64,000 bases of DNA from Burkholderiales bacterium. Lineage in GTDB: Bacteria; Pseudomonadota; Gammaproteobacteria; Burkholderiales; SG8-41. Below, one piece after another: positions 1-64,000 of this stretch. The stretch lies in NCBI GenBank assembly GCA_030683105.1, contig JAUXMZ010000016.1:1-64000 (forward strand), read 5' to 3'. The translations under genes and the position numbers were made by a program. Every line of letters begins with the position of its first letter. The first letter of the stretch is position 1. A model generated the notes under the pieces. It saw only the letters and a list, made by a program, of their open reading frames with translations, did no database searches and was not told where the DNA came from.

Positions 1-52
1 ACCAAGCGCACCATTTTTCGGCGCGTTTGCTCAATGCGCGATTTTTAGACAT
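1..52 (-). CDS. N-terminal fragment of an unidentified gene leaving the window
   Basis: An ATG on the minus strand at 52 is preceded by an AAGGA Shine-Dalgarno six bases away and opens a frame (MSKNRALSKRAEKWCAW) that runs off the left edge without a stop. It would be divergent from serC. Seventeen residues are too few to identify a family. The good ribosome-binding site is the main support. It could still be a chance frame. Confidence 0.4.
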   Translation of the reverse strand, partial: MSKNRALSKRAEKWCAW

Positions 53-90
53 GATTAATCCTTACAAAAAGCCAAAACCTTACTTCAACC

Positions 91-135
91 GTTCGACGAA
101 CGCTGAGACATGAGTGTTCGACGAACGCTGAGACA
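91..135. repeat. 20-bp perfect direct repeat, two copies
   Basis: The 20-mer GTTCGACGAACGCTGAGACA occurs at 91-110 and again at 116-135, a 25-bp period. Each copy begins with the odd-centred palindrome TTCGACGAA. It lies between the left-edge gene and serC. It could be a tandem operator or a simple slippage duplication; nothing here distinguishes the two. Confidence 0.7.
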
Positions 136-141
136 CGGCCA

Positions 142-222
142 GTCAGCCGTAAGCGGAAAACCGCAAACAGCGCAGGGTGTTCAGGTCTTCATACCGCTTA
201 TGGCTGACCGCTCACCGATCAT
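142..222. repeat. Inverted heptamer array upstream of serC
   Basis: The left arm (142-157) reads as GTCAGCC and GTAAGCG units. The right arm (194-222) reads CCGCTTA, TGGCTGA, CCGCTCA, CCGATCA, complementary to the left with mismatches, so the locus can fold into a hairpin with a roughly 36-base loop. It ends 13 bases before the serC ATG but leaves a GAAGGT ribosome-binding site intact. The unit resembles that of the array inside tilS. Confidence 0.6.
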
Positions 223-235
223 CTGAAGGTATTTC

Positions 236-1318
236 ATGACTCGAATCTATAATTTCAGCGCGGGTCCGGCGGTGCTGCCGGAACCGGTCCTCAGGCAGGC
301 CGCGGAGGAAATGCTCGACTGGCACGGCAGCGGCATGTCAGTGATGGAGATGAGCCATCGCGGCAAGGAATTCATTGCCATACATGCCCAGGCCGAAGCC
401 GACCTGCGCGAGCTGCTTGGCATACCCAAAAACTACAAGGTGCTGTTTTTGCAGGGCGGGGCAGCCGCGCAATTTGCCATCGTGCCGATGAATCTGCTGC
501 GCGGCAAAGCGGGCGCTGATTACATCAATACCGGGCAATGGTCGAAAAAAGCGATATCCGAGGCCAAACGCTACTGCAAGGTCAATGTTGCGGCGAGTTC
601 GGAGGACGGGAATTTCACCTTCGCGCCGAAACAGGATCATTGGCGGCTCGATCCGGATGCCGCGTACGTTCATTACACCTCGAACGAAACCATAGGCGGT
701 GTCGAGTTCCAGTGGATTCCGCAAACCGGAGAGGTGCCGCTGGTCGCCGACATGTCATCGCACATTCTGTCGCGGCCGCTCGATGTCAGCCGTTACGGCG
801 TAATCTATGCCGGTGCGCAGAAAAATATCGGGCCGGCGGGACTCACCATCGTCATTGTGCGCGATGACCTGATCGGTCACGCTGCGCCCATCACGCCGGG
901 CGTGTTTGACTACAAGGTGCAGGCCGAAAGCGATTCCATGAACAACACGCCGCCGACCTATGCCATCTATATTGCGGGGCTGGTGTTCCAGTGGCTGAAA
1001 AATCTCGGCGGGCTGAAAGAGATGGAGCGCACCAACATCACCAAGGCCGGGCTGGTATATGACTATCTCGATCAGACCGAGTTCTACCATTCGCCGGTGG
1101 CGAAGGACGACCGCTCGCGCATGAACATCCCGTTCACACTGCGCAATTCAGGACTGGACGCAGCGTTCCTGAATGCGGCGGAAAGCCGCGGGCTGACCCA
1201 GTTGAAGGGGCACCGTTCTGTCGGCGGCATGCGCGCGTCGATCTACAACGCGATGCCGGTGGAAGGCGTCAGAGCCCTGATCGAGTTCATGCGCGAGTTT
1301 GAGAAGAACAATGGCTGA
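236..1318 (+). CDS. serC: Phosphoserine aminotransferase
   Basis: PLP-dependent class V aminotransferase of 360 residues, the usual length. It converts 3-phosphohydroxypyruvate and glutamate to O-phosphoserine and 2-oxoglutarate in serine synthesis, and acts on the matching intermediate in pyridoxal phosphate synthesis. The N-terminus IYNFSAGPA and the PLP-lysine motif AGAQKN (Lys196) are characteristic of SerC. The ATG at 236 has a GAAGGT ribosome-binding site. The 3' end overlaps the next gene (serA) by eight bases, so the two consecutive steps of the serine pathway are translationally coupled. Confidence 0.97.
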
Positions 1319-2489
1319 GCCCTTCAGGATACTGACGCTCAACCAGATCTCAGGTGTGGGCCTCAAGCGCCTGCCGGGGGCGCACTATGCCGTTGGCGGG
1401 CAGATGGACCGCCCCGACGCGATCCTGGTGCGTTCGCACGACATGCACAAGATGGAAATACCGACCAGCGTCAGGGCGATTGGACGCGCCGGCGCGGGTA
1501 CCAACAACATCCCGGTCGAGAAAATGAGCCAGCGCGGCGTGCCGGTGTTCAATGCGCCGGGCGCCAATGCCAATGCCGTCAAGGAACTGGTGATCGCGGG
1601 ACTGCTGATCGCGGCCAGGAACCTGGTCCCGGCCTTGCGCTTTGTCGACGGCCTGGAGGGTGACGACAAGCGCTTGCACGTGCTGGTCGAAGACGGCAAG
1701 AAGCAGTTTTCCGGCAGTGAACTGCCCCGGCATACCCTGGGCGTGGTGGGGCTGGGCAAGATCGGCAGCCTGGTGGCGGACGCGGCGATCAAGCTCGGCA
1801 TGAACGTGCTCGGCTATGATCCCGAGATCACGGTGGACGCGGCGTGGAGCCTGCCGGCGCAGGTCAAGAAGGCGCACAGCATAGAGGAAGTGCTCAAGGG
1901 CAGCGATTTTGTGAGTCTGCACGTGCCGCTGATCGAGGTCACGCGCAACCTGATCAACGCGGCGCGCGTCAAAAGCATGAAAAACGGCGCCATACTGCTC
2001 AACTTTTCGCGCGACGGCATCGTAGACAACGACGCGGTGCTGGAGGGGCTGGACGCCAAACGGCTGCGCTACTATGTCTGTGATTTTCCGGCACACAAGA
2101 TGCTGCGTCACCCGCATGTAGTGGCGCTGCCGCACCTGGGGGCATCTACGCGCGAGGCTGAAGACAACTGCGCGGTGATGGTGGCCGACCAGGTGCGCGA
2201 TTTTCTGGAGCACGGTAACATTCAGAATGCCGTCAATTTTCCCGATGTAGTGATGAACCGTGAGTCGCCGTTTCGCGTCTGCATCGCCAATGCCAACGTG
2301 CCGAACATGCTGGGTCAGATCTCGACGGCGATGGCTGAGGCCGGCTTGAACATACATAATATGATCAACAAGTCCAAAGGTGAGATGGCCTATACCCTGG
2401 TCGATGTCGACAGCGCGGTCCCGGTTGCGCTGACTGATCATCTCTCCGGCATAGAGGGTGTGCTCACCACGCGCTACCTGCCGCTGTAA
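1311..2489 (+). CDS. serA: D-3-phosphoglycerate dehydrogenase with C-terminal ACT domain
   Basis: 392-residue 2-hydroxyacid dehydrogenase catalysing the NAD-dependent first step of serine synthesis. The Rossmann motif VGLGKIG lies at residues 146-152, the substrate-side Arg is at 234 (NFSRDG) and the catalytic His at 275 (PHLGAST). A terminal ACT domain starting near residue 323 suggests serine feedback. The frame opens at a TTG at 1299, but the ATG at 1311, preceded by GAGAAG, is the better start and overlaps the serC stop. Oddity: the segment DFPAHKM, where the catalytic Glu is expected (for example DFPSEE in related short enzymes), has no Glu. Confidence 0.93.
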
Positions 2490-2493
2490 AACC

Positions 2494-2584
2494 AGTGATT
2501 GAGTGATTGGGTCATTCGGTGATCAGGTGAGGTAACATGTCCACACGCATGCAATACTGATTAATCAATCACCCGATCATCGCC
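2494..2584. repeat. Inverted octamer array between serA and pheA
   Basis: The left arm (2494-2533) is five octamers: AGTGATTG twice, then GGTCATTC, GGTGATCA, GGTGAGGT. The right arm (2558-2584) is TGATTAAT, CAATCACC, CGATCATC plus GCC, which is the complement of the same unit. The spacer is about 25 bases. The right arm touches the pheA start codon, and no Shine-Dalgarno is visible there. Confidence 0.65.
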
Positions 2585-3649
2585 ATGACCGACAAGCTCA
2601 AATCCATCCGCAGCCAGATCGACGCGCTAGATGAGCGGCTGGTAAAGCTGCTTTCGGCGCGCGCGCGCCTTGCGCAGCGCATCGGCAAGATCAAGCAGGG
2701 TGCCGTTTACCGGCCCGAGCGCGAAGCGCAGGTGCAGCGGCGCATCGCCGGGATCAATCCGGGGCCGCTGTCAGATCGCGCACTTGCCAGGGTGTTTACA
2801 GAGGTCATGTCCGCCTGCCGCGCGCTCGAGGATGCGCTCACCGTGGCCTATCTCGGGCCACAAGGCACGTTCAGCCAGGAGGCGGCGCTCAAGCATTTTG
2901 GCGGCATGGTGCCGGCGGTGCCCTGCGGCTCCATCGATGAGGTGTTCCGCCAGGTCGAAAGCGGGGCCGTGGGCTATGGCGTGGTGCCGGTCGAAAATTC
3001 AACCGAAGGCGCGATCGGCCGCACGCTCGACCTGCTGCTCACGACGCCGGCCCGGGTCTGCGGCGAAGTGATGCTGCCGGTGCGCCAGTGCCTGATGGGC
3101 AAGGCCAGGAAGCGTGCCGATATCCGCAAGGTTTATTCCCATACCCAGAGCCTTGCACAGTGCCAGAAATGGCTGGCGCGCCATCTGCCGCATGCCGAGC
3201 AGATCGCAGTGGTGAGCAATGCCGAGGCGGCGCGGTGCGCGGCCGGCGATCGGCGGGCCGCGGCCATAGGCAGCAAGACTGCCGCAGCGCTCTACGAGCT
3301 TCAACTGCTGGCGCGCGATATCGAGGACGAGGCGACCAACACTACTCGTTTTCTGGTGATCGCCGAGCACGGTGCGGCACCCTCCGGCAAGGACAAAACC
3401 TCGCTGATACTCTCGACGCGCAATACGCCGGGTGCCATACACGACCTGCTCACACCTCTGGCGGCCAACCGGGTGAGCATGACCCGGCTCGAATCACGGC
3501 CGGCGCGCACCGGTTTATGGGAATACGTGTTCTATGTCGACATCGACGGGCACGCGCAGAATGCCAACGTCGCCAAGGCGCTTGCCGAACTCGAGCGTAA
3601 AGCGTCGTTCCTGAAAAATCTCGGTTCCTATCCTGCGGCCATCCCCTGA
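2585..3649 (+). CDS. pheA: Bifunctional chorismate mutase / prephenate dehydratase (P-protein)
   Basis: 354 residues in three parts: a chorismate mutase helical domain (about 1-90), a prephenate dehydratase domain (about 95-270) and an ACT regulatory domain (about 280-354). It converts chorismate through prephenate to phenylpyruvate, the phenylalanine branch. The dehydratase Thr-Arg-Phe motif is present as NTTRFLV, and the ACT ESRP motif as LESRPAR, which in this family binds phenylalanine for feedback inhibition. The ATG at 2585 is preceded by repeat-derived sequence with no recognisable ribosome-binding site. It is followed by hisC, tyrA and aroA, so the genes of the aromatic branch are grouped. 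Confidence 0.96.
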   Translation: MTDKLKSIRSQIDALDERLVKLLSARARLAQRIGKIKQGAVYRPEREAQVQRRIAGINPGPLSDRALARVFTEVMSACRALEDALTVAYLGPQGTFSQEAALKHFGGMVPAVPCGSIDEVFRQVESGAVGYGVVPVENSTEGAIGRTLDLLLTTPARVCGEVMLPVRQCLMGKARKRADIRKVYSHTQSLAQCQKWLARHLPHAEQIAVVSNAEAARCAAGDRRAAAIGSKTAAALYELQLLARDIEDEATNTTRFLVIAEHGAAPSGKDKTSLILSTRNTPGAIHDLLTPLAANRVSMTRLESRPARTGLWEYVFYVDIDGHAQNANVAKALAELERKASFLKNLGSYPAAIP

Positions 3650-3654
3650 TGGGG

Positions 3655-3783
3655 AGTGTTGAGTGCTGAGTTTCTGGTGTTGAGTGAAAGATCCCGCATA
3701 TTCGCATTCGAGGACAACTCAACACTCAACACTTAACACTCAACACTCAACACTTAACACTTAACACTCAAAATTTAACACTT
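3655..3783. repeat. Inverted heptamer array between pheA and hisC
   Basis: The left arm (3655-3687) carries GTGTTGA, GTGCTGA and GTGTTGA units. The right arm (3714-3782) carries about nine TCAACAC or TTAACAC heptamers. The spacer of about 26 bases is unrelated sequence. The arms are complementary with mismatches, and the right arm is longer, so part of it stays unpaired. It ends six bases before the hisC ATG. The same heptamer recurs in the left arm of the array before der. Confidence 0.75.
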
Positions 3784-3788
3784 TGTTC

Positions 3789-4886
3789 ATGAACATCTGC
3801 GACCTCGCTCCTTCTTATATCCGCGCCATCGCCCCGTATCAGCCGGGCAAGCCGATTGCCGAACTGGCGCGGGAAATGGGCCTTAACGAGGCCGACATCG
3901 TCAAGCTGGCATCGAATGAAAATCCGCTCGGGGTCAGTCCCTGCGCACAGCGCGCGATACGCGGCGTGCTCGACGGTCTGGCGCGGTATCCGGATGGCAA
4001 TGGGTTCGAGCTGAAACAGGCGCTGTCGCGGCATTTGGGCGTGGCACAGGAGCGCATCGTGCTCGGCAACGGTTCCAACGATGTGCTGGAACTTGCGGCG
4101 CGCGCGTTTCTGACGCCGGCCAGCAGCGCCGTTTATTCTCAGCATGCATTTGCCGTCTACCCGCTGGTGGTGCAGGCCATGGGCGCCACGGGCATCGAAG
4201 TGGCGGCGAAGGATTTTGGACACGATCTGGATGCAATGCTGTCTGCGGTAAGAGCCGATACACGACTCGTATTCATTGCCAATCCCAACAATCCGACCGG
4301 CACCTTCGCGGCAGGCGCCCAACTCGAAGCATTCATTGCCGCACTGCCCGCTGGCGTACTGGTGGTGCTCGACGAAGCCTACAATGAATATCTGCCGCCG
4401 GAATTGCGCGTCGACAGCCTGCGGTGGCTGGAAAAATATAATAACCTATTGATTACAAGAACATTTTCAAAAGTGTACGGGCTTGCCGGCTTGCGCGTCG
4501 GATATGCGCTGGGGGCGCCCGGCGTCGCCGATCTGATGAACCGCGTGCGCCAACCATTCAACGTCAACAGTTTGTCGCTGGTCGCTGCGGCGGCGGCGCT
4601 GGCCGACACGGATTTTGTGCGGCAGAGTTATGCGCTGAACCGGGCGGGCATGGACCAGATCACCGCGGCGTTTGGGCTGCTGGGCATAGACTACATTCCG
4701 TCCTACGGCAATTTCGTGAGCTTCAAGGTCGGGGACGCGCGCGGCGTGTACCAGAAATTGCTTAAGGCGGGCGTCATCGTGCGCCCGATCGCGAGCTACG
4801 GCATGCCGGATTATCTGCGGGTGTCGATCGGGCTGGAGTCCGAGAACGCGAAGTTCCTGTCCTGTCTCAAGCAGGCGCTTGCTTAA
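3789..4886 (+). CDS. hisC: Histidinol-phosphate / aromatic aminotransferase
   Basis: 365-residue class I/II PLP aminotransferase. The PLP lysine is in RTFSKVYG (Lys228), and NPNNPTG and the C-terminal substrate Arg region (YLRVSIG) are present. HisC converts imidazole-acetol phosphate and glutamate to histidinol phosphate. Its place between pheA and tyrA, away from any his operon, suggests that it also, or mainly, transaminates phenylpyruvate and hydroxyphenylpyruvate; this is inference from context. The frame opens at a TTG at 3783, but the ATG at 3789 gives the family's usual N-terminus. No Shine-Dalgarno is visible because the repeat array abuts the start. Confidence 0.9.
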   Translation: MNICDLAPSYIRAIAPYQPGKPIAELAREMGLNEADIVKLASNENPLGVSPCAQRAIRGVLDGLARYPDGNGFELKQALSRHLGVAQERIVLGNGSNDVLELAARAFLTPASSAVYSQHAFAVYPLVVQAMGATGIEVAAKDFGHDLDAMLSAVRADTRLVFIANPNNPTGTFAAGAQLEAFIAALPAGVLVVLDEAYNEYLPPELRVDSLRWLEKYNNLLITRTFSKVYGLAGLRVGYALGAPGVADLMNRVRQPFNVNSLSLVAAAAALADTDFVRQSYALNRAGMDQITAAFGLLGIDYIPSYGNFVSFKVGDARGVYQKLLKAGVIVRPIASYGMPDYLRVSIGLESENAKFLSCLKQALA

Positions 4887-4898
4887 GGTCGAATGCAA

Positions 4899-4993
4899 TA
4901 GACAGGATTAACAGGATTCAAAATCAGAATTTACAAGATCGTCGTGATTTTGATTTATCCTGTTAATCCTTGAAAATCCTGTAAATCCTGTCT
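4899..4993. repeat. Inverted nonamer array between hisC and tyrA
   Basis: The left arm (4899-4937) is built on ACAGGATTA and ACAGGATTC. The right arm (4957-4993) repeats AATCCTGTA-type nonamers and ends in CTGTCT, complementary to the GACAGG of the left end. The spacer is about 20 bases. The array fills almost the whole gap and ends eight bases before the tyrA ATG, where no ribosome-binding site is visible. Confidence 0.75.
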
Positions 4994-5001
4994 AATTAAT
5001 A

Positions 5002-5880
5002 ATGCGAGCGAACCCCAAAATCGGCAAGCTGGTCGTCATCGGCGTCGGCCTCATCGGCGGCTCGTTCGCGCTTGCGCTGAAAAAAGCGAAAGCGGTGAAG
5101 TACGTGACCGGAGTCGGGCGCACCCGCAAAAATCTGACCGCTGCGCTTAAAATGCGCATCATCGACGAGGCCAGCACCGATGCGGCGCAGGCGGTAGTGG
5201 ATGCCGATCTCGTGCTGCTTGCGATGCCGGTGGGCCAGATGCCGGAAGTCATGGCGCGCATCGCGCCGCATCTGCCGCCGCATGCGGTGGTGACCGACGG
5301 CGGCAGCACCAAGCAGGATGTGGTGGCTTATGCGCGACGCTTTCTCGGTGCGCATTTCCCGCGCTTCGTTCCGGCACATCCGATTGCCGGCACCGAACAC
5401 AGCGGCGCGGCAGCGGCTTTTGCCGATCTTTATCGCGGAAAAAACGTGATCATCACGCCCCAGCCTGAAACCACGGCACGTGCGCAGCAACTGGTACGCG
5501 TGGCGTGGCAGCGGTGCGGCGCGCGCATCGTGCGGCTTGCAGCGCAGGAGCACGACGCGATTTTCGCCGCAGTCAGCCATTTGCCGCATGTGGTGGCATT
5601 CGCGCTGGTAAATGCGCTGGCGCGTCGCACCGATGCGAAAAAACTGTTTGGTTTTTCCGCGGGCGGCCTGCGCGATACGGTGCGTATCGCCGGCAGTTCG
5701 CCGGAGATGTGGCGCGACATCTGCGCGGCCAATCGTAACGAGCTGCTCGCGGTGCTCGACGACTTTGAGGACGAGCTCGAGACCGTAAGGTCGGCAATCG
5801 AGAGCGGCGATGGCGCAGCTCTGGAGCACCTGTTCGAGCATGCCCGAACGGCACGCAACAAATGGCTCAAACGCGACTGA
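5002..5880 (+). CDS. tyrA: Prephenate / arogenate dehydrogenase
   Basis: 292-residue TyrA of the monofunctional type without a fused chorismate mutase. It oxidatively decarboxylates prephenate (or arogenate) on the way to tyrosine. The dinucleotide-binding motif VIGVGLIGGS lies at residues 11-20 and the conserved HPIAGTE motif near residue 130. NAD or NADP preference and substrate cannot be settled by eye. The leader before the ATG at 5002 is AT-rich (TAATTAATA) with no Shine-Dalgarno. A hairpin (TCAGGCC/GGCCTGA, 5881-5902) follows the stop, ahead of aroA. Confidence 0.94.
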   Translation: MRANPKIGKLVVIGVGLIGGSFALALKKAKAVKYVTGVGRTRKNLTAALKMRIIDEASTDAAQAVVDADLVLLAMPVGQMPEVMARIAPHLPPHAVVTDGGSTKQDVVAYARRFLGAHFPRFVPAHPIAGTEHSGAAAAFADLYRGKNVIITPQPETTARAQQLVRVAWQRCGARIVRLAAQEHDAIFAAVSHLPHVVAFALVNALARRTDAKKLFGFSAGGLRDTVRIAGSSPEMWRDICAANRNELLAVLDDFEDELETVRSAIESGDGAALEHLFEHARTARNKWLKRD

Positions 5881-5908
5881 TCAGGCCCGCCGTGCGGCCT
5901 GAATCCGG

Positions 5909-7240
5909 TTGAGCGAAGGGGGTTCCCTGGACTACCTCGATCTCGCCCCCATACGCACTGTGTGCGGCACGGTAAAACTGCCGGGGTCCAAGAGTATTTC
6001 CAACCGCATCCTGCTGTTGTCCGCCCTGGCGCAGGGCGACACCCGCATTCGCGACCTGCTCGATTCCGACGATACCCGCCGCATGCTCGATGCGTTGCGA
6101 ACTCTGGGCGTAGTCTGGGAGCGAGAGCAAGGCGATGTGCTTCGCGTGCGCGGCGCGGCAGGTGCGTTCCCGGTCAGGCAGGCCGAGCTTTTTCTCGGCA
6201 ACGCGGGCACCGCATTTCGTCCGCTGACCGCGGCGCTGGCTTTTGCGGGAGGTGACTACCACCTGTCCGGCGTGCCGCGCATGCACGAGCGGCCGATCGG
6301 TGATCTGGTGGATGCGCTGCGCAGTCTCGGGGCGAATATCGACTATCTGGGCAAGGCCGGGTACCCGCCGCTGGCAATACATCCGGCGACTATGCATGGC
6401 GGCAAGGTCAGCATACGAGGTGATGTGTCCAGCCAGTTCCTGACCGCATTGCTGATCGCGCTGCCGCTGTGTGCCGAGCGCACCGAGATCAACGTGGAAG
6501 GTGAACTGATTTCCAAGCCCTATGTCGATATCACGGTTAATACCATGCGCCGTTTCGGCGCAGAGGTGGCGCGGGAGGGGTGGTCGCGGTTTGTGATTCC
6601 CGCCGGATGCCGCTACCTCAGCCCGGGTGAGATCTACATCGAAGGTGATGCGTCGTCGGCTTCGTATTTTCTTGCGGCCGGCGCCATCAGCGGGCTGACG
6701 GGGGGAGGGCCGGTGCGGGTCGAAGGGGTGGGGCGCGCCAGCATCCAGGGCGATGTGCGTTTCGCCGAGGCTCTCGAAATGATGGGCGCGCGCGTCACCT
6801 TGGGAGAAAACTGGATAGAAGCGGGCGCGGGTGATGCAGCGGCGGGGCGCGGCAAACTCAAGGCGTTCGATGCCGACTTCAATCACATCCCCGACGCGGC
6901 GATGACGCTGGCGGTGGCGGCGCTGTTCGCTGACGGGCCGTGCTGGTTGAGGAACATCGGCAGCTGGCGGGTCAAGGAGACCGATCGTATCGCCGCCATG
7001 GCGACCGAGTTGCGCAAGCTGGGTGCGCAGGTCGAGGAGGGTCCGGACTGGCTGCGCATCACGCCGCCTCCGCAGATCACGCCGCACGTTGCCATCGACA
7101 CCTATGACGATCATCGCGTGGCCATGAGTTTTGCGCTGGCGGCGCTGGGCGGGGTGGCGCTGAGGATCAACGATCCGGGATGCGTCGCGAAGACCTTTCC
7201 CGAGTATTTTGATGTTCTGGCCGGGATCTCCGGGCGCTGA
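5909..7240 (+). CDS. aroA: 3-phosphoshikimate 1-carboxyvinyltransferase (EPSP synthase)
   Basis: About 440 residues, transferring enolpyruvate from PEP to shikimate-3-phosphate, the sixth shikimate step. The N-terminal [10 protein letters not shown], the [13 protein letters not shown] segment (class I form of LxNAGTAxR) and the C-terminal DHRVAMSF are all typical. Start choice is uncertain. The only conventional start is a TTG at 5909 with no ribosome-binding site, whereas the strong AAGGGGG at 5916-5922 sits correctly for a CTG at 5927 (437 residues), which would begin at the usual DYLDL. The stop is two bases before the cmk ATG. Confidence 0.95.
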
Positions 7241-7242
7241 CC

Positions 7243-7914
7243 ATGGCCGGCAATCTGCCCCCGGTCATAGCCATCGACGGTCCTTCCGCGTCCGGCAAGG
7301 GTACGGTCGCCGAGCGGGTGGCGCGCGATCTGGGCTTTCATTATCTCGATAGCGGCGCGCTGTACCGCCTGGTGGCCTGGGCTGCGCTGGATGCTGGAAT
7401 AAATCTAGAAAATGAATCAGGAGTAAGTGATATAGCATTGAATTTAAACGTTATATTTAACGACGGTATTTGGCTGAATCAGAAGGAAGTCGGCGCTGCA
7501 CTGCGCGAAGAAGCTATAGGCAACGCAGCGTCCCGTGTCGCTGCTTTGCCCCGGGTGCGTCAGGCGTTGCTGGCGCGGCAGCGGGCATTCCGGCAACCGC
7601 CGGGATTGGTCGCTGACGGCCGCGATATGGGATCCGTGGTTTTCCCCGATGCCAGGCTCAAGATTTACCTGACTGCGACCCCCGAGGCACGTGCCGATCG
7701 GCGATATAAGCAGTTGATGGACAAGGGAATGGGTGCTAGTATGAACGCCCTTTTGCAGGATATTCGCGACCGTGATGCGCGTGACAGCGCGAGAGCGGTT
7801 GCACCGCTGCAAAAGTGCTCGGATGCCATGTATCTCGATACCACCGCATTGACGATAGATGAGGTGGTGGCGCAGGTGCTGGCGCAGTACAAACTAGCGT
7901 TACAGGTGCCATGA
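7243..7914 (+). CDS. cmk: Cytidylate kinase
   Basis: 223-residue CMP/dCMP kinase with P-loop GPSASGKGT near residues 13-21 and the DGRDMGSVVFPDA motif in the core. It recycles CMP from RNA turnover and lipid and CMP-sugar metabolism. The ATG at 7243 follows the aroA stop almost directly, and cmk precedes rpsA as in many proteobacteria. Oddity: about 7390-7490, coding for part of the NMP-binding domain, is clearly AT-rich and uses rare codons such as ATA, CTA and AAT, unlike the rest of the gene. Confidence 0.96.
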   Translation: MAGNLPPVIAIDGPSASGKGTVAERVARDLGFHYLDSGALYRLVAWAALDAGINLENESGVSDIALNLNVIFNDGIWLNQKEVGAALREEAIGNAASRVAALPRVRQALLARQRAFRQPPGLVADGRDMGSVVFPDARLKIYLTATPEARADRRYKQLMDKGMGASMNALLQDIRDRDARDSARAVAPLQKCSDAMYLDTTALTIDEVVAQVLAQYKLALQVP

Positions 7915-7945
7915 GTCAGCCTGACCCGTGGTTTTTTTAAACTAC

Positions 7946-7966
7946 CCCGTCGCCATGACGGGTTTT
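7946..7966 (+). terminator. Hairpin and T-run between cmk and rpsA
   Basis: CCCGTC (7946-7951) pairs with GACGGG (7957-7962) around a five-base loop and is followed by TTTT. It can end or attenuate transcription coming from the aroA-cmk side, leaving rpsA to its own promoter. Confidence 0.6.
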
Positions 7967-7986
7967 ATATAACACTTTGAATCTTA

Positions 7987-9705
7987 ATGACAACAACCAT
8001 ATCCCCGGTATCCGGGACCGCTGAAAATTTCGCCGCACTTTTTGAAGAAAGCCTCTCCCATAAGGAGATGCGCATAGGTGAGGTCATCACCGCCGAAGTC
8101 ATCCGCATTGACGATAATTTCGTAGTGGTCAATGCCGGACTCAAATCAGAAAGCTACATCCCTGCAGAAGAATTTCATAACGATCGCGGCGAAGTCGAGG
8201 CCAAGCCCGGCGATTTCATCAAGGTCGCGATCGAAGCACTGGAAGATGGCTACGGCGAGACCCGCCTTTCGCGCGACAAGGCGAAACGGCTTGCGGCGTG
8301 GCTTGATCTCGAAGAAGCGCTCGAGAAAGGTACGGTCGTGCAAGGCATGATCAACGGCAAGGTCAAAGGCGGCCTGACGGTGATGGTCAATGGCATTCGC
8401 GCCTTCCTTCCCGGATCGCTGGTCGATATCCGCCCGGTCAAGGACACCACTCCTTATGAAAACAAGGAGATGGAATTCAAGGTCATCAAGCTGGACCGCA
8501 AGCGCAACAACGTCGTGGTTTCGCGGCGCGCAGTGCTGGAAGCGACCCAGGGCGCAGAACGCCAGGCCCTTTTGTCGAACCTGCAGGAAGGCGCAGTGGT
8601 CAAGGGCATCGTCAAGAACATCACCGACTACGGCGCGTTCGTCGATCTGGGCGGCATAGACGGCCTGCTGCACATTACCGATCTCGCCTGGCGCCGTGTC
8701 AAGCATCCGTCGGAAATCCTGACGGTCGGTGACGAAGTCGAAGCCAAGATCCTCAAGTTCGACCAGGAGAAAAACCGCGTGTCGCTGGGGATGAAGCAAC
8801 TGGGCGATGATCCGTGGGTCGGGCTCTCCCGGCGTTACCCGACGGGCACCCGGCTGTTCGGCAAGGTCAGCAATCTCACCGATTACGGTGCATTTGTCGA
8901 GATCGAGCAGGGCATCGAAGGCCTGGTTCACGTCTCGGAAATGGACTGGACCAACAAGAACGTGCACCCGTCCAAGGTCGTTCAGCTTGGTGACGAAGTC
9001 GAAGTCATGGTGCTCGAAATCGATGAAGACCGCCGCCGCATTTCACTGGGCATGAAGCAGTGCATGGTCAACCCGTGGGATGAGTTTGCGATGAACCACA
9101 AGAAGGGCGACAAGGTCCGCGGCCAGATCAAGTCGATCACCGATTTCGGCATTTTCATCGGCCTGCCCGGTGGTATCGACGGCCTGGTGCACCTGTCTGA
9201 CCTGTCCTGGAACCTGCCCGGCGAAGAGGCCGTGCGCAACTACAAGAAGGGCGAGGAAACCGAGGCGGTGGTGTTGTCGATTGATGTCGAGCGCGAGCGC
9301 ATTTCGCTGGGTGTCAAGCAACTCGATGGTGATCCGTTCACCGGCTATGTCTCCTCGCATGAGAAGAATACGGTGGTCACGGGCACGGTAAAATCCATTG
9401 ATGCCAAAGGGGCGGTCATTGTGCTCGATGGCGACATGGAAGGGTATTTGCGCGCTTCGGAAGTGGCGCGAGACCGGGTCGAAGATATTCGCACCCGGCT
9501 CAAGGAAGGTGATTCGGTAACGGCGATGATCATCAATGTCGATCGCAAGAACCGCACCATCAACCTGTCGATAAAAGCCAAGGATATGGCGGAGGAAGCC
9601 GAGGCGATGCAGAAGGTCGCCGGGGACAAGCAATCGAGCGCAGGCACGACCAACCTGGGTGCGTTGCTTAAGGCAAAACTGGATACAGCGAACACTCAAC
9701 AATAA
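7987..9705 (+). CDS. rpsA: 30S ribosomal protein S1
   Basis: 572 residues with six consecutive S1 (OB-fold) repeats, the full-length proteobacterial form. The two N-terminal repeats anchor S1 to the ribosome, and the rest bind mRNA and unfold leaders lacking a strong Shine-Dalgarno. The repeats are visible as recurring DYGAFV and ISLGMKQ segments. The leader before the ATG at 7987 is AU-rich without a good Shine-Dalgarno, as is usual for rpsA, which is autoregulated at translation in E. coli. ihfB follows 15 bases later, the conserved rpsA-ihfB order. Confidence 0.98.
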
Positions 9706-9720
9706 GGGAGCACCAGTACC

Positions 9721-10005
9721 ATGACCAAGTCGGAGTTGATAGCAAAACTCGCGGCACGCTATCCGCAGTTGGTGGCGAAAGATGCCGAGCTTGCGGTGAA
9801 AATGATTCTGGACGCAATGGCCAAGAGCCTGTCTCAGGGCCAGCGCATCGAAATCAGGGGGTTTGGCAGTTTCGGGCTGAACTATCGTCCGCCGCGAGTC
9901 GGGCGCAATCCGAAGTCAGGTGAAAAGGTGCAGGTTCCTGCCAAGTATGTGCCGCATTTCAAGGCCGGCAAGGAACTCAGGGAACGCGTGGATTTAAAGA
10001 AATAA
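9721..10005 (+). CDS. ihfB: Integration host factor subunit beta
   Basis: 94-residue DNA-bending protein of the HU/IHF family that works as a heterodimer with IHF-alpha in the nucleoid and at promoters. The beta-arm segment [20 protein letters not shown] carries the intercalating proline. It directly follows rpsA with a GGGAG ribosome-binding site, and a strong terminator follows it, so rpsA-ihfB looks like a complete transcription unit. Confidence 0.97.
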
Positions 10006-10040
10006 CAAGCATAAAGCACTTAGGCATCGTTTGTTCGAGG

Positions 10041-10072
10041 CGGCATAATCGAAAGATCATGCCGTTTTTTTT
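10041..10072 (+). terminator. Rho-independent terminator of rpsA-ihfB
   Basis: CGGCAT (10041-10046) pairs with ATGCCG, ATC pairs with GAT, and the stem closes on a GAAA tetraloop with one internal mismatch. Eight T residues follow. Confidence 0.85.
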
Positions 10073-10202
10073 GGCGGGTGCACTCACGACCGGCACTGCG
10101 GCGTACTGTCTTCGGTTGTCAGCCGGTGATGCCGTGGCGGCTGGCCGTGCCTGCCTCCGCCTTCCTGTATCCGATGGCCACTCGTGATATCCTCATCAGC
10201 CT

Positions 10203-10487
10203 ATGCGTTACATACTCTGGTTTCTTAAGTTCGCATTATTTATTCTGATCCTGAGCTTCGCCGTCAAGAATACCGATACGGTGACGGTGCATTATTACCT
10301 TGGCTATGATTGGCAGGCGCCGCTGGTGGTGGTTGCACTGGTATTTTTCAGTGTTGGCGCCCTGATCGGCATCCTGGCAAGCCTGATTCACCTGTTCCGG
10401 CTGCGGCGGGAAATCGGCGTGCTCAAGCGCGAACTGCGGACCCAGGCCAGCCCCCGCGACACGGCCCCCCCGCCGGACGCAGTATGA
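10203..10487 (+). CDS. lapA: Lipopolysaccharide assembly protein A (DUF1049)
   Basis: 94-residue inner-membrane protein with two hydrophobic segments (about residues 4-22 and 40-65) and a basic cytoplasmic tail. The family works with LapB, a TPR protein that adjusts LPS synthesis by delivering LpxC to FtsH. The gene lies 24 bases upstream of lapB, the usual pairing. The leader has no obvious ribosome-binding site, and the 130 bases between the ihfB terminator and this ATG show no clear motif beyond a TGATATCCT near 10184. Confidence 0.9.
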   Translation: MRYILWFLKFALFILILSFAVKNTDTVTVHYYLGYDWQAPLVVVALVFFSVGALIGILASLIHLFRLRREIGVLKRELRTQASPRDTAPPPDAV

Positions 10488-10511
10488 CCGGGCGCGTTAT
10501 TACGATAAGCC

Positions 10512-11687
10512 ATGGACATTGAATTCTGGTGGCTGTTGGCGTTGCCGATTTTTTTCACCCTGGGCTGGCTTGCTGCGCGCATTGACATCAAGCAGTTGCT
10601 GCTCGAATCGCGTGCACTGCCAGTGTCGTATTTCAAGGGGCTCAACTTCCTGCTGAATGAACAGCCCGACAAGGCCATCGAAGCCTTCATCGAGGTGGTC
10701 AAGGTCGATCCCCAGACCATAGAGTTGCATTTTGCGCTCGGGTCGCTGTTTCGCCGGCGCGGCGAAGTCGAGCGGGCTATCCGCATGCACCAGAACCTGG
10801 TCGAGCGCCGGGATCTGGCGCAGGAGCAGAAGCTACACGCGTTGTCCGAACTGGCGCAGGACTACCTCAAGGCGGGGTTGCTCGACCGGGCCGAAGAACT
10901 GTTCCTGAAACTGGACGGCACCCTGTATGCCGAGGCTGCGCTCAAATTCCTGCTGGATATTTACGAACAGGAAAAGGACTGGCACAAAGCGGTGGGCATC
11001 GCCGAGAAACTGGAAATCCTGACCGGCCAGTCGCACCAGAAGGAAATCGCAAATTTTTATTGCGAGATGGCGGGCAATGAGATCATGCACTCGCGTCCGG
11101 AAGCGGCGCGCCCCCTGCTCGCCGAGGCATTGGCCCATCACCGGCTGTGCGTTCGTGCCCATATGATGCTGGGCGACCTCGAATTTGGCGTCAACAATAT
11201 CGATGCCGCGATCGAAGCCTGGAAGCGCATCGAGAGCCAGAGTCCCGCCTACCTGGCGCTGGTGGCGGAACGGCTGCTGACGGCATTCAAACGCGTCGAC
11301 CGCGCTGAGGAGGGGCTTAACCTGCTGCGCGGCTATCTGCAGAAGTATTCGTCGCTCGATCTGCTCAATACGGTGTTTCAGGGCATGCTCGAGCGGCAGG
11401 ACGGCGTGAATGCATACCATCTGGTGCGCGACGAGTTGCGCCGCAATCCGACGCTGCTGGGGCTCGACAAACTGCTCGAGGCCCAGTTGCTGGACGCGCC
11501 GGTCGAGCGTCGCCGCGACCTGGAACTGATCAAGGATCTGGTGCACCAGCACACGCGCAATCTGGCCATGTACAAGTGCGACAACTGCGGTTTCAGGGCG
11601 CGGCAGTTTTACTGGCACTGTCCGGCCTGCGCCGCCTGGGAAACCTATTCGCCGCGCCGCACAGAGGAAAAAGGACTGCCCGCATGA
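10512..11687 (+). CDS. lapB: Lipopolysaccharide assembly protein B
   Basis: 391 residues: an N-terminal membrane anchor (about 1-20), a long run of tetratricopeptide repeats, and a C-terminal rubredoxin-like metal domain with paired CxxC motifs (C356 and C359 in CDNCGF, then CPAC). In E. coli LapB connects LpxC to FtsH proteolysis and coordinates LPS assembly. The stop overlaps the pyrF ATG (ATGA), so pyrF and the heptose genes downstream are probably in the same operon. Confidence 0.95.
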
Positions 11688-12403
11688 GCGATCCACGCGT
11701 TATCGTCGCGCTTGATTATTCTGAAGCTGCCGGCGCGCTCGAACTTGCCGGGCGGCTTGACCCCGCGCTGTGCCGTCTCAAAGTGGGCAAGGAATTGTTC
11801 ACGATGGCCGGACCGGCGTTGCTTCAGGCGCTGATGCAGCGCGGATACACGGTGTTTCTGGATCTCAAGTACCACGATATTCCTAACACCGTCGCGAGCG
11901 CATGCAAGGCGGCCGCAGCGCTGGGTGTGTGGATGATCAACGTTCATGCGCTGGGCGGACGGGCGATGATGCAGGCGGCACGCGAGGCGCTGGCGGCGCA
12001 TGCGCCGCGACCGAAACTGATCGCAGTGACGCTGCTCACCAGCATGGGCGAGCGCGACATGGAAGAAGCGGGGATCGCCGGCACACCGGCGCAAGCGGTG
12101 GCGCGGCTGGCGCGGCTTGCAGCAGAAAGCGGGATGGACGGCGTGGTGTGCTCGGCGCAGGAAGCGGCAATGCTCAGGCGCGAGCGTGGCCCGGATTTCT
12201 GTCTGGTTACGCCGGGTATCCGCCCCGCGCAGTCGAACGCAGACGATCAGCAGCGGATCATGACCCCGCGCGCGGCGATAGACAGCGGCGCCGACTATCT
12301 GGTGATCGGCAGGCCCATCACGCGCGCACCGGATCCGCTGCGCGCGCTCCAGCAGATCAGTCTCGAGATTACCGCCAAAGCGGGTAAAATCGGAACACCA
12401 TGA
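11684..12403 (+). CDS. pyrF: Orotidine 5'-phosphate decarboxylase
   Basis: 239-residue TIM-barrel enzyme converting OMP to UMP, the last step of de novo pyrimidine synthesis. The catalytic Asp-x-Lys-x-x-Asp array is present in [12 protein letters not shown] (D60, K62, D65), and the phosphate loop near the end reads LVIGRPI. The open frame begins at 11576, but that extension overlaps lapB. The ATG at 11684, overlapping the lapB stop, gives the family's usual start. It also overlaps the next gene by four bases. Confidence 0.97.
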
Positions 12404-13425
12404 ACGCAGCCCGCAGCAAAAGCAAAAGTCCGGCCCGGACAGTGCGCGCACCCCGCAACGACACCCTTCCAGGTGACGCGGCGGCGCTTACTGCGCGCCA
12501 GCTCGCAGCCATGGCGCAGGCAAGAGTGCTGGTGGTGGGTGATGTCATGCTCGACCGCTACTGGTTCGGCGAGGTCAGCCGGATTTCCCCGGAAGCGCCG
12601 GTGCCTGTCGTCAAGATCAACAGAATCGAAGAGCGTCCCGGAGGTGCGGCCAACGTCGCGCGCAACGTTGCAGCGCTCGGCGCCAGCGTCAGCTTGCTGT
12701 CGGTGACGGGGCGGGACGAGGCCGGTACGCGGTTAAGACGGCTGTTGAAAAACGACCGGATTGCGGCGCGACTGCACATAGACCGCAGCATAGATACCAC
12801 CGTGAAACTGCGCGTCATCGGCCGCCAGCAGCAGTTGCTGCGCGTGGATTTCGAGACGCCGCCCAGCCACGAAGTGCTGGCGACCAAACTCAAGGATTTC
12901 GCCGGCATGCTGCGCGACGTCGATGCCGTGATATTGTCGGATTATGGCAAGGGTGGGCTCGCGCATATCACGAAAATGATAACGATGGCGCGACGCGCGG
13001 GAAAAGCGGTGTTGGTCGACCCCAAGGGCGAGGATTACACGCGTTACCGCGGGGCGACTGTGATCACGCCCAACCGCGCTGAATTCCAGCAAATCGCCGG
13101 GCGCTGGGCCAGCGAAACCGAACTCACAGACAAGGCCTGGAAACTGCGGCGCAAACTGGGCGTGGGTGCGCTGCTGGTGACGCGCAGCGAGGAAGGCATG
13201 ACGCTGTACCAGTCCGGCAAGCGCCTGCACGTCACCGCGCAGGCGCGGGAAGTGTTCGACGTCAGCGGCGCGGGCGATACCGTGATCGCCGCCCTGGGAG
13301 TGATGCTGGGCAGCGGCGCCAGTCTCGCCGAGGCGGTGCGTATTGCCAACTGCGCCGCCGGGGTTGTGGTGGGCAAGTTTGGCACCGCCGTGGCGTACCC
13401 GAATGAGTTGATTAATTCTGATTAG
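12400..13425 (+). CDS. hldA: D-glycero-beta-D-manno-heptose-7-phosphate kinase
   Basis: 341-residue PfkB/ribokinase-type sugar kinase corresponding to domain I of RfaE/HldE. It phosphorylates heptose-7-phosphate at C1 on the way to ADP-heptose for LPS inner core. PfkB signatures are GGAANVARN near residue 85 and DVSGAGDTV near residue 287. The adenylyltransferase domain (HldE domain II) is not fused and not in this window, so a separate gene elsewhere is expected. A basic, low-complexity N-terminal extension of about 30 residues precedes the conserved start of the fold. Confidence 0.93.
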
Positions 13426-13474
13426 ACGGAACTGACAATATGTATCGCATCGTTTCCGGCGAGGGAATGTAGAA

Positions 13475-14467
13475 ATGATCGTGGTTACTGGTGCGGCCGG
13501 TTTTATCGGCTCCAATCTGGTCAGGGCGCTCAATGACAGGGGCGTCACCGACATCATTGCGGTGGACAATCTGACGCACGGCGACAAGTTCATTAATCTC
13601 GCCGATTGCGACATTGCTGATTACCTAGACAAGGAGTCGTTCCTGCGCGAACTGGAGGGCGGCACCTTCGATGGCGCGGTCGAGGTGGTGCTGCACGAGG
13701 GGGCCTGTTCCGATACCACGGAAAGCGATGGCCGCTACATGATGCAGAACAACTACCGCTATTCCCGCGCGCTGCTCGATTACTGCATCTCGGACGAAGT
13801 GCCGCTGATCTACGCCTCGTCAGCGGCGGTTTACGGCGCGAGCCAGGCCTTCCGCGAGTCGCGAGAATGCGAAGGGCCGCTCAATGTCTACGGCTATTCC
13901 AAATTTCTGTTCGACCAGGTGGTGCGCCGGAACCAGGATGAACTGTCGGCACAGGTGGTGGGGTTGCGCTATTTCAACGTGTATGGCGAGCGCGAGCAGC
14001 ACAAGACGCGCATGGCGTCGGTGGCCTTTCATTTCTTCAATCAGTACCGGTCTGCAGGCAGCGTCAGGCTGTTCGAAGGCAGCGGCGGCTATGGCAACGG
14101 CGATCAGCGCCGCGACTTCGTGTCGGTCGAGGATGTGGTCAAAATCAACCTGTTTTTCCTCGATAACCCGGGGATATCCGGTATTTTCAATGTGGGCACC
14201 GGCGCGGCGCAAAGCTTCAATGATGTTGCGGTGGCCACCATCAATGCCTGCCGCCAGGCGGAGGGCGAGGCGTCGCTGTCGCTCGTCGAAATGCAGCAGC
14301 AGGGTGTAATCCGCTATATCCCGTTCCCCGAGGATCTCAAGGGCAAATACCAGAGTTATACTCAAGCTGAGGTTGCCGCTTTGCGTGCTGCAGGCTACAG
14401 CGCGCCTTTGCTGAGTGTAGAACAGGGCGTGAAGCGCTATTGCGAGACGTTGTTGACTGTCCGGTAG
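13475..14467 (+). CDS. hldD: ADP-L-glycero-D-manno-heptose 6-epimerase
   Basis: 330-residue short-chain-dehydrogenase-like epimerase producing the ADP-heptose used by LPS heptosyltransferases. It has the Rossmann motif GAAGFIGS at the N-terminus, YASSAAVYG with the catalytic Ser/Thr region, and Tyr-x3-Lys as YGYSK. It follows the heptose kinase by 49 bases, so two steps of the same pathway are adjacent. Also known as rfaD. Confidence 0.96.
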
Positions 14468-14512
14468 TCGTACGGTCACGTGCTGCCGCGCCGCACATCA
14501 CAGGAACCCCGA

Positions 14513-15418
14513 ATGTCTCAAACGCCACCTGCTTTCAAAACCCTGGAAGATTTCGTCGGCAACACGCCGCTGGTAAAGCTCAAGCGCATTGAGGGCAACC
14601 CGGGCAACGTGCTGCTGGCCAAGCTCGAAGGCAATAATCCGGCGGGTTCGGTCAAGGACCGGCCGGCATTGATGATGATACTGCGCGCCCAGGAGCGCGG
14701 CGACATCAAGCCAGGCGACACGCTGATCGAGTCGACCAGCGGCAACACCGGCATTGCGCTGGCGATGTGCGCGGCCATGATGGGTTACCGCATGATACTG
14801 GTGATGCCGGAGCATTTGTCGATCGAGCGGCGGCAGAGCATGGCGGCCTACGGCGCGGAATTCGTGCTGACGTCCAAGGATGGCGGCATGGAATTGGCAC
14901 GCGATGTCGCGGAGAAAATGCGTGACGAGGGCAAAGGCGTCATCCTCGACCAGTTTGCCAATCCCGATAACCCGCTCGCGCATTACGAGACCACCGGACC
15001 GGAAATCTGGCGCGATACCGGCGGCACGATTACCCACTTTATCAGCAGCATGGGCACGACCGGCACCATCATGGGCGTGTCACGCTTTCTCAAGGAAAAA
15101 AACCCGGCGATCCAGATCATTGGCTGCCAGCCGACGGAAGGCTCGCAGATTCCCGGGATCAGAAAATGGCCCGAGGCGTATTTGCCGAAGATCTGCGACT
15201 GGCGCCGCGTCGATCGCGTGATCGAAGTGTCGCAGCGCGACGCCGAGGACATGACGCGGCGGCTGGCGCGGGAAGAAGGCATTTTTGCCGGTATTTCTTC
15301 GGGCGGCGCGATGTGGGCGGCGCTCGAGGTTGCGCGCAGCGAGAAGAACGCGGTGATTGTCACCATCGTATGCGATCGTGGCGACCGGTACCTGTCCACC
15401 GGAGTGTTTCCGGCCTGA
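14513..15418 (+). CDS. cysM: Cysteine synthase B
   Basis: 301-residue PLP enzyme making cysteine (or S-sulfocysteine from thiosulfate) from O-acetylserine. The PLP lysine is K48 in NPAGSVKDRP, TSGNTG follows near residue 80, and a glycine-rich phosphate loop GTTGT lies near residue 185. The short form and motif details favour CysM over CysK. The frame opens at 14480, but the ATG at 14513 with a CAGGA ribosome-binding site fits the family. Neighbouring LPS genes and cysM commonly share this order in Betaproteobacteria. Confidence 0.94.
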   Translation: MSQTPPAFKTLEDFVGNTPLVKLKRIEGNPGNVLLAKLEGNNPAGSVKDRPALMMILRAQERGDIKPGDTLIESTSGNTGIALAMCAAMMGYRMILVMPEHLSIERRQSMAAYGAEFVLTSKDGGMELARDVAEKMRDEGKGVILDQFANPDNPLAHYETTGPEIWRDTGGTITHFISSMGTTGTIMGVSRFLKEKNPAIQIIGCQPTEGSQIPGIRKWPEAYLPKICDWRRVDRVIEVSQRDAEDMTRRLAREEGIFAGISSGGAMWAALEVARSEKNAVIVTIVCDRGDRYLSTGVFPA

Positions 15419-15440
15419 CGCCGGCCCGCTCAATGCCGTG

Positions 15441-17411
15441 ATGCTTCGTCTCGGTGTCTGGGTGTTCGTCGCGCTGACGCTAAGTTTCGCAGCGGCAACC
15501 CGGGCACAACACATCACCCTCTCCATCGACGACCTGGAAGCGCCCGGATTCTCGGCAAAAGCGCTCAAGGGCGATCTGCGGGGAACTGCCGAGCGTGAGC
15601 TGCTGCTTGAGATCGGTGCGGTCACCCTGCACGGCAGGACGTGGCGTAATGTGCGGGTAAGGTGTCCCCGGATGCGCCTTGAATCCTCCGTCATTGCATG
15701 CGCCGAGGCGGTAATAGAGGCCGGCGAAAAAATCCCTCTGACCTTTACATATTCTGCCAGCCAGAAAAAACTTGAAGTTGTTCTGCGGCCCGCTTCCCGG
15801 GAAATCTGGCAACTCGATGCCGACTTCGGTAAACGCGAGTTCAGGGTCGCCATCGATAACGGCAAACCGGAGCGCCTTGCATCATGGTTGCCGCCCGAGA
15901 TGCCTAAACCCAGTGGCGGCACCATCAAAGGCGCCATTACGTTCCTGACTGCCGGCAGTGTGAACGCGCAGATCGAAGTGGACGGGTTGGCTTTTAGCGA
16001 TGCAAGCGGGCTGCGTGCGGGCGAGAAGATCAAGGCCGGTATCAGGGTAGCCGCAGATCAACGCGACGGTGTATGGCAGTGGCGGGCCAGCGCGGACTGG
16101 GTGGCGGGGGAAGTATTCTGGCAGCCGATTTACGTCACGGGCAGCGGCCAGCGCCTGGAGGCGGAAGGGATTTCGGGTGCGCAGCGGACACAGATCCGGC
16201 GCGGGAGCCTCACGCTGCCAGCCGTGGGCAGCGCGGAATTTAACGGCGTGTGGGACCACAAAACCGAACAAATAATCAATGCGGATGTCCGCTCCACTCC
16301 GCTGAAATTGAGCGCGCTCTACGCCCAGGTCCTGAAGCCGTTTCTGGCGCAGACGGCGCTGGGAGATGTACGGACGGCAGGCGAGGTGACGGCGGCAGTG
16401 CAGATCGCACAGGGCAAGCTGGGCACCGTCGACCTGCAGTTCAAGGACGTTTCTCTGGAAGACCATAACCGGCGATTTGCGCTGTTCGGCATGGAGGGGC
16501 ACATCCCGTGGCAGCAGGATGCCGCGACCCAGGCTGAGATTTCGGTCAAAGGCGGCGAAGTGCTGCGGCTGCCGTTTGGCCCCTTTCGCTTGCCGCTCAA
16601 TATGCGAGGGACGCATTTTGCCGTGGACAAACTCGATGTGCCATTGCTCGACGCCAAGCTGACCGTCAGCGATTTTTCTGCAGGATTGGCCGCAGACGGC
16701 TGGCGCTGGAGTTTCGGCGGCGGCCTGACGCCGGTCTCGCTGTCGCGGTTCACGCAAAGCCTGGGGTTGCCGACAATGCACGGTTCGCTGTCCGGCGTGA
16801 TTCCCCGGATGACGTATGAAAAGTCAACGCTGAGCGTCGATGGTGCGTTGTTGTTCAGGGTATTCGACGGCACCATCGTCGCCAAGGACCTCAGGCTGTT
16901 GGATCCGTTCGGCAAGGTGCCGCGGATGCAGGCGGACCTGGATATGCGCAATCTCGATCTGGACCTGCTGACGCGCACGTTTTCATTCGGCAATATCACG
17001 GGGCGCATCGATGCGCAGGTGACCGGGATGGAACTGACCAATTGGCAGCCGGTCAAATTCGACGCCCGGGTTGAGAGCAGCGCGGGCGATTATCCGCGCA
17101 AGATCAGCCAGACCGCGGTGCAGAACATCTCGGCGTTGGGCGGCGCCGGTGCGGCGGCGGCGATCCAGCGCAGCTTTCTGCGATTTTTCGAGCAGTTTGG
17201 CTATCAAAAGATCGGTTTGAAGTGCAAGCTGAGAAACTACGTGTGTGAAATGAGCGGCGCGGAAGATGCGCCGCAGGGTTACGTCATAGTCAAGGGCGGC
17301 GGCATACCGGCGATTACCGTGATCGGCTACAATCGCTACGTAAGCTGGCAGGAACTGATAGACCGGCTCAAGCGCATCATGCAGGACAATGTGCATGCAA
17401 TCGTTGAATAA
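15441..17411 (+). CDS. ydbH: YdbH-like AsmA-family intermembrane lipid transport protein
   Basis: 656 residues beginning with a hydrophobic signal or anchor (about 1-25, ending ATRAQH), followed by long beta-rich sequence without catalytic motifs. The C-terminal part resembles the YdbH/dicarboxylate-transport domain, and the call is supported mainly by the ynbE and ydbL genes directly downstream. In E. coli YdbH is one of three AsmA-like proteins that together move phospholipids to the outer membrane, and it bridges the periplasm with the lipoprotein YnbE. This copy is shorter than the E. coli protein (about 880 residues). The start was chosen at 15441 because upstream codons overlap cysM. 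Confidence 0.8.
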   Translation: MLRLGVWVFVALTLSFAAATRAQHITLSIDDLEAPGFSAKALKGDLRGTAERELLLEIGAVTLHGRTWRNVRVRCPRMRLESSVIACAEAVIEAGEKIPLTFTYSASQKKLEVVLRPASREIWQLDADFGKREFRVAIDNGKPERLASWLPPEMPKPSGGTIKGAITFLTAGSVNAQIEVDGLAFSDASGLRAGEKIKAGIRVAADQRDGVWQWRASADWVAGEVFWQPIYVTGSGQRLEAEGISGAQRTQIRRGSLTLPAVGSAEFNGVWDHKTEQIINADVRSTPLKLSALYAQVLKPFLAQTALGDVRTAGEVTAAVQIAQGKLGTVDLQFKDVSLEDHNRRFALFGMEGHIPWQQDAATQAEISVKGGEVLRLPFGPFRLPLNMRGTHFAVDKLDVPLLDAKLTVSDFSAGLAADGWRWSFGGGLTPVSLSRFTQSLGLPTMHGSLSGVIPRMTYEKSTLSVDGALLFRVFDGTIVAKDLRLLDPFGKVPRMQADLDMRNLDLDLLTRTFSFGNITGRIDAQVTGMELTNWQPVKFDARVESSAGDYPRKISQTAVQNISALGGAGAAAAIQRSFLRFFEQFGYQKIGLKCKLRNYVCEMSGAEDAPQGYVIVKGGGIPAITVIGYNRYVSWQELIDRLKRIMQDNVHAIVE

Positions 17412-17421
17412 AGGAATCGTC

Positions 17422-17613
17422 ATGAAGGACAGAATCGCCGGTCTACTAGCAGCGTTGGTGTGCGCACTGGCGCTGGGCGGGTGTGTCACCATCAATATTT
17501 ATTTTCCCGCGGCAGCAGCGGAAAAAGCGGCGGACAAGATCATCGACGAAGTCTGGCAAATCAAGAAAGACGCGGATGCTGCAAGTGGCGATAAGCCTGC
17601 GGCAGCCCGGTAA
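17422..17613 (+). CDS. ynbE: YnbE-like small outer-membrane lipoprotein
   Basis: 63 residues with a signal peptide and lipobox LALGGC (Cys21), followed by VTINIYFPAAAAEKAADKII, the hallmark of the YnbE family. In E. coli YnbE forms the outer-membrane end of a bridge with YdbH. It lies ten bases after ydbH and ten before ydbL, with an AAAGGA ribosome-binding site. The frame can be extended upstream to 17389, but the internal ATG at 17422 gives the lipoprotein signal. Confidence 0.88.
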   Translation: MKDRIAGLLAALVCALALGGCVTINIYFPAAAAEKAADKIIDEVWQIKKDADAASGDKPAAAR

Positions 17614-17623
17614 AGGAGAAGCT

Positions 17624-18049
17624 ATGAGAGCAACAGTTTGGTTACGCGGGGTGCTGGTGGCATTGATGCTGGGCGTTGCCGGCGCAGCGCTGGCCCAGGC
17701 CAATCTCGAAATCAATACGCCGGCGATTGCCGGCCTCCAGGCGAGCATGCAGGCCCGCCACACCCAGCTCGCGGGCCTTTATGCGAGCGGCGCCATCGGT
17801 CTGACGCGCGATGGCAACATTGCGTTGCGCGATGCCAATGCCGTGCCGCTGGCACAGCGCCAGCAAGCCAATTCACTGGTTGCGGCCGAGAACCAGGATC
17901 GCACGGCGCTATACAGGGAAATCGCACGCGCCAATGGCAAACCGGAGTGGGAAGGCGAAATCCGCGCCACGTTTGCCCAGCGCTGGATAGAAAAATCCCA
18001 GCCGGGCTGGTATTACCAGAACCCGTCGGGCAGTTGGGTGCGCAAGTAG
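17624..18049 (+). CDS. ydbL: YdbL family protein (DUF1318)
   Basis: 141 residues with a cleavable signal peptide (cleavage near ALAQ-AN, residue 25), then a small periplasmic domain ending WYYQNPSGSW, typical of DUF1318/YdbL. E. coli YdbL is reported to help keep the YdbH-YnbE bridge in its working state. The ATG at 17624 has a strong AAAGGAGAA ribosome-binding site. It completes a three-gene ydbH-ynbE-ydbL set. Confidence 0.87.
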   Translation: MRATVWLRGVLVALMLGVAGAALAQANLEINTPAIAGLQASMQARHTQLAGLYASGAIGLTRDGNIALRDANAVPLAQRQQANSLVAAENQDRTALYREIARANGKPEWEGEIRATFAQRWIEKSQPGWYYQNPSGSWVRK

Positions 18050-18127
18050 GTGCTGCGGTTGATCCGCAACCGTGCGGGGCTGGCTGTCCGTATTAAACAA
18101 TAAACTATTGATATTAAAACTAAATTA

Positions 18128-18916
18128 GTGACGACATCCCTGATATTCGACATCGAGACTATTCCCGACGTCGAAGGATTGCGCAGGCTACACGGGCTCG
18201 GTTCGGAGGTGACGGATCGCGACGTAGCCGACATGGCATTTCAGCTGCGGCGGCAGGTAACGGGTAACGACTTCCTGCAGTTGCATCTGCAGCGCGTGGT
18301 CGTCATCTCGTGCGCGCTGCGCGAGCACGACAGTTTCAGGATCTGGTCGCTGGGTGAGCCCAATGACGGCGAAGGCCAGCTGATACAGCGCTTTTTCGAC
18401 GGGGTCGAAAAATACACGCCGCAGCTGGTGTCCTGGAATGGCGGCGGCTTCGATTTGCCGGTCATGCATTATCGCGGACTGATCCATGGCGTGAGTGCCG
18501 CGCGTTACTGGGACCTGGGTGACGGGGATTACAAGGACAGCCGCGATTTCAAGTGGAACAACTACATCAGCCGTTATCACAGCCGGCATCTCGACCTGAT
18601 GGATCTGCTCGCGATGTATCAGCCGCGCGCCAACGCGCCGCTGGACCAGATTGCGCAGTTGATGGGCTTGCCGGGAAAGCTGGGCATGGACGGTTCAGCC
18701 GTATGGGATGCTTATCAGGCCGGAAAGATCGCGGACATCCGCAATTACTGTGAAACCGATGTCGCGAATACCTACCTCGTGTTCCTGCGCTTCCAGCTGA
18801 TGCGCGGCGTGCTTAGCGCCGCCCAGCATCGCGCCGAGTGCGATATGGTGCGCGCCACGCTGGGTAAATCTTCAGAGCCGCACTGGAAGGAATTCCTGAG
18901 CCGTTGGCAGGCCTGA
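18128..18916 (+). CDS. Predicted 3'-5' exonuclease, PolB-like (DEDDy)
   Basis: 262 residues of the DNA polymerase B exonuclease-like family (DNA_pol_B_exo2). The first acidic motif is FDIETIPD (Asp8, Glu10), the second lies around VSWNGGGFDLPV, and the third is YCETDVANTY. These supply the four acidic metal ligands and the Tyr of DEDDy exonucleases. It has no polymerase domain, and its substrate is unknown; a role in DNA or RNA end processing is inference. It starts with GTG at 18128 after an AT-rich leader lacking a Shine-Dalgarno. A short AT-rich hairpin (18922-18943) follows the stop. Confidence 0.85.
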   Translation: MTTSLIFDIETIPDVEGLRRLHGLGSEVTDRDVADMAFQLRRQVTGNDFLQLHLQRVVVISCALREHDSFRIWSLGEPNDGEGQLIQRFFDGVEKYTPQLVSWNGGGFDLPVMHYRGLIHGVSAARYWDLGDGDYKDSRDFKWNNYISRYHSRHLDLMDLLAMYQPRANAPLDQIAQLMGLPGKLGMDGSAVWDAYQAGKIADIRNYCETDVANTYLVFLRFQLMRGVLSAAQHRAECDMVRATLGKSSEPHWKEFLSRWQA

Positions 18917-19013
18917 TGTCCTTGAAATATCTAAGTATTTCAATTGGTTAGACGTTCCCGTGGATTAACCTTTTCTGTGCCGGCCGCACGTTGACTGCGG
19001 CGGTCCGCTTGCC

Positions 19014-20312
19014 ATGTATCGCTTGATTATCGAATCTCTGGACCAGGAAGGCCGCGGCGTCGCACGCTTGGACGGCAAGGCGATTTTCGTCGATGGTGCC
19101 CTGCCGGGCGAAGTGGTGGATGCCACCCCTTACCGTAAATTGCCCAGTTATGAGCTCGCGACCCTGAGCCAGCTGATCAAGCCCAGCGCGATGCGCGTGA
19201 CGCCGCGCTGCAAATATTTCGGCTTATGCGGCGGATGCAGCCTGCAGCATCTCGATGCGCGGGCCCAGGTGGCGGCGAAGCAACGGGTGCTGGAAGACAC
19301 CCTGTGGCATATCGGCAAGGTCAAACCGGAAGAAATACTGCCCGCGATCTATGGCGTGCCGTGGGGTTACCGCCGTCGTGCGCGCCTGACTGCGCGTTAC
19401 GTGGCCAAGAAAGGCGGCGTGCTGGTGGGTTTCCGCGAAAAACGCGGCAGCTATGTCGCCGATATGACGAGTTGCGAGGTCCTGCCGCCGCATATTTCGG
19501 CGCTGCTCGTTCCCATGCGCGAAGTGCTGAGCCGGTTATCGATACGCGAGCGCATGCCTCAGGTCGAAGTGGCGCTGGGTGATGCGCTGGATGTGCTGGT
19601 GCTGCGCAATCTGGAGCCTTTGAACGAACAGGACGAAGCACTGCTCAGGGCCTTTGCCGAACAGTATGCCGTGCAGCTTTACATACAGCCGAGAGGACCG
19701 GATTCCGCCTATCCGTTTCATTCCGGTAACGGTTCGGACTTGTATTACACCCTGCCTGAATTCGACCTCAAGATCCGTTTTTCGCCCACCGAATTTACCC
19801 AGGTCAACCATGACATCAACCGCGTGCTGGTGCGGCGCGCGCTGAGCCTACTCGCGCCCCAGCCCGGCGAGCGCATCGCTGATCTATTCTGCGGCATCGG
19901 AAACTTTACGCTGGCCATTGCCCGCAGCGGTGCGTCTGTCCTCGGCATTGAAGGCAGCACCGCGCTGTTGAGGGGCGCTGAGCAGAATGCCGTGGATAAT
20001 GGCCTGGCTGGCTCTGTGAAATTCATTGCAATTGACCTGTTCAAGATCGACAGGGCTGCGCTGGCCGGACTGGGGCACTTTGACCGCCTGCTGATCGACC
20101 CGCCGCGCGATGGCGCTGCCGAAGTGGTCAAAGCGCTCGATGTTGATGCACCGGCGCGCATAGTTTATGTGTCATGCAATCCGGCGACGCTGGCGCGCGA
20201 CGCGTCGATACTGGTGCAGACCAAGAACTACTGCATGCGTGCGGCAGGCGTCATTAACATGTTCCCGCACACCTCGCACGTCGAATCGATCGCCGTTTTT
20301 GACCGCCAATAA
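19014..20312 (+). CDS. rlmD: 23S rRNA (uracil-1939-C5)-methyltransferase
   Basis: 432 residues: an N-terminal TRAM RNA-binding domain (about 1-60), a four-Cys iron-sulfur cluster region ([10 protein letters not shown] near residue 65), and a SAM-dependent methyltransferase domain with [11 protein letters not shown]. The catalytic cysteine is in [10 protein letters not shown] near the end. It methylates U1939 of 23S rRNA; sister families RlmC and TrmA cannot be fully excluded, but the TRAM plus Fe-S layout and length favour RlmD (RumA). It ends at a bidirectional terminator shared with the convergent gene. Confidence 0.93.
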
Positions 20313-20341
20313 AAAAAGCGGCCTCGCGGCCGCTTTTTTTT
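20311..20341. terminator. Bidirectional terminator between rlmD and yccA
   Basis: A perfect GCGGCC/GGCCGC stem on a four-base TCGC loop is flanked by an A-run on the left and a T-run on the right, so it works in both directions for the two convergent genes. Confidence 0.92.
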
Positions 20342-20356
20342 CAGGCGGAAAAATGA

Positions 20357-21058
20357 TTAATCTTTTTCGCCGGTGAGCGCCATCAGCAGGTGCAGCAGGT
20401 TGGCGAAGATGTTGAACAGGCTGAGAAACACGCCCGTGGTCGCCATGATGTAGTTGGTTTCGCCGCCGTTGACGATGCGCGACAGGTCGTGCAGCAGGAA
20501 CAGCGAGAACACCACCACCACCAGCGCCGAGATCGTCAGCGCCAGCGCCGGGATCTGCAGGAACATGTTGGCGACCAGCGCCAGCAGCAGCACGATCATG
20601 CCGACGAACAGGAACTTGCCCATGAAGCTGAAATCCCGGCGCGTCGTGGTCGCGATCAGGCCCATGACGAACAGCACGATGCCGGTGCCGCCGGCGGCCA
20701 CGCCTATCAGTTGCGGACCGTTCTTCAGCGCCAGCGCGACGCTGAGCAGCGGGCCCAGGAACCAGCCCAGCAAAAAAGTCATGCCGAGCAACAGCACCAC
20801 ACCAAAGCCATTGTTGCGGTTGGCGGCAATCGCAAACTGCAGGCCAATCACCCCGCCGAGCATCAGGATGAAGTTGAGGATGGGATTCTGGATGATGATG
20901 CTGGCAGTATTGATGCCGATCAGCGCGCCGGCCACCGTGGGCACCATGGTAAGCGCGAGCAGCAGGTAGGTGTTGCGCAGTACCCGTTGTTGCGCCAGTG
21001 CAATTCCCTGTGTGCCTGCACCGTAAGTCGACGGGCCGGTTTGCATATCTGATTGCAT
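20357..21058 (-). CDS. yccA: Bax inhibitor-1 / YccA family membrane protein
   Basis: 233 residues with seven predicted transmembrane segments and the family's terminal pattern (FNIFANLLHLLMAL near the C-terminus). In E. coli YccA is a substrate and modulator of the FtsH protease. The molecular activity of this copy cannot be inferred further. The ATG at 21058 has an AGGAG ribosome-binding site. Upstream on its strand is the 15-bp perfect palindrome GTAGAATTATTCTAC (21081-21095), which overlaps a TAGAAT -10 candidate. Confidence 0.9.
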   Translation of the reverse strand: MQSDMQTGPSTYGAGTQGIALAQQRVLRNTYLLLALTMVPTVAGALIGINTASIIIQNPILNFILMLGGVIGLQFAIAANRNNGFGVVLLLGMTFLLGWFLGPLLSVALALKNGPQLIGVAAGGTGIVLFVMGLIATTTRRDFSFMGKFLFVGMIVLLLALVANMFLQIPALALTISALVVVVFSLFLLHDLSRIVNGGETNYIMATTGVFLSLFNIFANLLHLLMALTGEKD

Positions 21059-21080
21059 ATTATGTCCTTCTCCTGTGGGC

Positions 21081-21095
21081 GTAGAATTATTCTAC
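21081..21095 (-). promoter_or_regulatory. 15-bp palindrome over the yccA -10 region
   Basis: GTAGAATTATTCTAC is perfectly symmetric around one base and contains a TAGAAT -10-like hexamer read toward yccA. A -35 match is weak (TGTTTC). It may be an operator, but no regulator is visible next to it. Confidence 0.35.
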
Positions 21096-21248
21096 TGTCT
21101 GTAAGACTACAGAAACACCGGAAAAGTTTCAACGTCAATGCGATGGGAAGCTGTTGCCATGCTTGCAGCAAGCCATTGATAATGACGGATATTGCATATC
21201 GTAATTCCGAGGTTTCTGGAACGCGGGTGTAGGCAAAGCACGAAACGG

Positions 21249-21254
21249 TATAAT
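21249..21254 (+). promoter_or_regulatory. -10 element for tRNA-Ser(UGA)
   Basis: A perfect TATAAT lies 74 bases upstream of the mature tRNA 5' end. The -35 position has no good match. The distance implies a leader removed by processing. Confidence 0.45.
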
Positions 21255-21328
21255 GCGCGGGCTCACGATACCCGGTGAGTGCTTGAATTTCCTGAATGCT
21301 GCTCTTTCAGGTCATGCAGGATCCCATA

Positions 21329-21418
21329 GGATGGGTGGCAGAGTGGTCTAATGCACCGGTCTTGAAAACCGGCAGAGGCGCGAGTCTCTCGTGAGTTCGA
21401 ATCTCACCCCATCCGCCA
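21329..21418 (+). tRNA. tRNA-Ser(UGA)
   Basis: 90-base class II tRNA with acceptor stem GGATGGG/CCCATCC, anticodon loop CTTGAAA (anticodon TGA), a variable arm (GAGGCGCGAGTCTC region), T-loop GTTCGAATC and an encoded CCA. It decodes UCN serine codons, mainly UCA. Confidence 0.96.
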
Positions 21419-21533
21419 ACTCAGGGCCAGGCATCGCCTTCCTTCAGTCCAGCGGAATATATCGTAATATATTGTATTTATTGAATTATTAGTATTTTCT
21501 GACTGGGGGCAGGGTGGCGCTTTGCACAAGATG

Positions 21534-21992
21534 TCATCGCGACAGGCGCGATTGAGGTCCCGCGTCGGCCCAGCAGTTGGGCGTCTCATACAGCCTGACA
21601 TTCTCCAGTTTCAGATTATTGCCGTATTTGTCCCGGTAGACCTTGTCGAGTATGCCGAACGCCGTCAGGGCGAGGTATTCAGCGGTCGGGGGCGAATCGA
21701 AAACTACCGTTTTGTGGCCCTGGAGTCCGGCGAGAAAGGAGACGACCTGCTGGTCACCGCGCCAGGCGAGAAAAGCGTGGTCCCAGGCATCGACCACATG
21801 GCGCTGGGCGATGGCCTTGACCTCGGAGAAATCCAGCACCATGCCCTGCTCGGAAGCGCCGTCAGTCGTGATGATGTCGCCGGACAGGGTCACCTCGAGC
21901 GCATAACGATGGCCGTGCAGGTGCCTGCACTGGCTGTCATGGTTGGGGATACGGTGGCCGGCATCAAATTCCAGCCTGCGGGTAATACGCAT
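21534..21992 (-). CDS. queD: 6-carboxy-5,6,7,8-tetrahydropterin synthase
   Basis: 152-residue 6-pyruvoyl-tetrahydropterin-synthase-fold protein of queuosine synthesis, converting dihydroneopterin triphosphate to carboxy-tetrahydropterin. Zinc ligands appear as GH (His13) and HLHGH (His26, His28), with the catalytic Cys22 just before, and a DH pair near residue 91. A PTPS-III or folate-related role is possible for this fold, but the CRHLHGH arrangement is typical of QueD. No other queuosine gene is in the window. Confidence 0.9.
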   Translation of the reverse strand: MRITRRLEFDAGHRIPNHDSQCRHLHGHRYALEVTLSGDIITTDGASEQGMVLDFSEVKAIAQRHVVDAWDHAFLAWRGDQQVVSFLAGLQGHKTVVFDSPPTAEYLALTAFGILDKVYRDKYGNNLKLENVRLYETPNCWADAGPQSRLSR

Positions 21993-22070
21993 AGAGCGGC
22001 GAATTATATACCAGAGCGCACGCAGTAAACCGGCGCTCGCGCCGGACCGCGCATACCGCCGCCGAAACGG

Positions 22071-22370
22071 CTATTTTTTGCGGGTGGTTTTACCCTGCGC
22101 CGCCTTTTTAAGCGTGCGGTAAAGCCGGGGATTGGCGGACTTGAGGTAGGAGACGACTTCGAAATCATCACCCCGCGCCTTGTCGAGCGCTATGCCTTCG
22201 ATGTGCACCAGACGGAGCAACTCCCGCACGGGCTTGGGCATGCTGCGGCCACTTTCGTAACGGGAGCCACCGCTCTGGGTTACACCGATTTTGGACCAGA
22301 ATTCCTGCTGGTTCAGGCGCAGTTTGTGGCGGATATCGCGGGGATTGCTGATGCGGTCAAATGGTTTCAT
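22071..22370 (-). CDS. Xre-type helix-turn-helix regulator
   Basis: 99 residues with one HTH domain: the pattern LRLNQQEFWSKIGVTQSGGS followed by RYESGR matches Cro/CI-type DNA-binding folds. A basic C-terminus (KKAAQGKTTRKK) may help bind DNA. The frame extends to an ATG at 22439 (122 residues), but the first 23 codons look less like coding sequence, and the ATG at 22370 has a GAGA element upstream and a natural N-terminus (MKPFDRI). There is no toxin or phage gene beside it, so it is probably a stand-alone regulator, target unknown. Confidence 0.75.
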   Translation of the reverse strand: MKPFDRISNPRDIRHKLRLNQQEFWSKIGVTQSGGSRYESGRSMPKPVRELLRLVHIEGIALDKARGDDFEVVSYLKSANPRLYRTLKKAAQGKTTRKK

Positions 22371-22558
22371 AAGTTCTATTCTCGCTGGCTCGTCATTGTC
22401 ATATTCATACGACATTTCGATGACCGAAAGGTTCGGCATTTTTTAAACTAGTCCCCCGGGCCTGCCATGGCGCTGGCATGTGGCGCCGGGAACATGCTCG
22501 TTTTTATGAGTAAAATCAATTAAAATACGAAGTTTTCGAGCCTCAGAGCGCAGCAAGC

Positions 22559-23788
22559 ATGAGTTTAATTGTCCAGAAATATGGCGGCACCTCCGTCGGC
22601 AGTCCCGAGCGCATCAAGCATGTCGCCCGGCGCGTTGCCAGATGGCAGCGGCAGGGCCATCAGGTGGTGGTCGTGGTGTCGGCGATGTCGGGTGAGACCA
22701 ACCGGCTGGTTGCGCTCGCCAAGGAGATCCAGTCGCAACCCGACCCGCGGGAATTCGACGTGATGCTGGCCACCGGCGAGCAGGTGACCATAGCGCTGCT
22801 GGCAATGGCGCTGATGGACATGGGAGTCAGCGCGCGCAGCTATACCGGCGGGCAGGTGCGGATCCTGACCGACAGCGCTTATACCAAGGCGCGGATCATG
22901 CGCATCGATGAAGACCGTATCCGGGCAGACCTTGCACGGAACCAGGTTGTCATCGTCGCCGGATTCCAGGGCGTCGACGAGGCGGGAAACATCACCACGC
23001 TGGGGCGCGGTGGTTCCGATACCACGGGCGTCGCGCTGGCCGCGGCGCTCAAGGCCGACGAATGCCAGATCTACACCGACGTCGACGGCGTCTATACCAC
23101 CGACCCTCGCATCGTGCCCGAAGCGCGCCGGCTCAAGTCCATCACTTTCGAAGAGATGCTGGAAATGGCGAGCCTGGGTTCGAAGGTGCTGCAGATCCGT
23201 TCGGTCGAATTCGCCGGAAAATACAATGTGCGGTTGCGGGTGCTGTCGAGCTTCGAAGAAGAAGGCGAGGGCACGCTGATTACTTTTGAGGAAGACGAGA
23301 AAATGGAACATGCGAGCATTTCCGGAATCGCATTCAACCGCGACGAGGCGAAAATCACCATACTTGGCGTGCCCGACCGGCCCGGTATTGCCTATCAGAT
23401 TCTGGGGCCGATAGGCGATGCCAACATCGATGTCGATATGATCGTGCAGAACGTCGGCCACGACGGGCTTACCGACGTATCGTTCACGGTGCATCGCAAT
23501 GATTACCAGAAGGCCTTGAAGATTCTGGAGCCGATACAAAAGCATATCAAGGCGCGTGAAATCGTGAGCGGCGACAAGATCGCCAAAGTATCGGTCGTCG
23601 GCGTGGGCATGCGCTCTCATGCGGGCATTGCCAGCACCATGTTCCGCACACTCGCGGAAGAGGGCATCAATATCCAGATGATATCGACCTCGGAGATCAA
23701 GATTTCCGTCGTGATCGACGAAAAATACCTGGAGCTCGCGGTGCGCGTGCTGCACAAGGCCTTCGGGCTGGAACAACCGGCGCGGTGA
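22559..23788 (+). CDS. lysC: Aspartate kinase
   Basis: 409-residue monofunctional aspartokinase, first step toward lysine, threonine and methionine. It has an amino-acid kinase domain ([11 protein letters not shown] at residues 4-14; GRGGSDTTG near 150) and two C-terminal ACT domains for feedback. The length and lack of a homoserine dehydrogenase fusion match the betaproteobacterial enzyme. A GGTD-type internal start for a separate beta subunit was not evident. The AT-rich region before it holds a possible TAAAAT -10 near 22530; I see no lysine riboswitch. Confidence 0.96.
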
Positions 23789-23920
23789 GGATCATAGCCG
23801 GATGACTGTGATATCCTAGCGCCGCGGAAGTATGGCGCGGATCAAGCGCATGGCGCCTTCGACCACCCCCGAAGAACAGCAAAGGAAAGAATCGCGACAG
23901 AGTTAAGTAGAACGAGTACT

Positions 23921-24013
23921 GGAGAGATGGCCGAGTGGTCGAAGGCGCGCCCCTGCTAAGGGCGTATATGCACAAAATGCGTATCGAGGGTTCGAATCCC
24001 TCTCTCTCCGCCA
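23921..24013 (+). tRNA. tRNA-Ser(GCU)
   Basis: 93-base class II tRNA: acceptor GGAGAGA/TCTCTCC, anticodon loop CTGCTAA (anticodon GCT), long variable arm around TATATGCACAAAATGCGTA, T-loop GTTCGAATC, encoded CCA. It decodes AGC and AGU. A 21-base imperfect copy of its 3' end recurs about 210 bases downstream. Confidence 0.96.
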
Positions 24014-24016
24014 AAC

Positions 24017-24050
24017 AAAAAAACGGGGCCTTGCGCCCCGTTTTTTGTTT
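24017..24050 (+). terminator. Terminator after tRNA-Ser(GCU)
   Basis: CGGGGC/GCCCCG stem extended by flanking AAACAAAAAA/TTTTTTGTTT pairing, giving a long, nearly symmetric hairpin with a T-run immediately after the tRNA. Confidence 0.88.
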
Positions 24051-24052
24051 GG

Positions 24053-24250
24053 CTGTGAGATGAGGGTGGAGAGAACCCTCTGGTTCGACAGCCCGAGGTC
24101 CGGGGGACGTCGGGTTGGACGCCGGATTGTTTTAAGATCCGGCGGTCCCGAGCCGGATTGTGGCGAGGGATGCGCGGATCGCAGAGGCAATGCGAAACGC
24201 GCACAATCCCTCTCCGCCAAACAAAGGCCCCTTGCGGGCCTTTCTTTTTT
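24053..24250 (+). other. Structured non-coding stretch with tRNA-Ser 3'-end remnant and second terminator
   Basis: Between the tRNA-Ser terminator and tRNA-Arg lies about 200 bases with no convincing coding frame. It includes the perfect stem GCCGGAT/ATCCGGC (near 24121-24143), a gapped copy of the tRNA-Ser(GCU) 3' end plus flank (24206-24226, lacking four bases of the CTCT run), and a terminator AAAGGCCC/GGGCCTTT followed by a T-run (24222-24250). It could be a remnant of a duplicated tRNA, an attachment-site scar or a small RNA with its own terminator. Confidence 0.45.
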
Positions 24251-24277
24251 GGTGGTACGGTCGGTCTTTGGTATAAT
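24249..24277 (+). promoter_or_regulatory. Promoter of tRNA-Arg(ACG)
   Basis: TTGGTG at 24249-24254, a 17-base spacer and a perfect TATAAT at 24272-24277. The tRNA begins ten bases after the -10, normal for a tRNA gene. Confidence 0.65.
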
Positions 24278-24287
24278 CCGCCTCCGG

Positions 24288-24364
24288 GCGCCCGTAGCTC
24301 AGTTGGATAGAGTACCTGGCTACGAACCAGGGGGTCGTGGGTTCAAATCCTGCCGGGCGCGCCA
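24288..24364 (+). tRNA. tRNA-Arg(ACG)
   Basis: 77-base tRNA with acceptor GCGCCCG/CGGGCGC, D-loop AGCTCAGTTGGATAGAG, anticodon loop CTACGAA (anticodon ACG, normally edited to ICG to read CGU, CGC and CGA), T-loop GTTCAAATC and encoded CCA. Confidence 0.97.
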
Positions 24365-24372
24365 ATGACATT

Positions 24373-24400
24373 AAGGGGTTGCAGAAATGCAGCCCCTTTC
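24373..24400 (+). terminator. Terminator after tRNA-Arg
   Basis: AAGGGG (24373-24378) pairs with CCCCTT, and the inner TGCA/TGCA pair closes on a GAAA tetraloop. TTTCTTATTT follows. Confidence 0.8.
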
Positions 24401-24565
24401 TTATTTCAGGTCCGGGACACATTGGCGCCATCGGCTGATTTTCTGCGGACCCGGGAGGCATGAGTTAAAATCCTGCTGTGTGCGCTAGTTTGGCCATGGG
24501 TTGAACGCCATCGAGCTTGACCCGGTGCCTGTTGCGCGGAGATTATGTTTTGGATAAGGACAGCA

Positions 24566-25834
24566 ATGAAATGTGTGGATGACTTTCGCCTGCGATTCGG
24601 CAAACATGAATTGGTGCCGATCATGATAGGCGGGATGGGTGTGGATATCTCGACGGCAGATCTGGCGCTCGAGGCGGCGCGGTTGGGGGGTATAGGCCAC
24701 ATCTCCGATGCCATGGTGCAGACTGTCTCCGACCGGCGCTTTAAGACCCACTTCGTCAAGGAAAAGACCAAGCTCTACAAATACAACGTCGCCAGTTCAG
24801 ACAAATCCGAAGTGTTGTTCGATCTGGGTCGCCTCACCGAGGCGACGCATAACCACGTCGGCCGGGCCATGGCGGCCAAGCGCGGTGACGGGCTGATCTT
24901 CGTGAATTGCATGGAAAAGCTCACGATGAATGCCCCGCGCGAGACGCTGCGCGTGCGCCTGAGCACCGCGCTCGATGCCGGTATCGACGGCATTACGCTC
25001 TCCGCCGGACTGCATCTCGGTTCGTTTGCGCTGATCGCGGATCATCCGCGTTTTCGTGATGCCAAGCTCGGCATCATCGTTTCGTCGCTGCGCGCGCTGC
25101 AGATATTCCTGCGCAAGAATGCCCGCCTGGACCGGTTGCCGGATTACGTCGTGGTGGAAGGACCGCTTGCCGGCGGCCACCTTGGTTTTGGCGCCGACGA
25201 CTGGATGCAATATGATCTGCACACGATAGTTGCCGAGATTTTGCAGTATCTGCAGGCCGAGAAACTGGATATTCCCCTGATTCCGGCAGGCGGAATTTTT
25301 ACTGGCAGCGATGCCGTGTCATTCCTCGAAACTGGCGCTTCAGCAGTTCAGGTGGCGACGCGCTTTACCGCGACGCGCGAGTGCGGTCTGCCGGACAAGG
25401 TGAAGCAGGAATACTTCAAGGCGAGCGAAGAAGACATCGAGGTCAACATGATTTCGCCGACCGGGTACCCGATGCGCATGCTTAAAAGCAGCCCGGCGAT
25501 CGGAGCCGGGATCCGGCCCAACTGCGAAGCTTACGGCTACCTGCTCGATGGCATGGGCAATTGCGCCTACATCACGGCCTACAACCGCGAGGTGGCGGCC
25601 CATCCCAATGCGAAGAAGATCTCGGTGAAGGACAAGACGTGCTTGTGCACCGCCATGCGAAACTTCGACTGCTGGACCTGCGGGCATTACACCTACCGGA
25701 TCAAGGACACCACGCGGCGCCTCGCCGACGGCAGCTACCAGCTCCTGAGTGCCGAGCACGTGTTTCGCGACTACCAGTTCAGCACTGATCAGAAGATCGC
25801 GTTGCCTCCGGAAGTGGGTGGGGCAAATGTCTGA
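24566..25834 (+). CDS. Nitronate monooxygenase-like FMN-dependent oxidoreductase
   Basis: 422 residues, TIM-barrel flavoprotein of the nitronate monooxygenase / 2-nitropropane dioxygenase superfamily. GGMGVDISTADLALEAARLGGIG near the N-terminus, VEGPLAGGHLGF near the middle and the phosphate-binding PAGGIFTG are typical; related members include enoyl-ACP reductase FabK and PfaD-type enzymes, so the substrate is open. A Cys cluster C359-x-C361-x7-C369-x2-C372 with a nearby His sits in the C-terminal extension, unusual for simple nitronate monooxygenases. The frame opens at 24545, but the ATG at 24566 has AAGGA six bases upstream. It precedes the thioesterase gene by 42 bases. Confidence 0.8.
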   Translation: MKCVDDFRLRFGKHELVPIMIGGMGVDISTADLALEAARLGGIGHISDAMVQTVSDRRFKTHFVKEKTKLYKYNVASSDKSEVLFDLGRLTEATHNHVGRAMAAKRGDGLIFVNCMEKLTMNAPRETLRVRLSTALDAGIDGITLSAGLHLGSFALIADHPRFRDAKLGIIVSSLRALQIFLRKNARLDRLPDYVVVEGPLAGGHLGFGADDWMQYDLHTIVAEILQYLQAEKLDIPLIPAGGIFTGSDAVSFLETGASAVQVATRFTATRECGLPDKVKQEYFKASEEDIEVNMISPTGYPMRMLKSSPAIGAGIRPNCEAYGYLLDGMGNCAYITAYNREVAAHPNAKKISVKDKTCLCTAMRNFDCWTCGHYTYRIKDTTRRLADGSYQLLSAEHVFRDYQFSTDQKIALPPEVGGANV

Positions 25835-25876
25835 ATTTCTGTCTCCGGGGTATATTAGAGCGGGTGTGGAGAGTCG

Positions 25877-26287
25877 ATGAGCACGGCTGATAAGTTGAGA
25901 ACCGGGCTGAAGGGGGAAACCGAAATCGTGGTAGGCACGCGCGATACGGCGCCCCATGTCGGCAGTGGAAAAATCAAAGTGCTGGCCACGCCTGTCATGG
26001 TCAACATGATGGAAGAGGCCGCGCTCAACGCCGTTGAGGGGCTGCTGCCCGCGGGGCATCAGACGGTGGGAATACGCCTGGACATCACCCATGTCGCAGC
26101 CACCCCGGTGGGCATGCGGGTTAAGGCGCACGCCGAGCTGACCAAGATCGACGGGCGAAAACTGACGTTTCGTGTCTCTGCCGAAGACGAAAAAGATCTG
26201 ATCGGGGAAGGCTTGCACGAGCGCATCATCGTCAATGTAGAGCGTTTCGACAAACGCACCCAGGAGAAGGCGGGCTCGGGCAGATAG
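25877..26287 (+). CDS. FlK-like hot-dog thioesterase
   Basis: 136-residue acyl-CoA thioesterase of the FlK family. Thr38, Glu46 and His72 (in ATPVMV, NMMEEA and ITHVAATP) have the same spacing, 8 and 26 residues, as the Thr42-Glu50-His76 triad known for fluoroacetyl-CoA thioesterase FlK. Most relatives are not fluoroacetate-specific, so this one may clear a different small or toxic acyl-CoA. It is probably co-transcribed with the preceding flavoenzyme. Confidence 0.85.
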   Translation: MSTADKLRTGLKGETEIVVGTRDTAPHVGSGKIKVLATPVMVNMMEEAALNAVEGLLPAGHQTVGIRLDITHVAATPVGMRVKAHAELTKIDGRKLTFRVSAEDEKDLIGEGLHERIIVNVERFDKRTQEKAGSGR

Positions 26288-26301
26288 GTCTGGTCTGCTC
26301 G

Positions 26302-26580
26302 TTAAACAGCAACCTGGGGCGGTCGTTGTGGCCGTTCGGCAGGCGGAGGCGGCGGCACGGGAGGCGGGAAGTCCTCCGGCTGCTCGGGTTGCGGATTCCT
26401 GGGTGGCATGATGATGACGTCCGGCGGATCGCGATCCGGCGGCAGCGGTGGGATATCAGACGGCGTTCCCGGTGAATGCGCGATGCGCGTTATGAGACCG
26501 GGTACGCATTGCCGCACAATTCCGGAAACGGATCTGCCGGCCTGCTGTTTTTTTGCCTGATGGTCTTCCATTGACCTCAT
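26302..26580 (-). CDS. Small protein with proline-rich C-terminal half, function unknown
   Basis: 92 residues. The first 40 are ordinary (MRSMEDHQAKKQQ and so on), and the rest is dominated by proline, including PPPVPPPPP and several PxxP motifs, suggesting an extended or SH3-binding-like tail. There is no signal peptide or membrane segment. The ATG at 26580 has GGAGG six bases upstream, a strong start, although the frame begins at a TTG at 26592. It forms a pair on the minus strand with the small membrane protein upstream of it, 26 bases away. I recognise no family. Confidence 0.6.
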   Translation of the reverse strand: MRSMEDHQAKKQQAGRSVSGIVRQCVPGLITRIAHSPGTPSDIPPLPPDRDPPDVIIMPPRNPQPEQPEDFPPPVPPPPPAERPQRPPQVAV

Positions 26581-26606
26581 TCTGACCTCCAATAAGCCGG
26601 CTGGAA

Positions 26607-26894
26607 CTAGCGCGGGCCGTCGCGAGGCGGGATGTCTGCTTCGATGGCAGAATGTTCGATCACGGTGTACTCACCCTCGAATGTTTGATCCACCGCTTGC
26701 GGCTTGAGCTTGCGCGTAAGCCACCACCACCGCACGGCGATAATCGAGGCAAGCACTGCCCCGGCGATCAGCGCGACGGTCAGGAAAAAAAACGCCAGCA
26801 CCGCGATGGTGGCGGCCAGAATGAATAAAATTACGCGTTGCAGCCAGTTTTGCGTGTTCATGCGGGTGGAAAAATGCGCGTTGTCGTGATTCAT
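26607..26894 (-). CDS. Small membrane protein, function unknown
   Basis: 95 residues with a hydrophobic region spanning about residues 19-57, enough for two transmembrane segments, flanked by a polar N-terminus and a charged C-terminal tail (FEGEYTVIEHSAIE). There is no catalytic motif. It lies 38 bases after the NYN/OST-HTH gene on the same strand and 26 bases before the proline-rich gene, so the three could be one transcript. Not recognised as a named family. Confidence 0.6.
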   Translation of the reverse strand: MNHDNAHFSTRMNTQNWLQRVILFILAATIAVLAFFFLTVALIAGAVLASIIAVRWWWLTRKLKPQAVDQTFEGEYTVIEHSAIEADIPPRDGPR

Positions 26895-26931
26895 ATGGAT
26901 TAAGTGCGTGCATTACGCACAAAAGTTCCCG

Positions 26932-27744
26932 TCAGTAATCGGGGTTGTAGCTCTTGATGATGACCCCGCCTGACTTTTCATCGGGTTCCAGCGTCAGCAG
27001 TTTGCGCGCCTCGGCTTCGTCAAGCAGCTTGCCGAAAGAGCGGAAACCAAAATAGGCTTCGTTGAAGCCCGGCTGGCGCCGTTTCAGTGCCTGCTTGACC
27101 ATCGAGCCCCAGATCTTTTCTTCAGCCCCGCGCTCGGCAAACAGGGCTTCCACGGTTTCCATAATCAGGTCGAGCGCTTCCTGTTTTTTGTCATTTTCCG
27201 GCGCCGCGGCCTTGGCGGCAGCGCTTTGTGGCTTGGCGGTTTTTTTTCTGACCTGCTTCTTGGCTTTCTCCCGCACCAGGTCATCGTAATAGATAAATTC
27301 ATCGCAGTTGGCCATCAGCAGGTCAGCCGTGGATTTCTTGACGCCGACGCCGATGACGGTCTTGTTGTTTTCCCGCAGCTTGCTTACCAGAGGCGAAAAG
27401 TCAGAGTCCCCGCTGATGATGACGAAAGTGTCGACATGGGATTTGGTGTAGCAGAGATCCAATGCGTCCACCACCATCCGGATATCGGCTGAATTTTTCC
27501 CCGATTGGCGGACATGCGGGATTTCGATCAGTTCAAACGCGGCTTCGTGCATCGATGCCTTGAACCCCCGGTAACGCTCCCAGTCGCAATACGCTTTCTT
27601 CACGACGATATTGCCCTTCAGAAGCAGCCGTTCCAGCACCTTCTTGATGTCGAACTCCGCATACTTTGCTTCGCGCACGCCCAGCGCAACGTTCTCGAAA
27701 TCGCAGAATAGCGCCATGTTTTTTGTATTCTGCTGCACGGTCAT
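26932..27744 (-). CDS. NYN-domain (LabA/DUF88) protein with C-terminal OST-HTH domain
   Basis: 270 residues. The N-terminal NYN domain, a PIN-like nuclease fold, shows the acidic residues expected for metal binding: CDFENVALG (Asp12 region), DIRMVVDALD, and SGDSDFSPLV. A Lys-rich linker (KKQVRKKTAKPQ) joins it to an OST-HTH/LOTUS domain (about residues 195-265) that in other proteins binds RNA. The combination predicts an RNA-targeted nuclease or regulator. The open frame reaches 28020, but the ATG at 27744, with GGAG six bases away, starts at the conserved domain. It is divergent from the cyclase-FHA gene. Confidence 0.85.
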   Translation of the reverse strand: MTVQQNTKNMALFCDFENVALGVREAKYAEFDIKKVLERLLLKGNIVVKKAYCDWERYRGFKASMHEAAFELIEIPHVRQSGKNSADIRMVVDALDLCYTKSHVDTFVIISGDSDFSPLVSKLRENNKTVIGVGVKKSTADLLMANCDEFIYYDDLVREKAKKQVRKKTAKPQSAAAKAAAPENDKKQEALDLIMETVEALFAERGAEEKIWGSMVKQALKRRQPGFNEAYFGFRSFGKLLDEAEARKLLTLEPDEKSGGVIIKSYNPDY

Positions 27745-28018
27745 CGGGGACTCCATGTGTTCTGACATCATACGATTGTGAGGCCTGGCGGGTGAATTGT
27801 CGATTTTGCACCGGGGTGGGCACTGTCGGGCCGGGAAAATTTTCCATGAATCAAACACCTGAAGCGGCGCACGGAGGCGGAGGTAAGGCTGCCCGGAGCA
27901 GGGCCGCTTGAGACTGAATACCCGGGCCAAAGTTAAGCCTGAATAATGCCGTAATACAGTTAATTTGATGGAGTTGATTGATTGTGCTGTGTGATAATGT
28001 GCGGGCTCGGAAAAAACC

Positions 28019-28933
28019 ATGACAAGGCAATCTCAGAATCTGGCGGTCCTGTTCGCGGATGTCAGCGACAGTACCAGCCTTTATCAAAAACTCGGTGACG
28101 CGACGGCGCGCAACATCATCAACGCCTGCCTGACTACAATCACCAGCGTTCTGCCGCGTTTCGAAGGCCGGCTGGTGAAAACCATAGGGGACGAGGTGAT
28201 GTGCTCGTTTCCCAGCGCCGACCAGGCGGTGCTAGCGGCCAGCGAGATGCAGTCCCTGGTGTTTTCCAGCAAGCCCGGCAACTATCCGGTGATGATCCAC
28301 ATCGGCCTGCACTATGGCCCGGTGCTGATCGAGGACGGTGACATGTTCGGCGACACCGTAAACGCAGCCGCCTATCTGACGGCAGTGGCAGTGGCCGAGC
28401 AGATCCTTACCACGGAAGCGACCGAGAGTTGCCTGTCGTCGGCGCTCAAGTCATGCGTTCGTCCAATATTTCACACTGTCCTGAAAGGCAACCTTGAGGA
28501 ATCGACGGTGTACCAGGTGTTGTGGCTCAAGGACAATCTGGAACTCACCGACGTCAATCTGCAGTCCGGCAAGACGATTCCGGGGGATACCGGCAGTCTT
28601 GTGGTGGCGCTCGATGAGGAGCGCGTGCGCATCGATCAGTGGCGCACCGATATTGTCATCGGGCGCGACAAGGACTGCGATCTGGTGGTTACCGACAAAT
28701 TCGCCTCGCGCCGGCATTTGACCATCAAGCTGATGCGCATGAATTTTTATCTGATTGATCACAGCATCAATGGCACTTTCGTGTCGCTGGAAAGCGGCGA
28801 GGAGATTCATGTGCTGCGCGGCGAACTGCTGATCGATGGCTCGGGCCAGATCAGCATAGGTCGCAGCCGCGTGGAGCGGCCGACCGAGATCATCACCTTC
28901 ACACGCGACCGGCGTTCGCTGTACCGCGCGTAA
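28019..28933 (+). CDS. Class III nucleotide cyclase domain fused to FHA domain
   Basis: 304 residues: an adenylate/guanylate cyclase catalytic domain (about 1-170) followed by a forkhead-associated phosphopeptide-binding domain (about 205-295; IGRDKDC, SRRHL, DHSINGT). Metal-binding Asp14 (FADVSDS) and Asp58 (IGDEV), substrate-contact Lys54 and Asp112 are present, as is Asn115 in DTVNAAAY. The transition-state Arg expected four residues later is Tyr119 instead. Activity may be reduced, altered or absent. Fused FHA suggests control by Ser/Thr phosphorylation, but no kinase is nearby. A GATAAT -10-like hexamer lies at 27993. Confidence 0.85.
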   Translation: MTRQSQNLAVLFADVSDSTSLYQKLGDATARNIINACLTTITSVLPRFEGRLVKTIGDEVMCSFPSADQAVLAASEMQSLVFSSKPGNYPVMIHIGLHYGPVLIEDGDMFGDTVNAAAYLTAVAVAEQILTTEATESCLSSALKSCVRPIFHTVLKGNLEESTVYQVLWLKDNLELTDVNLQSGKTIPGDTGSLVVALDEERVRIDQWRTDIVIGRDKDCDLVVTDKFASRRHLTIKLMRMNFYLIDHSINGTFVSLESGEEIHVLRGELLIDGSGQISIGRSRVERPTEIITFTRDRRSLYRA

Positions 28934-28936
28934 GCG

Positions 28937-29815
28937 CTATTTGCCGTCGGCCAGTTCCCTGATGACTGCACCGCTGTCGCGGGCGCGTTCTCTCGCCTGC
29001 TCGGGGGTTTCCCTGCCCAGTGGTGTGCTGGCAATATGCTCGAACATGTCGGCGGCACCCAGCAAAATGCGCGGTGTCAGATTCACGCCCTCGAAGGTCT
29101 TGGCAATTTCCAGCATTTCCGGAACCCAGCGGTAAGCCTTCGGTGGCATGGTCGGCGTGCGGTTGAGCATCCACTGGTGAATATCGCCCAGGCTTTCCCT
29201 GAGTTCAGCGTCGAGCACCTGCTCGACACCGAGTTTGCGCGCAGCGATCAGCAATTCGACGCCAAGTGCCACCGCGCCTTTGGTTACCGCGCCGTAACAC
29301 ATCTTTACCGCAGAGGCATCGCCGATGCGCTCGCTTACCACGCGCACCTGGATGTTGGGATGGGTGATCTGCGTGAACAGCGCGGCATCCGGTCCGGAGA
29401 CATAGAGTCGTGTTTTGCTTTTGCCGCGCGGCGGAGAGCCGATGATCCCGGCGTCGATGAAGATGCCGCCCGCGGCGCGGATGGTGGCGTCGATTTCTAT
29501 CCCGGTCTGGGGCGAGACTGCGTTGCAGTCGGCGAATATCGTTTTCTTTCCCGATTTTCCGAGAGCGGCGGCGACTTCGCGCGCCTTGTCCGCTGCCGCG
29601 CCCGGGTTGAGGATGGAAAGTATCATGTCGCAAGTGGCTACGAGTCCGTCCATCGAGCCGCAGTCGGTGAGGCCGGCTTCATTCGCAAGTGCCCGGGTTC
29701 GTTCGCTGCGGCCATCCAGAGCGGTGAAAACATTAAAGCCGCTTTCCTTGAGACATCCTGCAATCGCCTGGCCCATGTCGCCGGGGCTGGCGATCCCGAT
29801 ATTTTTGATGTGCAT
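28937..29815 (-). CDS. NAD(P)-dependent dehydrogenase of the DUF1932 / beta-hydroxyacid family
   Basis: 292 residues: an N-terminal Rossmann domain resembling 6-phosphogluconate and 3-hydroxyisobutyrate dehydrogenases and a C-terminal helical domain of the DUF1932 type. The dinucleotide motif is degenerate (GIASPGDMG instead of GxGxMG). DCNAVSP and the GSPP segment fit the family, and a Lys in VKMCYGAV is the likely catalytic residue. Substrate unknown. It converges on the cyclase-FHA gene, whose stop is only three bases away, and is divergent from the MFS gene. Confidence 0.82.
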   Translation of the reverse strand: MHIKNIGIASPGDMGQAIAGCLKESGFNVFTALDGRSERTRALANEAGLTDCGSMDGLVATCDMILSILNPGAAADKAREVAAALGKSGKKTIFADCNAVSPQTGIEIDATIRAAGGIFIDAGIIGSPPRGKSKTRLYVSGPDAALFTQITHPNIQVRVVSERIGDASAVKMCYGAVTKGAVALGVELLIAARKLGVEQVLDAELRESLGDIHQWMLNRTPTMPPKAYRWVPEMLEIAKTFEGVNLTPRILLGAADMFEHIASTPLGRETPEQARERARDSGAVIRELADGK

Positions 29816-29984
29816 CCTGATACTCCTTTATTACGATAAAATACACGCATAACACACCGTCAAACAAGAAGATTTTTCGCCGCCCACTTGATGTCCGTTT
29901 CCCCTGCCGTAGTCATGTGCGGCCTTAACTTCCATGGCTCCGTCGCCGGCTTGCTCTCGGGCCGCGCCGGGCGCCGGAATTGAC

Positions 29985-31154
29985 ATGGGTGTCTACCTCA
30001 TCATTCTGGTAACCGTGCTGACCCATACCAGCTTCAAGGGCAGCAAGGTGCTGATTTCACTTTATGCGATTGATCTTGGCGCCAATCCGTTTGCCATCGG
30101 CGTGCTGTTTTCGATGTACTCGTTATTTCCGGTATTTCTTTCGGTGTATGCCGGAAGATTGTCCGATCGTCTTGGTTTCCGCTGGCCTATGCTGTTCGGC
30201 GCGTGCGGACTGCTGGCGGGGTTGTTGCTGCCGTATTTTGTGCCGCGGATAGAGACGCTGTATGTCTCGGCCGTGCTGATTGGCACCTGTTATATTTTCT
30301 ATACCGTGTCGGTGCAGCACCTGATCGGCTCCTCAGGCGAAGGGCACGAGCGCACGCGCAACTATAGCCTGTTCAGCCTCGGCGTCGCATTGACTTCGCT
30401 GCTCGGTCCGATCACCGCTGGTTTTGCGATCGATTCCATCGGCCACCGCTCGACCTACCTGCTGCTCGCGTTGTTTCCGGCGCTGCCGATACTCACGCTG
30501 CTGTTCCTGGCGCGGTTGCTGCCGAAACATCAGATCCGCAGCGAGCCCAAGCCCGAGCACCGGGTGATGGACCTGGTCAGAAACATGCCGCTGCGGCGTG
30601 CGCTGATTACCACGGGCATAGTCGAGACCGGCCTCGAGTTGTTTAACTTCTATTTACCGATATATGCGCACTCGATCGGTTTCTCGGCCTCCCAGATCGG
30701 CATTATCATGGGGGCGTTTGCGCTGGCGCTGCTGGTGGTGCGCACTCTGATGCCAATACTGGTCAGGCGTTCCAGCGAGGAGCGGGTATTAAGCGCTTCG
30801 CTGTTCCTGGCGGGGATCTCCTGCGTGCTATTCCCGTTCGTATCAAGCTTTACGTTGTTGCTCGTGATGTCATTCACGCTCGGACTGGGGCTCGGATGCG
30901 GCAGCCCGCTGTCGATGGTGCTCGCCTACAATCGCTCGCCGCCCGGGCGTTCCGGCGAGGCCATGGGATTGCGCCAGACGGTAAACAAGGCGACCGAGGT
31001 GGTGGTGCCGATTTTCTTTGGCACGATCGGCACCGCGTTAGGCATGATTCCGGTATTCTGGCTCGATGCAGTGATGCTGGCGGCCGGCGCCATGCTGATG
31101 CGCAGGGACGTCGCGAGAAGCAAAATGCGTGAGGGGGTGAAGGGGCAGCAGTAA
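29985..31154 (+). CDS. Major facilitator superfamily transporter
   Basis: 389 residues with 12 hydrophobic segments and the loop 2-3 motif GRLSDRLGFR, the MFS signature of proton-coupled antiporters and uptake carriers. A short central loop joins the two halves. Substrate not predictable. The frame opens at 29934, but the ATG at 29985 begins just before the first membrane segment. It lies about 40 bases before the hydrolase gene; co-transcription is possible. Confidence 0.85.
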   Translation: MGVYLIILVTVLTHTSFKGSKVLISLYAIDLGANPFAIGVLFSMYSLFPVFLSVYAGRLSDRLGFRWPMLFGACGLLAGLLLPYFVPRIETLYVSAVLIGTCYIFYTVSVQHLIGSSGEGHERTRNYSLFSLGVALTSLLGPITAGFAIDSIGHRSTYLLLALFPALPILTLLFLARLLPKHQIRSEPKPEHRVMDLVRNMPLRRALITTGIVETGLELFNFYLPIYAHSIGFSASQIGIIMGAFALALLVVRTLMPILVRRSSEERVLSASLFLAGISCVLFPFVSSFTLLLVMSFTLGLGLGCGSPLSMVLAYNRSPPGRSGEAMGLRQTVNKATEVVVPIFFGTIGTALGMIPVFWLDAVMLAAGAMLMRRDVARSKMREGVKGQQ

Positions 31155-31196
31155 GGCGTCGCGATAATGAGGCTGCTGCGGAGGGGAAATATTTTA

Positions 31197-32057
31197 ATGA
31201 ACAGATTTATCAGAGGATGGTATCTACTGTCTGCGCTGGCGCTGATGTCGGGCATGGTGCTGGCAGCGGACGTGCCGGAAACGGTGGTGTTCCCCAGCCG
31301 CGATGGCAAAACACAGATAAAAGGTTTTTTGTTCAAGCCCGAAAAGCCGGGACCCTATCCCGCTGTGGTGATGCTGCATGGCCGTGCCGGGCCTTATTCA
31401 TCTCTGGCCCAGGGGGTCTATACCGCGGAAACGCTGACCATGCGCCACAAGATGTGGGGGGCGTTCTGGGCCGAACGCGGCTATCTCGCTTTGCATGTCG
31501 ACAGCTTCGGGCCGCGCGGTTTCCCACAGGGTTTCCCTAAAAATTCTTACCGCGACCGGCCATCGGAGGTCAGCGAACAGGACGTGCGACCGCTCGATGC
31601 CTACGGCGCGCTGGACTATTTGCGCCAGAGAAATGATGTGGTCCCCGATCGTGTCGGCCTGCTGGGCTGGTCAAACGGCGGGATGACGCTGCTTTCCGCT
31701 TTGGCGCAGGATTTTCCAGGCATGATGCAGCCGGCGCCGGCTCGCGGATTTCGCGCGGCGATTGCACTGTATCCGAGTTGCCGCATTCAGTCGCGGCAGA
31801 GCGGATATCGTCCGTACGCACCGCTTCTGATCCTTGCGGCGGCAGATGACGATGAAGTGTCGCCCCTGATCTGCCGGGATTTTGCGGCGGAGGCAAGAGG
31901 GCGCGACGTGGATCTGGATTTTGTGCTCTACGAAGGTGCTCATCACGGCTACGATGATCCGGGCAGGACCAAACAAAGCCACCCCCATAACCGTGCTGCC
32001 ACTCAGGACTCTTTGCTGCGCGCAGATCGGTTTTTTCACAAACATTTGCAACCATGA
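31197..32057 (+). CDS. Exported dienelactone-hydrolase-like alpha/beta hydrolase
   Basis: 286 residues with a signal peptide (about 1-23, ending MVLA-ADVP). The alpha/beta hydrolase core has a nucleophile elbow GWSNGG (Ser in place of the Cys of classic dienelactone hydrolase), an HGRAG oxyanion region, a likely acid in AAADDDE, and the His in EGAHHGYDD. Substrate unknown; a periplasmic esterase is most likely. The ATG at 31197 is preceded by GGAGGGG. Downstream ggt starts 11 bases after its stop, so the two exported enzymes are probably one unit. Confidence 0.82.
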   Translation: MNRFIRGWYLLSALALMSGMVLAADVPETVVFPSRDGKTQIKGFLFKPEKPGPYPAVVMLHGRAGPYSSLAQGVYTAETLTMRHKMWGAFWAERGYLALHVDSFGPRGFPQGFPKNSYRDRPSEVSEQDVRPLDAYGALDYLRQRNDVVPDRVGLLGWSNGGMTLLSALAQDFPGMMQPAPARGFRAAIALYPSCRIQSRQSGYRPYAPLLILAAADDDEVSPLICRDFAAEARGRDVDLDFVLYEGAHHGYDDPGRTKQSHPHNRAATQDSLLRADRFFHKHLQP

Positions 32058-32067
32058 CCCGGGCGCA

Positions 32068-33774
32068 ATGATCTCCAGCGCGCAGTCTTTTTCATTTCGG
32101 CTGATACGCCTGCAACGGTCGTGGTTTCGCGCCGTTGCGACCGTGCTGCTGGCGTGCTGTGCGACGGCCGGCGCCGCCCAGCAAACTGCAGCGATTGCGT
32201 CCGCACACCCGCTGGCAAGCGCGGCCGGTCATGACACGCTGAAGCGCGGCGGAAACGCATTCGACGCTGCGGTCGCGGTGGCCGCGGCGCTCGCCGTGGT
32301 CGAGCCGTATTCGTCGGGTCTGGGCGGCGGCGGGTTCTTCCTTATGCATCGCGCGACGGATGGCCGCGAGATCATGGTGGACGCCCGTGAAACCGCGCCC
32401 GCGGCAGTCGCCCGCGAGCATTACTTCGACAGCAGTGGCCGGCCGCTCAGCGGTGCTTCGACGCGGGGCGGCACAGCGGCGGCGATTCCCGGCATACCCG
32501 CCGCGTTGGCGCACATGGCGCAACGCTATGGCAGGCTGCCGCTCGGGGACTCATTGGCCCCTGCAGTGCGCTACGCGCGCGGAGGTTTCGCAGTCGATGC
32601 GCGTTATGCGCGCATCGCCAGCCTGCGCGAGCACTTTCTGCAGGATAACGCGAAGACCGCAAAAGCGTTTCTCGACCACGGTCGGGCGCCGGCGTCAGGC
32701 TTCTTGCTGCGTCAGCCGGAACTCGCGTCCACGCTGGAGTTGATTGCGCGCGAGGGCCGGAACGGGTTTTACGCCGGTCATGTTGCACAGGCTCTGGTGG
32801 CGGCAGTGAATGCCGCCGGCGGAGCGTGGCGTGCCGCGGATCTCGAACATTACAGGATAGTCGAGCGCGAGCCAGTGAGGTTTACTTACCGCGGTGCGAC
32901 CATCACAGCGGCGGCGCTGCCTTCCGCCGGGGGCATCGCGCTGGCGCAAAGCCTGGGCATGCTCGAACGGTTCGAGATGTCGGATGTGAGCCGGCCCGAT
33001 ACTGCGCATCTGGTCATCGAAGCGTTGCGCCGCGCGTTCCAGGACCGCGCGTTATATCTGGGCGACAGCGATTTCGTGTCGGTACCGGTGGCAAGGTTGA
33101 TCGGCAGGGATTACACAAAGCAGCTCGCCGCGACCATAGATCCGGCCGCGGCGGCGAGAAGCGATGCTATTGAAGGGGAACGGACATTAAGCGGCAATAC
33201 CACGCATTTTTCGGTGATCGACGCGGAGGGCAATCGCGTTGCTGCAACGTTGTCGATCAACGGATTGTTCGGCGCCGGCATCGTCGCCGCAGGCACCGGC
33301 GTGCTGCTCAATAACGAGATGGATGATTTCACGCTGCATCCCGCTGTGCCGAATTTGTACGGTTTGCGTGGCGGCGTTGCCAATGCGATTGCACCCGGCA
33401 AGCGGCCGCTGTCGAGCATGACGCCGACATTCGTCGAGGACGACAAAGGCGTGCTGATCCTCGGCGCACCCGGCGGCTCGCGCATCATAAGCCAGGTCCT
33501 GCTCACCGTGCTCGAATATCTGCGGTCCCCCTCGGTCGATCTGCAGCGGCTGGTTGCCATGCCGCGTTACCATCACCAGTACTGGCCCGACCGCGTCGAG
33601 ATCGAGCCCGAAGGTTTTACCCTGGAGTGGCGGGCAGCGCTCACCGCCAGGGGACATCAGATCCACATGGTCAACCGACAATGGGGAAATATGCAGGCGG
33701 TATTCAGATCGAAAATAACCGGTGAGGCGCAGGCCGCCAGCGATCCGCGCGGCACGGATGTCGGCGGGTACTAA
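32068..33774 (+). CDS. ggt: Gamma-glutamyltranspeptidase
   Basis: 568-residue exported Ntn-hydrolase that cleaves glutathione and transfers or hydrolyses the gamma-glutamyl group in the periplasm. It has a signal peptide (about 1-35), RGGNAFDAAVA and GLGGGGFF near the N-terminus, and the autoprocessing site TTHFSVID with Thr378 as the expected nucleophile and start of the small subunit; later NNEMDDF and PGKRPLSSMTPT are also typical. The frame extends to 31882 inside the hydrolase gene, but the ATG at 32068 gives the signal peptide. Confidence 0.93.
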   Translation: MISSAQSFSFRLIRLQRSWFRAVATVLLACCATAGAAQQTAAIASAHPLASAAGHDTLKRGGNAFDAAVAVAAALAVVEPYSSGLGGGGFFLMHRATDGREIMVDARETAPAAVAREHYFDSSGRPLSGASTRGGTAAAIPGIPAALAHMAQRYGRLPLGDSLAPAVRYARGGFAVDARYARIASLREHFLQDNAKTAKAFLDHGRAPASGFLLRQPELASTLELIAREGRNGFYAGHVAQALVAAVNAAGGAWRAADLEHYRIVEREPVRFTYRGATITAAALPSAGGIALAQSLGMLERFEMSDVSRPDTAHLVIEALRRAFQDRALYLGDSDFVSVPVARLIGRDYTKQLAATIDPAAAARSDAIEGERTLSGNTTHFSVIDAEGNRVAATLSINGLFGAGIVAAGTGVLLNNEMDDFTLHPAVPNLYGLRGGVANAIAPGKRPLSSMTPTFVEDDKGVLILGAPGGSRIISQVLLTVLEYLRSPSVDLQRLVAMPRYHHQYWPDRVEIEPEGFTLEWRAALTARGHQIHMVNRQWGNMQAVFRSKITGEAQAASDPRGTDVGGY

Positions 33775-33787
33775 AATCAAAAGCATT

Positions 33788-33961
33788 GGCCACAGAGGAC
33801 ACAGAGATCACAGAGGAGAGCGATTCAAACGCATCGATACAGGGTGCTGAATGGGTTCTTGATCAAAGAGTCAAGCTTGAGCTTCACCTTTACTTGCTTA
33901 TGCCTCTTTTGTGATTTCTGCCAATTAAGCTTTTCTCTGTGTGCTCTGTGATCTCTGTGGC
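33788..33961. repeat. Inverted nonamer array between ggt and accA
   Basis: The left arm (33788-33820) is CACAGAGGA, CACAGAGAT, CACAGAGGA. The right arm (33934-33961) is the complementary series of CTCTGTG-centred nonamers ending CTCTGTGGC. The spacer is about 113 bases, longer than at the other loci, and shows no gene. The array ends 32 bases before the accA ATG. Confidence 0.78.
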
Positions 33962-33993
33962 TAAATGTGTTCTGTTGTATCATTGGCGCAGCT

Positions 33994-34962
33994 ATGAAAA
34001 CGACCTTTCTTGATTTTGAGCAGCCGATCGCCGAGTTGGAGGCGAGGATAGACGAACTGCGCTTCGTGCAGGACGATTCGGCAGTCGACATATCCGAAGA
34101 AATTGCCCGGCTGCAGAAAAAAAGCCAGGCGCTGACCAAGGACATCTACGCCAAGCTCTCCGCATGGCAGATTGCCCAGGTGGCGCGCCACCCGCAGCGG
34201 CCTTATTCGCTTGATTACTTCAACAGCATCTTTACCGGCTTCGAGGAACTGCATGGCGACCGCACGTTTTCCGATGATCCGGCAATCGTTGGCGGCCTGG
34301 CCCGGTTCGGCGGGGAAACCTGCATGGTGATCGGCCACCAGAAGGGGCGCGACACGAAAGAGAAAATAATCAGAAATTTCGGCATGCCCAGACCCGAAGG
34401 CTATCGCAAGGCGTTGCGGCTGATGAAGCTTGCCGAAAAATTCGGCATCCCGGTGTTTACATTCATCGATACCCCGGGTGCTTATCCCGGAGTAGGCGCC
34501 GAGGAGCGCGGCCAGTCCGAGGCGATCGGGCGCAATCTATACGTGATGGCCGAACTCAAGGTCCCGATCATCAGCACCGTGATAGGCGAGGGCGGGTCGG
34601 GAGGCGCGCTGGCGATTGCGGTAAGTGACGTGCTGTTGATGCTGCAGTATTCGACTTATTCGGTGATTTCTCCAGAAGGGTGCGCATCTATCCTGTGGAA
34701 AAGCGCTGATTTTGCACCGGACGCCGCTGAGACGCTGGGCATCACCGCGACTCGTCTCAAGGCGCTTGGACTGATCGATAAAATCGTCAATGAGCCATTA
34801 GGCGGCGCGCATCGCGATCCGGACGCCGTGATGCAAACCCTCAGAAAAACGCTGCAGGATACCTGGCGGCAGCTGAAAGACAAGCCGGTCAAGGAACTGC
34901 TCGCAGACCGTTTCGAGAAAATCGTCGGTTATGGCAAGTTCAAGGAAGTTGCAGCGAAGTAA
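33994..34962 (+). CDS. accA: Acetyl-CoA carboxylase carboxyltransferase subunit alpha
   Basis: 322 residues. The alpha subunit of the carboxyltransferase, which together with AccD moves CO2 from biotin to acetyl-CoA in fatty acid synthesis. It has the N-terminal [15 protein letters not shown] coiled segment, [19 protein letters not shown] and [11 protein letters not shown] typical of AccA. The frame can start at 33967, but the ATG at 33994 gives the usual N-terminus (MKTTFLDFE). The 3' end overlaps tilS by 32 bases. Confidence 0.97.
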
Positions 34963-36328
34963 GCGCGCCCCGACCGACCTCGTCCCCCGCGTCGCAGGTC
35001 GCCTGCGGGAGATCATCGAGCCGGGCGACCGCCTGATCGTGGGCTTGAGCGGGGGAGTCGATTCAGTCGTTTTGCTGGATATGCTATCCCGTATCGCCCA
35101 ACGCCGGCGATTCGTTCTTGCAGCGCTTCATGTCAATCATCAGATCAGCCCGAATGCCGGCCGCTGGGCGACGTTTTGCCGTGCGGCCTGCCGTGCCCGC
35201 GGCATACCCTTGCGGGTGGTCCGCGTGACAGTGAAAGGCGGCGACAGTCTCGAGGCTGCCGCACGCGGAGCGCGGTACGACGCCTTGCTTGCACAACGGG
35301 CTGATTATGTTGTGCTGGCCCACAATCAGGACGATCAGGCCGAGACGCTGCTGCTGCAGCTGCTGCGCGGCGCGGGGGTCAAAGGGCTCGCGGCGATGCC
35401 GCTGGTAAGCAGTAAGCGGTTAACGGTCAGCAGACAGAAAAATGCGCCTCACGCCTTACACCTCACGCCTCGTATCCTTCGCCCTTTGCTCGATGTCCCC
35501 CGGGCCGAGATAGAGGCTTACGCAAGACGGCGGAAACTCGAGTGGATCGAGGACGAGAGCAACGCCGAGATCTATTTCCTGCGCAATTTTCTGCGACACG
35601 AGGTCTTGCCGCAGATTGCCCGGCGTTTTCCCGCCTACCGCACTACGCTGGCGCGTTCGGCGGGCCATTTCGCGGAAGCATCGAAACTGCTCGATGAATT
35701 GGCGGGGCAGGATGGTGCGGAATATTTTTGCAATGGTGCGTTGCAGGTCGCCGGCTTGCGCAAGCTGTCGCGTGCGCGGGCCCGGAATTTACTGCGTTGT
35801 TTCCTGGCCGGCCACGGCGTCATCATGCCCAACGCCGACCGGTTGGAAGAAGCGTTGCGCCAATCGCTGACGGCGAAAGACGACGCGGGGCTGCGCGTGG
35901 ATCTTGGCAGCTGCGAATTGAGGCGATTCGCCCAGGCGCTGCATGTGGTGGAAAAGATGCCCGGACCGAGTTCGAAGTTTTCCCGGGTGTGGCGCGGCGA
36001 GCGCAAACTGGTTCTGCCCGAACTTGGTGGCGTGCTGACGATGGCGAAAGGGCGCGGCACGGCAATCAGCCTGGCCAAGCTTCAGGCGAAGCCGGTCACC
36101 CTGCGCGTGCGCCGCGGTGGCGAACGGCTGCGGCCGGACTGCCGGCGACCGCGGCGCAGCCTGAAAAACCTGCTGCAGGAGGCGGGTGTGCCGCCCTGGC
36201 TGCGCGACAGGCTGCCGTTACTGTTTTGCGGCAGCGCACTAGTATGGGTGCCGGGGATCGGGATCGCATGCGAATTTCAGGCGACATCTGGTGAGGTCTC
36301 GGTGGCGCCGCAGTGGAAGGCGAGCTGA
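34931..36328 (+). CDS. tilS: tRNA(Ile)-lysidine synthase
   Basis: 465 residues. It adds lysine to C34 of tRNA-Ile(CAU) so that it reads AUA. The PP-loop SGGVDS lies near residues 41-46, followed by the N-terminal ATPase domain and TilS substrate-binding and C-terminal domains ([26 protein letters not shown]). The ATG at 34931 overlaps accA by 32 bases, with no clear ribosome-binding site. Oddity: residues about 158-181 ([20 protein letters not shown]) are encoded by a heptamer repeat array inserted in frame between MPLV and the conserved [16 protein letters not shown]. Confidence 0.95.
35404..35471. repeat. Inverted heptamer array inside tilS
   Basis: The left arm (35404-35432) reads GTAAGCA, GTAAGCG, GTTAACG, GTCAGCA. 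The right arm (35446-35471) reads GCCTCAC, GCCTTAC, ACCTCAC, GCCTC, complementary with mismatches around a 13-base loop. It keeps the reading frame and adds about 23 codons. The unit closely matches the array upstream of serC. Confidence 0.72.
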
Positions 36329-36631
36329 CCGCGATCAGACGTTTGCTGTAAATCGTTGCTGCGTGCGGCATTGCCGCGTGCCAGCGTCCGCAAACCTGTG
36401 ATAAGGTGTTCTGTAGTGTTGATGAAATTTATCCGGATTCCCGCATGTGCCGGGCTGGCGATGAATTTTCAGCAAGCGTGTATCCGCTCCTATTTTCAAG
36501 TATCGAATCAGGGTTGCTTGATGTAAGTCAATTTTTGTTCGATTACCCTGTCGTATTGTCGCAGTGTTTAATTTGCGATTGAAAACAAGCAGCTGCGTCG
36601 CGAAGACCATTTTACCAAGAGGAGATAACAA
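36329..36631 (+). other. 303-bp leader region of the first TRAP operon
   Basis: No gene is seen. The first 90 bases after tilS include a GCGGCA/TGCCGC hairpin (near 36366) without a T-run. The second half holds an FNR-type box, a -10 candidate and the strong AAGAGGAGA ribosome-binding site of the solute-binding protein gene. Confidence 0.6.
36518..36559 (+). promoter_or_regulatory. FNR/ANR-type box and -10 of the first TRAP operon
   Basis: TTGATGTAAGTCAA (36518-36531) matches the FNR consensus TTGAT-N4-ATCAA at nine of ten positions. TATTGT at 36554-36559 is a plausible -10; a start about seven bases later puts the box centre at about -41.5, the standard position for activation. This predicts induction under low oxygen. 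Confidence 0.6.
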
Positions 36632-37672
36632 ATGTTGAAGACCAGATCGGGTTTCACTGTTGCCATTTCCGCTGCGGCCGTTGCCGCTGTCTTTGCCGTC
36701 TCGTCGATCGCGCCGGCACATGCGCAGGACCGCAAGTCGATCCGCTGGGCGACATCCAGCGTGGATTCCTATGGATACAAGGTTGCCGCCGCGATGGTGA
36801 AAATCGCCGAAGAGGCGCTTGGCGGGCAATACACCATCACCGTCAATCCCTACCCGTCGACCACCGGCGCTATGAAAGCGGCGATGGACGGCAACGCGGA
36901 GATCGGCTATACGGCCGATGTCGGCATGACGCAGCTCTATGCCGGCGAAGGCGGGTTCAAGGACTACAAAGCGGGCAAGGGCATGCTGGTGCACTCGTGG
37001 TATTCCTATCCGATGGAGTCGTTTATGGCCGTTACGGCCAAGGATGCCGGCAAATACAAGTGCTGGAGTGACTTCAGCGGCAAGCCGGTGTTCTACACCC
37101 CCGCTGGCTTCATGAACTGGCTGAATTTCATGCGTATCCACAAGGCGCTCGGCTACCAGTTCAAGCACGTTCAGATCGACCCCAAGACCCAGACCGACGC
37201 AATGCAATCGGGAACGATCGCCGGCTCGGTCGCCTACACGACTTCCGGCCTTTCGCTCGCGCCATACTGGAAGGAAACCGAGGTGCGCATGGACGTGAAG
37301 GTGATCAATCCGTGCCCCGCAGAGGTCGCCAAGCTGAAGGCCGCCGGCCTTGCCGTCGTGGACGTCGATCCGAAGGTCGCGTTCACCAAGGACGTCGGGG
37401 TCACGCAGATCCAGGCCGTGCCTATCCTGTTCGCCTACAACATGCGTCCGGATATGCCGGAGGATGTCGTCTACAGGTTGCTCGGTGCGTTCTACAAGCA
37501 CCGCGAGAGCCTCGCCAAGTCCGATCCGGGTTTCACGCCGATGGCCAAGGATTTCGTCGGCATGCAGGTGCAGGGGATCAACGCCAATCCGGATATTCCC
37601 GTGCATGCCGGATTGGCCAAGTTCCTGAAAGAGCACAAAGCCTGGAACGACAAGTGGAAGATCGCGAAGTAA
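36632..37672 (+). CDS. TAXI-family TRAP transporter solute-binding protein (first copy)
   Basis: 346 residues with a signal peptide (about 1-33, cleaved after APAHA) and the TAXI-type periplasmic binding fold (IRWATSSVDSYGYKVAAAMV, TAFTADVGMTQLYAGE-like segments). It captures a solute, probably an organic anion, for the fused permease downstream. Two Cys (in KCWSDF and NPCPAEV) might form a disulfide. Ligand unknown. AAGAGGAGA ribosome-binding site. The next gene starts 234 bases later; the gap holds no convincing gene. Confidence 0.88.
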   Translation: MLKTRSGFTVAISAAAVAAVFAVSSIAPAHAQDRKSIRWATSSVDSYGYKVAAAMVKIAEEALGGQYTITVNPYPSTTGAMKAAMDGNAEIGYTADVGMTQLYAGEGGFKDYKAGKGMLVHSWYSYPMESFMAVTAKDAGKYKCWSDFSGKPVFYTPAGFMNWLNFMRIHKALGYQFKHVQIDPKTQTDAMQSGTIAGSVAYTTSGLSLAPYWKETEVRMDVKVINPCPAEVAKLKAAGLAVVDVDPKVAFTKDVGVTQIQAVPILFAYNMRPDMPEDVVYRLLGAFYKHRESLAKSDPGFTPMAKDFVGMQVQGINANPDIPVHAGLAKFLKEHKAWNDKWKIAK

Positions 37673-37906
37673 CCGCGTAAATGCGCCGCTGGAAACGAGG
37701 AGCCTGCAGATGGTCCAGGCCCTCGCGCCGGCGCGCGTGCCGATTTCACATTCAATGCCATAAGCCGCGCGGGCGGTATCGGGCGACGGGCAGGCTGGCG
37801 TCCGGCCGCCCGCCGCCCCGCCATCCGCTGAGCGTTGCCATTTGCCGCGCCGACGCTGCGCCGGCCTGGAAGGCGAAGACTGCTTGCCACCAACAAGGGG
37901 ACATTC

Positions 37907-39871
37907 ATGCTGAGTGACCGGCTCAAGAGCTACGCCAATCTCAATAATCTGACCTTTGTCTTTGCGCTGGTTCTGTTCGTCTGGGTGATCTGGTATTGCT
38001 ACACCGGCTTCGGCGGCCCGCAGGAATTGGTATCCCGGTTATTGCCGATCGCGCTGATCCTGCAGATCCTGTTCATGTACCAGAAGGATTTCCTGTACAA
38101 GTGGTTGCCGCCGGTCGTGAACCACGTACTGGTGGTGTTCTACATCGGCATCTGCATCTATGCCTTCGGTTATTTCTATCTGTACTATGAGGATATCGCC
38201 ATCTGGCGGCAGGGCTCTTACACGACGCAGGATTTCGTCGTCGGTCTGCTCATGTTCCTGCTGGTGATGGAACTGTCGCGGCTGGTCCATCCGGTTCTGT
38301 TCTGGGTCAATTTCGTGCTCGTGCTCTACACGCTCTTCGGATTTTTGAGTCCGCTCGACTTTTTCTGGCATCCGGGCACGAGTTTCTATCGTGTGGTCAC
38401 ATCCAGCACGGTCGAAATGTCGAATGGCATCTACGGCATCTACGGCCAGATTGCATTGACCCTGATCGCGGCCTTCCTGCTGCTTGCGGCAATCGCGAAC
38501 GGATTCGGGGCGCAGCGCGCGATGATCCTTGTCATGCAGCGGATTGCCGGCAACTCGCGGCAAATGGTGCCGCAGGCGGCGGTAATGGGGTCGATGGCGA
38601 TCGGCATGGTGAGCGGCAGCGGCTCGGCCAATGCGGTCGTGGTCGGCAGCATCACCATTCCGCTGATGAAGCGTTATGGCGTGCCGGGAGTCTTCGCCGC
38701 GGCAGTGGAGACCTCGGCTTCGATGGGCGGCCTCATCATGCCTCCCATGATGGGGGTGGGCGCGTTCCTGATGTCGGAGTTCCTCGGCGTGCCGTACTGG
38801 GACGTGGTGGTCCGCGGGTTCTCTCTCGCGATCATTTACTACGTGTCGCTTGCCCTGGCCGTCTATCTGCTCTGCGTGCGCCTGCTGCCGCGTGAGCCGA
38901 TCGAGAAGCTTAAGGTGTCGGCTTACAACCAGATCAAGACTTCGATTTTCTTCCTCGCCGTCGCGTTTCTCATGGTGATGATGGGCGCGCTCGGCATGGG
39001 AGAGCTGCTCGCGGCGCTCTATACCGCGTCCTTCATGTTCGTGCTCCTTCTTGCCAACTTCATTTATTTCAAGTACGTGCTGAAGGACCCGGCGGTTGCG
39101 GAGGAGACCTTCCTCGGCAACGTGCGCCTCTCCATCGAGACCCACGCGGACATGACGTCGTATCTGACGCTTCTGCTCGCGACCCTCGGCATCATGATCG
39201 GGCTCTTCACCGTGACCGGCTTCATCAACCGCATGGGGGGCATGCTGCTGGAGCTCGGCTCGTGGCACATCATGGCCTTGATTTTTATGTCCTTTGTTTT
39301 CGGATGGCTGGTCGGCATGGGCCTGCCGCCGACGGCGACCTACATCATCGGCGCGATCATCATCGTGGGGCCCCTGCGCGAGCTCGGCGTCAATCCCTGG
39401 GTCGCGCATTTCTTCGTCTTCCTGATTTCAGTCTGGGGCGAGCTGTCGCCGCCGACCTCGCTCACGGCCGCCATCTCCGCGCGCATTGCCGAGGCCTCCT
39501 TCATGCAGACCATGTGGGTGGCGCTGAAGATCTGCCTGCCGATCACGCTCATGACCTTCGCCATCTTCACGCGAAGCGACATGGTGGTGAACCCGGGCTG
39601 GCCGCAGATCCTGGCTACGCTGCTCGTGGGGATCGGCACGTGCGCGACCGCCGTCGCGATGTTCGGGATGTTGATGAAAAATCCGGCCACAGACATCCTG
39701 CTGCGAGTCATGCTCGGGCTCGTTGCCTTCGTTACGATGTTCCACCCGGACGGCAACATAGCGATCGTTGCGGCGGCGTTTACGTTGCCGGCGACGATCT
39801 ATGGTGTCATGCGCCACCGGCGGATCGCCCCGCTGACGGGCGCAGGCGAGCTGCAGCCCGTAATAAACTAG
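37907..39871 (+). CDS. TRAP transporter permease, fused small and large subunits (first copy)
   Basis: 654 residues, almost entirely membrane-embedded: a four-helix DctQ-like part (about 1-140) and a DctM-like part with the signatures GSGSANAVVVGSI and MGLPPTATYIIG. Fused permeases are usual for TAXI-type TRAP systems, which use the sodium or proton gradient. The ATG at 37907 with AAGGGG six bases upstream is favoured over the longer frame from 37835, whose extra 24 residues are Arg/Pro-rich. Confidence 0.88.
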   Translation: MLSDRLKSYANLNNLTFVFALVLFVWVIWYCYTGFGGPQELVSRLLPIALILQILFMYQKDFLYKWLPPVVNHVLVVFYIGICIYAFGYFYLYYEDIAIWRQGSYTTQDFVVGLLMFLLVMELSRLVHPVLFWVNFVLVLYTLFGFLSPLDFFWHPGTSFYRVVTSSTVEMSNGIYGIYGQIALTLIAAFLLLAAIANGFGAQRAMILVMQRIAGNSRQMVPQAAVMGSMAIGMVSGSGSANAVVVGSITIPLMKRYGVPGVFAAAVETSASMGGLIMPPMMGVGAFLMSEFLGVPYWDVVVRGFSLAIIYYVSLALAVYLLCVRLLPREPIEKLKVSAYNQIKTSIFFLAVAFLMVMMGALGMGELLAALYTASFMFVLLLANFIYFKYVLKDPAVAEETFLGNVRLSIETHADMTSYLTLLLATLGIMIGLFTVTGFINRMGGMLLELGSWHIMALIFMSFVFGWLVGMGLPPTATYIIGAIIIVGPLRELGVNPWVAHFFVFLISVWGELSPPTSLTAAISARIAEASFMQTMWVALKICLPITLMTFAIFTRSDMVVNPGWPQILATLLVGIGTCATAVAMFGMLMKNPATDILLRVMLGLVAFVTMFHPDGNIAIVAAAFTLPATIYGVMRHRRIAPLTGAGELQPVIN

Positions 39872-40103
39872 GCAGGGCCTTTTCGCGAAGTGCGGACGAC
39901 GGTTACAGAAGAAGGCGACGGGAAAGGGTTACGAACGGCTCGTTTGTTCCTTTCTGCCGAGATTGCAAAGGTATTCCGGCTTTGTTAATCTGCGACAGGC
40001 GTGCTGTGTCCATATTTTGAACCACCAAACACGACCGCTCCGTAAGCGCTGCAAGCGGAACCCGATTTTAATAATCATATAAACGCGTAGAGGAAAATTA
40101 CTT

Positions 40104-41108
40104 ATGAAACCTGCAAACATACTGAAGCTGGCGATTGCCGCATTGGCTGGCCTGACGCTGGCTGGCGGCGCCCTGGCTCAAGGCAAACCCAATCCCAAGT
40201 GGCCGACGAACCTGACGCTGGGCACCGCGTCGGTGGGTGGCACCTATTTTGTGTATGGCCAGGTGTGGGCGAGCCTGGTCAACGAGAAAATCGGAACCAA
40301 TATCAGCACCCAGCAGACCCAGGGCCCGAACCAGAACATCATCCTGACCGATTCCAAGCAGGTCGATTTCGGCATGACGACCATGGGTGTCGCGCTGCAG
40401 GCCTGGGAAGGCAAAGGCGAATGGACCAAGGGCACTAAATACAACAACATTCGCGCCATGTTCCCGATGTACGACACGCCGTTCCATTTTGTCGCGCTTG
40501 AGAAATCAGGCATCAAGTCGGTCAAAGACCTGGCGGGCAAGAAATCAGGTGTGGGCCCGCGCGCCGGCACCTGCGGCACATATTTTCCGTTATTTTTCAA
40601 GACCTTGGGTATAGATACCACGATACGCAACGGCCAGGCCTCGGACATGGGGTCCAACCTGCAGGACGGCTTGATTGATGCCTTCCCGTTCTGCGCCGGG
40701 GTGCCGATCGCAATCTACTCGGAGTTGGAGACCACCAACAAAGTGCGCTTCTTCACCTTTTCCGACGACGAAATCAAGAAAATCAAGGCCGCGCTGCCAG
40801 AGATGTCCGACTCCGTCATACCCAAGGGCACGTACAAGCAGCAGACCGAAGACCACAAAACGATAGGCCTCTACAACTTTGCGATCGCCAACAAGGATGT
40901 TGCGGACGATCTGGTCTACGCGGTCGTGAAAGCAGTGCTGGAGAACAACCCCCAGATGATGAAGGGGCACGCGGCAGCCAAGGAAACGCTGCTCGAGAAC
41001 TGGAACCGCAACGGATTCCTGCCGTTTCACCCCGGCGCCATCCGCTATTTCAAGGAAAAAGGCTTCAACGTTCCCAAGAACCTGATACCGCCTGAGTACA
41101 AAGGCTGA
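40104..41108 (+). CDS. TAXI-family TRAP transporter solute-binding protein (second copy)
   Basis: 334 residues with a signal peptide (about 1-25, cleaved near GALAQG) and the TAXI signature LTLGTASVGGTYFVYGQVWA. The pocket probably differs from that of the first copy, as the two share little sequence beyond the fold. Cys in RAGTCGTYF and AFPFCAGV may pair. Leader has AGAGGA. It is followed by an attenuator-like hairpin and then its own permease gene, so this is a second complete system. Confidence 0.9.
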   Translation: MKPANILKLAIAALAGLTLAGGALAQGKPNPKWPTNLTLGTASVGGTYFVYGQVWASLVNEKIGTNISTQQTQGPNQNIILTDSKQVDFGMTTMGVALQAWEGKGEWTKGTKYNNIRAMFPMYDTPFHFVALEKSGIKSVKDLAGKKSGVGPRAGTCGTYFPLFFKTLGIDTTIRNGQASDMGSNLQDGLIDAFPFCAGVPIAIYSELETTNKVRFFTFSDDEIKKIKAALPEMSDSVIPKGTYKQQTEDHKTIGLYNFAIANKDVADDLVYAVVKAVLENNPQMMKGHAAAKETLLENWNRNGFLPFHPGAIRYFKEKGFNVPKNLIPPEYKG

Positions 41109-41129
41109 TCGGGTTAGCGTCGAAAATAA

Positions 41130-41164
41130 CCGCACTGCGCGCATAAGCCCAGTGCGGTTTTGTT
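41130..41164 (+). terminator. Attenuator-like hairpin between second binding protein and its permease
   Basis: CCGCACTG (41130-41137) pairs perfectly with CAGTGCGG (41150-41157), followed by TTTTGTTTTG. It stands just before the permease ribosome-binding site, so it could reduce permease expression relative to the binding protein. Confidence 0.65.
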
Positions 41165-41183
41165 TTGTCCGGAGGAGACAGAC

Positions 41184-43322
41184 GTGCGCAGTCACAAGAT
41201 AGAAGATGACACGATAGAGGAAGTCATCAAGCCGCCGATGGCGGATGAGGAATTCAGCGGCAACAAGCGCGTGCTGCGCCGCTGGGAGGTGATCCTGCTC
41301 GCGGTGCTGTGCATCGGTTTCACCGTCTTCCATCTCTATGTTCTGAACGTCTACTCACTCGAACCGCTGTTGTTTCGCGCCATCCACGTGGGCTGGGGCG
41401 GCGCCCTCGGATTCATCCTCTACGCGCCGGTCAAGCGTGCCGCCAAAGTCGGCGTGCCGTGGTACGACTGGTTGCTGGTGCTCGCCTCGATCGCCTGCGC
41501 GGTATACATTGCAATTGAACTCGACGGATTATTGTTTCGCGCCGGCGCGCAGTTCACCACCGGCGACGTGGTCGTGGGGTTCGTCGGCACCATGATGGTG
41601 CTGGAGTTCGCGCGGCGCACCTCGGGCCTTGCGCTGCCTATCATCGCCGGCCTGTTCATCCTCTACTCGTTCGTCGGGCAGTGGATGCCGGGCGTGCTCG
41701 AGCACAAGGGTTTCGCACCCGACCGCTTCTTCACCTATATTTACAGCGAGTACGGTATTTTCGGGGTGACCACGCAGGTCTCGTCGTCGTACATCATCCT
41801 GTTTGTCACCTTTGCCGCTTTTTTGCAGGTCTCAAAAGTCGGCGACTATATCAACGACCTGTGCAACGCGCTGTTCGGATGGGCGCGCGGCGGCCCGGCC
41901 AAGGCGGCGGTGGCATCGGGCATCATGTTCGGTTCGATCTCGGGATCCGCGGTCGCGAACGTGGTCGCCTCGGGCATGGTGACCATCCCGATGATGCGCA
42001 AGGTCGGCTACGACCGCCCGACCGCGGCGGCGATCGAGGCGACTTCCTCGACCGGCGGCCAGATCACGCCGCCGGTGCTCGGCGCCGGCGCATTCCTGAT
42101 GGCCGAAATCACGGGCATCCCCTATGCCCAGATCGCGCTTGCCGCGGTGATACCCGCGCTGCTGTTTTACACTGCGTGCTGGATCCACGTCGACCTGCAT
42201 GCGATCCGGCTCGGCCTGAAGGGCGTGTCGCGCAGCGAACTGCCGCCCATAAAGCTGATGCTGACGCGGTTGTACTTGTTCTCCCCGCTGATTGTATTCA
42301 TCTGGGCCCTGCTGGAGGGGTATTCACCGTTCCGTGCCGGCGGTCTCGGCATTGTGTCGGCGCTCTTTGCCGGCTGGCTGTCGCGTGTGTTCAACGACCT
42401 CACGAGTGCGGACGGGGTTGAGGATCCGCGCTCGGTCCCAACGGTGATGGCCGCATTGCTCATGCGCTTTGCCGCACTCGCCGCGGCGGGAGTATTGCTT
42501 GGCGCCGCATTTCATTACGTCGTGCCGGCCATCAAGCCGTTCGGCCAGGTGGCGGTTTGGACGCTCGTAGCGGTGCTCGTCGTGGTTCCCGCGGCGCTGT
42601 TCGGCTGGCGGCGCACCCTCGAGGCGTTGAATCTTGCCGCGAGGGATACCGTGCAGCTGGTCGCAGTATGCGCCTGCGCCGGCATCATAGTCGGCGTGAT
42701 CGCGCTGACCGGTATCGGCGGGCGCTTCTCCGAACTGATACTGGGCATCGCCGGCGCGAGCCAGCTTGCCGCAATGCTGTTCGCCGCGGTGGTGGCACTG
42801 GTTCTCGGCATGGGCATGCCGACTACCGCTGCGTATGCGATCGCGGCTGCGGTGATCGCCCCGGGCCTGACCAAGATCGGGATTCCGGTGCTGGTCGCCC
42901 ACATGTTCGTGTTCTATTTTGCGGTGGTCTCGGCAATCACACCCCCGGTCGCGCTTGCCTCCTTTGCCGCGGCAGGCATGGCCCAGGCTGACCCGTGGAA
43001 GACCTCGTGGATCGCGCTCAAGATGGGGCTGGCCACTTTCATCGTGCCCTTCATGTTCTTCTATTCGCCCGTGCTGCTGATGCAGGGGCCCTGGCTGGGG
43101 ATCGTGCAGGCCACGGTTTCCGCGGGTATCGGCGTCTGGTTCCTGGCCGGTTCGACCGAAGGCTGGTTCGGGGGGCGGCTGGCGATGCCGTTGCGGATAT
43201 TGCTGTTCATCGCAGCGCTTAACCTGATGCATCCCGGCGGCGTCAGTGATTTCATAGGACTGGGGATAGGGTTGCCGATATATCTCTGGCAGCGCCTGCA
43301 GTTGCGCAAGGCAGCGGCCTGA
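41184..43322 (+). CDS. TRAP transporter permease, fused small and large subunits (second copy)
   Basis: 712 residues, 15 or more membrane segments: DctQ-like helices at about residues 30-200 and a DctM-like domain with GSISGSAVANVVASG, TSSTGGQITPPVLGAGAF and MGMPTTAAYAIA. The C-terminus has additional helices (SAGIGVWFLAG and on). The start is the GTG at 41184, seven bases after the strong GGAGGAG; the upstream TTG frame from 41160 lies in the hairpin T-run. It pairs with the binding protein encoded just upstream. Confidence 0.9.
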   Translation: MRSHKIEDDTIEEVIKPPMADEEFSGNKRVLRRWEVILLAVLCIGFTVFHLYVLNVYSLEPLLFRAIHVGWGGALGFILYAPVKRAAKVGVPWYDWLLVLASIACAVYIAIELDGLLFRAGAQFTTGDVVVGFVGTMMVLEFARRTSGLALPIIAGLFILYSFVGQWMPGVLEHKGFAPDRFFTYIYSEYGIFGVTTQVSSSYIILFVTFAAFLQVSKVGDYINDLCNALFGWARGGPAKAAVASGIMFGSISGSAVANVVASGMVTIPMMRKVGYDRPTAAAIEATSSTGGQITPPVLGAGAFLMAEITGIPYAQIALAAVIPALLFYTACWIHVDLHAIRLGLKGVSRSELPPIKLMLTRLYLFSPLIVFIWALLEGYSPFRAGGLGIVSALFAGWLSRVFNDLTSADGVEDPRSVPTVMAALLMRFAALAAAGVLLGAAFHYVVPAIKPFGQVAVWTLVAVLVVVPAALFGWRRTLEALNLAARDTVQLVAVCACAGIIVGVIALTGIGGRFSELILGIAGASQLAAMLFAAVVALVLGMGMPTTAAYAIAAAVIAPGLTKIGIPVLVAHMFVFYFAVVSAITPPVALASFAAAGMAQADPWKTSWIALKMGLATFIVPFMFFYSPVLLMQGPWLGIVQATVSAGIGVWFLAGSTEGWFGGRLAMPLRILLFIAALNLMHPGGVSDFIGLGIGLPIYLWQRLQLRKAAA

Positions 43323-43366
43323 CCAGCCCGGCCCGGACGGTTTTTCGGGCGTTTTCGATAGTCCCC

Positions 43367-43400
43367 GATTCGCGCTTTCCGGCGCGAATCCTCTTTATTT
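43367..43400 (+). terminator. Terminator after second TRAP permease
   Basis: GATTCGCGC (43367-43375) and GCGCGAATC (43382-43390) form a perfect nine-pair stem on a six-base loop, followed by CTCTTTATTT. It separates the transporters from ndk. Confidence 0.7.
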
Positions 43401-43462
43401 CAAAGCCTTATCGTGGTATTCTCACCGGTTAATTTTTAACTCAAGGGCCAGGGGAATATTTC

Positions 43463-43888
43463 ATGTCGTTAGAACGCACATTGTCTATCATCAAGCCGGA
43501 CGCGGTCGCAAAAAACGTGATTGGCCAGATTTATTCGCGGTTTGAGCAGGCGGGCTTGAAAATCGTGGCCGCGCGTATGAAGCATCTGTCGCGAGCCGAA
43601 GCCGAGGGTTTTTATGCGGTTCACAAAGAGCGTCCTTTTTTCAAGGACCTGGTTGATTTCATGATCTCCGGCCCGGTGATGATCCAGGTGCTCGAAGGCA
43701 TGGACGCCATGCAGAAAAACCGCGATCTGATGGGCGCAACCGATCCGAAGAAAGCGGCCAAGGGCACTATTCGCGCCGATTTCGCTCAAAGCATAGACGC
43801 TAATGCGGTACACGGTTCCGACTCGCCGCAGAACGCAGCGGTTGAAATCGCTTATTTTTTCCCGGCGCTGGACATTTATTCATGCTGA
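43463..43888 (+). CDS. ndk: Nucleoside diphosphate kinase
   Basis: 141 residues, the usual bacterial length. It balances NTP pools by phosphate transfer through His117 (NAVHGSDS), and the N-terminal [10 protein letters not shown] motif is classic. The ATG at 43463 has an AGGGG ribosome-binding site. It starts the long conserved + strand run ndk-rlmN-pilW-rodZ-ispG-hisS-yfgM-bamB-der, in which almost every pair overlaps or nearly touches. Confidence 0.98.
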
Positions 43889-43897
43889 ACTGGTGCA

Positions 43898-44980
43898 ATG
43901 ACGGCTAATCTGCTCGGGCTTGGTAGCAAGCAACTCAAGGAATTTTGCGCCGGCCTGGGCGAGAAACCCTTTCGGGCGAAGCAGTTGTTGCGCTGGATCC
44001 ATCACGCTGGTGTTGATGATTTCAGTGCCATGACCGATATGGCAAAGCCGTTGCGCGACCGGCTTGCCCAATGTGCCAGGGTCACGGCACCCAAGGTCAT
44101 CCGCGACAGCACGGCAGCGGACGGCACGCGCAAATGGCTGCTCGATGTCGGCACCGGCAACGCCATTGAGGCGGTGTTTATCCCTGAAACAAACCGGGGG
44201 ACGCTGTGCGTGTCCTCCCAGGCCGGCTGCGCGCTGGAGTGTTCCTTCTGCTCGACCGGACGCCAGGGTTTCAACCGCAACCTCACCGTGGAAGAGATCA
44301 TCGGCCAGTTGTGGTGGGCAAACAAGAGCCTGGGGCGCGGCATTGAGACGGAGCGGCCGATCAGCAACGTGGTGATGATGGGCATGGGCGAGCCGCTGGC
44401 GAATTTCGACAATGTGGTGGCGGCAATGCAGTTGATGCTGGATGATTCCGCATACGGCCTGTCGCGGCGCCGGGTCACGCTCAGCACGTCCGGGCTGGTG
44501 CCGGCAATCGATCGCCTGGGCGATGAATGTCCGGTGGCGCTGGCGGTGTCATTGCACGCGCCGAACGATGCGCTGCGCGATCAGCTCGTTCCGATCAACC
44601 GCAAGTATCCGATCAAGCAGTTGCTCGCGGCGTGTTTGCGCTATATTGAAAAAGCACCGCGTGACTTCGTAACGTTCGAGTATGTGATGCTCTCTGGCGT
44701 CAATGACAGCGTCGGCCAGGCGCGCGAGCTTGCACGGGTGGTGAAATCGGTCCCGTGCAAGTTCAATCTGATTCCGTTTAATCCGTTCCCGGACTCGGGG
44801 TACACGCGCTCGGACCCGCAAGCCATGGCGCAATTCCGCGACGTGCTGATGCAGTCCGGATACACAACCACCATGCGCAAAACCCGCGGCGACGACATCG
44901 ATGCCGCCTGCGGACAGCTCGCAGGACAAGTCCAGGACAAAACCAAACGCCAACAACGCCGAATGGCGGAGGTAGAATGA
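43898..44980 (+). CDS. rlmN: Dual-specificity 23S rRNA / tRNA C2-methyladenosine synthase
   Basis: 360-residue radical-SAM enzyme methylating A2503 of 23S rRNA and A37 of some tRNAs. The Fe-S ligands are C111, C115 and C118 (CALECSFC), and a C-terminal Cys in DIDAACGQL is the expected methyl-carrying residue. It overlaps pilW by four bases (ATGA). Confidence 0.97.
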
Positions 44981-45762
44981 CCTTGCTTAATCTGATGATG
45001 ATGCTGGTCGTGCTTGCGATTTCAGGCTGCGCGACCCAGCCCGCATCAAGCGGGTTCAAACCCGACGTTTCCACGACCGATGAGGAATCCAATCAGCAGA
45101 TGCGGGCCCGCGTCCATACCGAATTGGCGTCCGGTTATTATGAGCTGGGCAACATAGGCGTCGCACTTGAGGAGATCAACATTGCCATGCGCTCGGACCC
45201 CAACTACGGGCCTGCGCACAACGTCGCCGCCCTGATTTACACCCAGTTGAAGGATGAACGGCTTGCCCAGCAAAGTTTCGAGCGTGCGTTGAGCATCAAC
45301 CCTCTTGATTCCGACGCCAACAACAATTACGGCCTGTTCCTGTGCGAGAGAAAACGCGAGGAAGAAGCTATCAAGCATTTCCTGGCTGCGCTGCGTAATC
45401 CGCTGTACCAGAATCGCGAGCGTTCCTATGTCAATGCGGGGGTGTGTTCGCGCCGTCGCGGAGATCTGGCAGGCGCCGCTGATTATTTTCAGAGCGCGCT
45501 GAAGCTGCGGCCCAACCAGCCGCAGGCGCTTTATCAGATGGCGGACATCGAATATCTGCGCGGCAATTTTGCCGAATCCAAGAGCTATCTGGGCCGCTTT
45601 ACCCAGGTTGCCACCGCCACCTCCGAGGTGCTGTGGCTGGGGGTGCGGGTGGCAAAACGGTTGGGGGATCGCGATTCCGAGGCGAGTTACACATTGCAAT
45701 TACGCAAGAATTTCCCCAATTCCAATGAGGCGCGCGCCCTGGAGGCGGGCCGCTACAAATGA
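44977..45762 (+). CDS. pilW: Type IV pilus biogenesis/stability lipoprotein PilW (PilF)
   Basis: 261 residues with a lipoprotein signal (lipobox ending ISGC, Cys18) and tetratricopeptide repeats throughout. The family helps the PilQ secretin multimerise in the outer membrane. Its location between rlmN and rodZ is the conserved one in beta- and gammaproteobacteria. Overlaps rodZ by four bases. Confidence 0.92.
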
Positions 45763-46634
45763 ACGAGCCAGACAACCCGACTGTGGTCGAATCACCCGGC
45801 GCCACACTGGCTGCGGCTCGTCAGGCGCAGAACCTGAGTGTTGCGGACGCTGCGCGCCAGTTGAGGTTGTCTGTGAGCCAGATCGAGGCGCTGGAAGCGG
45901 GCGCTTTCGAAAAGCTGCCTGGGACAATATTCGTGCGCGGATTTACCCGCAATTACGCGCGGCTGCTCAAGCTCGATGCCGACGCATTGCTGCGTTCCGT
46001 TGATCTGACCCTGCCTTCAGCACCGGTAACGGGGGAAATGCCGCCGTCCCAGGAGATTCCTTTCCCCACGGCGAAATCAAACCGGGGCCCATGGTATGCC
46101 TTCGCGCTGGTGTCGTTGCTGGGCGGGCTGGCCGCGTTCGAGTTTTTCTGGAACGAGCCTGTGTCCACGGTTTCGAAAACGGACACCCTGCCGGCTGCCC
46201 CGGTTCAGAAAATCGACCCTCCGGCGCCGGCGCCATACGCAGAACCGGCAAAACCAACGGACGTGCCGGTAGCGTCACCCGCTGCTTCTGCGCCACGCGC
46301 GGCGATGGGTGCGAACGTAGCAGACAAGACCGTTGCGGGTGTGCCATCGGCGGTGCAGGCTGCTGCAGCCGAGGGTAGCCGGCAGCCCCAACCGGGAGAG
46401 CGACCGCTGCGGCTGGTGTTCAAACAGGAGTCCTGGGTCGAGATCCGGGATCGTTCCGGAAAAATTGTTTTTTCACAGCTGAATCCGGCCGGCAGCGAAA
46501 AGCGGATCTATGGCGCACCGCCGATGTCTGTGGTCATCGGTAATGCGCATGGCGCGCAGCTGACTTACAATGACCGGCCGGTCGACCTTGCGCTTCACAC
46601 CAAGGTCGACGTTGCCCGCTTCACACTCGAATGA
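45759..46634 (+). CDS. rodZ: RodZ family helix-turn-helix cell-shape protein
   Basis: 291 residues: an N-terminal Xre-like HTH domain (about 12-85, with [14 protein letters not shown]), a transmembrane segment (about 108-128), a Pro/Ala-rich linker and a C-terminal DUF4115 beta domain ([17 protein letters not shown]). RodZ links the MreB cytoskeleton to the elongation machinery. It overlaps ispG by four bases. Confidence 0.92.
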
Positions 46635-47929
46635 AGTGTCTCATTCCATATGGTGTCGCGCCGCGGCGCGCCAGCTGCAAGGTCAGCGTAGGCCAGGTTG
46701 TGATCGGCGGTGATGCGCCCATCCTCGTGCAGTCGATGACCAATACCGATACCGTTGATGCCGCGGCCACGGTGCGTCAGATTGCGGAGCTGGCGCATGC
46801 GGGTTCCGAGGCCGTGCGCATCACCGTCAATAACGCCGAAGCCGCGGCTCAGGTGCCGCACATCCGGGATCGGCTCGCGAGCATGGGCATAGACGTGCCG
46901 CTGGTCGGAGATTTTCATTTTAACGGGCATCGCCTGCTCGCCCAGCATCCGGCCTGCGCCGAGGCACTGGCCAAGCTCAGAATTAATCCCGGCAATGTCG
47001 GGCGGGGTTCCAAACGGGACGAGCAGTTCGCGACCATGATCGAATTCGCGTGCAGGTACGAAAAGCCGGTACGCATAGGCGTGAACTGGGGCAGCCTGGA
47101 TCCCGAATTGATCGCGCACATGATGGATGAGAATGCGCGCCTGCCTGAGCCCGAAGCGGCAGAGACGGTGACGCGCAAGGCGCTGGTCGCGTCCGCCCTG
47201 GACAGTGCGCGTCAGGCCGAACAGTTGGGCATGGCGCATGACAGGATCGTGCTGTCCTGCAAAGTGAGCGGGGTGCAGGATTTGATTGCGGTGTACCGGG
47301 ATCTGGCTGCGCGCTGCGATTACGCGTTGCATCTGGGCCTGACTGAAGCCGGCATGGGCTCAAAAGGCATAGTCGCGTCAACTGCGGCGATGGCGGTGCT
47401 GCTGCAGGAAGGCATAGGCGATACCATACGCGTTTCGCTGACGCCAGAGCCGGGCGGCGCGCGCTCCAGGGAAGTTATCGTGGCGCAGGAAATGCTGCAG
47501 ACCATGGGCTTGCGGTCGTTCGCACCAATGGTGATCGCGTGTCCGGGCTGCGGCCGCACCACCAGCACTTTTTTCCAGGAACTTGCAGACCGCATCCAGA
47601 GTTATCTGAGGGCGCAGATGCCGCGCTGGCGCGAGTTGCATCCCGGCGTGGAGACCATGCGCGTAGCGGTGATGGGATGCGTAGTCAATGGTCCGGGCGA
47701 AAGCAAGCACGCGAATGTCGGCATCAGTCTGCCCGGATCGGGGGAAAACCCGGTGGCGCCGGTATTTGTCGAGGGCAAAAAAACCGTGACGCTCAAGGGC
47801 GATAACATTGCCGGAGAATTCCAGCAGATCGTCGAAGACTACGTCATCAATACCTATACGCACAAACCCGTGACTGACACGGTTAAAACCGGGCGGCAGA
47901 CCGTCCCCGCGGTGCACCGATCCGGCTGA
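46631..47929 (+). CDS. ispG: (E)-4-hydroxy-3-methylbut-2-enyl-diphosphate synthase
   Basis: 432-residue Fe-S enzyme of the MEP isoprenoid pathway, reducing MEcPP to HMBPP. The 4Fe-4S ligands are Cys304 and Cys307 (CPGCGRT) and Cys350 (GCVVNGPGE). The internal insertion in the middle and the length correspond to the common proteobacterial form. Another name is gcpE. Confidence 0.97.
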
Positions 47930-47952
47930 AGTCAAATCAATCATTCGAGTTC

Positions 47953-49215
47953 ATGACTGAAAAAATACAAGCTATCCGCGGGATGAACGACATCCTGCCG
48001 GAAGAGTCTCATGTGTGGGAGTTTTTCGAGGATAACGTCCGTGACTGGCTGCGTGCTTATGGCTACCGGGCCATCCGCACGCCAATTCTTGAAATGACCG
48101 ATCTGTTCGTGCGCTCCATCGGCGCCGTGACGGATATCGTCGAAAAGGAGATGTACACTTTTGTCGACGAGTTGAACGGCGAGAGCCTGACACTGCGTCC
48201 CGAGGGTACGGCGTCGTGCGTGCGCGCGGTGATCGAGCATAATTTGCTGTATGCCGGCCCGCAGCGGCTATGGTATGGCGGCCCGATGTTCCGCCACGAG
48301 CGCCCGCAAAAGGGGCGCTACCGCCAGTTCCACCAGATCGGCGTCGAAGCGTTGGGTTTTGCCGGCCCCGACATCGACGCGGAACACATCGTGATGTGTG
48401 CCAGGCTGTGGCGCCGGCTTGGCATCGACGGCATTAAACTTGAGCTCAATACGTTGGGCAGTACCGAGGCGCGGGCGCGTTACCGTGCGCGGCTCGTAAA
48501 ATATCTGGAGCAACATCGAGATGCGCTGGATGAGGATACGCGGCGGCGACTGCACACCAATCCGCTGCGTGTGCTCGACAGCAAGAATCCGGCGATGCAG
48601 GCGGTAATTGCCGCCGCACCCAGACTGGCCGATGACCTGGATGAAGTGTCGGTCCGGCATTTCGCGGAATTGCAGGCCATGTTGCGCGCGGCCGGCGTGG
48701 AATTTGAAATCAACCCGCGCCTGGTGCGCGGGCTGGATTATTACAACAGCACAGTATTCGAGTGGGTGACCGACCGGCTCGGTGCGCAGGGAACAGTATG
48801 TGCCGGTGGCCGCTATGACGGGCTGGTCGAGCAGATCGGCGGCAAGCCGGCACCGGCTTGTGGCTATGCCATGGGGGTGGAACGCCTGCTGGCATTGATC
48901 GTGGAGGGTGCGTCCGCCGTGCCGCGCCGGTTGCCCGATGTATATCTGGTGCATCAGGGAGAATTGGCTGACCGTTACGCGGGTCAAGTTGCGGAACAGT
49001 TGCGCGACGCCGGGGCGGGCGTGGTCCTCCACTGTGGCGGCGGCAGTTTCAAGGCGCAAATGAAAAAGGCCGATGCCTGCGGCGCCCGCTTTGCGGTTAT
49101 CGTCGGAGATGACGAAGCGCAGGCTCGGGAGGTTACAGTCAAACCCTTGCGGGATACGGCGCAGCAGGTGCGCGCCGGACTCGGCGAGGCGATTAATTTA
49201 ATTATGAAAAACTAG
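47953..49215 (+). CDS. hisS: Histidine-tRNA ligase
   Basis: 420-residue class II synthetase. Motif 1 region around [22 protein letters not shown], motif 2 [17 protein letters not shown], the histidine-specific [14 protein letters not shown] and motif 3 GYAMGVERL are all in place. HisZ further on (56464) is a catalytically inert paralogue of this enzyme. Confidence 0.98.
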
Positions 49216-49223
49216 GAATTACT

Positions 49224-49859
49224 ATGGCATTCGATCTTGAAGAGCAGGAACAGATAGCGGTAATCAAGGACTGGTGGAAGCAATACGGCAATCTGGTGGT
49301 GCTGGCGGTGGTGGTCGCGGCCCTGACGGTTTCGGCACTTTACGGCTGGCGCTATTACCGCCACCAGCAATCGCTGGATGCCGTCACACTCTATCAGCAG
49401 TTGGGTCAGGCGGAGAGTGTGAACGATGTCAAGCGGGTGCGCGATATAGCGGCGCAGATTGCCGACAAGTATGCGTCTACTCCGTACGCAGCGATGGCAG
49501 CGCTGGCTGGTGCGCGCGCCAGTTTCGGCGCCGGTGACCTGGTCGCGGCCAAAACCCAGTTGCAATGGACCATCGACAAAGCCCGGGACGATGAAATGCG
49601 CGATGTGGCGCGGTTACGTCTGGCCGGGGTTCTGCTCGACGAAAAAAATTATGCCGAGGCACTCAAGCTGGCGGAGGCCAAACCGGCCGACTCCTTCAGC
49701 GGATTGTATGCCGACATGAAAGGCGACATTTACGTGGCGCTGGGCAAGCCTGCCGAAGCGCGCAGCGCCTATCAGCAGGCGCTTGACAAAAGCGATCCCC
49801 AGAGCCAGTACCGCACCATTGTCCAGCTCAAACTGGATGCCCTGGGGGATGCGAAGTGA
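49224..49859 (+). CDS. yfgM: YfgM-like SecYEG-associated TPR protein
   Basis: 211 residues with a short cytoplasmic N-terminus (AFDLEEQEQIAVIKDWWKQY), one transmembrane segment (about 22-44) and a periplasmic TPR domain. In E. coli YfgM binds SecYEG and periplasmic chaperones. It sits in the conserved hisS-yfgM-bamB-der order and overlaps bamB by four bases (GTGA). Confidence 0.92.
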   Translation: MAFDLEEQEQIAVIKDWWKQYGNLVVLAVVVAALTVSALYGWRYYRHQQSLDAVTLYQQLGQAESVNDVKRVRDIAAQIADKYASTPYAAMAALAGARASFGAGDLVAAKTQLQWTIDKARDDEMRDVARLRLAGVLLDEKNYAEALKLAEAKPADSFSGLYADMKGDIYVALGKPAEARSAYQQALDKSDPQSQYRTIVQLKLDALGDAK

Positions 49860-51022
49860 GCGTAATCAGATTTCGTCTGATGATAGCAGCCTGCCTCATG
49901 CTGCTGGGCGGTTGCCAGACTGTCGGTGATACCTACGACCGCTGGTTCGGCAAAAGCCGGGAGTCCAGGAAACCCGCCGAACTTGTGGCCATCCAGCCTA
50001 CCGCCGCAGCAAAACTGCTGTGGCAGGGCAGCGTGGGGGGCGCCGAGAGGGACATGTTTTTTCCTGATGTCAGCGGCAAAGTGGTCTATGCCACAGGCGC
50101 CGCCGGACAGATCACCGGATTTGATGTAAGCAGCGGCAGGCAGGTCGCCCGCATAGAAGCCGGCCAGCGAATTTCGGGTGGTGTCGGCAGCGGCGGCGCC
50201 ATGGTGCTGGTTGGCACCGCCAAAGGCGAAGTGCTGGCATTCGACAACAACGGGAAATCGCTGTGGAAAGCGCGGCTCTCGGGAGAGGTATTGTCGCCGC
50301 CGGTCATGCAGGACGGGGTCGTGGTGGCGCGCGCGGGCGATGGCAGAATTTTTGGGTTGGATGCTACAAATGGAAGGCGCAAATGGATTTATCAGCGCAG
50401 TAATCCCGCGCTGTCGTTACGTAATCATGCCGGCATCGTGGTCGAGCGTGGCGCCGTATTTTCCGGTTTTGCCGGGGGCCGCCTGGTTGCCATTGCGCTC
50501 GCCACCGGCAATGTCGGCTGGGAGGCCGTAGTTGCGCTGCCGCGCGGCACGACTGAACTGGAGCGGGTTGCTGACATTACCAGTTTGCCGGTGATAGACC
50601 AGCGCCAGGTGTGCGCGGTCGCGTTCCAGGGGCGTGTTGCGTGTTTCGATCTGCTGCGCGGTACGACGCTGTGGGCGCGCGACATGTCAAGCGTTGCCGG
50701 CATGGCTGCGGATGCGAGATATCTCTACGTTACCGACGACAAGGACGCATTGATCGCGCTGGATAAGACTACGGGCGCAAGCATCTGGAAGCAGGACAAG
50801 CTGACCGGGCGCGGCGTCAGCGGGCCGCTTGCGTTCGGTCGCTATGTCGTGGTCGGCGATTATCAGGGATACGTGCATGTCCTGTCGCGCGAAGACGGCT
50901 CGTTCGCGGCACGCATCGCCACCGATGGCAGTGCGATCGGTGCGGCGCCGGCGGCACTCACCCCTGATTCGTTTGTGGTGCAGACGCGCAATGGCGGCAT
51001 CTTCGCGATCACTGTCCAGTGA
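49856..51022 (+). CDS. bamB: Outer membrane protein assembly factor BamB
   Basis: 388-residue lipoprotein: signal and lipobox LMLLGGC (Cys20), then an eight-bladed PQQ-type beta-propeller seen as recurrent GxVxAxxxxxG and WxxxL segments. It supports the BamA complex in inserting beta-barrel proteins. Starts with GTG at 49856 overlapping the yfgM stop. Confidence 0.94.
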   Translation: MSVIRFRLMIAACLMLLGGCQTVGDTYDRWFGKSRESRKPAELVAIQPTAAAKLLWQGSVGGAERDMFFPDVSGKVVYATGAAGQITGFDVSSGRQVARIEAGQRISGGVGSGGAMVLVGTAKGEVLAFDNNGKSLWKARLSGEVLSPPVMQDGVVVARAGDGRIFGLDATNGRRKWIYQRSNPALSLRNHAGIVVERGAVFSGFAGGRLVAIALATGNVGWEAVVALPRGTTELERVADITSLPVIDQRQVCAVAFQGRVACFDLLRGTTLWARDMSSVAGMAADARYLYVTDDKDALIALDKTTGASIWKQDKLTGRGVSGPLAFGRYVVVGDYQGYVHVLSREDGSFAARIATDGSAIGAAPAALTPDSFVVQTRNGGIFAITVQ

Positions 51023-51029
51023 TTGCGAA

Positions 51030-51127
51030 AGTGTTAAGCGTTGAGTGTTTAGTGTTAAGTGACCGACGGGGCGCGATCATGACCTTTGGCGTTCAACTCA
51101 TCACTCATCACTCATCACTCATCACTG
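51030..51127. repeat. Inverted heptamer array between bamB and der
   Basis: The left arm (51030-51062) reads GTGTTAA, GCGTTGA, GTGTTTA, GTGTTAA. The right arm (51091-51127) is four near-identical ACTCATC heptamers. The arms pair imperfectly around a spacer of about 28 bases. The right arm looks more recently amplified than the left. It ends ten bases before the der ATG. Confidence 0.75.
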
Positions 51128-51137
51128 CGGCGAAGCC

Positions 51138-52475
51138 ATGAAACCCACCCTCGTTATCGTCGGCCGGCCGAATGTCGGCAAGTCGACCCTGTTCAACCGG
51201 CTGACGCACACCCGTGACGCCATTGTTGCCGACGCGCCGGGACTGACGCGCGACCGCCATTACGGCCACGGCTGCGTCGGTGACAAGCCTTTTCTGGTGG
51301 TGGATACCGGCGGCTTCGAGCCGGTGGCGAAAGACGGTATTTTTCATGAGATGGCGCGGCAGACCCGGCAGGCGGTGGACGAAGCGGATATCGTGCTGTT
51401 TCTAACCGATGGGCGCGCAGGGCCCATGGACCAGGATCGGATCATCACCGAGGAACTGCGCAAGACCGGCCGCAAAATCTGGCTCATCGTCAACAAGACC
51501 GAAGGCATGAGGCATGACATTGCCACTGCGGAATTCCATGCGCTGGGTCTGGGAGAGCCTCTGGCGATTTCGGCGTCACACGGCGAGTACGTCGCCGATC
51601 TGATAGACGTGGTGCTGGCGGATTTTTCCGCTGCCGAAGAGGTGGAACCGGAGGAAGAACGCCATCCCCGCATCGCGGTCGTCGGCCGGCCCAATGTTGG
51701 AAAATCGACGCTGGTCAACGCGCTGCTCGGTGAAGAGCGTGTAATTGTATTCGACCAGCCTGGCACCACCCGCGATTCGATTTATATCGAGTTCACCCGC
51801 GGCGAGCAGCGTTATACGCTGATCGATACCGCCGGCATGCGCAAGCGAGGCAAGGTGGATGAAACCGTTGAAAAGTTTTCGGTGATTAAAACGCTGAAGG
51901 CGGTCGAGGATGCCAATGTCGTCGTTCTGGTGCTGGATGCACGCCAGGACATTTCAGAGCAGGACGCGCATATCGCCGGCTTCATCGTCGAAGCCGGGCG
52001 GGCGCTGGTGGTGGCGGTTAACAAGTGGGAGGGGCTGCCGGAGCATGATCGTGACATGCTGAAGCGCGCCCTGGCGCGCAAGCTCGATTTTCTGAGTTTT
52101 GCCAAAATCCACTTTATCTCCGCGCTGCAGGGCTCGGGCATCGCGCCGTTGATGAAATCGGTGGATGCCGCCTACGCGGCCGCCATGTCACGGCTGCCGA
52201 CGCCGCGGGTCACCCGGGCGCTGATGGCCGCCGTGGCCCAGCAACAGCCCCCTCGTGCCGGCATGAGCCGGCCCAAGCTGCGCTATGCCCATCAGGGCGG
52301 GGTCAACCCGCCGCGCATCGTGATCCATGGCAATGCGCTGGAGCACATTCCGGACAGTTATAAGCGATACTTGGAACGTTTTATGCGCGACACTTTCAAA
52401 CTGGAGGGAACGCCGCTCAAGGTCGAGTTCAAAACCGGGCGCAATCCTTATATGAAAGGGGCCGCGAGACGCTAG
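51138..52475 (+). CDS. der: Ribosome-assembly GTPase Der (EngA)
   Basis: 445 residues with two tandem GTPase domains, each with GRPNVGKST (near residues 9 and 187) and NKxE or NKWE, followed by a KH-like C-terminal domain. It acts in 50S subunit maturation. The ATG at 51138 is preceded by GCGAAG, a weak ribosome-binding site, after the repeat array. Confidence 0.98.
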
Positions 52476-52558
52476 CGTATTTTGCCGCTAACTCTATGGC
52501 TTTATGGGGAATAATCAAGTAAAGTGCTAGTCCGAATAACGCTGAAGGCGAGGGTATC

Positions 52559-52798
52559 ATGAGCAACAAAGGGCAGTTATTACAAGACCCGTTCTTGAAC
52601 GCTTTGCGTAAAGAGCATATTCCGGTTTCAATCTACCTGGTCAACGGCATCAAGCTGCAGGGTCAGATTGATTCATTCGACCAGTATGTCGTTTTGCTCA
52701 AGAATACGGTCACGCAGATGGTCTACAAGCATGCGATTTCGACCGTGGTTCCCGCCCGTGCCGTCAGCTTGTCGCTAGACGAGAGCGCCGGCAGTTAA
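52559..52798 (+). CDS. hfq: RNA chaperone Hfq
   Basis: 79-residue Sm-like protein mediating sRNA-mRNA pairing. Both Sm motifs are conserved: [20 protein letters not shown] and YKHAIST. The proximal-face residues (Q8 region, YKHA) are as in E. coli, with a short C-terminal tail. It stands in the usual order der-hfq-hflX. Confidence 0.98.
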
Positions 52799-52819
52799 TG
52801 CGCCGTTGTTTTTCCGCTG

Positions 52820-53947
52820 ATGGTTGACCGGCCCGGCAGCAGCACCCAGGCGGTGCTGGTCAGCCTGGACTTTGGCGAACCCGACTACGCTGAGAACCTG
52901 GAAGAGGTGCAGTTGCTTGCCTCGAGCGCGGGGGTGACCGCGCTGGCGGTCATCAAGGGACGCCGGCAGCGCCCTGACCCGGCGCACTTCGCCGGCAAGG
53001 GCAAGGTCGAGGAGATTGCGAACGCGGTGGCCGAGAACCACGCTTCACTGGCGATATTCAATCACGAACTGTCGCCGGTGCAGGAACGCAACCTCGAAAA
53101 GCGGCTCAATTGCCGTGTCGTCGACCGCACCAGCCTGATCCTCGATATCTTCGCCCAGCGCGCACAAAGTCATGAGGGCAAGCTGCAGATCGAGCTTGCG
53201 CAGCTCGAACATCTGGCAACCCGACTGGTGCGGGGCTGGACCCACTTGGAGCGGCAAAAGGGCGGCATCGGCCTCAGGGGCCCGGGGGAAACCCAGCTCG
53301 AAACGGACCGCCAGCTGCTGGGCAAGCGCGTCAAGATCCTCAAGGAAAAGCTTATTAAACTGAAGGGACAGCGCGAAGTGCAGCGCCGGGCGCGGCGCCG
53401 GGCGAATCTGCTGAATGTGGCGCTCGTCGGGTATACCAATGCCGGAAAATCGACGCTATTCAACCGGTTGACACGGGCTGGCGTCTATGCGGCCGATAAG
53501 CTTTTCGCCACGCTCGATACCACCACGCGCCGCGTCCATACCACCCAGGGCGCCGCCGTGGTGCTGTCGGACACTGTCGGATTCATCCGGCGGCTGCCCC
53601 ACACGCTGGTGGCCGCCTTTCGCGCCACGCTTGAAGAGACGATCCATGCCGATCTGCTGCTGCACGTGGTCGATGCCAGCAGCGCTGATCGCGAGGCGCA
53701 AATCGCGGCGGTCAACCAGGTGCTGGCGGAAATCAGCGCCGACGCGATCCCCCAGGTCCTGGTTTTCAACAAGATCGACCTGACCCGTGTTCCGCCGCGA
53801 ATTGAGCGGGACGAATATGGTAGAATCATCCGCACCTGGATCAGCGCTTCGACGGGCGAAGGCCTTGAATCAGTGCGCCTTGTGCTCGAGGAATACGCGA
53901 CCAATGCGTTGCGTAATTCGGCAACCCACAGCCCTGCAGCGGCATAA
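52820..53947 (+). CDS. hflX: Ribosome-associated GTPase HflX
   Basis: 375 residues: an N-terminal HflX domain with the glycine-rich GPGETQLETDRQ, and an Obg-like G domain with GYTNAGKSTLFN and DTVGFIRRLP. In E. coli HflX helps split or rescue stalled ribosomes after stress. It starts with ATG at 52820, 21 bases after hfq, without a strong Shine-Dalgarno. Confidence 0.96.
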   Translation: MVDRPGSSTQAVLVSLDFGEPDYAENLEEVQLLASSAGVTALAVIKGRRQRPDPAHFAGKGKVEEIANAVAENHASLAIFNHELSPVQERNLEKRLNCRVVDRTSLILDIFAQRAQSHEGKLQIELAQLEHLATRLVRGWTHLERQKGGIGLRGPGETQLETDRQLLGKRVKILKEKLIKLKGQREVQRRARRRANLLNVALVGYTNAGKSTLFNRLTRAGVYAADKLFATLDTTTRRVHTTQGAAVVLSDTVGFIRRLPHTLVAAFRATLEETIHADLLLHVVDASSADREAQIAAVNQVLAEISADAIPQVLVFNKIDLTRVPPRIERDEYGRIIRTWISASTGEGLESVRLVLEEYATNALRNSATHSPAAA

Positions 53948-53966
53948 CATCGGATTAGAGATTTCC

Positions 53967-55202
53967 ATGACTGGCTATATGAATACATTTCGCGACTATC
54001 TGAAAACGCGCACGCTGCGGTTTGCCGGTGCGCTGATGTCCATCAATGATCCACAGTGGGGCAAGCGCTCAGGGGGTAATCAGGGGCCCCCTGATCTTGA
54101 CGAGTTGTGGCGCAACTTCAACAAAAAGATTGACGGCCTGTTTGGCCGCAAAGGGGGCGGCAGCGGTGAAGGGCCGACCGGCCCCGGCGCCAAGCGCATA
54201 GGCGGCGGGGCCGGACTGCTGCTCGGACTCATTGTTGCAGTGTGGCTGGCGAGCGGATTCTACATCGTCAATGAAGGCCAGCGCGGGGTGGTTCTGCAAT
54301 TCGGGAAGTATCTGGAAACCACCATGCCCGGCCCGCGCTGGCACCTGCCGTTCCCGATAGAGTCTGCGGAGAACGTCAACCTGGCCCAGGTCCGCACCGT
54401 CGAGATCGGCTATCGCAACAACGTCAAGAGCAAGGTACTTAAAGAATCACTGATGCTGACCGACGACGAGAACATCATCGACGTGCAGTTTGCCGTGCAA
54501 TATGTGCTGAAAAGCCCCAACGACTATCTGTTTAACAACCGCGGTCCGGACGACACCGTGCTGCAGGCCGCCGAATCCGCGATCCGCGAAGTGGTCGGCA
54601 AGAGCAGCATGGACTTTGTGCTTTATGAAGGCCGTGCCGACGTCGCCGCCCAGGCGCAGAAACTGGCGCAGACCATACTTGATCGCTACGGCACCGGCAT
54701 CAACATCAGCAAAGTGACCATGCAGAATGCGCAGCCGCCGGAGCAGGTGCAGGCGGCGTTCGATGACGCGGTCAAGGCCGGACAGGACCGCGAGCGCCAG
54801 AAAAACGAAGGCCAGTCCTACGCCAATGATGTCATCCCGAGAGCGGGAGGCATGGCCTCGCGTCTGGCATCGGAAGCCGAGGGCTACAAGCAGCGCGTGA
54901 TCGAGCAGTCGGAAGGCGACGCGTCGCGCTTCAAACAGATTGTTACCGAATACAACAAGGCGCCGCAGGTGACCCGCGACCGGCTTTATATCGATGCCAT
55001 GCAGCAGATCATGACCAACACCAGCAAGGTGCTGATCGACCAGAAAGCCGGCAACAGTCTGCTGTATCTGCCGTTGGACAAAATCATGCAGTTAGGCTCG
55101 GCGCCACCGGAAGCGGTCAAACCGGCAGAGGTTGTGCCGGCGCCTGAGTCCACTGCGCGCTCAAGAGAGGCGTTTCGCAGCCGTGAACGGGAGACGCGTT
55201 AA
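53967..55202 (+). CDS. hflK: FtsH protease regulator HflK
   Basis: 411 residues from the ATG at 53967. Gly-rich N-terminal segment (GRKGGGSGEG), one transmembrane helix (about residues 80-105), then an SPFH/band-7 domain and long coiled-coil. With HflC it forms a membrane cage around FtsH. The start is uncertain: the ATG at 54036 gives MSINDPQWGKR, closer to the usual N-terminus, but has no ribosome-binding site, whereas 53967 has an AGAG six bases upstream. The stop overlaps the hflC ATG by one base (TAATG). Confidence 0.93.
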   Translation: MTGYMNTFRDYLKTRTLRFAGALMSINDPQWGKRSGGNQGPPDLDELWRNFNKKIDGLFGRKGGGSGEGPTGPGAKRIGGGAGLLLGLIVAVWLASGFYIVNEGQRGVVLQFGKYLETTMPGPRWHLPFPIESAENVNLAQVRTVEIGYRNNVKSKVLKESLMLTDDENIIDVQFAVQYVLKSPNDYLFNNRGPDDTVLQAAESAIREVVGKSSMDFVLYEGRADVAAQAQKLAQTILDRYGTGINISKVTMQNAQPPEQVQAAFDDAVKAGQDRERQKNEGQSYANDVIPRAGGMASRLASEAEGYKQRVIEQSEGDASRFKQIVTEYNKAPQVTRDRLYIDAMQQIMTNTSKVLIDQKAGNSLLYLPLDKIMQLGSAPPEAVKPAEVVPAPESTARSREAFRSRERETR

Positions 55203-56080
55203 TGAAAAATAATCTTGGAGCTATCCTGGTCGCGGTCGTAGCGGCTTTGATCATCGCGTCGCTTTCGATGTTCATCGTCGACCAGCGCCAGAACGCCATC
55301 GTGTTTCGCCTGGGCGAGGTGGTGGACATCAAGAAGGAGCCCGGCCTTTATTTCAAGGTGCCGCTGCTTGATAATGTGCGGTTTTTCGACATCCGCATCC
55401 TGACCATCGATACTGCGGAACCCGAGCGTTTTCTGACGTCGGAAAAGAAAAACGTGCTGGTCGACCTGTTCGTCAAGTGGCGCATCACCGATGTCAGGCA
55501 GTATTTCGTGAGCGTGGCCGGCGAGGAGACGCGGGCCCAGACCAGGCTGCTGCAGACCATCAATGACGGGTTGCGCGCGGAATTCGGTAATCGCACCGTG
55601 CACGACGTGGTGTCGGGCGAGCGCGACAAGATCATGGAGTTGATGCGCGAAAAGGCAAATGAAGATGCAGTGAAAATCGGCGTGGAAGTGCTCGACGTGA
55701 GGCTAAAGCGCGTGGATCTGCCGCAGGAAGTCAGCGAATCGGTCTATCGAAGGATGGATGCCGAGCGCAAGCGCGTGGCCAATGAACTGCGTTCGACCGG
55801 TGCCGCCGAGTCGGAAAAAATCCGTGCCGATGCCGACAAACAGAAGGAAGTCATTCTTGCCCAGGCTTATCGCGATGCCCAGCGCGTCAAGGGTGAGGGC
55901 GACGCCAAGTCGACGGCGATTTACGCGCGAGCGTATGAACAGAATCCGGAGTTCTACGCTTTCTCCCGCAGTCTTAATGCCTACAAGGAAAGCTTCAAGA
56001 GCAAAAGCGACATGTTGGTGCTCGATCCCGGTTCGGAGTTTTTCAAATACCTGAAATCGGGCAGCAAGGCTGGGAAATAA
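55202..56080 (+). CDS. hflC: FtsH protease regulator HflC
   Basis: 292 residues: an N-terminal membrane anchor (about 5-25), then an SPFH domain (NAIVFRLGEVVDIKKEPGLYFKVPLLDNVRFFD region) and helical segment ending LDPGSEFFKYL, typical for HflC. It is translationally coupled to hflK. Confidence 0.96.
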   Translation: MKNNLGAILVAVVAALIIASLSMFIVDQRQNAIVFRLGEVVDIKKEPGLYFKVPLLDNVRFFDIRILTIDTAEPERFLTSEKKNVLVDLFVKWRITDVRQYFVSVAGEETRAQTRLLQTINDGLRAEFGNRTVHDVVSGERDKIMELMREKANEDAVKIGVEVLDVRLKRVDLPQEVSESVYRRMDAERKRVANELRSTGAAESEKIRADADKQKEVILAQAYRDAQRVKGEGDAKSTAIYARAYEQNPEFYAFSRSLNAYKESFKSKSDMLVLDPGSEFFKYLKSGSKAGK

Positions 56081-56143
56081 CGGCCGGGGCTGGGCCTTTT
56101 ACGTGCATGCGTGTTTTCGCGTGACGATTGCGAACCGGCCGGT

Positions 56144-56332
56144 ATGAGCAATACTTTGCTGACCGCGCTCGCCCTGATGCTGGTCATCGAGGGCATTCTG
56201 CCCTTTTTGGTGCCCGGGACCTGGCGCGAGGCGTTCCGGCGTCTGATCGAGATGGGCGACGGGCAGATACGCTTTATCGGACTGACCTCCATGCTCGCCG
56301 GTCTGCTGCTGCTGTACTTTGTGCGGCATTGA
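56144..56332 (+). CDS. yjeT: YjeT family small membrane protein (DUF2065)
   Basis: 62 residues with two transmembrane helices (about 4-22 and 40-60) and the conserved EGILPFLVPGTWREAFRRL. Function unknown. It normally stands between hflC and hisZ or purA, as here. The frame opens at 56111, but the ATG at 56144 with a CCGG-rich leader gives the family's length. The heptamer array before hisZ follows it. Confidence 0.87.
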   Translation: MSNTLLTALALMLVIEGILPFLVPGTWREAFRRLIEMGDGQIRFIGLTSMLAGLLLLYFVRH

Positions 56333-56346
56333 TCGTTGCAGCATCA

Positions 56347-56462
56347 AGGATTCAGGATTCGGGATTCCGCAAAAGCAACAGCCATTCTCTACTATAATCT
56401 TCCCCTGAATCCCGAATCCCGAATCCCGAATCCCGAATCCCGAATCCCGAATCCCGAATCCT
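56347..56462. repeat. Inverted heptamer array between yjeT and hisZ
   Basis: The left arm (56347-56369) reads AGGATTC, AGGATTC, GGGATTC. The right arm (56407-56462) is seven perfect GAATCCC heptamers plus GAATCCT. The spacer of about 37 bases contains a TATAAT (56393-56398). The right arm ends one base before the hisZ ATG. Confidence 0.85.
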
Positions 56463-56463
56463 G

Positions 56464-58949
<2,486 letters not shown>

Positions 58950-58950
58950 C

Positions 58951-59053
58951 TTGTTCCAAGTTTAATGTTCCAGGTTCAAGGTTGGCTAAAACCAATTCGC
59001 TTCGCGAACAGTCGATTTTGAACCTTGAACCTTGAACCTTGAACCTGAACCTG
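58951..59053. repeat. Inverted heptamer array between purA and tRNA-Leu
   Basis: The left arm (58951-58985) reads GTTCCAA, GTTTAAT, GTTCCAG, GTTCAAG, GTTGG. The right arm (59018-59053) is four perfect TTGAACC heptamers and a degenerate tail. The 32-base spacer holds a small TTCGC/GCGAA hairpin. On the minus strand this lies just downstream of the tRNA-Leu gene and might act as its 3' end signal. Confidence 0.8.
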
Positions 59054-59064
59054 TAACTGAAGTC

Positions 59065-59151
59065 TGGTGCCGAGGAAGGGACTCGAACCCCCACAGTGTT
59101 GCCACCGCCAGGACCTGAACCTGGTGCGTCTACCAATTCCGCCACCTCGGC
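59065..59151 (-). tRNA. tRNA-Leu(CAG)
   Basis: 87-base class II tRNA on the minus strand: acceptor GCCGAGG/CCTCGGC, anticodon loop TTCAGGT (anticodon CAG), variable arm around TGGCGGTGGCAACACTGT, T-loop GTTCGAGTC, encoded CCA. Divergent from rnr. Confidence 0.96.
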
Positions 59152-59165
59152 TTTTGAGGCTGGCA

Positions 59166-59194
59166 ATTCTAACTTAAGGCGTCAATCGAATCAA
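59166..59194 (-). promoter_or_regulatory. Promoter of tRNA-Leu
   Basis: Read on the minus strand: TTGATT (59194-59189), a 17-base spacer and TAGAAT (59171-59166), 14 bases before the tRNA 5' end. The -35 hexamer touches the rnr start codon on the other strand. Confidence 0.55.
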
Positions 59195-61498
59195 ATGAAT
59201 CAACGTAAAACCCGGACTACCCGGGCCGCGGGCAAGTCCCGCAGCAAGACCGAGGCCAAACCGGCCACCGGCAAATCCCAATCCCGTAGTACAACCGCAG
59301 CCGTTTCCGCGGTGCGCGCCGCTGACCCGTTTTTCGAGCGCGAACGGCTCAATTACGACGAGCCGCTGCCCAGCCGTGAATACATTTTGCAGGCGCTGAC
59401 CGAACAGGGCGTTCCCGTTTCCGACGGCAAGCTCGAGCAGTTGCTGGAGATCGCCCCCAATGAACGCGAAATGTTTGCGCGCCGGCTATCGGCGATGGAG
59501 CGCGAGGGCGAGATCATGCGCAATCGCCGCAACGCGATCTGCGTCGTCGAGAAACTCGACCTCATCCGCGGCCGCGTGCAGGGGCATCCGGATGGTTTCG
59601 GCTTTCTGATCCGCGATGAAGACGGGCCCGACATGTTTCTCGGGCCGAAAGAGATGCACAAGGTGCTGCATGGCGACCGCGTGATGGTGCGCCAGTCGGG
59701 AACCGACCGCCGTGGCCGGCCGGAAGCAAAAATCGTGGAGGTTCTCGAGCATGCACACCAGCGCCTGGTGGGCAGATTGTATGCCGAGCACGGCATCCTG
59801 TTTGTGGTTGCCGAAGACAAACGCATCAGCCAGGATTTGCTGGTGCCGCAGCCCGAAGTGGGTAACGCCAAGCCGGGGCAAGTGGTCATGGTGGAAGTCA
59901 TCGCGCAGCCGACCAAGCATGGCCAGCCGGTGGCGCGCGTGATCGAGGTGCTGGGTAATTACGCCGATCCCGGCATGGAAATCGAGATCGCGCTGCGAAA
60001 GCACGATCTGCCCCATGAATTTTCTGAAGAAGTTGAGCGCCTGAGCGAAGCGTTGCCGGAAGGCGTGACTGCTGCCGACCGGCGCGGCCGCGTGGACCTG
60101 CGCGATCTGCCGCTGGTGACCATCGATGGCGAAACCGCCAGGGATTTCGATGACGCGGTGTTTTGCGAGACGCGGGCCGGGGGCGGTTTCCGGCTGGTGG
60201 TGGCCATAGCCGATGTCAGTCATTATGTGAATCCCGGCGACGGGCTTGATCGCGAGGCGTTGTTGCGCGGCAACTCGGTGTATTTTCCGCGCCGGGTGAT
60301 CCCGATGCTGCCCGAGCGGTTGTCCAACGGCTTGTGCTCGATCAACCCCGAAGTCGAACGTCTGTGCATGGCGTGCGACATGAAAGTGGATGCACACGGC
60401 GAGGTCGAGTCCTACCAGTTTTCCTCGGCAGTCATGCGTTCACACGCGCGCCTGACCTATACGCAGGTGGCGGAAATGCTGGCCGATACGCGCGGCGCGG
60501 CGGCGCAACGCTACCGCGAACTGTTGCCGAACATCGAAAATCTCTACCGTCTTTATGGCCTGCTCGCCAAATCGCGCGCGCGGCGCGGCGCGATTGATTT
60601 CGAGACCATAGAAACCCAGATGATATTCAACGATCAGGGCAAGATCGAGCGCATCATTCAGGTAAAACGCAATGATGCGCACCGCCTGATCGAAGAGTGC
60701 ATGCTGGCGGCCAACGTGTGCGCATCGGATTTCCTGCACCAAAACCATCATCCCATGTTGTATCGCATACACGAGGGCCCGACGCCGGAAAAACTGGTGG
60801 CATTGCGGGATTTTCTCAAGGGCTTTGGCTTTAGTCTCGATGGCGGCGATGAGCCGCATGCAAAGGACTATGCGAAGCTTCTGGCGCGTATCAAGGACCG
60901 ACCGGATGCGCAACTGCTGCAGACGGTGATGCTGCGTTCGCTGCGGCAGGCGGTCTACAGTCCCGACAACGTCGGGCATTTCGGACTGGCATACGAGTCC
61001 TATACCCATTTCACGTCCCCGATCCGGCGCTATCCCGACCTGCTGGTGCACCGCGCGATCAAGGCGGTGCTGGCCAAAAAACGCTACGAACCCGGTAACT
61101 GGCATGATCTGGGCGCGCGCTGCTCCATGACCGAGCGGCGGGCCGATGATGCCACGCGCGATGTCGAGGCCTGGTTGAAGTGCTACTACATGCAGGACAA
61201 GATCGGCGAGTCGTTTGAAGGCAGCATCAGCGGGGTCACAGCGTTCGGTGTCTTCGTTGCGCTCGACGGCGTGTATGTCGAAGGCCTGGTCCACGTATCC
61301 GATCTCGGCAACGATTACTTTCACTTCGACGCCGGCAAACACCATCTGATGGGCGAGCGCGGCCACGAGCGTTATCGGCTCGGCGACCGCATGCGCGTCA
61401 AGGTCGCGCGGGTGGATCTGGGCACCAGTAAAATCGATTTCGTGCTGGATACCGAAAGCGCGGGGACTGCGCCGATTAAGCCTATCCAGAAAAAATAA
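59195..61498 (+). CDS. rnr: Ribonuclease R
   Basis: 767-residue 3'-5' exoribonuclease that degrades structured RNA. A basic N-terminal region (KTRTTRAAGKSRSK), cold-shock/OB domains, an RNB catalytic domain (DFDDAVF, with the acidic metal ligands), and a C-terminal S1 domain (SFEGSISGVTAFGVFVALD). The frame runs from 59096, but that part is antisense to tRNA-Leu. The ATG at 59195 has only 43 bases between it and the tRNA and no obvious ribosome-binding site or promoter of its own. Confidence 0.95.
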   Translation: MNQRKTRTTRAAGKSRSKTEAKPATGKSQSRSTTAAVSAVRAADPFFERERLNYDEPLPSREYILQALTEQGVPVSDGKLEQLLEIAPNEREMFARRLSAMEREGEIMRNRRNAICVVEKLDLIRGRVQGHPDGFGFLIRDEDGPDMFLGPKEMHKVLHGDRVMVRQSGTDRRGRPEAKIVEVLEHAHQRLVGRLYAEHGILFVVAEDKRISQDLLVPQPEVGNAKPGQVVMVEVIAQPTKHGQPVARVIEVLGNYADPGMEIEIALRKHDLPHEFSEEVERLSEALPEGVTAADRRGRVDLRDLPLVTIDGETARDFDDAVFCETRAGGGFRLVVAIADVSHYVNPGDGLDREALLRGNSVYFPRRVIPMLPERLSNGLCSINPEVERLCMACDMKVDAHGEVESYQFSSAVMRSHARLTYTQVAEMLADTRGAAAQRYRELLPNIENLYRLYGLLAKSRARRGAIDFETIETQMIFNDQGKIERIIQVKRNDAHRLIEECMLAANVCASDFLHQNHHPMLYRIHEGPTPEKLVALRDFLKGFGFSLDGGDEPHAKDYAKLLARIKDRPDAQLLQTVMLRSLRQAVYSPDNVGHFGLAYESYTHFTSPIRRYPDLLVHRAIKAVLAKKRYEPGNWHDLGARCSMTERRADDATRDVEAWLKCYYMQDKIGESFEGSISGVTAFGVFVALDGVYVEGLVHVSDLGNDYFHFDAGKHHLMGERGHERYRLGDRMRVKVARVDLGTSKIDFVLDTESAGTAPIKPIQKK

Positions 61499-61527
61499 TA
61501 ACTCATTGATATTAAACAACATTAAAT

Positions 61528-62271
61528 ATGGCTGAGTTGCATATACTCTACGGTTTTCATTCGGTGATCAGCCGGCTGCGCCAGAATGCTGCAGGCGTGA
61601 AAGAAATCTATCTGGACAGCGCGCGCAACGACCGACGCGCGCAGGATCTGGTGCGCCTGGCCGAGAGCCATGGGTTGCGCATCATCAAGGTCGATGCCAG
61701 GCGCCTCGACGGCTTGACCGGTCATGCGAGTCACCAGGGCGTCGCAGCGCGCGCTGAGGCGGCGCAGCTGCCAACCCACATCGATGATGTGCTGGAGGCG
61801 CTGACTGAGCCTGCGCTGCTGCTGATCCTCGACGGTGTTACGGATCCGCATAATCTGGGCGCATGCCTGCGGGTGGCGGATGCCATGGGGGTGCATGCGG
61901 TGATCGCGCCCAAGGATCGCGCCGTGGGTCTTAACGCGACGGTCGCCAAGGTGGCAAGTGGCGCCGCCGAAACCGTACCTTATATCGCCGTGACCAATCT
62001 TGCCCGCACCATGCGCGAACTGAAGGAACAGAACATCTGGCTCGTCGGCGCTGACGAGAACGGCAGCCAGGACCTGTATGCGGCCAGCTTCAAGGGCGCG
62101 GTGGGGTGGGTGCTGGGCGCTGAAGGCGAGGGGTTGCGGCGGCTTACCCGTGAAACCTGTGATGAACTGGTGCGCATCCCGATGCTGGGCGCAGTCGAAA
62201 GCCTCAATGTGTCGGTTTCCGCCGGCATCTGCCTGGCCGAAACCCGGCGCCAGCGCCGCTCACGCGGGTAA
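61528..62271 (+). CDS. rlmB: 23S rRNA (guanosine-2251-2'-O)-methyltransferase
   Basis: 247-residue SPOUT methyltransferase, with an N-terminal L30e-like RNA-binding domain and the SpoU motifs [27 protein letters not shown] and [14 protein letters not shown]. It follows rnr by 29 bases, the conserved order. The AT-rich leader ATTGATATTAAA recurs before the exonuclease gene at 18128. Confidence 0.96.
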
Positions 62272-62275
62272 GCAC

Positions 62276-62303
62276 TTGAAATTCTGTCAACTTCCGGTAT
62301 AAT
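62276..62303 (+). promoter_or_regulatory. Promoter of the rpsF-priB-rpsR-rplI operon
   Basis: TTGAAA (62276-62281), a 16-base spacer and a perfect TATAAT (62298-62303). It begins immediately after rlmB and leaves a leader of about 85 bases before rpsF. Confidence 0.75.
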
Positions 62304-62345
62304 CCGCGCCTTCGGTTCAGGCCACTTTGGCCCGGACGCATCCTT

Positions 62346-62373
62346 GCCTCACCGTTAACGCATGACGGGAGGC
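62346..62373 (+). promoter_or_regulatory. Leader hairpin of rpsF, candidate S6:S18 autoregulatory site
   Basis: GCCTC (62346-62350) pairs with GAGGC (62369-62373), a bulged A follows, and CCGT pairs with ACGG around a nine-base loop. A bulge next to a CCG is the hallmark of the mRNA site bound by the S6:S18 complex in other bacteria. It lies ten bases before the AAGGAG ribosome-binding site. Confidence 0.5.
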
Positions 62374-62396
62374 TTAACCCATAAGGAGACTACTTG

Positions 62397-62792
62397 ATGC
62401 GGCATTACGAAATCGTATTCATCGTCCATCCGGACCAGAGTGAGCAGGTGCCGGCGATGGTCGAGCGCTACACCCAGCTGGTGACCGGCAAGGACGGCAA
62501 GATGCACCGCCTCGAAGACTGGGGCCGCCGTCAGCTGACCTACCCCATACAGAAAATCCACAAGGCGCATTACGTGCTCATGAACATCGAGTGCGACAAC
62601 GCGACGCTGGACGAACTCGAGCACGCGTTCAAGTTCAATGACGCGGTGCTGCGCCATCTGACCATCAAGATGGACGGTCCGGTCACCGCGCCTTCGGCGA
62701 TGATGAGGGAAGAAAAATCCAGATCGCTTAATCCGTCGAACGAGGACGGCGCCAAGCCGGCAGAGGTGGCGGCAGAAGGCGCGGCCGCCTAA
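62397..62792 (+). CDS. rpsF: 30S ribosomal protein S6
   Basis: 131 residues: a ferredoxin-like fold that binds S18 and the central domain of 16S rRNA ([36 protein letters not shown]). The C-terminal tail is charged. The start is the ATG at 62397 with AAGGAG eight bases upstream; a TTG lies just before it. First gene of the S6-PriB-S18-L9 operon. Confidence 0.98.
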
Positions 62793-62795
62793 AAA

Positions 62796-63110
62796 GTGGA
62801 AATCAACGCAGTCGCGCTCAACGGCGAACTTGCCGCAATCGAGCCGTTGCGCCACACACCCGCCGGCATACCGCTGCTTAATTTCAAACTGACGCACAAA
62901 TCACGGCAGGTCGAAGCCGGATACAAGCGCCAGGTGGAGTGTGAGATGAACGGGGTGGCGATGGGGGACGTGGCGCTCGCAATGGCGCGGTTGGCAGCAG
63001 GACAGGAAGTCCGTTTAAGCGGCTTTCTGAACCGCAAGAACCGCATGAGCACGCAACTGATACTGCATGTTACGCAAGCACATTCGTTAAAGGAAAACAG
63101 CAATGGCTAG
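62796..63110 (+). CDS. priB: Primosomal replication protein PriB
   Basis: 104-residue single-strand-binding-like OB-fold protein used in replication restart with PriA. It starts with GTG at 62796, four bases after rpsF, and overlaps rpsR. Its presence inside the ribosomal operon is conserved in beta- and gammaproteobacteria and suggests descent from an SSB gene copy. Motifs include [13 protein letters not shown] and the conserved VALAMARL. Confidence 0.94.
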
Positions 63111-63378
63111 ACCATTCAAGGGCAAGGGCAAGGACAAAGGCAAGGAAAAGAAGAAGGGCGCGCTGTTCCGCCGCCGCAAGTTCTGCCGTTTTACCGCCGA
63201 GGGCATCAAGGAAGTCGACTACAAGGATATCAACATCCTCAAGGACTTCATCAACGAAAACGGCAAGGTCATACCGGCGCGCATCACCGGCACCAAGGCG
63301 CGTTACCAGCGTCAGCTGGGGATCGCGATCAAGCGCGCGCGCTTTCTGGCGCTGCTGCCGTTCACCGATCTGCACTAA
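63103..63378 (+). CDS. rpsR: 30S ribosomal protein S18
   Basis: 91 residues, with a basic, Lys/Gly-rich N-terminus ([15 protein letters not shown]) longer than in E. coli, then the conserved [20 protein letters not shown] and [14 protein letters not shown]. Binds S6 in the 30S platform. Overlaps priB by eight bases. Confidence 0.98.
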
Positions 63379-63391
63379 GGAGCGCTAGATT

Positions 63392-63841
63392 ATGCAAATT
63401 ATCCTGCTGGAAAAAATGGCGAACCTGGGGCAGTTGGGCGACGTCGTCAAGGTCAAGGACGGGTTCGCGCGCAATTTCCTGATCCCGCACGGCAAAGCGA
63501 AGCGGGCGACGACCCAGAATCTCGCTGAATTCGAAAAGCAGCGCGCAGAGCTCGAAAACGTGCAGGCCGAGGTGCTCAGGCAGTCGCAGGAGGCTGCGGC
63601 GAAACTGGACGGGCTCATGGTGCAGATCAGCCAGAAGGCCGGCGTCGATGGCAAGCTGTTCGGCTCCGTGACCAACATCGACATTTCCGAAGCGCTCAAG
63701 AAACAGGGCTTTGATGTGCCGAAAGCGGCAATCCGCATGCCGGAGGGGCCGCTCAAAGCGATCGGCGATCATCCGCTCAAAATCGCGCTGCATACCGATG
63801 TGGTGGTCACCATCACCGTCTCGGTGCTCGGAGAGCAGTAG
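63392..63841 (+). CDS. rplI: 50S ribosomal protein L9
   Basis: 149 residues: the N-terminal rRNA-binding domain ([19 protein letters not shown] with the conserved NFLIPHGKA), a long connecting helix and a C-terminal domain ([10 protein letters not shown]). The stop is followed one base later by the terminal inverted repeat element. Confidence 0.98.
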
Positions 63842-63842
63842 C

Positions 63843-64000
63843 GCGTCGGAGGGCGGAAGAGGGATCGGCATAACGCGGAGCAGGGACCCGCTTGCGGGAT
63901 GCGACCGTGGAGCCGATCGTGGGCGCGTCGCGCTAAGGCCGATCCCATGCGTGTCTGCGGGGTCAGATCCCCAAGGGGTCCCTCTTCCGCCCTCCGACGC
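63843..64000. repeat. 158-bp element with perfect 22-bp terminal inverted repeats
   Basis: GCGTCGGAGGGCGGAAGAGG at 63843 and onward (22 bases, 63843-63864) is the exact reverse complement of 63979-64000. Inside are further pairs: GGGATCGGC with GCCGATCCC, CCCGCTTGCGGG, and CCCC-AA-GGGG. No coding frame is evident. It could be a miniature transposable element, a repeat of the REP/BIME kind or a large structured 3' end of the rplI transcript. It may continue past the window. Confidence 0.75.

Follow-up and report, generated by a model that had tools for sequence, protein, structure and literature searches.

Rickettsia palindromic elements (RPEs), stem-loop elements of 105–146 bp, are found within protein-coding genes and also between genes (PMC2229807; PMC6649704). 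REPs are palindromes of 20–40 bp with a GTAG or CGTC tag, and RAYTs have been hypothesised to move them; they occur in frame in uvrA, uvrD, tRNA synthetase genes and others; in recB of two Xanthomonas they lie at about the same site, with flexible linkers or loops proposed as their location (PMC3733652). In Xanthomonas and Nostoc, G-rich heptamers form dispersed 7-nt tandem repeats, often paired convergently in inverted orientation (70 and 75 such pairs in two Xanthomonas) and some of them intragenic; they form G-quadruplex runs and are under-represented in coding regions (PMC4692102). The heptanucleotide elements of Geobacter metallireducens are tandem heptads within and between genes, with paired opposite-strand sites, and were interpreted as regulator sites or RNA elements (PMC2700814). 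In the Beggiatoaceae a single fixed heptamer, TAACTGA, occurs between genes, nearly always as direct repeats and mostly just upstream of start codons, with a minority in genes, where copies well inside lie in the stop-free orientation (PMC4679880). Heptamer-derived satellites in bacteria have also been mentioned in general terms (PMC6749651).

The array considered here lies in frame within tilS, in a window of 64,000 nt (the whole stretch of DNA that was analysed, contig JAUXMZ010000016.1 of a Burkholderiales bacterium). Its parts are as follows:

34931..36328, + strand: tilS, tRNA(Ile)-lysidine synthase, 465 aa, the host gene (ORF, Pfam, NCBIfam, 1ni5)
35402..35479, + strand: hypervariable linker, residues 158–183 (alignment, linker table, length variation, pLDDT)
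35405..35432, + strand: purine-side arm, four heptads GTAAGCA GTAAGCG GTTAACG GTCAGCA (sequence; lag-7 score 15/21)
35433..35444, + strand: spacer GACAGAAAAATG, 12 nt, between the arms (sequence)
35445..35472, + strand: pyrimidine-side arm, four heptads CGCCTCA CGCCTTA CACCTCA CGCCTCG (sequence; lag-7 score up to 16/21)

As with RPEs, repeat DNA is read in frame inside a conserved gene and is also found between genes. In contrast to the sequences of 105–146 bp with terminal inverted repeats described from Rickettsia, the insert is a 68-nt heptad array in a genome whose named close relatives are betaproteobacteria, and such short arrays of changing sequence recur at one orthologous site across a family of uncultured betaproteobacteria; RPEs are set apart here by their description rather than by comparison with an RPE sequence, and the window's own linker shows no fold excess. 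Intragenic REPs share with the tilS arrays an in-frame position in conserved genes, a recurrent site and a proposed location in flexible linkers or loops, but the tilS insert has no REP tag, neither GTAG nor CGTC occurring within 35402–35479. The words tilS, mesJ and lysidine are absent from the main text of the REP study (PMC3733652). The tilS arrays work like RPEs and intragenic REPs while lacking the defining sequences of these elements that can be tested.

The tilS arrays resemble the convergent heptamers of Xanthomonas, since paired convergent arrays are also formed here, and the heptads of Geobacter metallireducens, which are likewise tandem, lie in and between genes and form opposite-strand pairs. 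Unlike the Xanthomonas and Nostoc repeats, the heptamers here change from genome to genome and a loop of one gene is their recurrent site, and GGG, as needed for G-quadruplex runs, is absent from 35402–35479. For Geobacter metallireducens, no orthologous in-gene site is described in the available text (PMC2700814), and the Beggiatoaceae repeats, which are similar in being heptameric with a stop-free in-gene minority, differ in being of one fixed heptamer. The word "insertion" does not appear in the main text of a 2025 paper on TilS (PMC12514573), and no report of this tilS site was found in searches of open-access literature on repeats in tilS, TilS loops, heptamer repeats and coding palindromes. 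Nor did these searches turn up any other orthologous coding site that is occupied across a family by heptad arrays of changing type.

The tilS linker of the window and its array

The tilS reading frame is open throughout its 465 codons. The protein matches the Pfam models ATP_bind_3, TilS and TilS_C over their cut-offs and the NCBIfam domain models TilS_N and TilS_C above theirs, with the full-length model PRK10660 below its cut-off; the PP-loop N-domain and the TilS C-terminal domains thus exceed curated cut-offs, as expected of a TilS member. Residues S40, G41, G42, D44 and S45 are invariant in an alignment of 16 sequences. The E. coli MesJ/TilS structure 1ni5 is the top match both by sequence and by fold, and the nearest solved folds are TilS structures.

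The flanks GL(A/S)AMP and RPLL are conserved across homologues, and the linker between them is not. Among 35 complete family sequences (of 59, the rest having failed a start-motif or length filter), and with the N-terminal 35 residues left aside, the linker is the sole TilS interval whose length varies by more than four residues: it spans 1–49 residues between fixed columns, a range of 48 aa, while every other interval varies by four at most. The linker of E. coli TilS is shorter. In an AlphaFold model built from 46 sequences, with a mean pLDDT of 91.6, the value falls to 53 in block 161–170 and to 62 in block 171–180, between short strands at 159–160 and 181–183. As confidence drops between two short strands, the linker is predicted to be a disordered hairpin tip at the surface.

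An earlier note, made from the sequence alone, had proposed an in-frame repeat array of intergenic type within tilS, and this is borne out, with a true span of 35405–35472, one base to the right. The residues given there were about 158–181; the array encodes most of residues 158–183. The site does not interrupt a conserved TilS region, as had been supposed, but is the one hypervariable linker of the protein. The expectation that these residues would be absent or variable in aligned relatives is confirmed, and that of a surface loop agrees with the model, which places them with low confidence in a loop between the two strands, probably at the surface.

The pyrimidine arm is of inverted type, with a GTGAGGC-like reverse complement. 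The copies have diverged (the heptamer consensuses of the arms match at 4–5 of 7 positions), which explains why repeat finders miss the array: it is not listed by Tandem Repeats Finder, and a repeat and inverted-repeat search of 35200–35700 found nothing. Four strong heptad arrays are present elsewhere in the window:

3713–3782: strong heptad array, ACTCAAC
51029–51130: strong heptad array, GTTAAGT/ACTCATC
56340–56467: strong heptad array, GGATTC/GAATCCC
59012–59052: strong heptad array, TTGAACC

None of the four is covered by an open frame extending 40 residues to each side. When periods of 4–15 are compared across the window, 7 is prominent, as is its multiple 14, and no other.

Both arms of the tilS array reach lag-7 scores of 15–16 of 21. 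With the four strong arrays masked, a score of at least 15, a threshold picked after the array had been seen, occurs at 8 of 63,233 window positions, and all 12 pairs of high-scoring positions 28–70 nt apart fall at the tilS array, the linker being the only place in the masked window with two such blocks. The linker therefore has the 7-nt periodicity of a heptad array, and in a shuffle test of the linker alone (p = 0.0025) lag 7 was the best among lags 4–12. That p value fails correction for the 36 linkers tested, so the window copy taken by itself is weak and might be read as chance low-complexity sequence or an assembly artefact. Such a pair was, however, seen in 0 of 120 simulated 63-kb sequences under an order-3 Markov null, the reading frame is open throughout, and strong arrays stand at the same place in separate assemblies, which together make chance or artefact extremely improbable. 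The window copy is degenerate and old, and its purine arm is free of stops in the tilS frame.

Linker contents and turnover across the family

A search of 74 family genomes (one per species, many of them draft, some with contamination of up to 9%) gave 59 tilS linkers that were counted. A plain linker of 42 nt (L029, genome G021) is used in the tree only, and the counts exclude the full-length tilS of G046 and G056 and the fragments of G049, G051 and G060. The tilS fragment of G071 lacks the linker, and eight family genomes gave either no tilS match or a weak paralogue match only. All 59 linkers have a length that is a multiple of three and contain no stop codon. Lag-7 periodicity was found at p < 0.01 in 20 of the 36 linkers tested, which are those of at least 42 nt, the other 23 of the 59 being shorter. 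The 20 all belong to the 27 linkers of at least 45 nt; the remaining seven of these (L129, L008, L122, L003, L120, L014 and L022) have no array at p < 0.01, nor does any of the nine 42-nt linkers. Linkers are short and plain in genera g6, g7 and g9 and mostly long in g1–g4 and g8.

The heptamers, typed by eye, differ between linkers. Pairs comprise GGATCGA with TCAATCC, GGATGAA or GGAAGGC with TCATCCT, and GGAAGGC with CATCACC, and further heptamers are GAGAGGC, GTGAGGC-like, GAAAGGC and GGATGAG. The purine arm precedes the pyrimidine arm in all 12 two-armed linkers, a thirteenth (L113) being merged into one block; some linkers are one arm alone. The idea that the array is a new insertion in this genome is not upheld by this survey, given that significant arrays of differing heptamers are carried by 20 of the 59 linkers, nor is the added peptide simply a random coding of the repeat, with 59 of 59 linkers in frame and stop-free.

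It could be supposed that the insert has a function, its peptide or an mRNA or DNA hairpin tuning TilS activity or tilS expression, as arrays are widespread in the family and 8 of the 36 linkers far surpass shuffled sequences in folding (z from −3.8 to −6.8). The fold is not kept, however, with z above −3.5 in the other 28, including the window's own linker (z = +1.0, no better than shuffles). Neither the sequence nor the length of the peptide is conserved, and array-free genes stand beside array-bearing ones on the tree (L121, L013). A functional insert is hence improbable, and a conserved RNA hairpin in the linker was rejected on the fold scores.

On a tilS tree of 65 rows, from which the linker had been removed, array against none requires six changes with degenerate linkers scored as array, and heptamer type requires 12 changes among 21 typed rows. 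L115 and L117, which belong to one starred clade, have a 12-nt spacer word in common (p = 0.0005) between arms of different heptamers. With up to one mismatch, this word was found in 0 of 40 other array loci, none of which come from the genome of L115, and with two mismatches it was found in 3 of the 40. Because the spacer word is shared and the arms differ, it seems that on at least one occasion arms of one heptamer type gave way to another while the spacer was inherited. In L121, the starred sister of L117, arms and spacer are both missing, with GTAATACGGAA running straight into TTCGATCCTC, seven residues altogether. This is read as precise loss of the array, with never having gained one as a possible alternative. 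L115 (G078:C103) is filed in genus g3 while its TilS groups with g2, for which reason misbinning or transfer is possible.

A simpler history would be a single ancestral insertion in the g1–g4/g8 clade, with later differences due to point mutation and slippage within the array and no copying from outside. The same position and polarity across the tilS arrays, the spacer word common to L115 and L117, the spacers of L004 and L026, which look similar by eye, and the six changes of array against none all agree with it. The difference in heptamer of both arms between L115 and L117 around a kept spacer word does not, and such a history is unlikely.

Dispersed heptads, reading frames and other coding sites

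Heptamer trimers were counted with one mismatch allowed, and with the tilS copy included, in 27 of the 74 family genomes. GGATCGA trimers number 16, 30, 44 and 35 in G004, G005, G013 and G066, which carry tilS arrays of this type, and 0–7 in 22 others; G022 has none despite a GGATCGA-type tilS. The tilS type is associated with the trimers of the genome for GGATCGA (Mann–Whitney p = 0.0018), GGATGAA (0.0068) and GTGAGGC (0.034), and within array-bearing genomes only the values are 0.0040, 0.026 and 0.030. These p values are optimistic, since types were called by eye, 27 of 74 genomes were counted and relatedness was uncorrected, and when all GGATGA-like types are pooled in array-bearing genomes the match is not significant (p = 0.073). 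Reversed-pattern controls gave zero, save for six matches in one genome in the GTGAGGC search.

The window's own genome (G000) holds 22 GTGAGGC trimers, six GGATGAA and no GGATCGA. The 22 fit the pyrimidine arm of the window and were counted for the type of that arm only, the purine arm (GTAAGCG) having diverged. Exceptions are G015, with 225 GTGAGGC matches yet GGATGAG in tilS, and G007 (30) and G085 (40), which have GTGAGGC arrays in the genome and none in tilS; in G042, two of the four GGATGAA matches are the tilS copy. The tilS heptamer thus tends to be one that is dispersed in the same genome, as a correlation with exceptions, and this tendency is a further point against a single ancestral insertion. 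In a sample of 150 genomes from the order, 13 contain GTGAGGC trimers without mismatch, so such arrays are not confined to the window's family.

In 77 array loci from six genomes, every one of the 28 pairs with oppositely oriented arms begins with its purine arm. A twenty-ninth counted pair is excluded, as a run of N makes up its second block. In another five pairs the two arms are of the same kind, and 46 blocks were counted as single. One array is counted in two genomes among the 77: L284 (G005:C189:4800-5600) and L169 (G013:C220:24850-26150), from two genomes of one genus, are the same array with an identical spacer. This spacer is a GC-rich, hairpin-like stretch, and the array could be orthologous and useful for timing turnover. 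The arrays L172 and L170 (G013:C273 and C245) are very long and contain about nine perfect GGATAGA units and some nine GGATCAA units in succession, which suggests recent expansion.

Insertion of ready-made arrays at a preferred tilS target by a transposase element, such as a REP-associated Y1, would account for the two-armed inverted structure, the dispersed copies and the shared position, and Y1_Tnp matches are present in 21 of the 27 genomes, including six matches in G000. Five of the six genomes with no match (G012, G065, G066, G078 and G015) nevertheless carry a tilS array, and one of these, G066, is 98% complete. A Y1 transposase therefore seems not to be required for tilS arrays, and REP/RAYT activity as their sole origin was rejected. 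Spacers also differ between loci, no target duplication is seen by eye, and unrelated repeat families occupy the same linker, so that insertion by such an element has a low probability.

These unrelated repeats are found in tilS loci outside the family list, where 14 of 79 linkers are at least 54 nt long (the 79 include at least one genome twice, as L017 and L039). The linker of L055 contains a palindrome word, ATTCCCGCG...GCGGGAAT, present at 11 places in its genome; those of L051 and L058 contain CCCTCTCCC...GGGAGAGGG, at 28 and 17 genomic places; and those of L060 and L048 contain GTCCTGAGC...GTCGAAGG, at 9 and 12 places. The tilS copy is among the places counted, and reversed control patterns gave no match. 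Palindromes are also held by the linkers of L059 and L063. The presence of unrelated palindromes in the same linker argues that the tolerance of the loop, rather than a heptad-specific target, makes the site recur. The records with the unrelated palindromes of L055, L059, L063, L051 and L058 are those of Gallionella, Sideroxydans and other betaproteobacteria.

At the array loci of G000, with five in-gene ones excluded, only 6 of 54 frames are free of stops in purine arms, against 50 of 54 in pyrimidine arms. The window linker is open in the tilS frame and has three stops in the other two frames, and a filter on reading frame is supported because purine arms elsewhere in this genome are so seldom open. 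At the corresponding array loci of G013, 33 of 69 frames are open in purine arms and 43 of 69 in pyrimidine arms. Stop avoidance as the sole reason for unlike heptamers in the two arms was abandoned as a general explanation, since arrays elsewhere also have unlike arms (L154, L161 and L164); it stands for coding purine arms only.

Of 18 array loci examined in G000, UvrA, ValS and a dipeptide-type ABC ATPase, all conserved genes, each contain one in frame, and another lies at the start of MetF; of 19 examined in G013, one lies within UvrD. These identities are the best NCBIfam matches of gene fragments, and come from seven open frames over arrays that were scanned against families, those of L169, L172, L177 and L185 being left out. 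UvrA has a second recurrent heptad-array linker: arrays of differing heptamers were found at p = 0.0005 in 8 of 20 linkers tested, four of the 20 being from other families of the order. The 20 were drawn from 22 linkers, with G006 and G032 left out, and that of G033 is too short to score. Other UvrA linkers have CTCCCC palindromes, as judged by eye. In G000, two kinds of repeat share one loop, the 186-nt UvrA linker (L152, G000:C20:11500-12800), where TCACGCC/TCACTCC heptads come after a CCCTCTCCC palindrome. The 321-nt UvrA linker of L194 (G006:C207) contains several near-identical in-frame copies of a palindrome-bearing unit. ValS was rejected as a parallel site, as its heptad-like stretch is at an already length-variable linker and was seen, by eye, only in G000 among 28 genomes with both flanks.

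Origin and significance of the tilS arrays

The explanation that we consider probable is that a permissive TilS loop, constrained in frame only, samples repeats which spread, and are replaced, through copying or slippage. Almost any in-frame peptide would be tolerated by this linker at the hairpin tip, which in the family is often occupied by heptad arrays, either as a purine arm, spacer and inverted pyrimidine arm or as a single arm. Arrays may arrive or change through copying from arrays already resident in the genome, by template switching or gap repair, with local slippage presumably adding to this. Most array hits elsewhere in genes would be cleared by selection, whereas a hit in tilS would be nearly neutral, selection at its linker removing the frame-breaking versions only.

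A more tentative extension, possible although rather doubtful, is that heptad arrays evolve in concert, with a copying process that rewrites arrays into whichever heptamer is spreading and leaves the spacer untouched, and with the loops of TilS and UvrA serving as sites where its record is tolerated. If true, this would be a way of spreading repeats that needs no transposase.

To our knowledge, it is still largely open how arrays of short repeats arise, spread and change in bacteria. One orthologous loop, with known flanks and a constraint on frame, present in dozens of genomes, makes the evolution of repeat arrays testable by comparison alone, because it offers different arrays, array-free sisters and an inherited spacer. 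The TilS loop keeps a readable record of repeats appearing, changing and vanishing. It also shows that repeat peptides within a conserved enzyme can change, a point of importance for annotation and a caution against reading such inserts as function.
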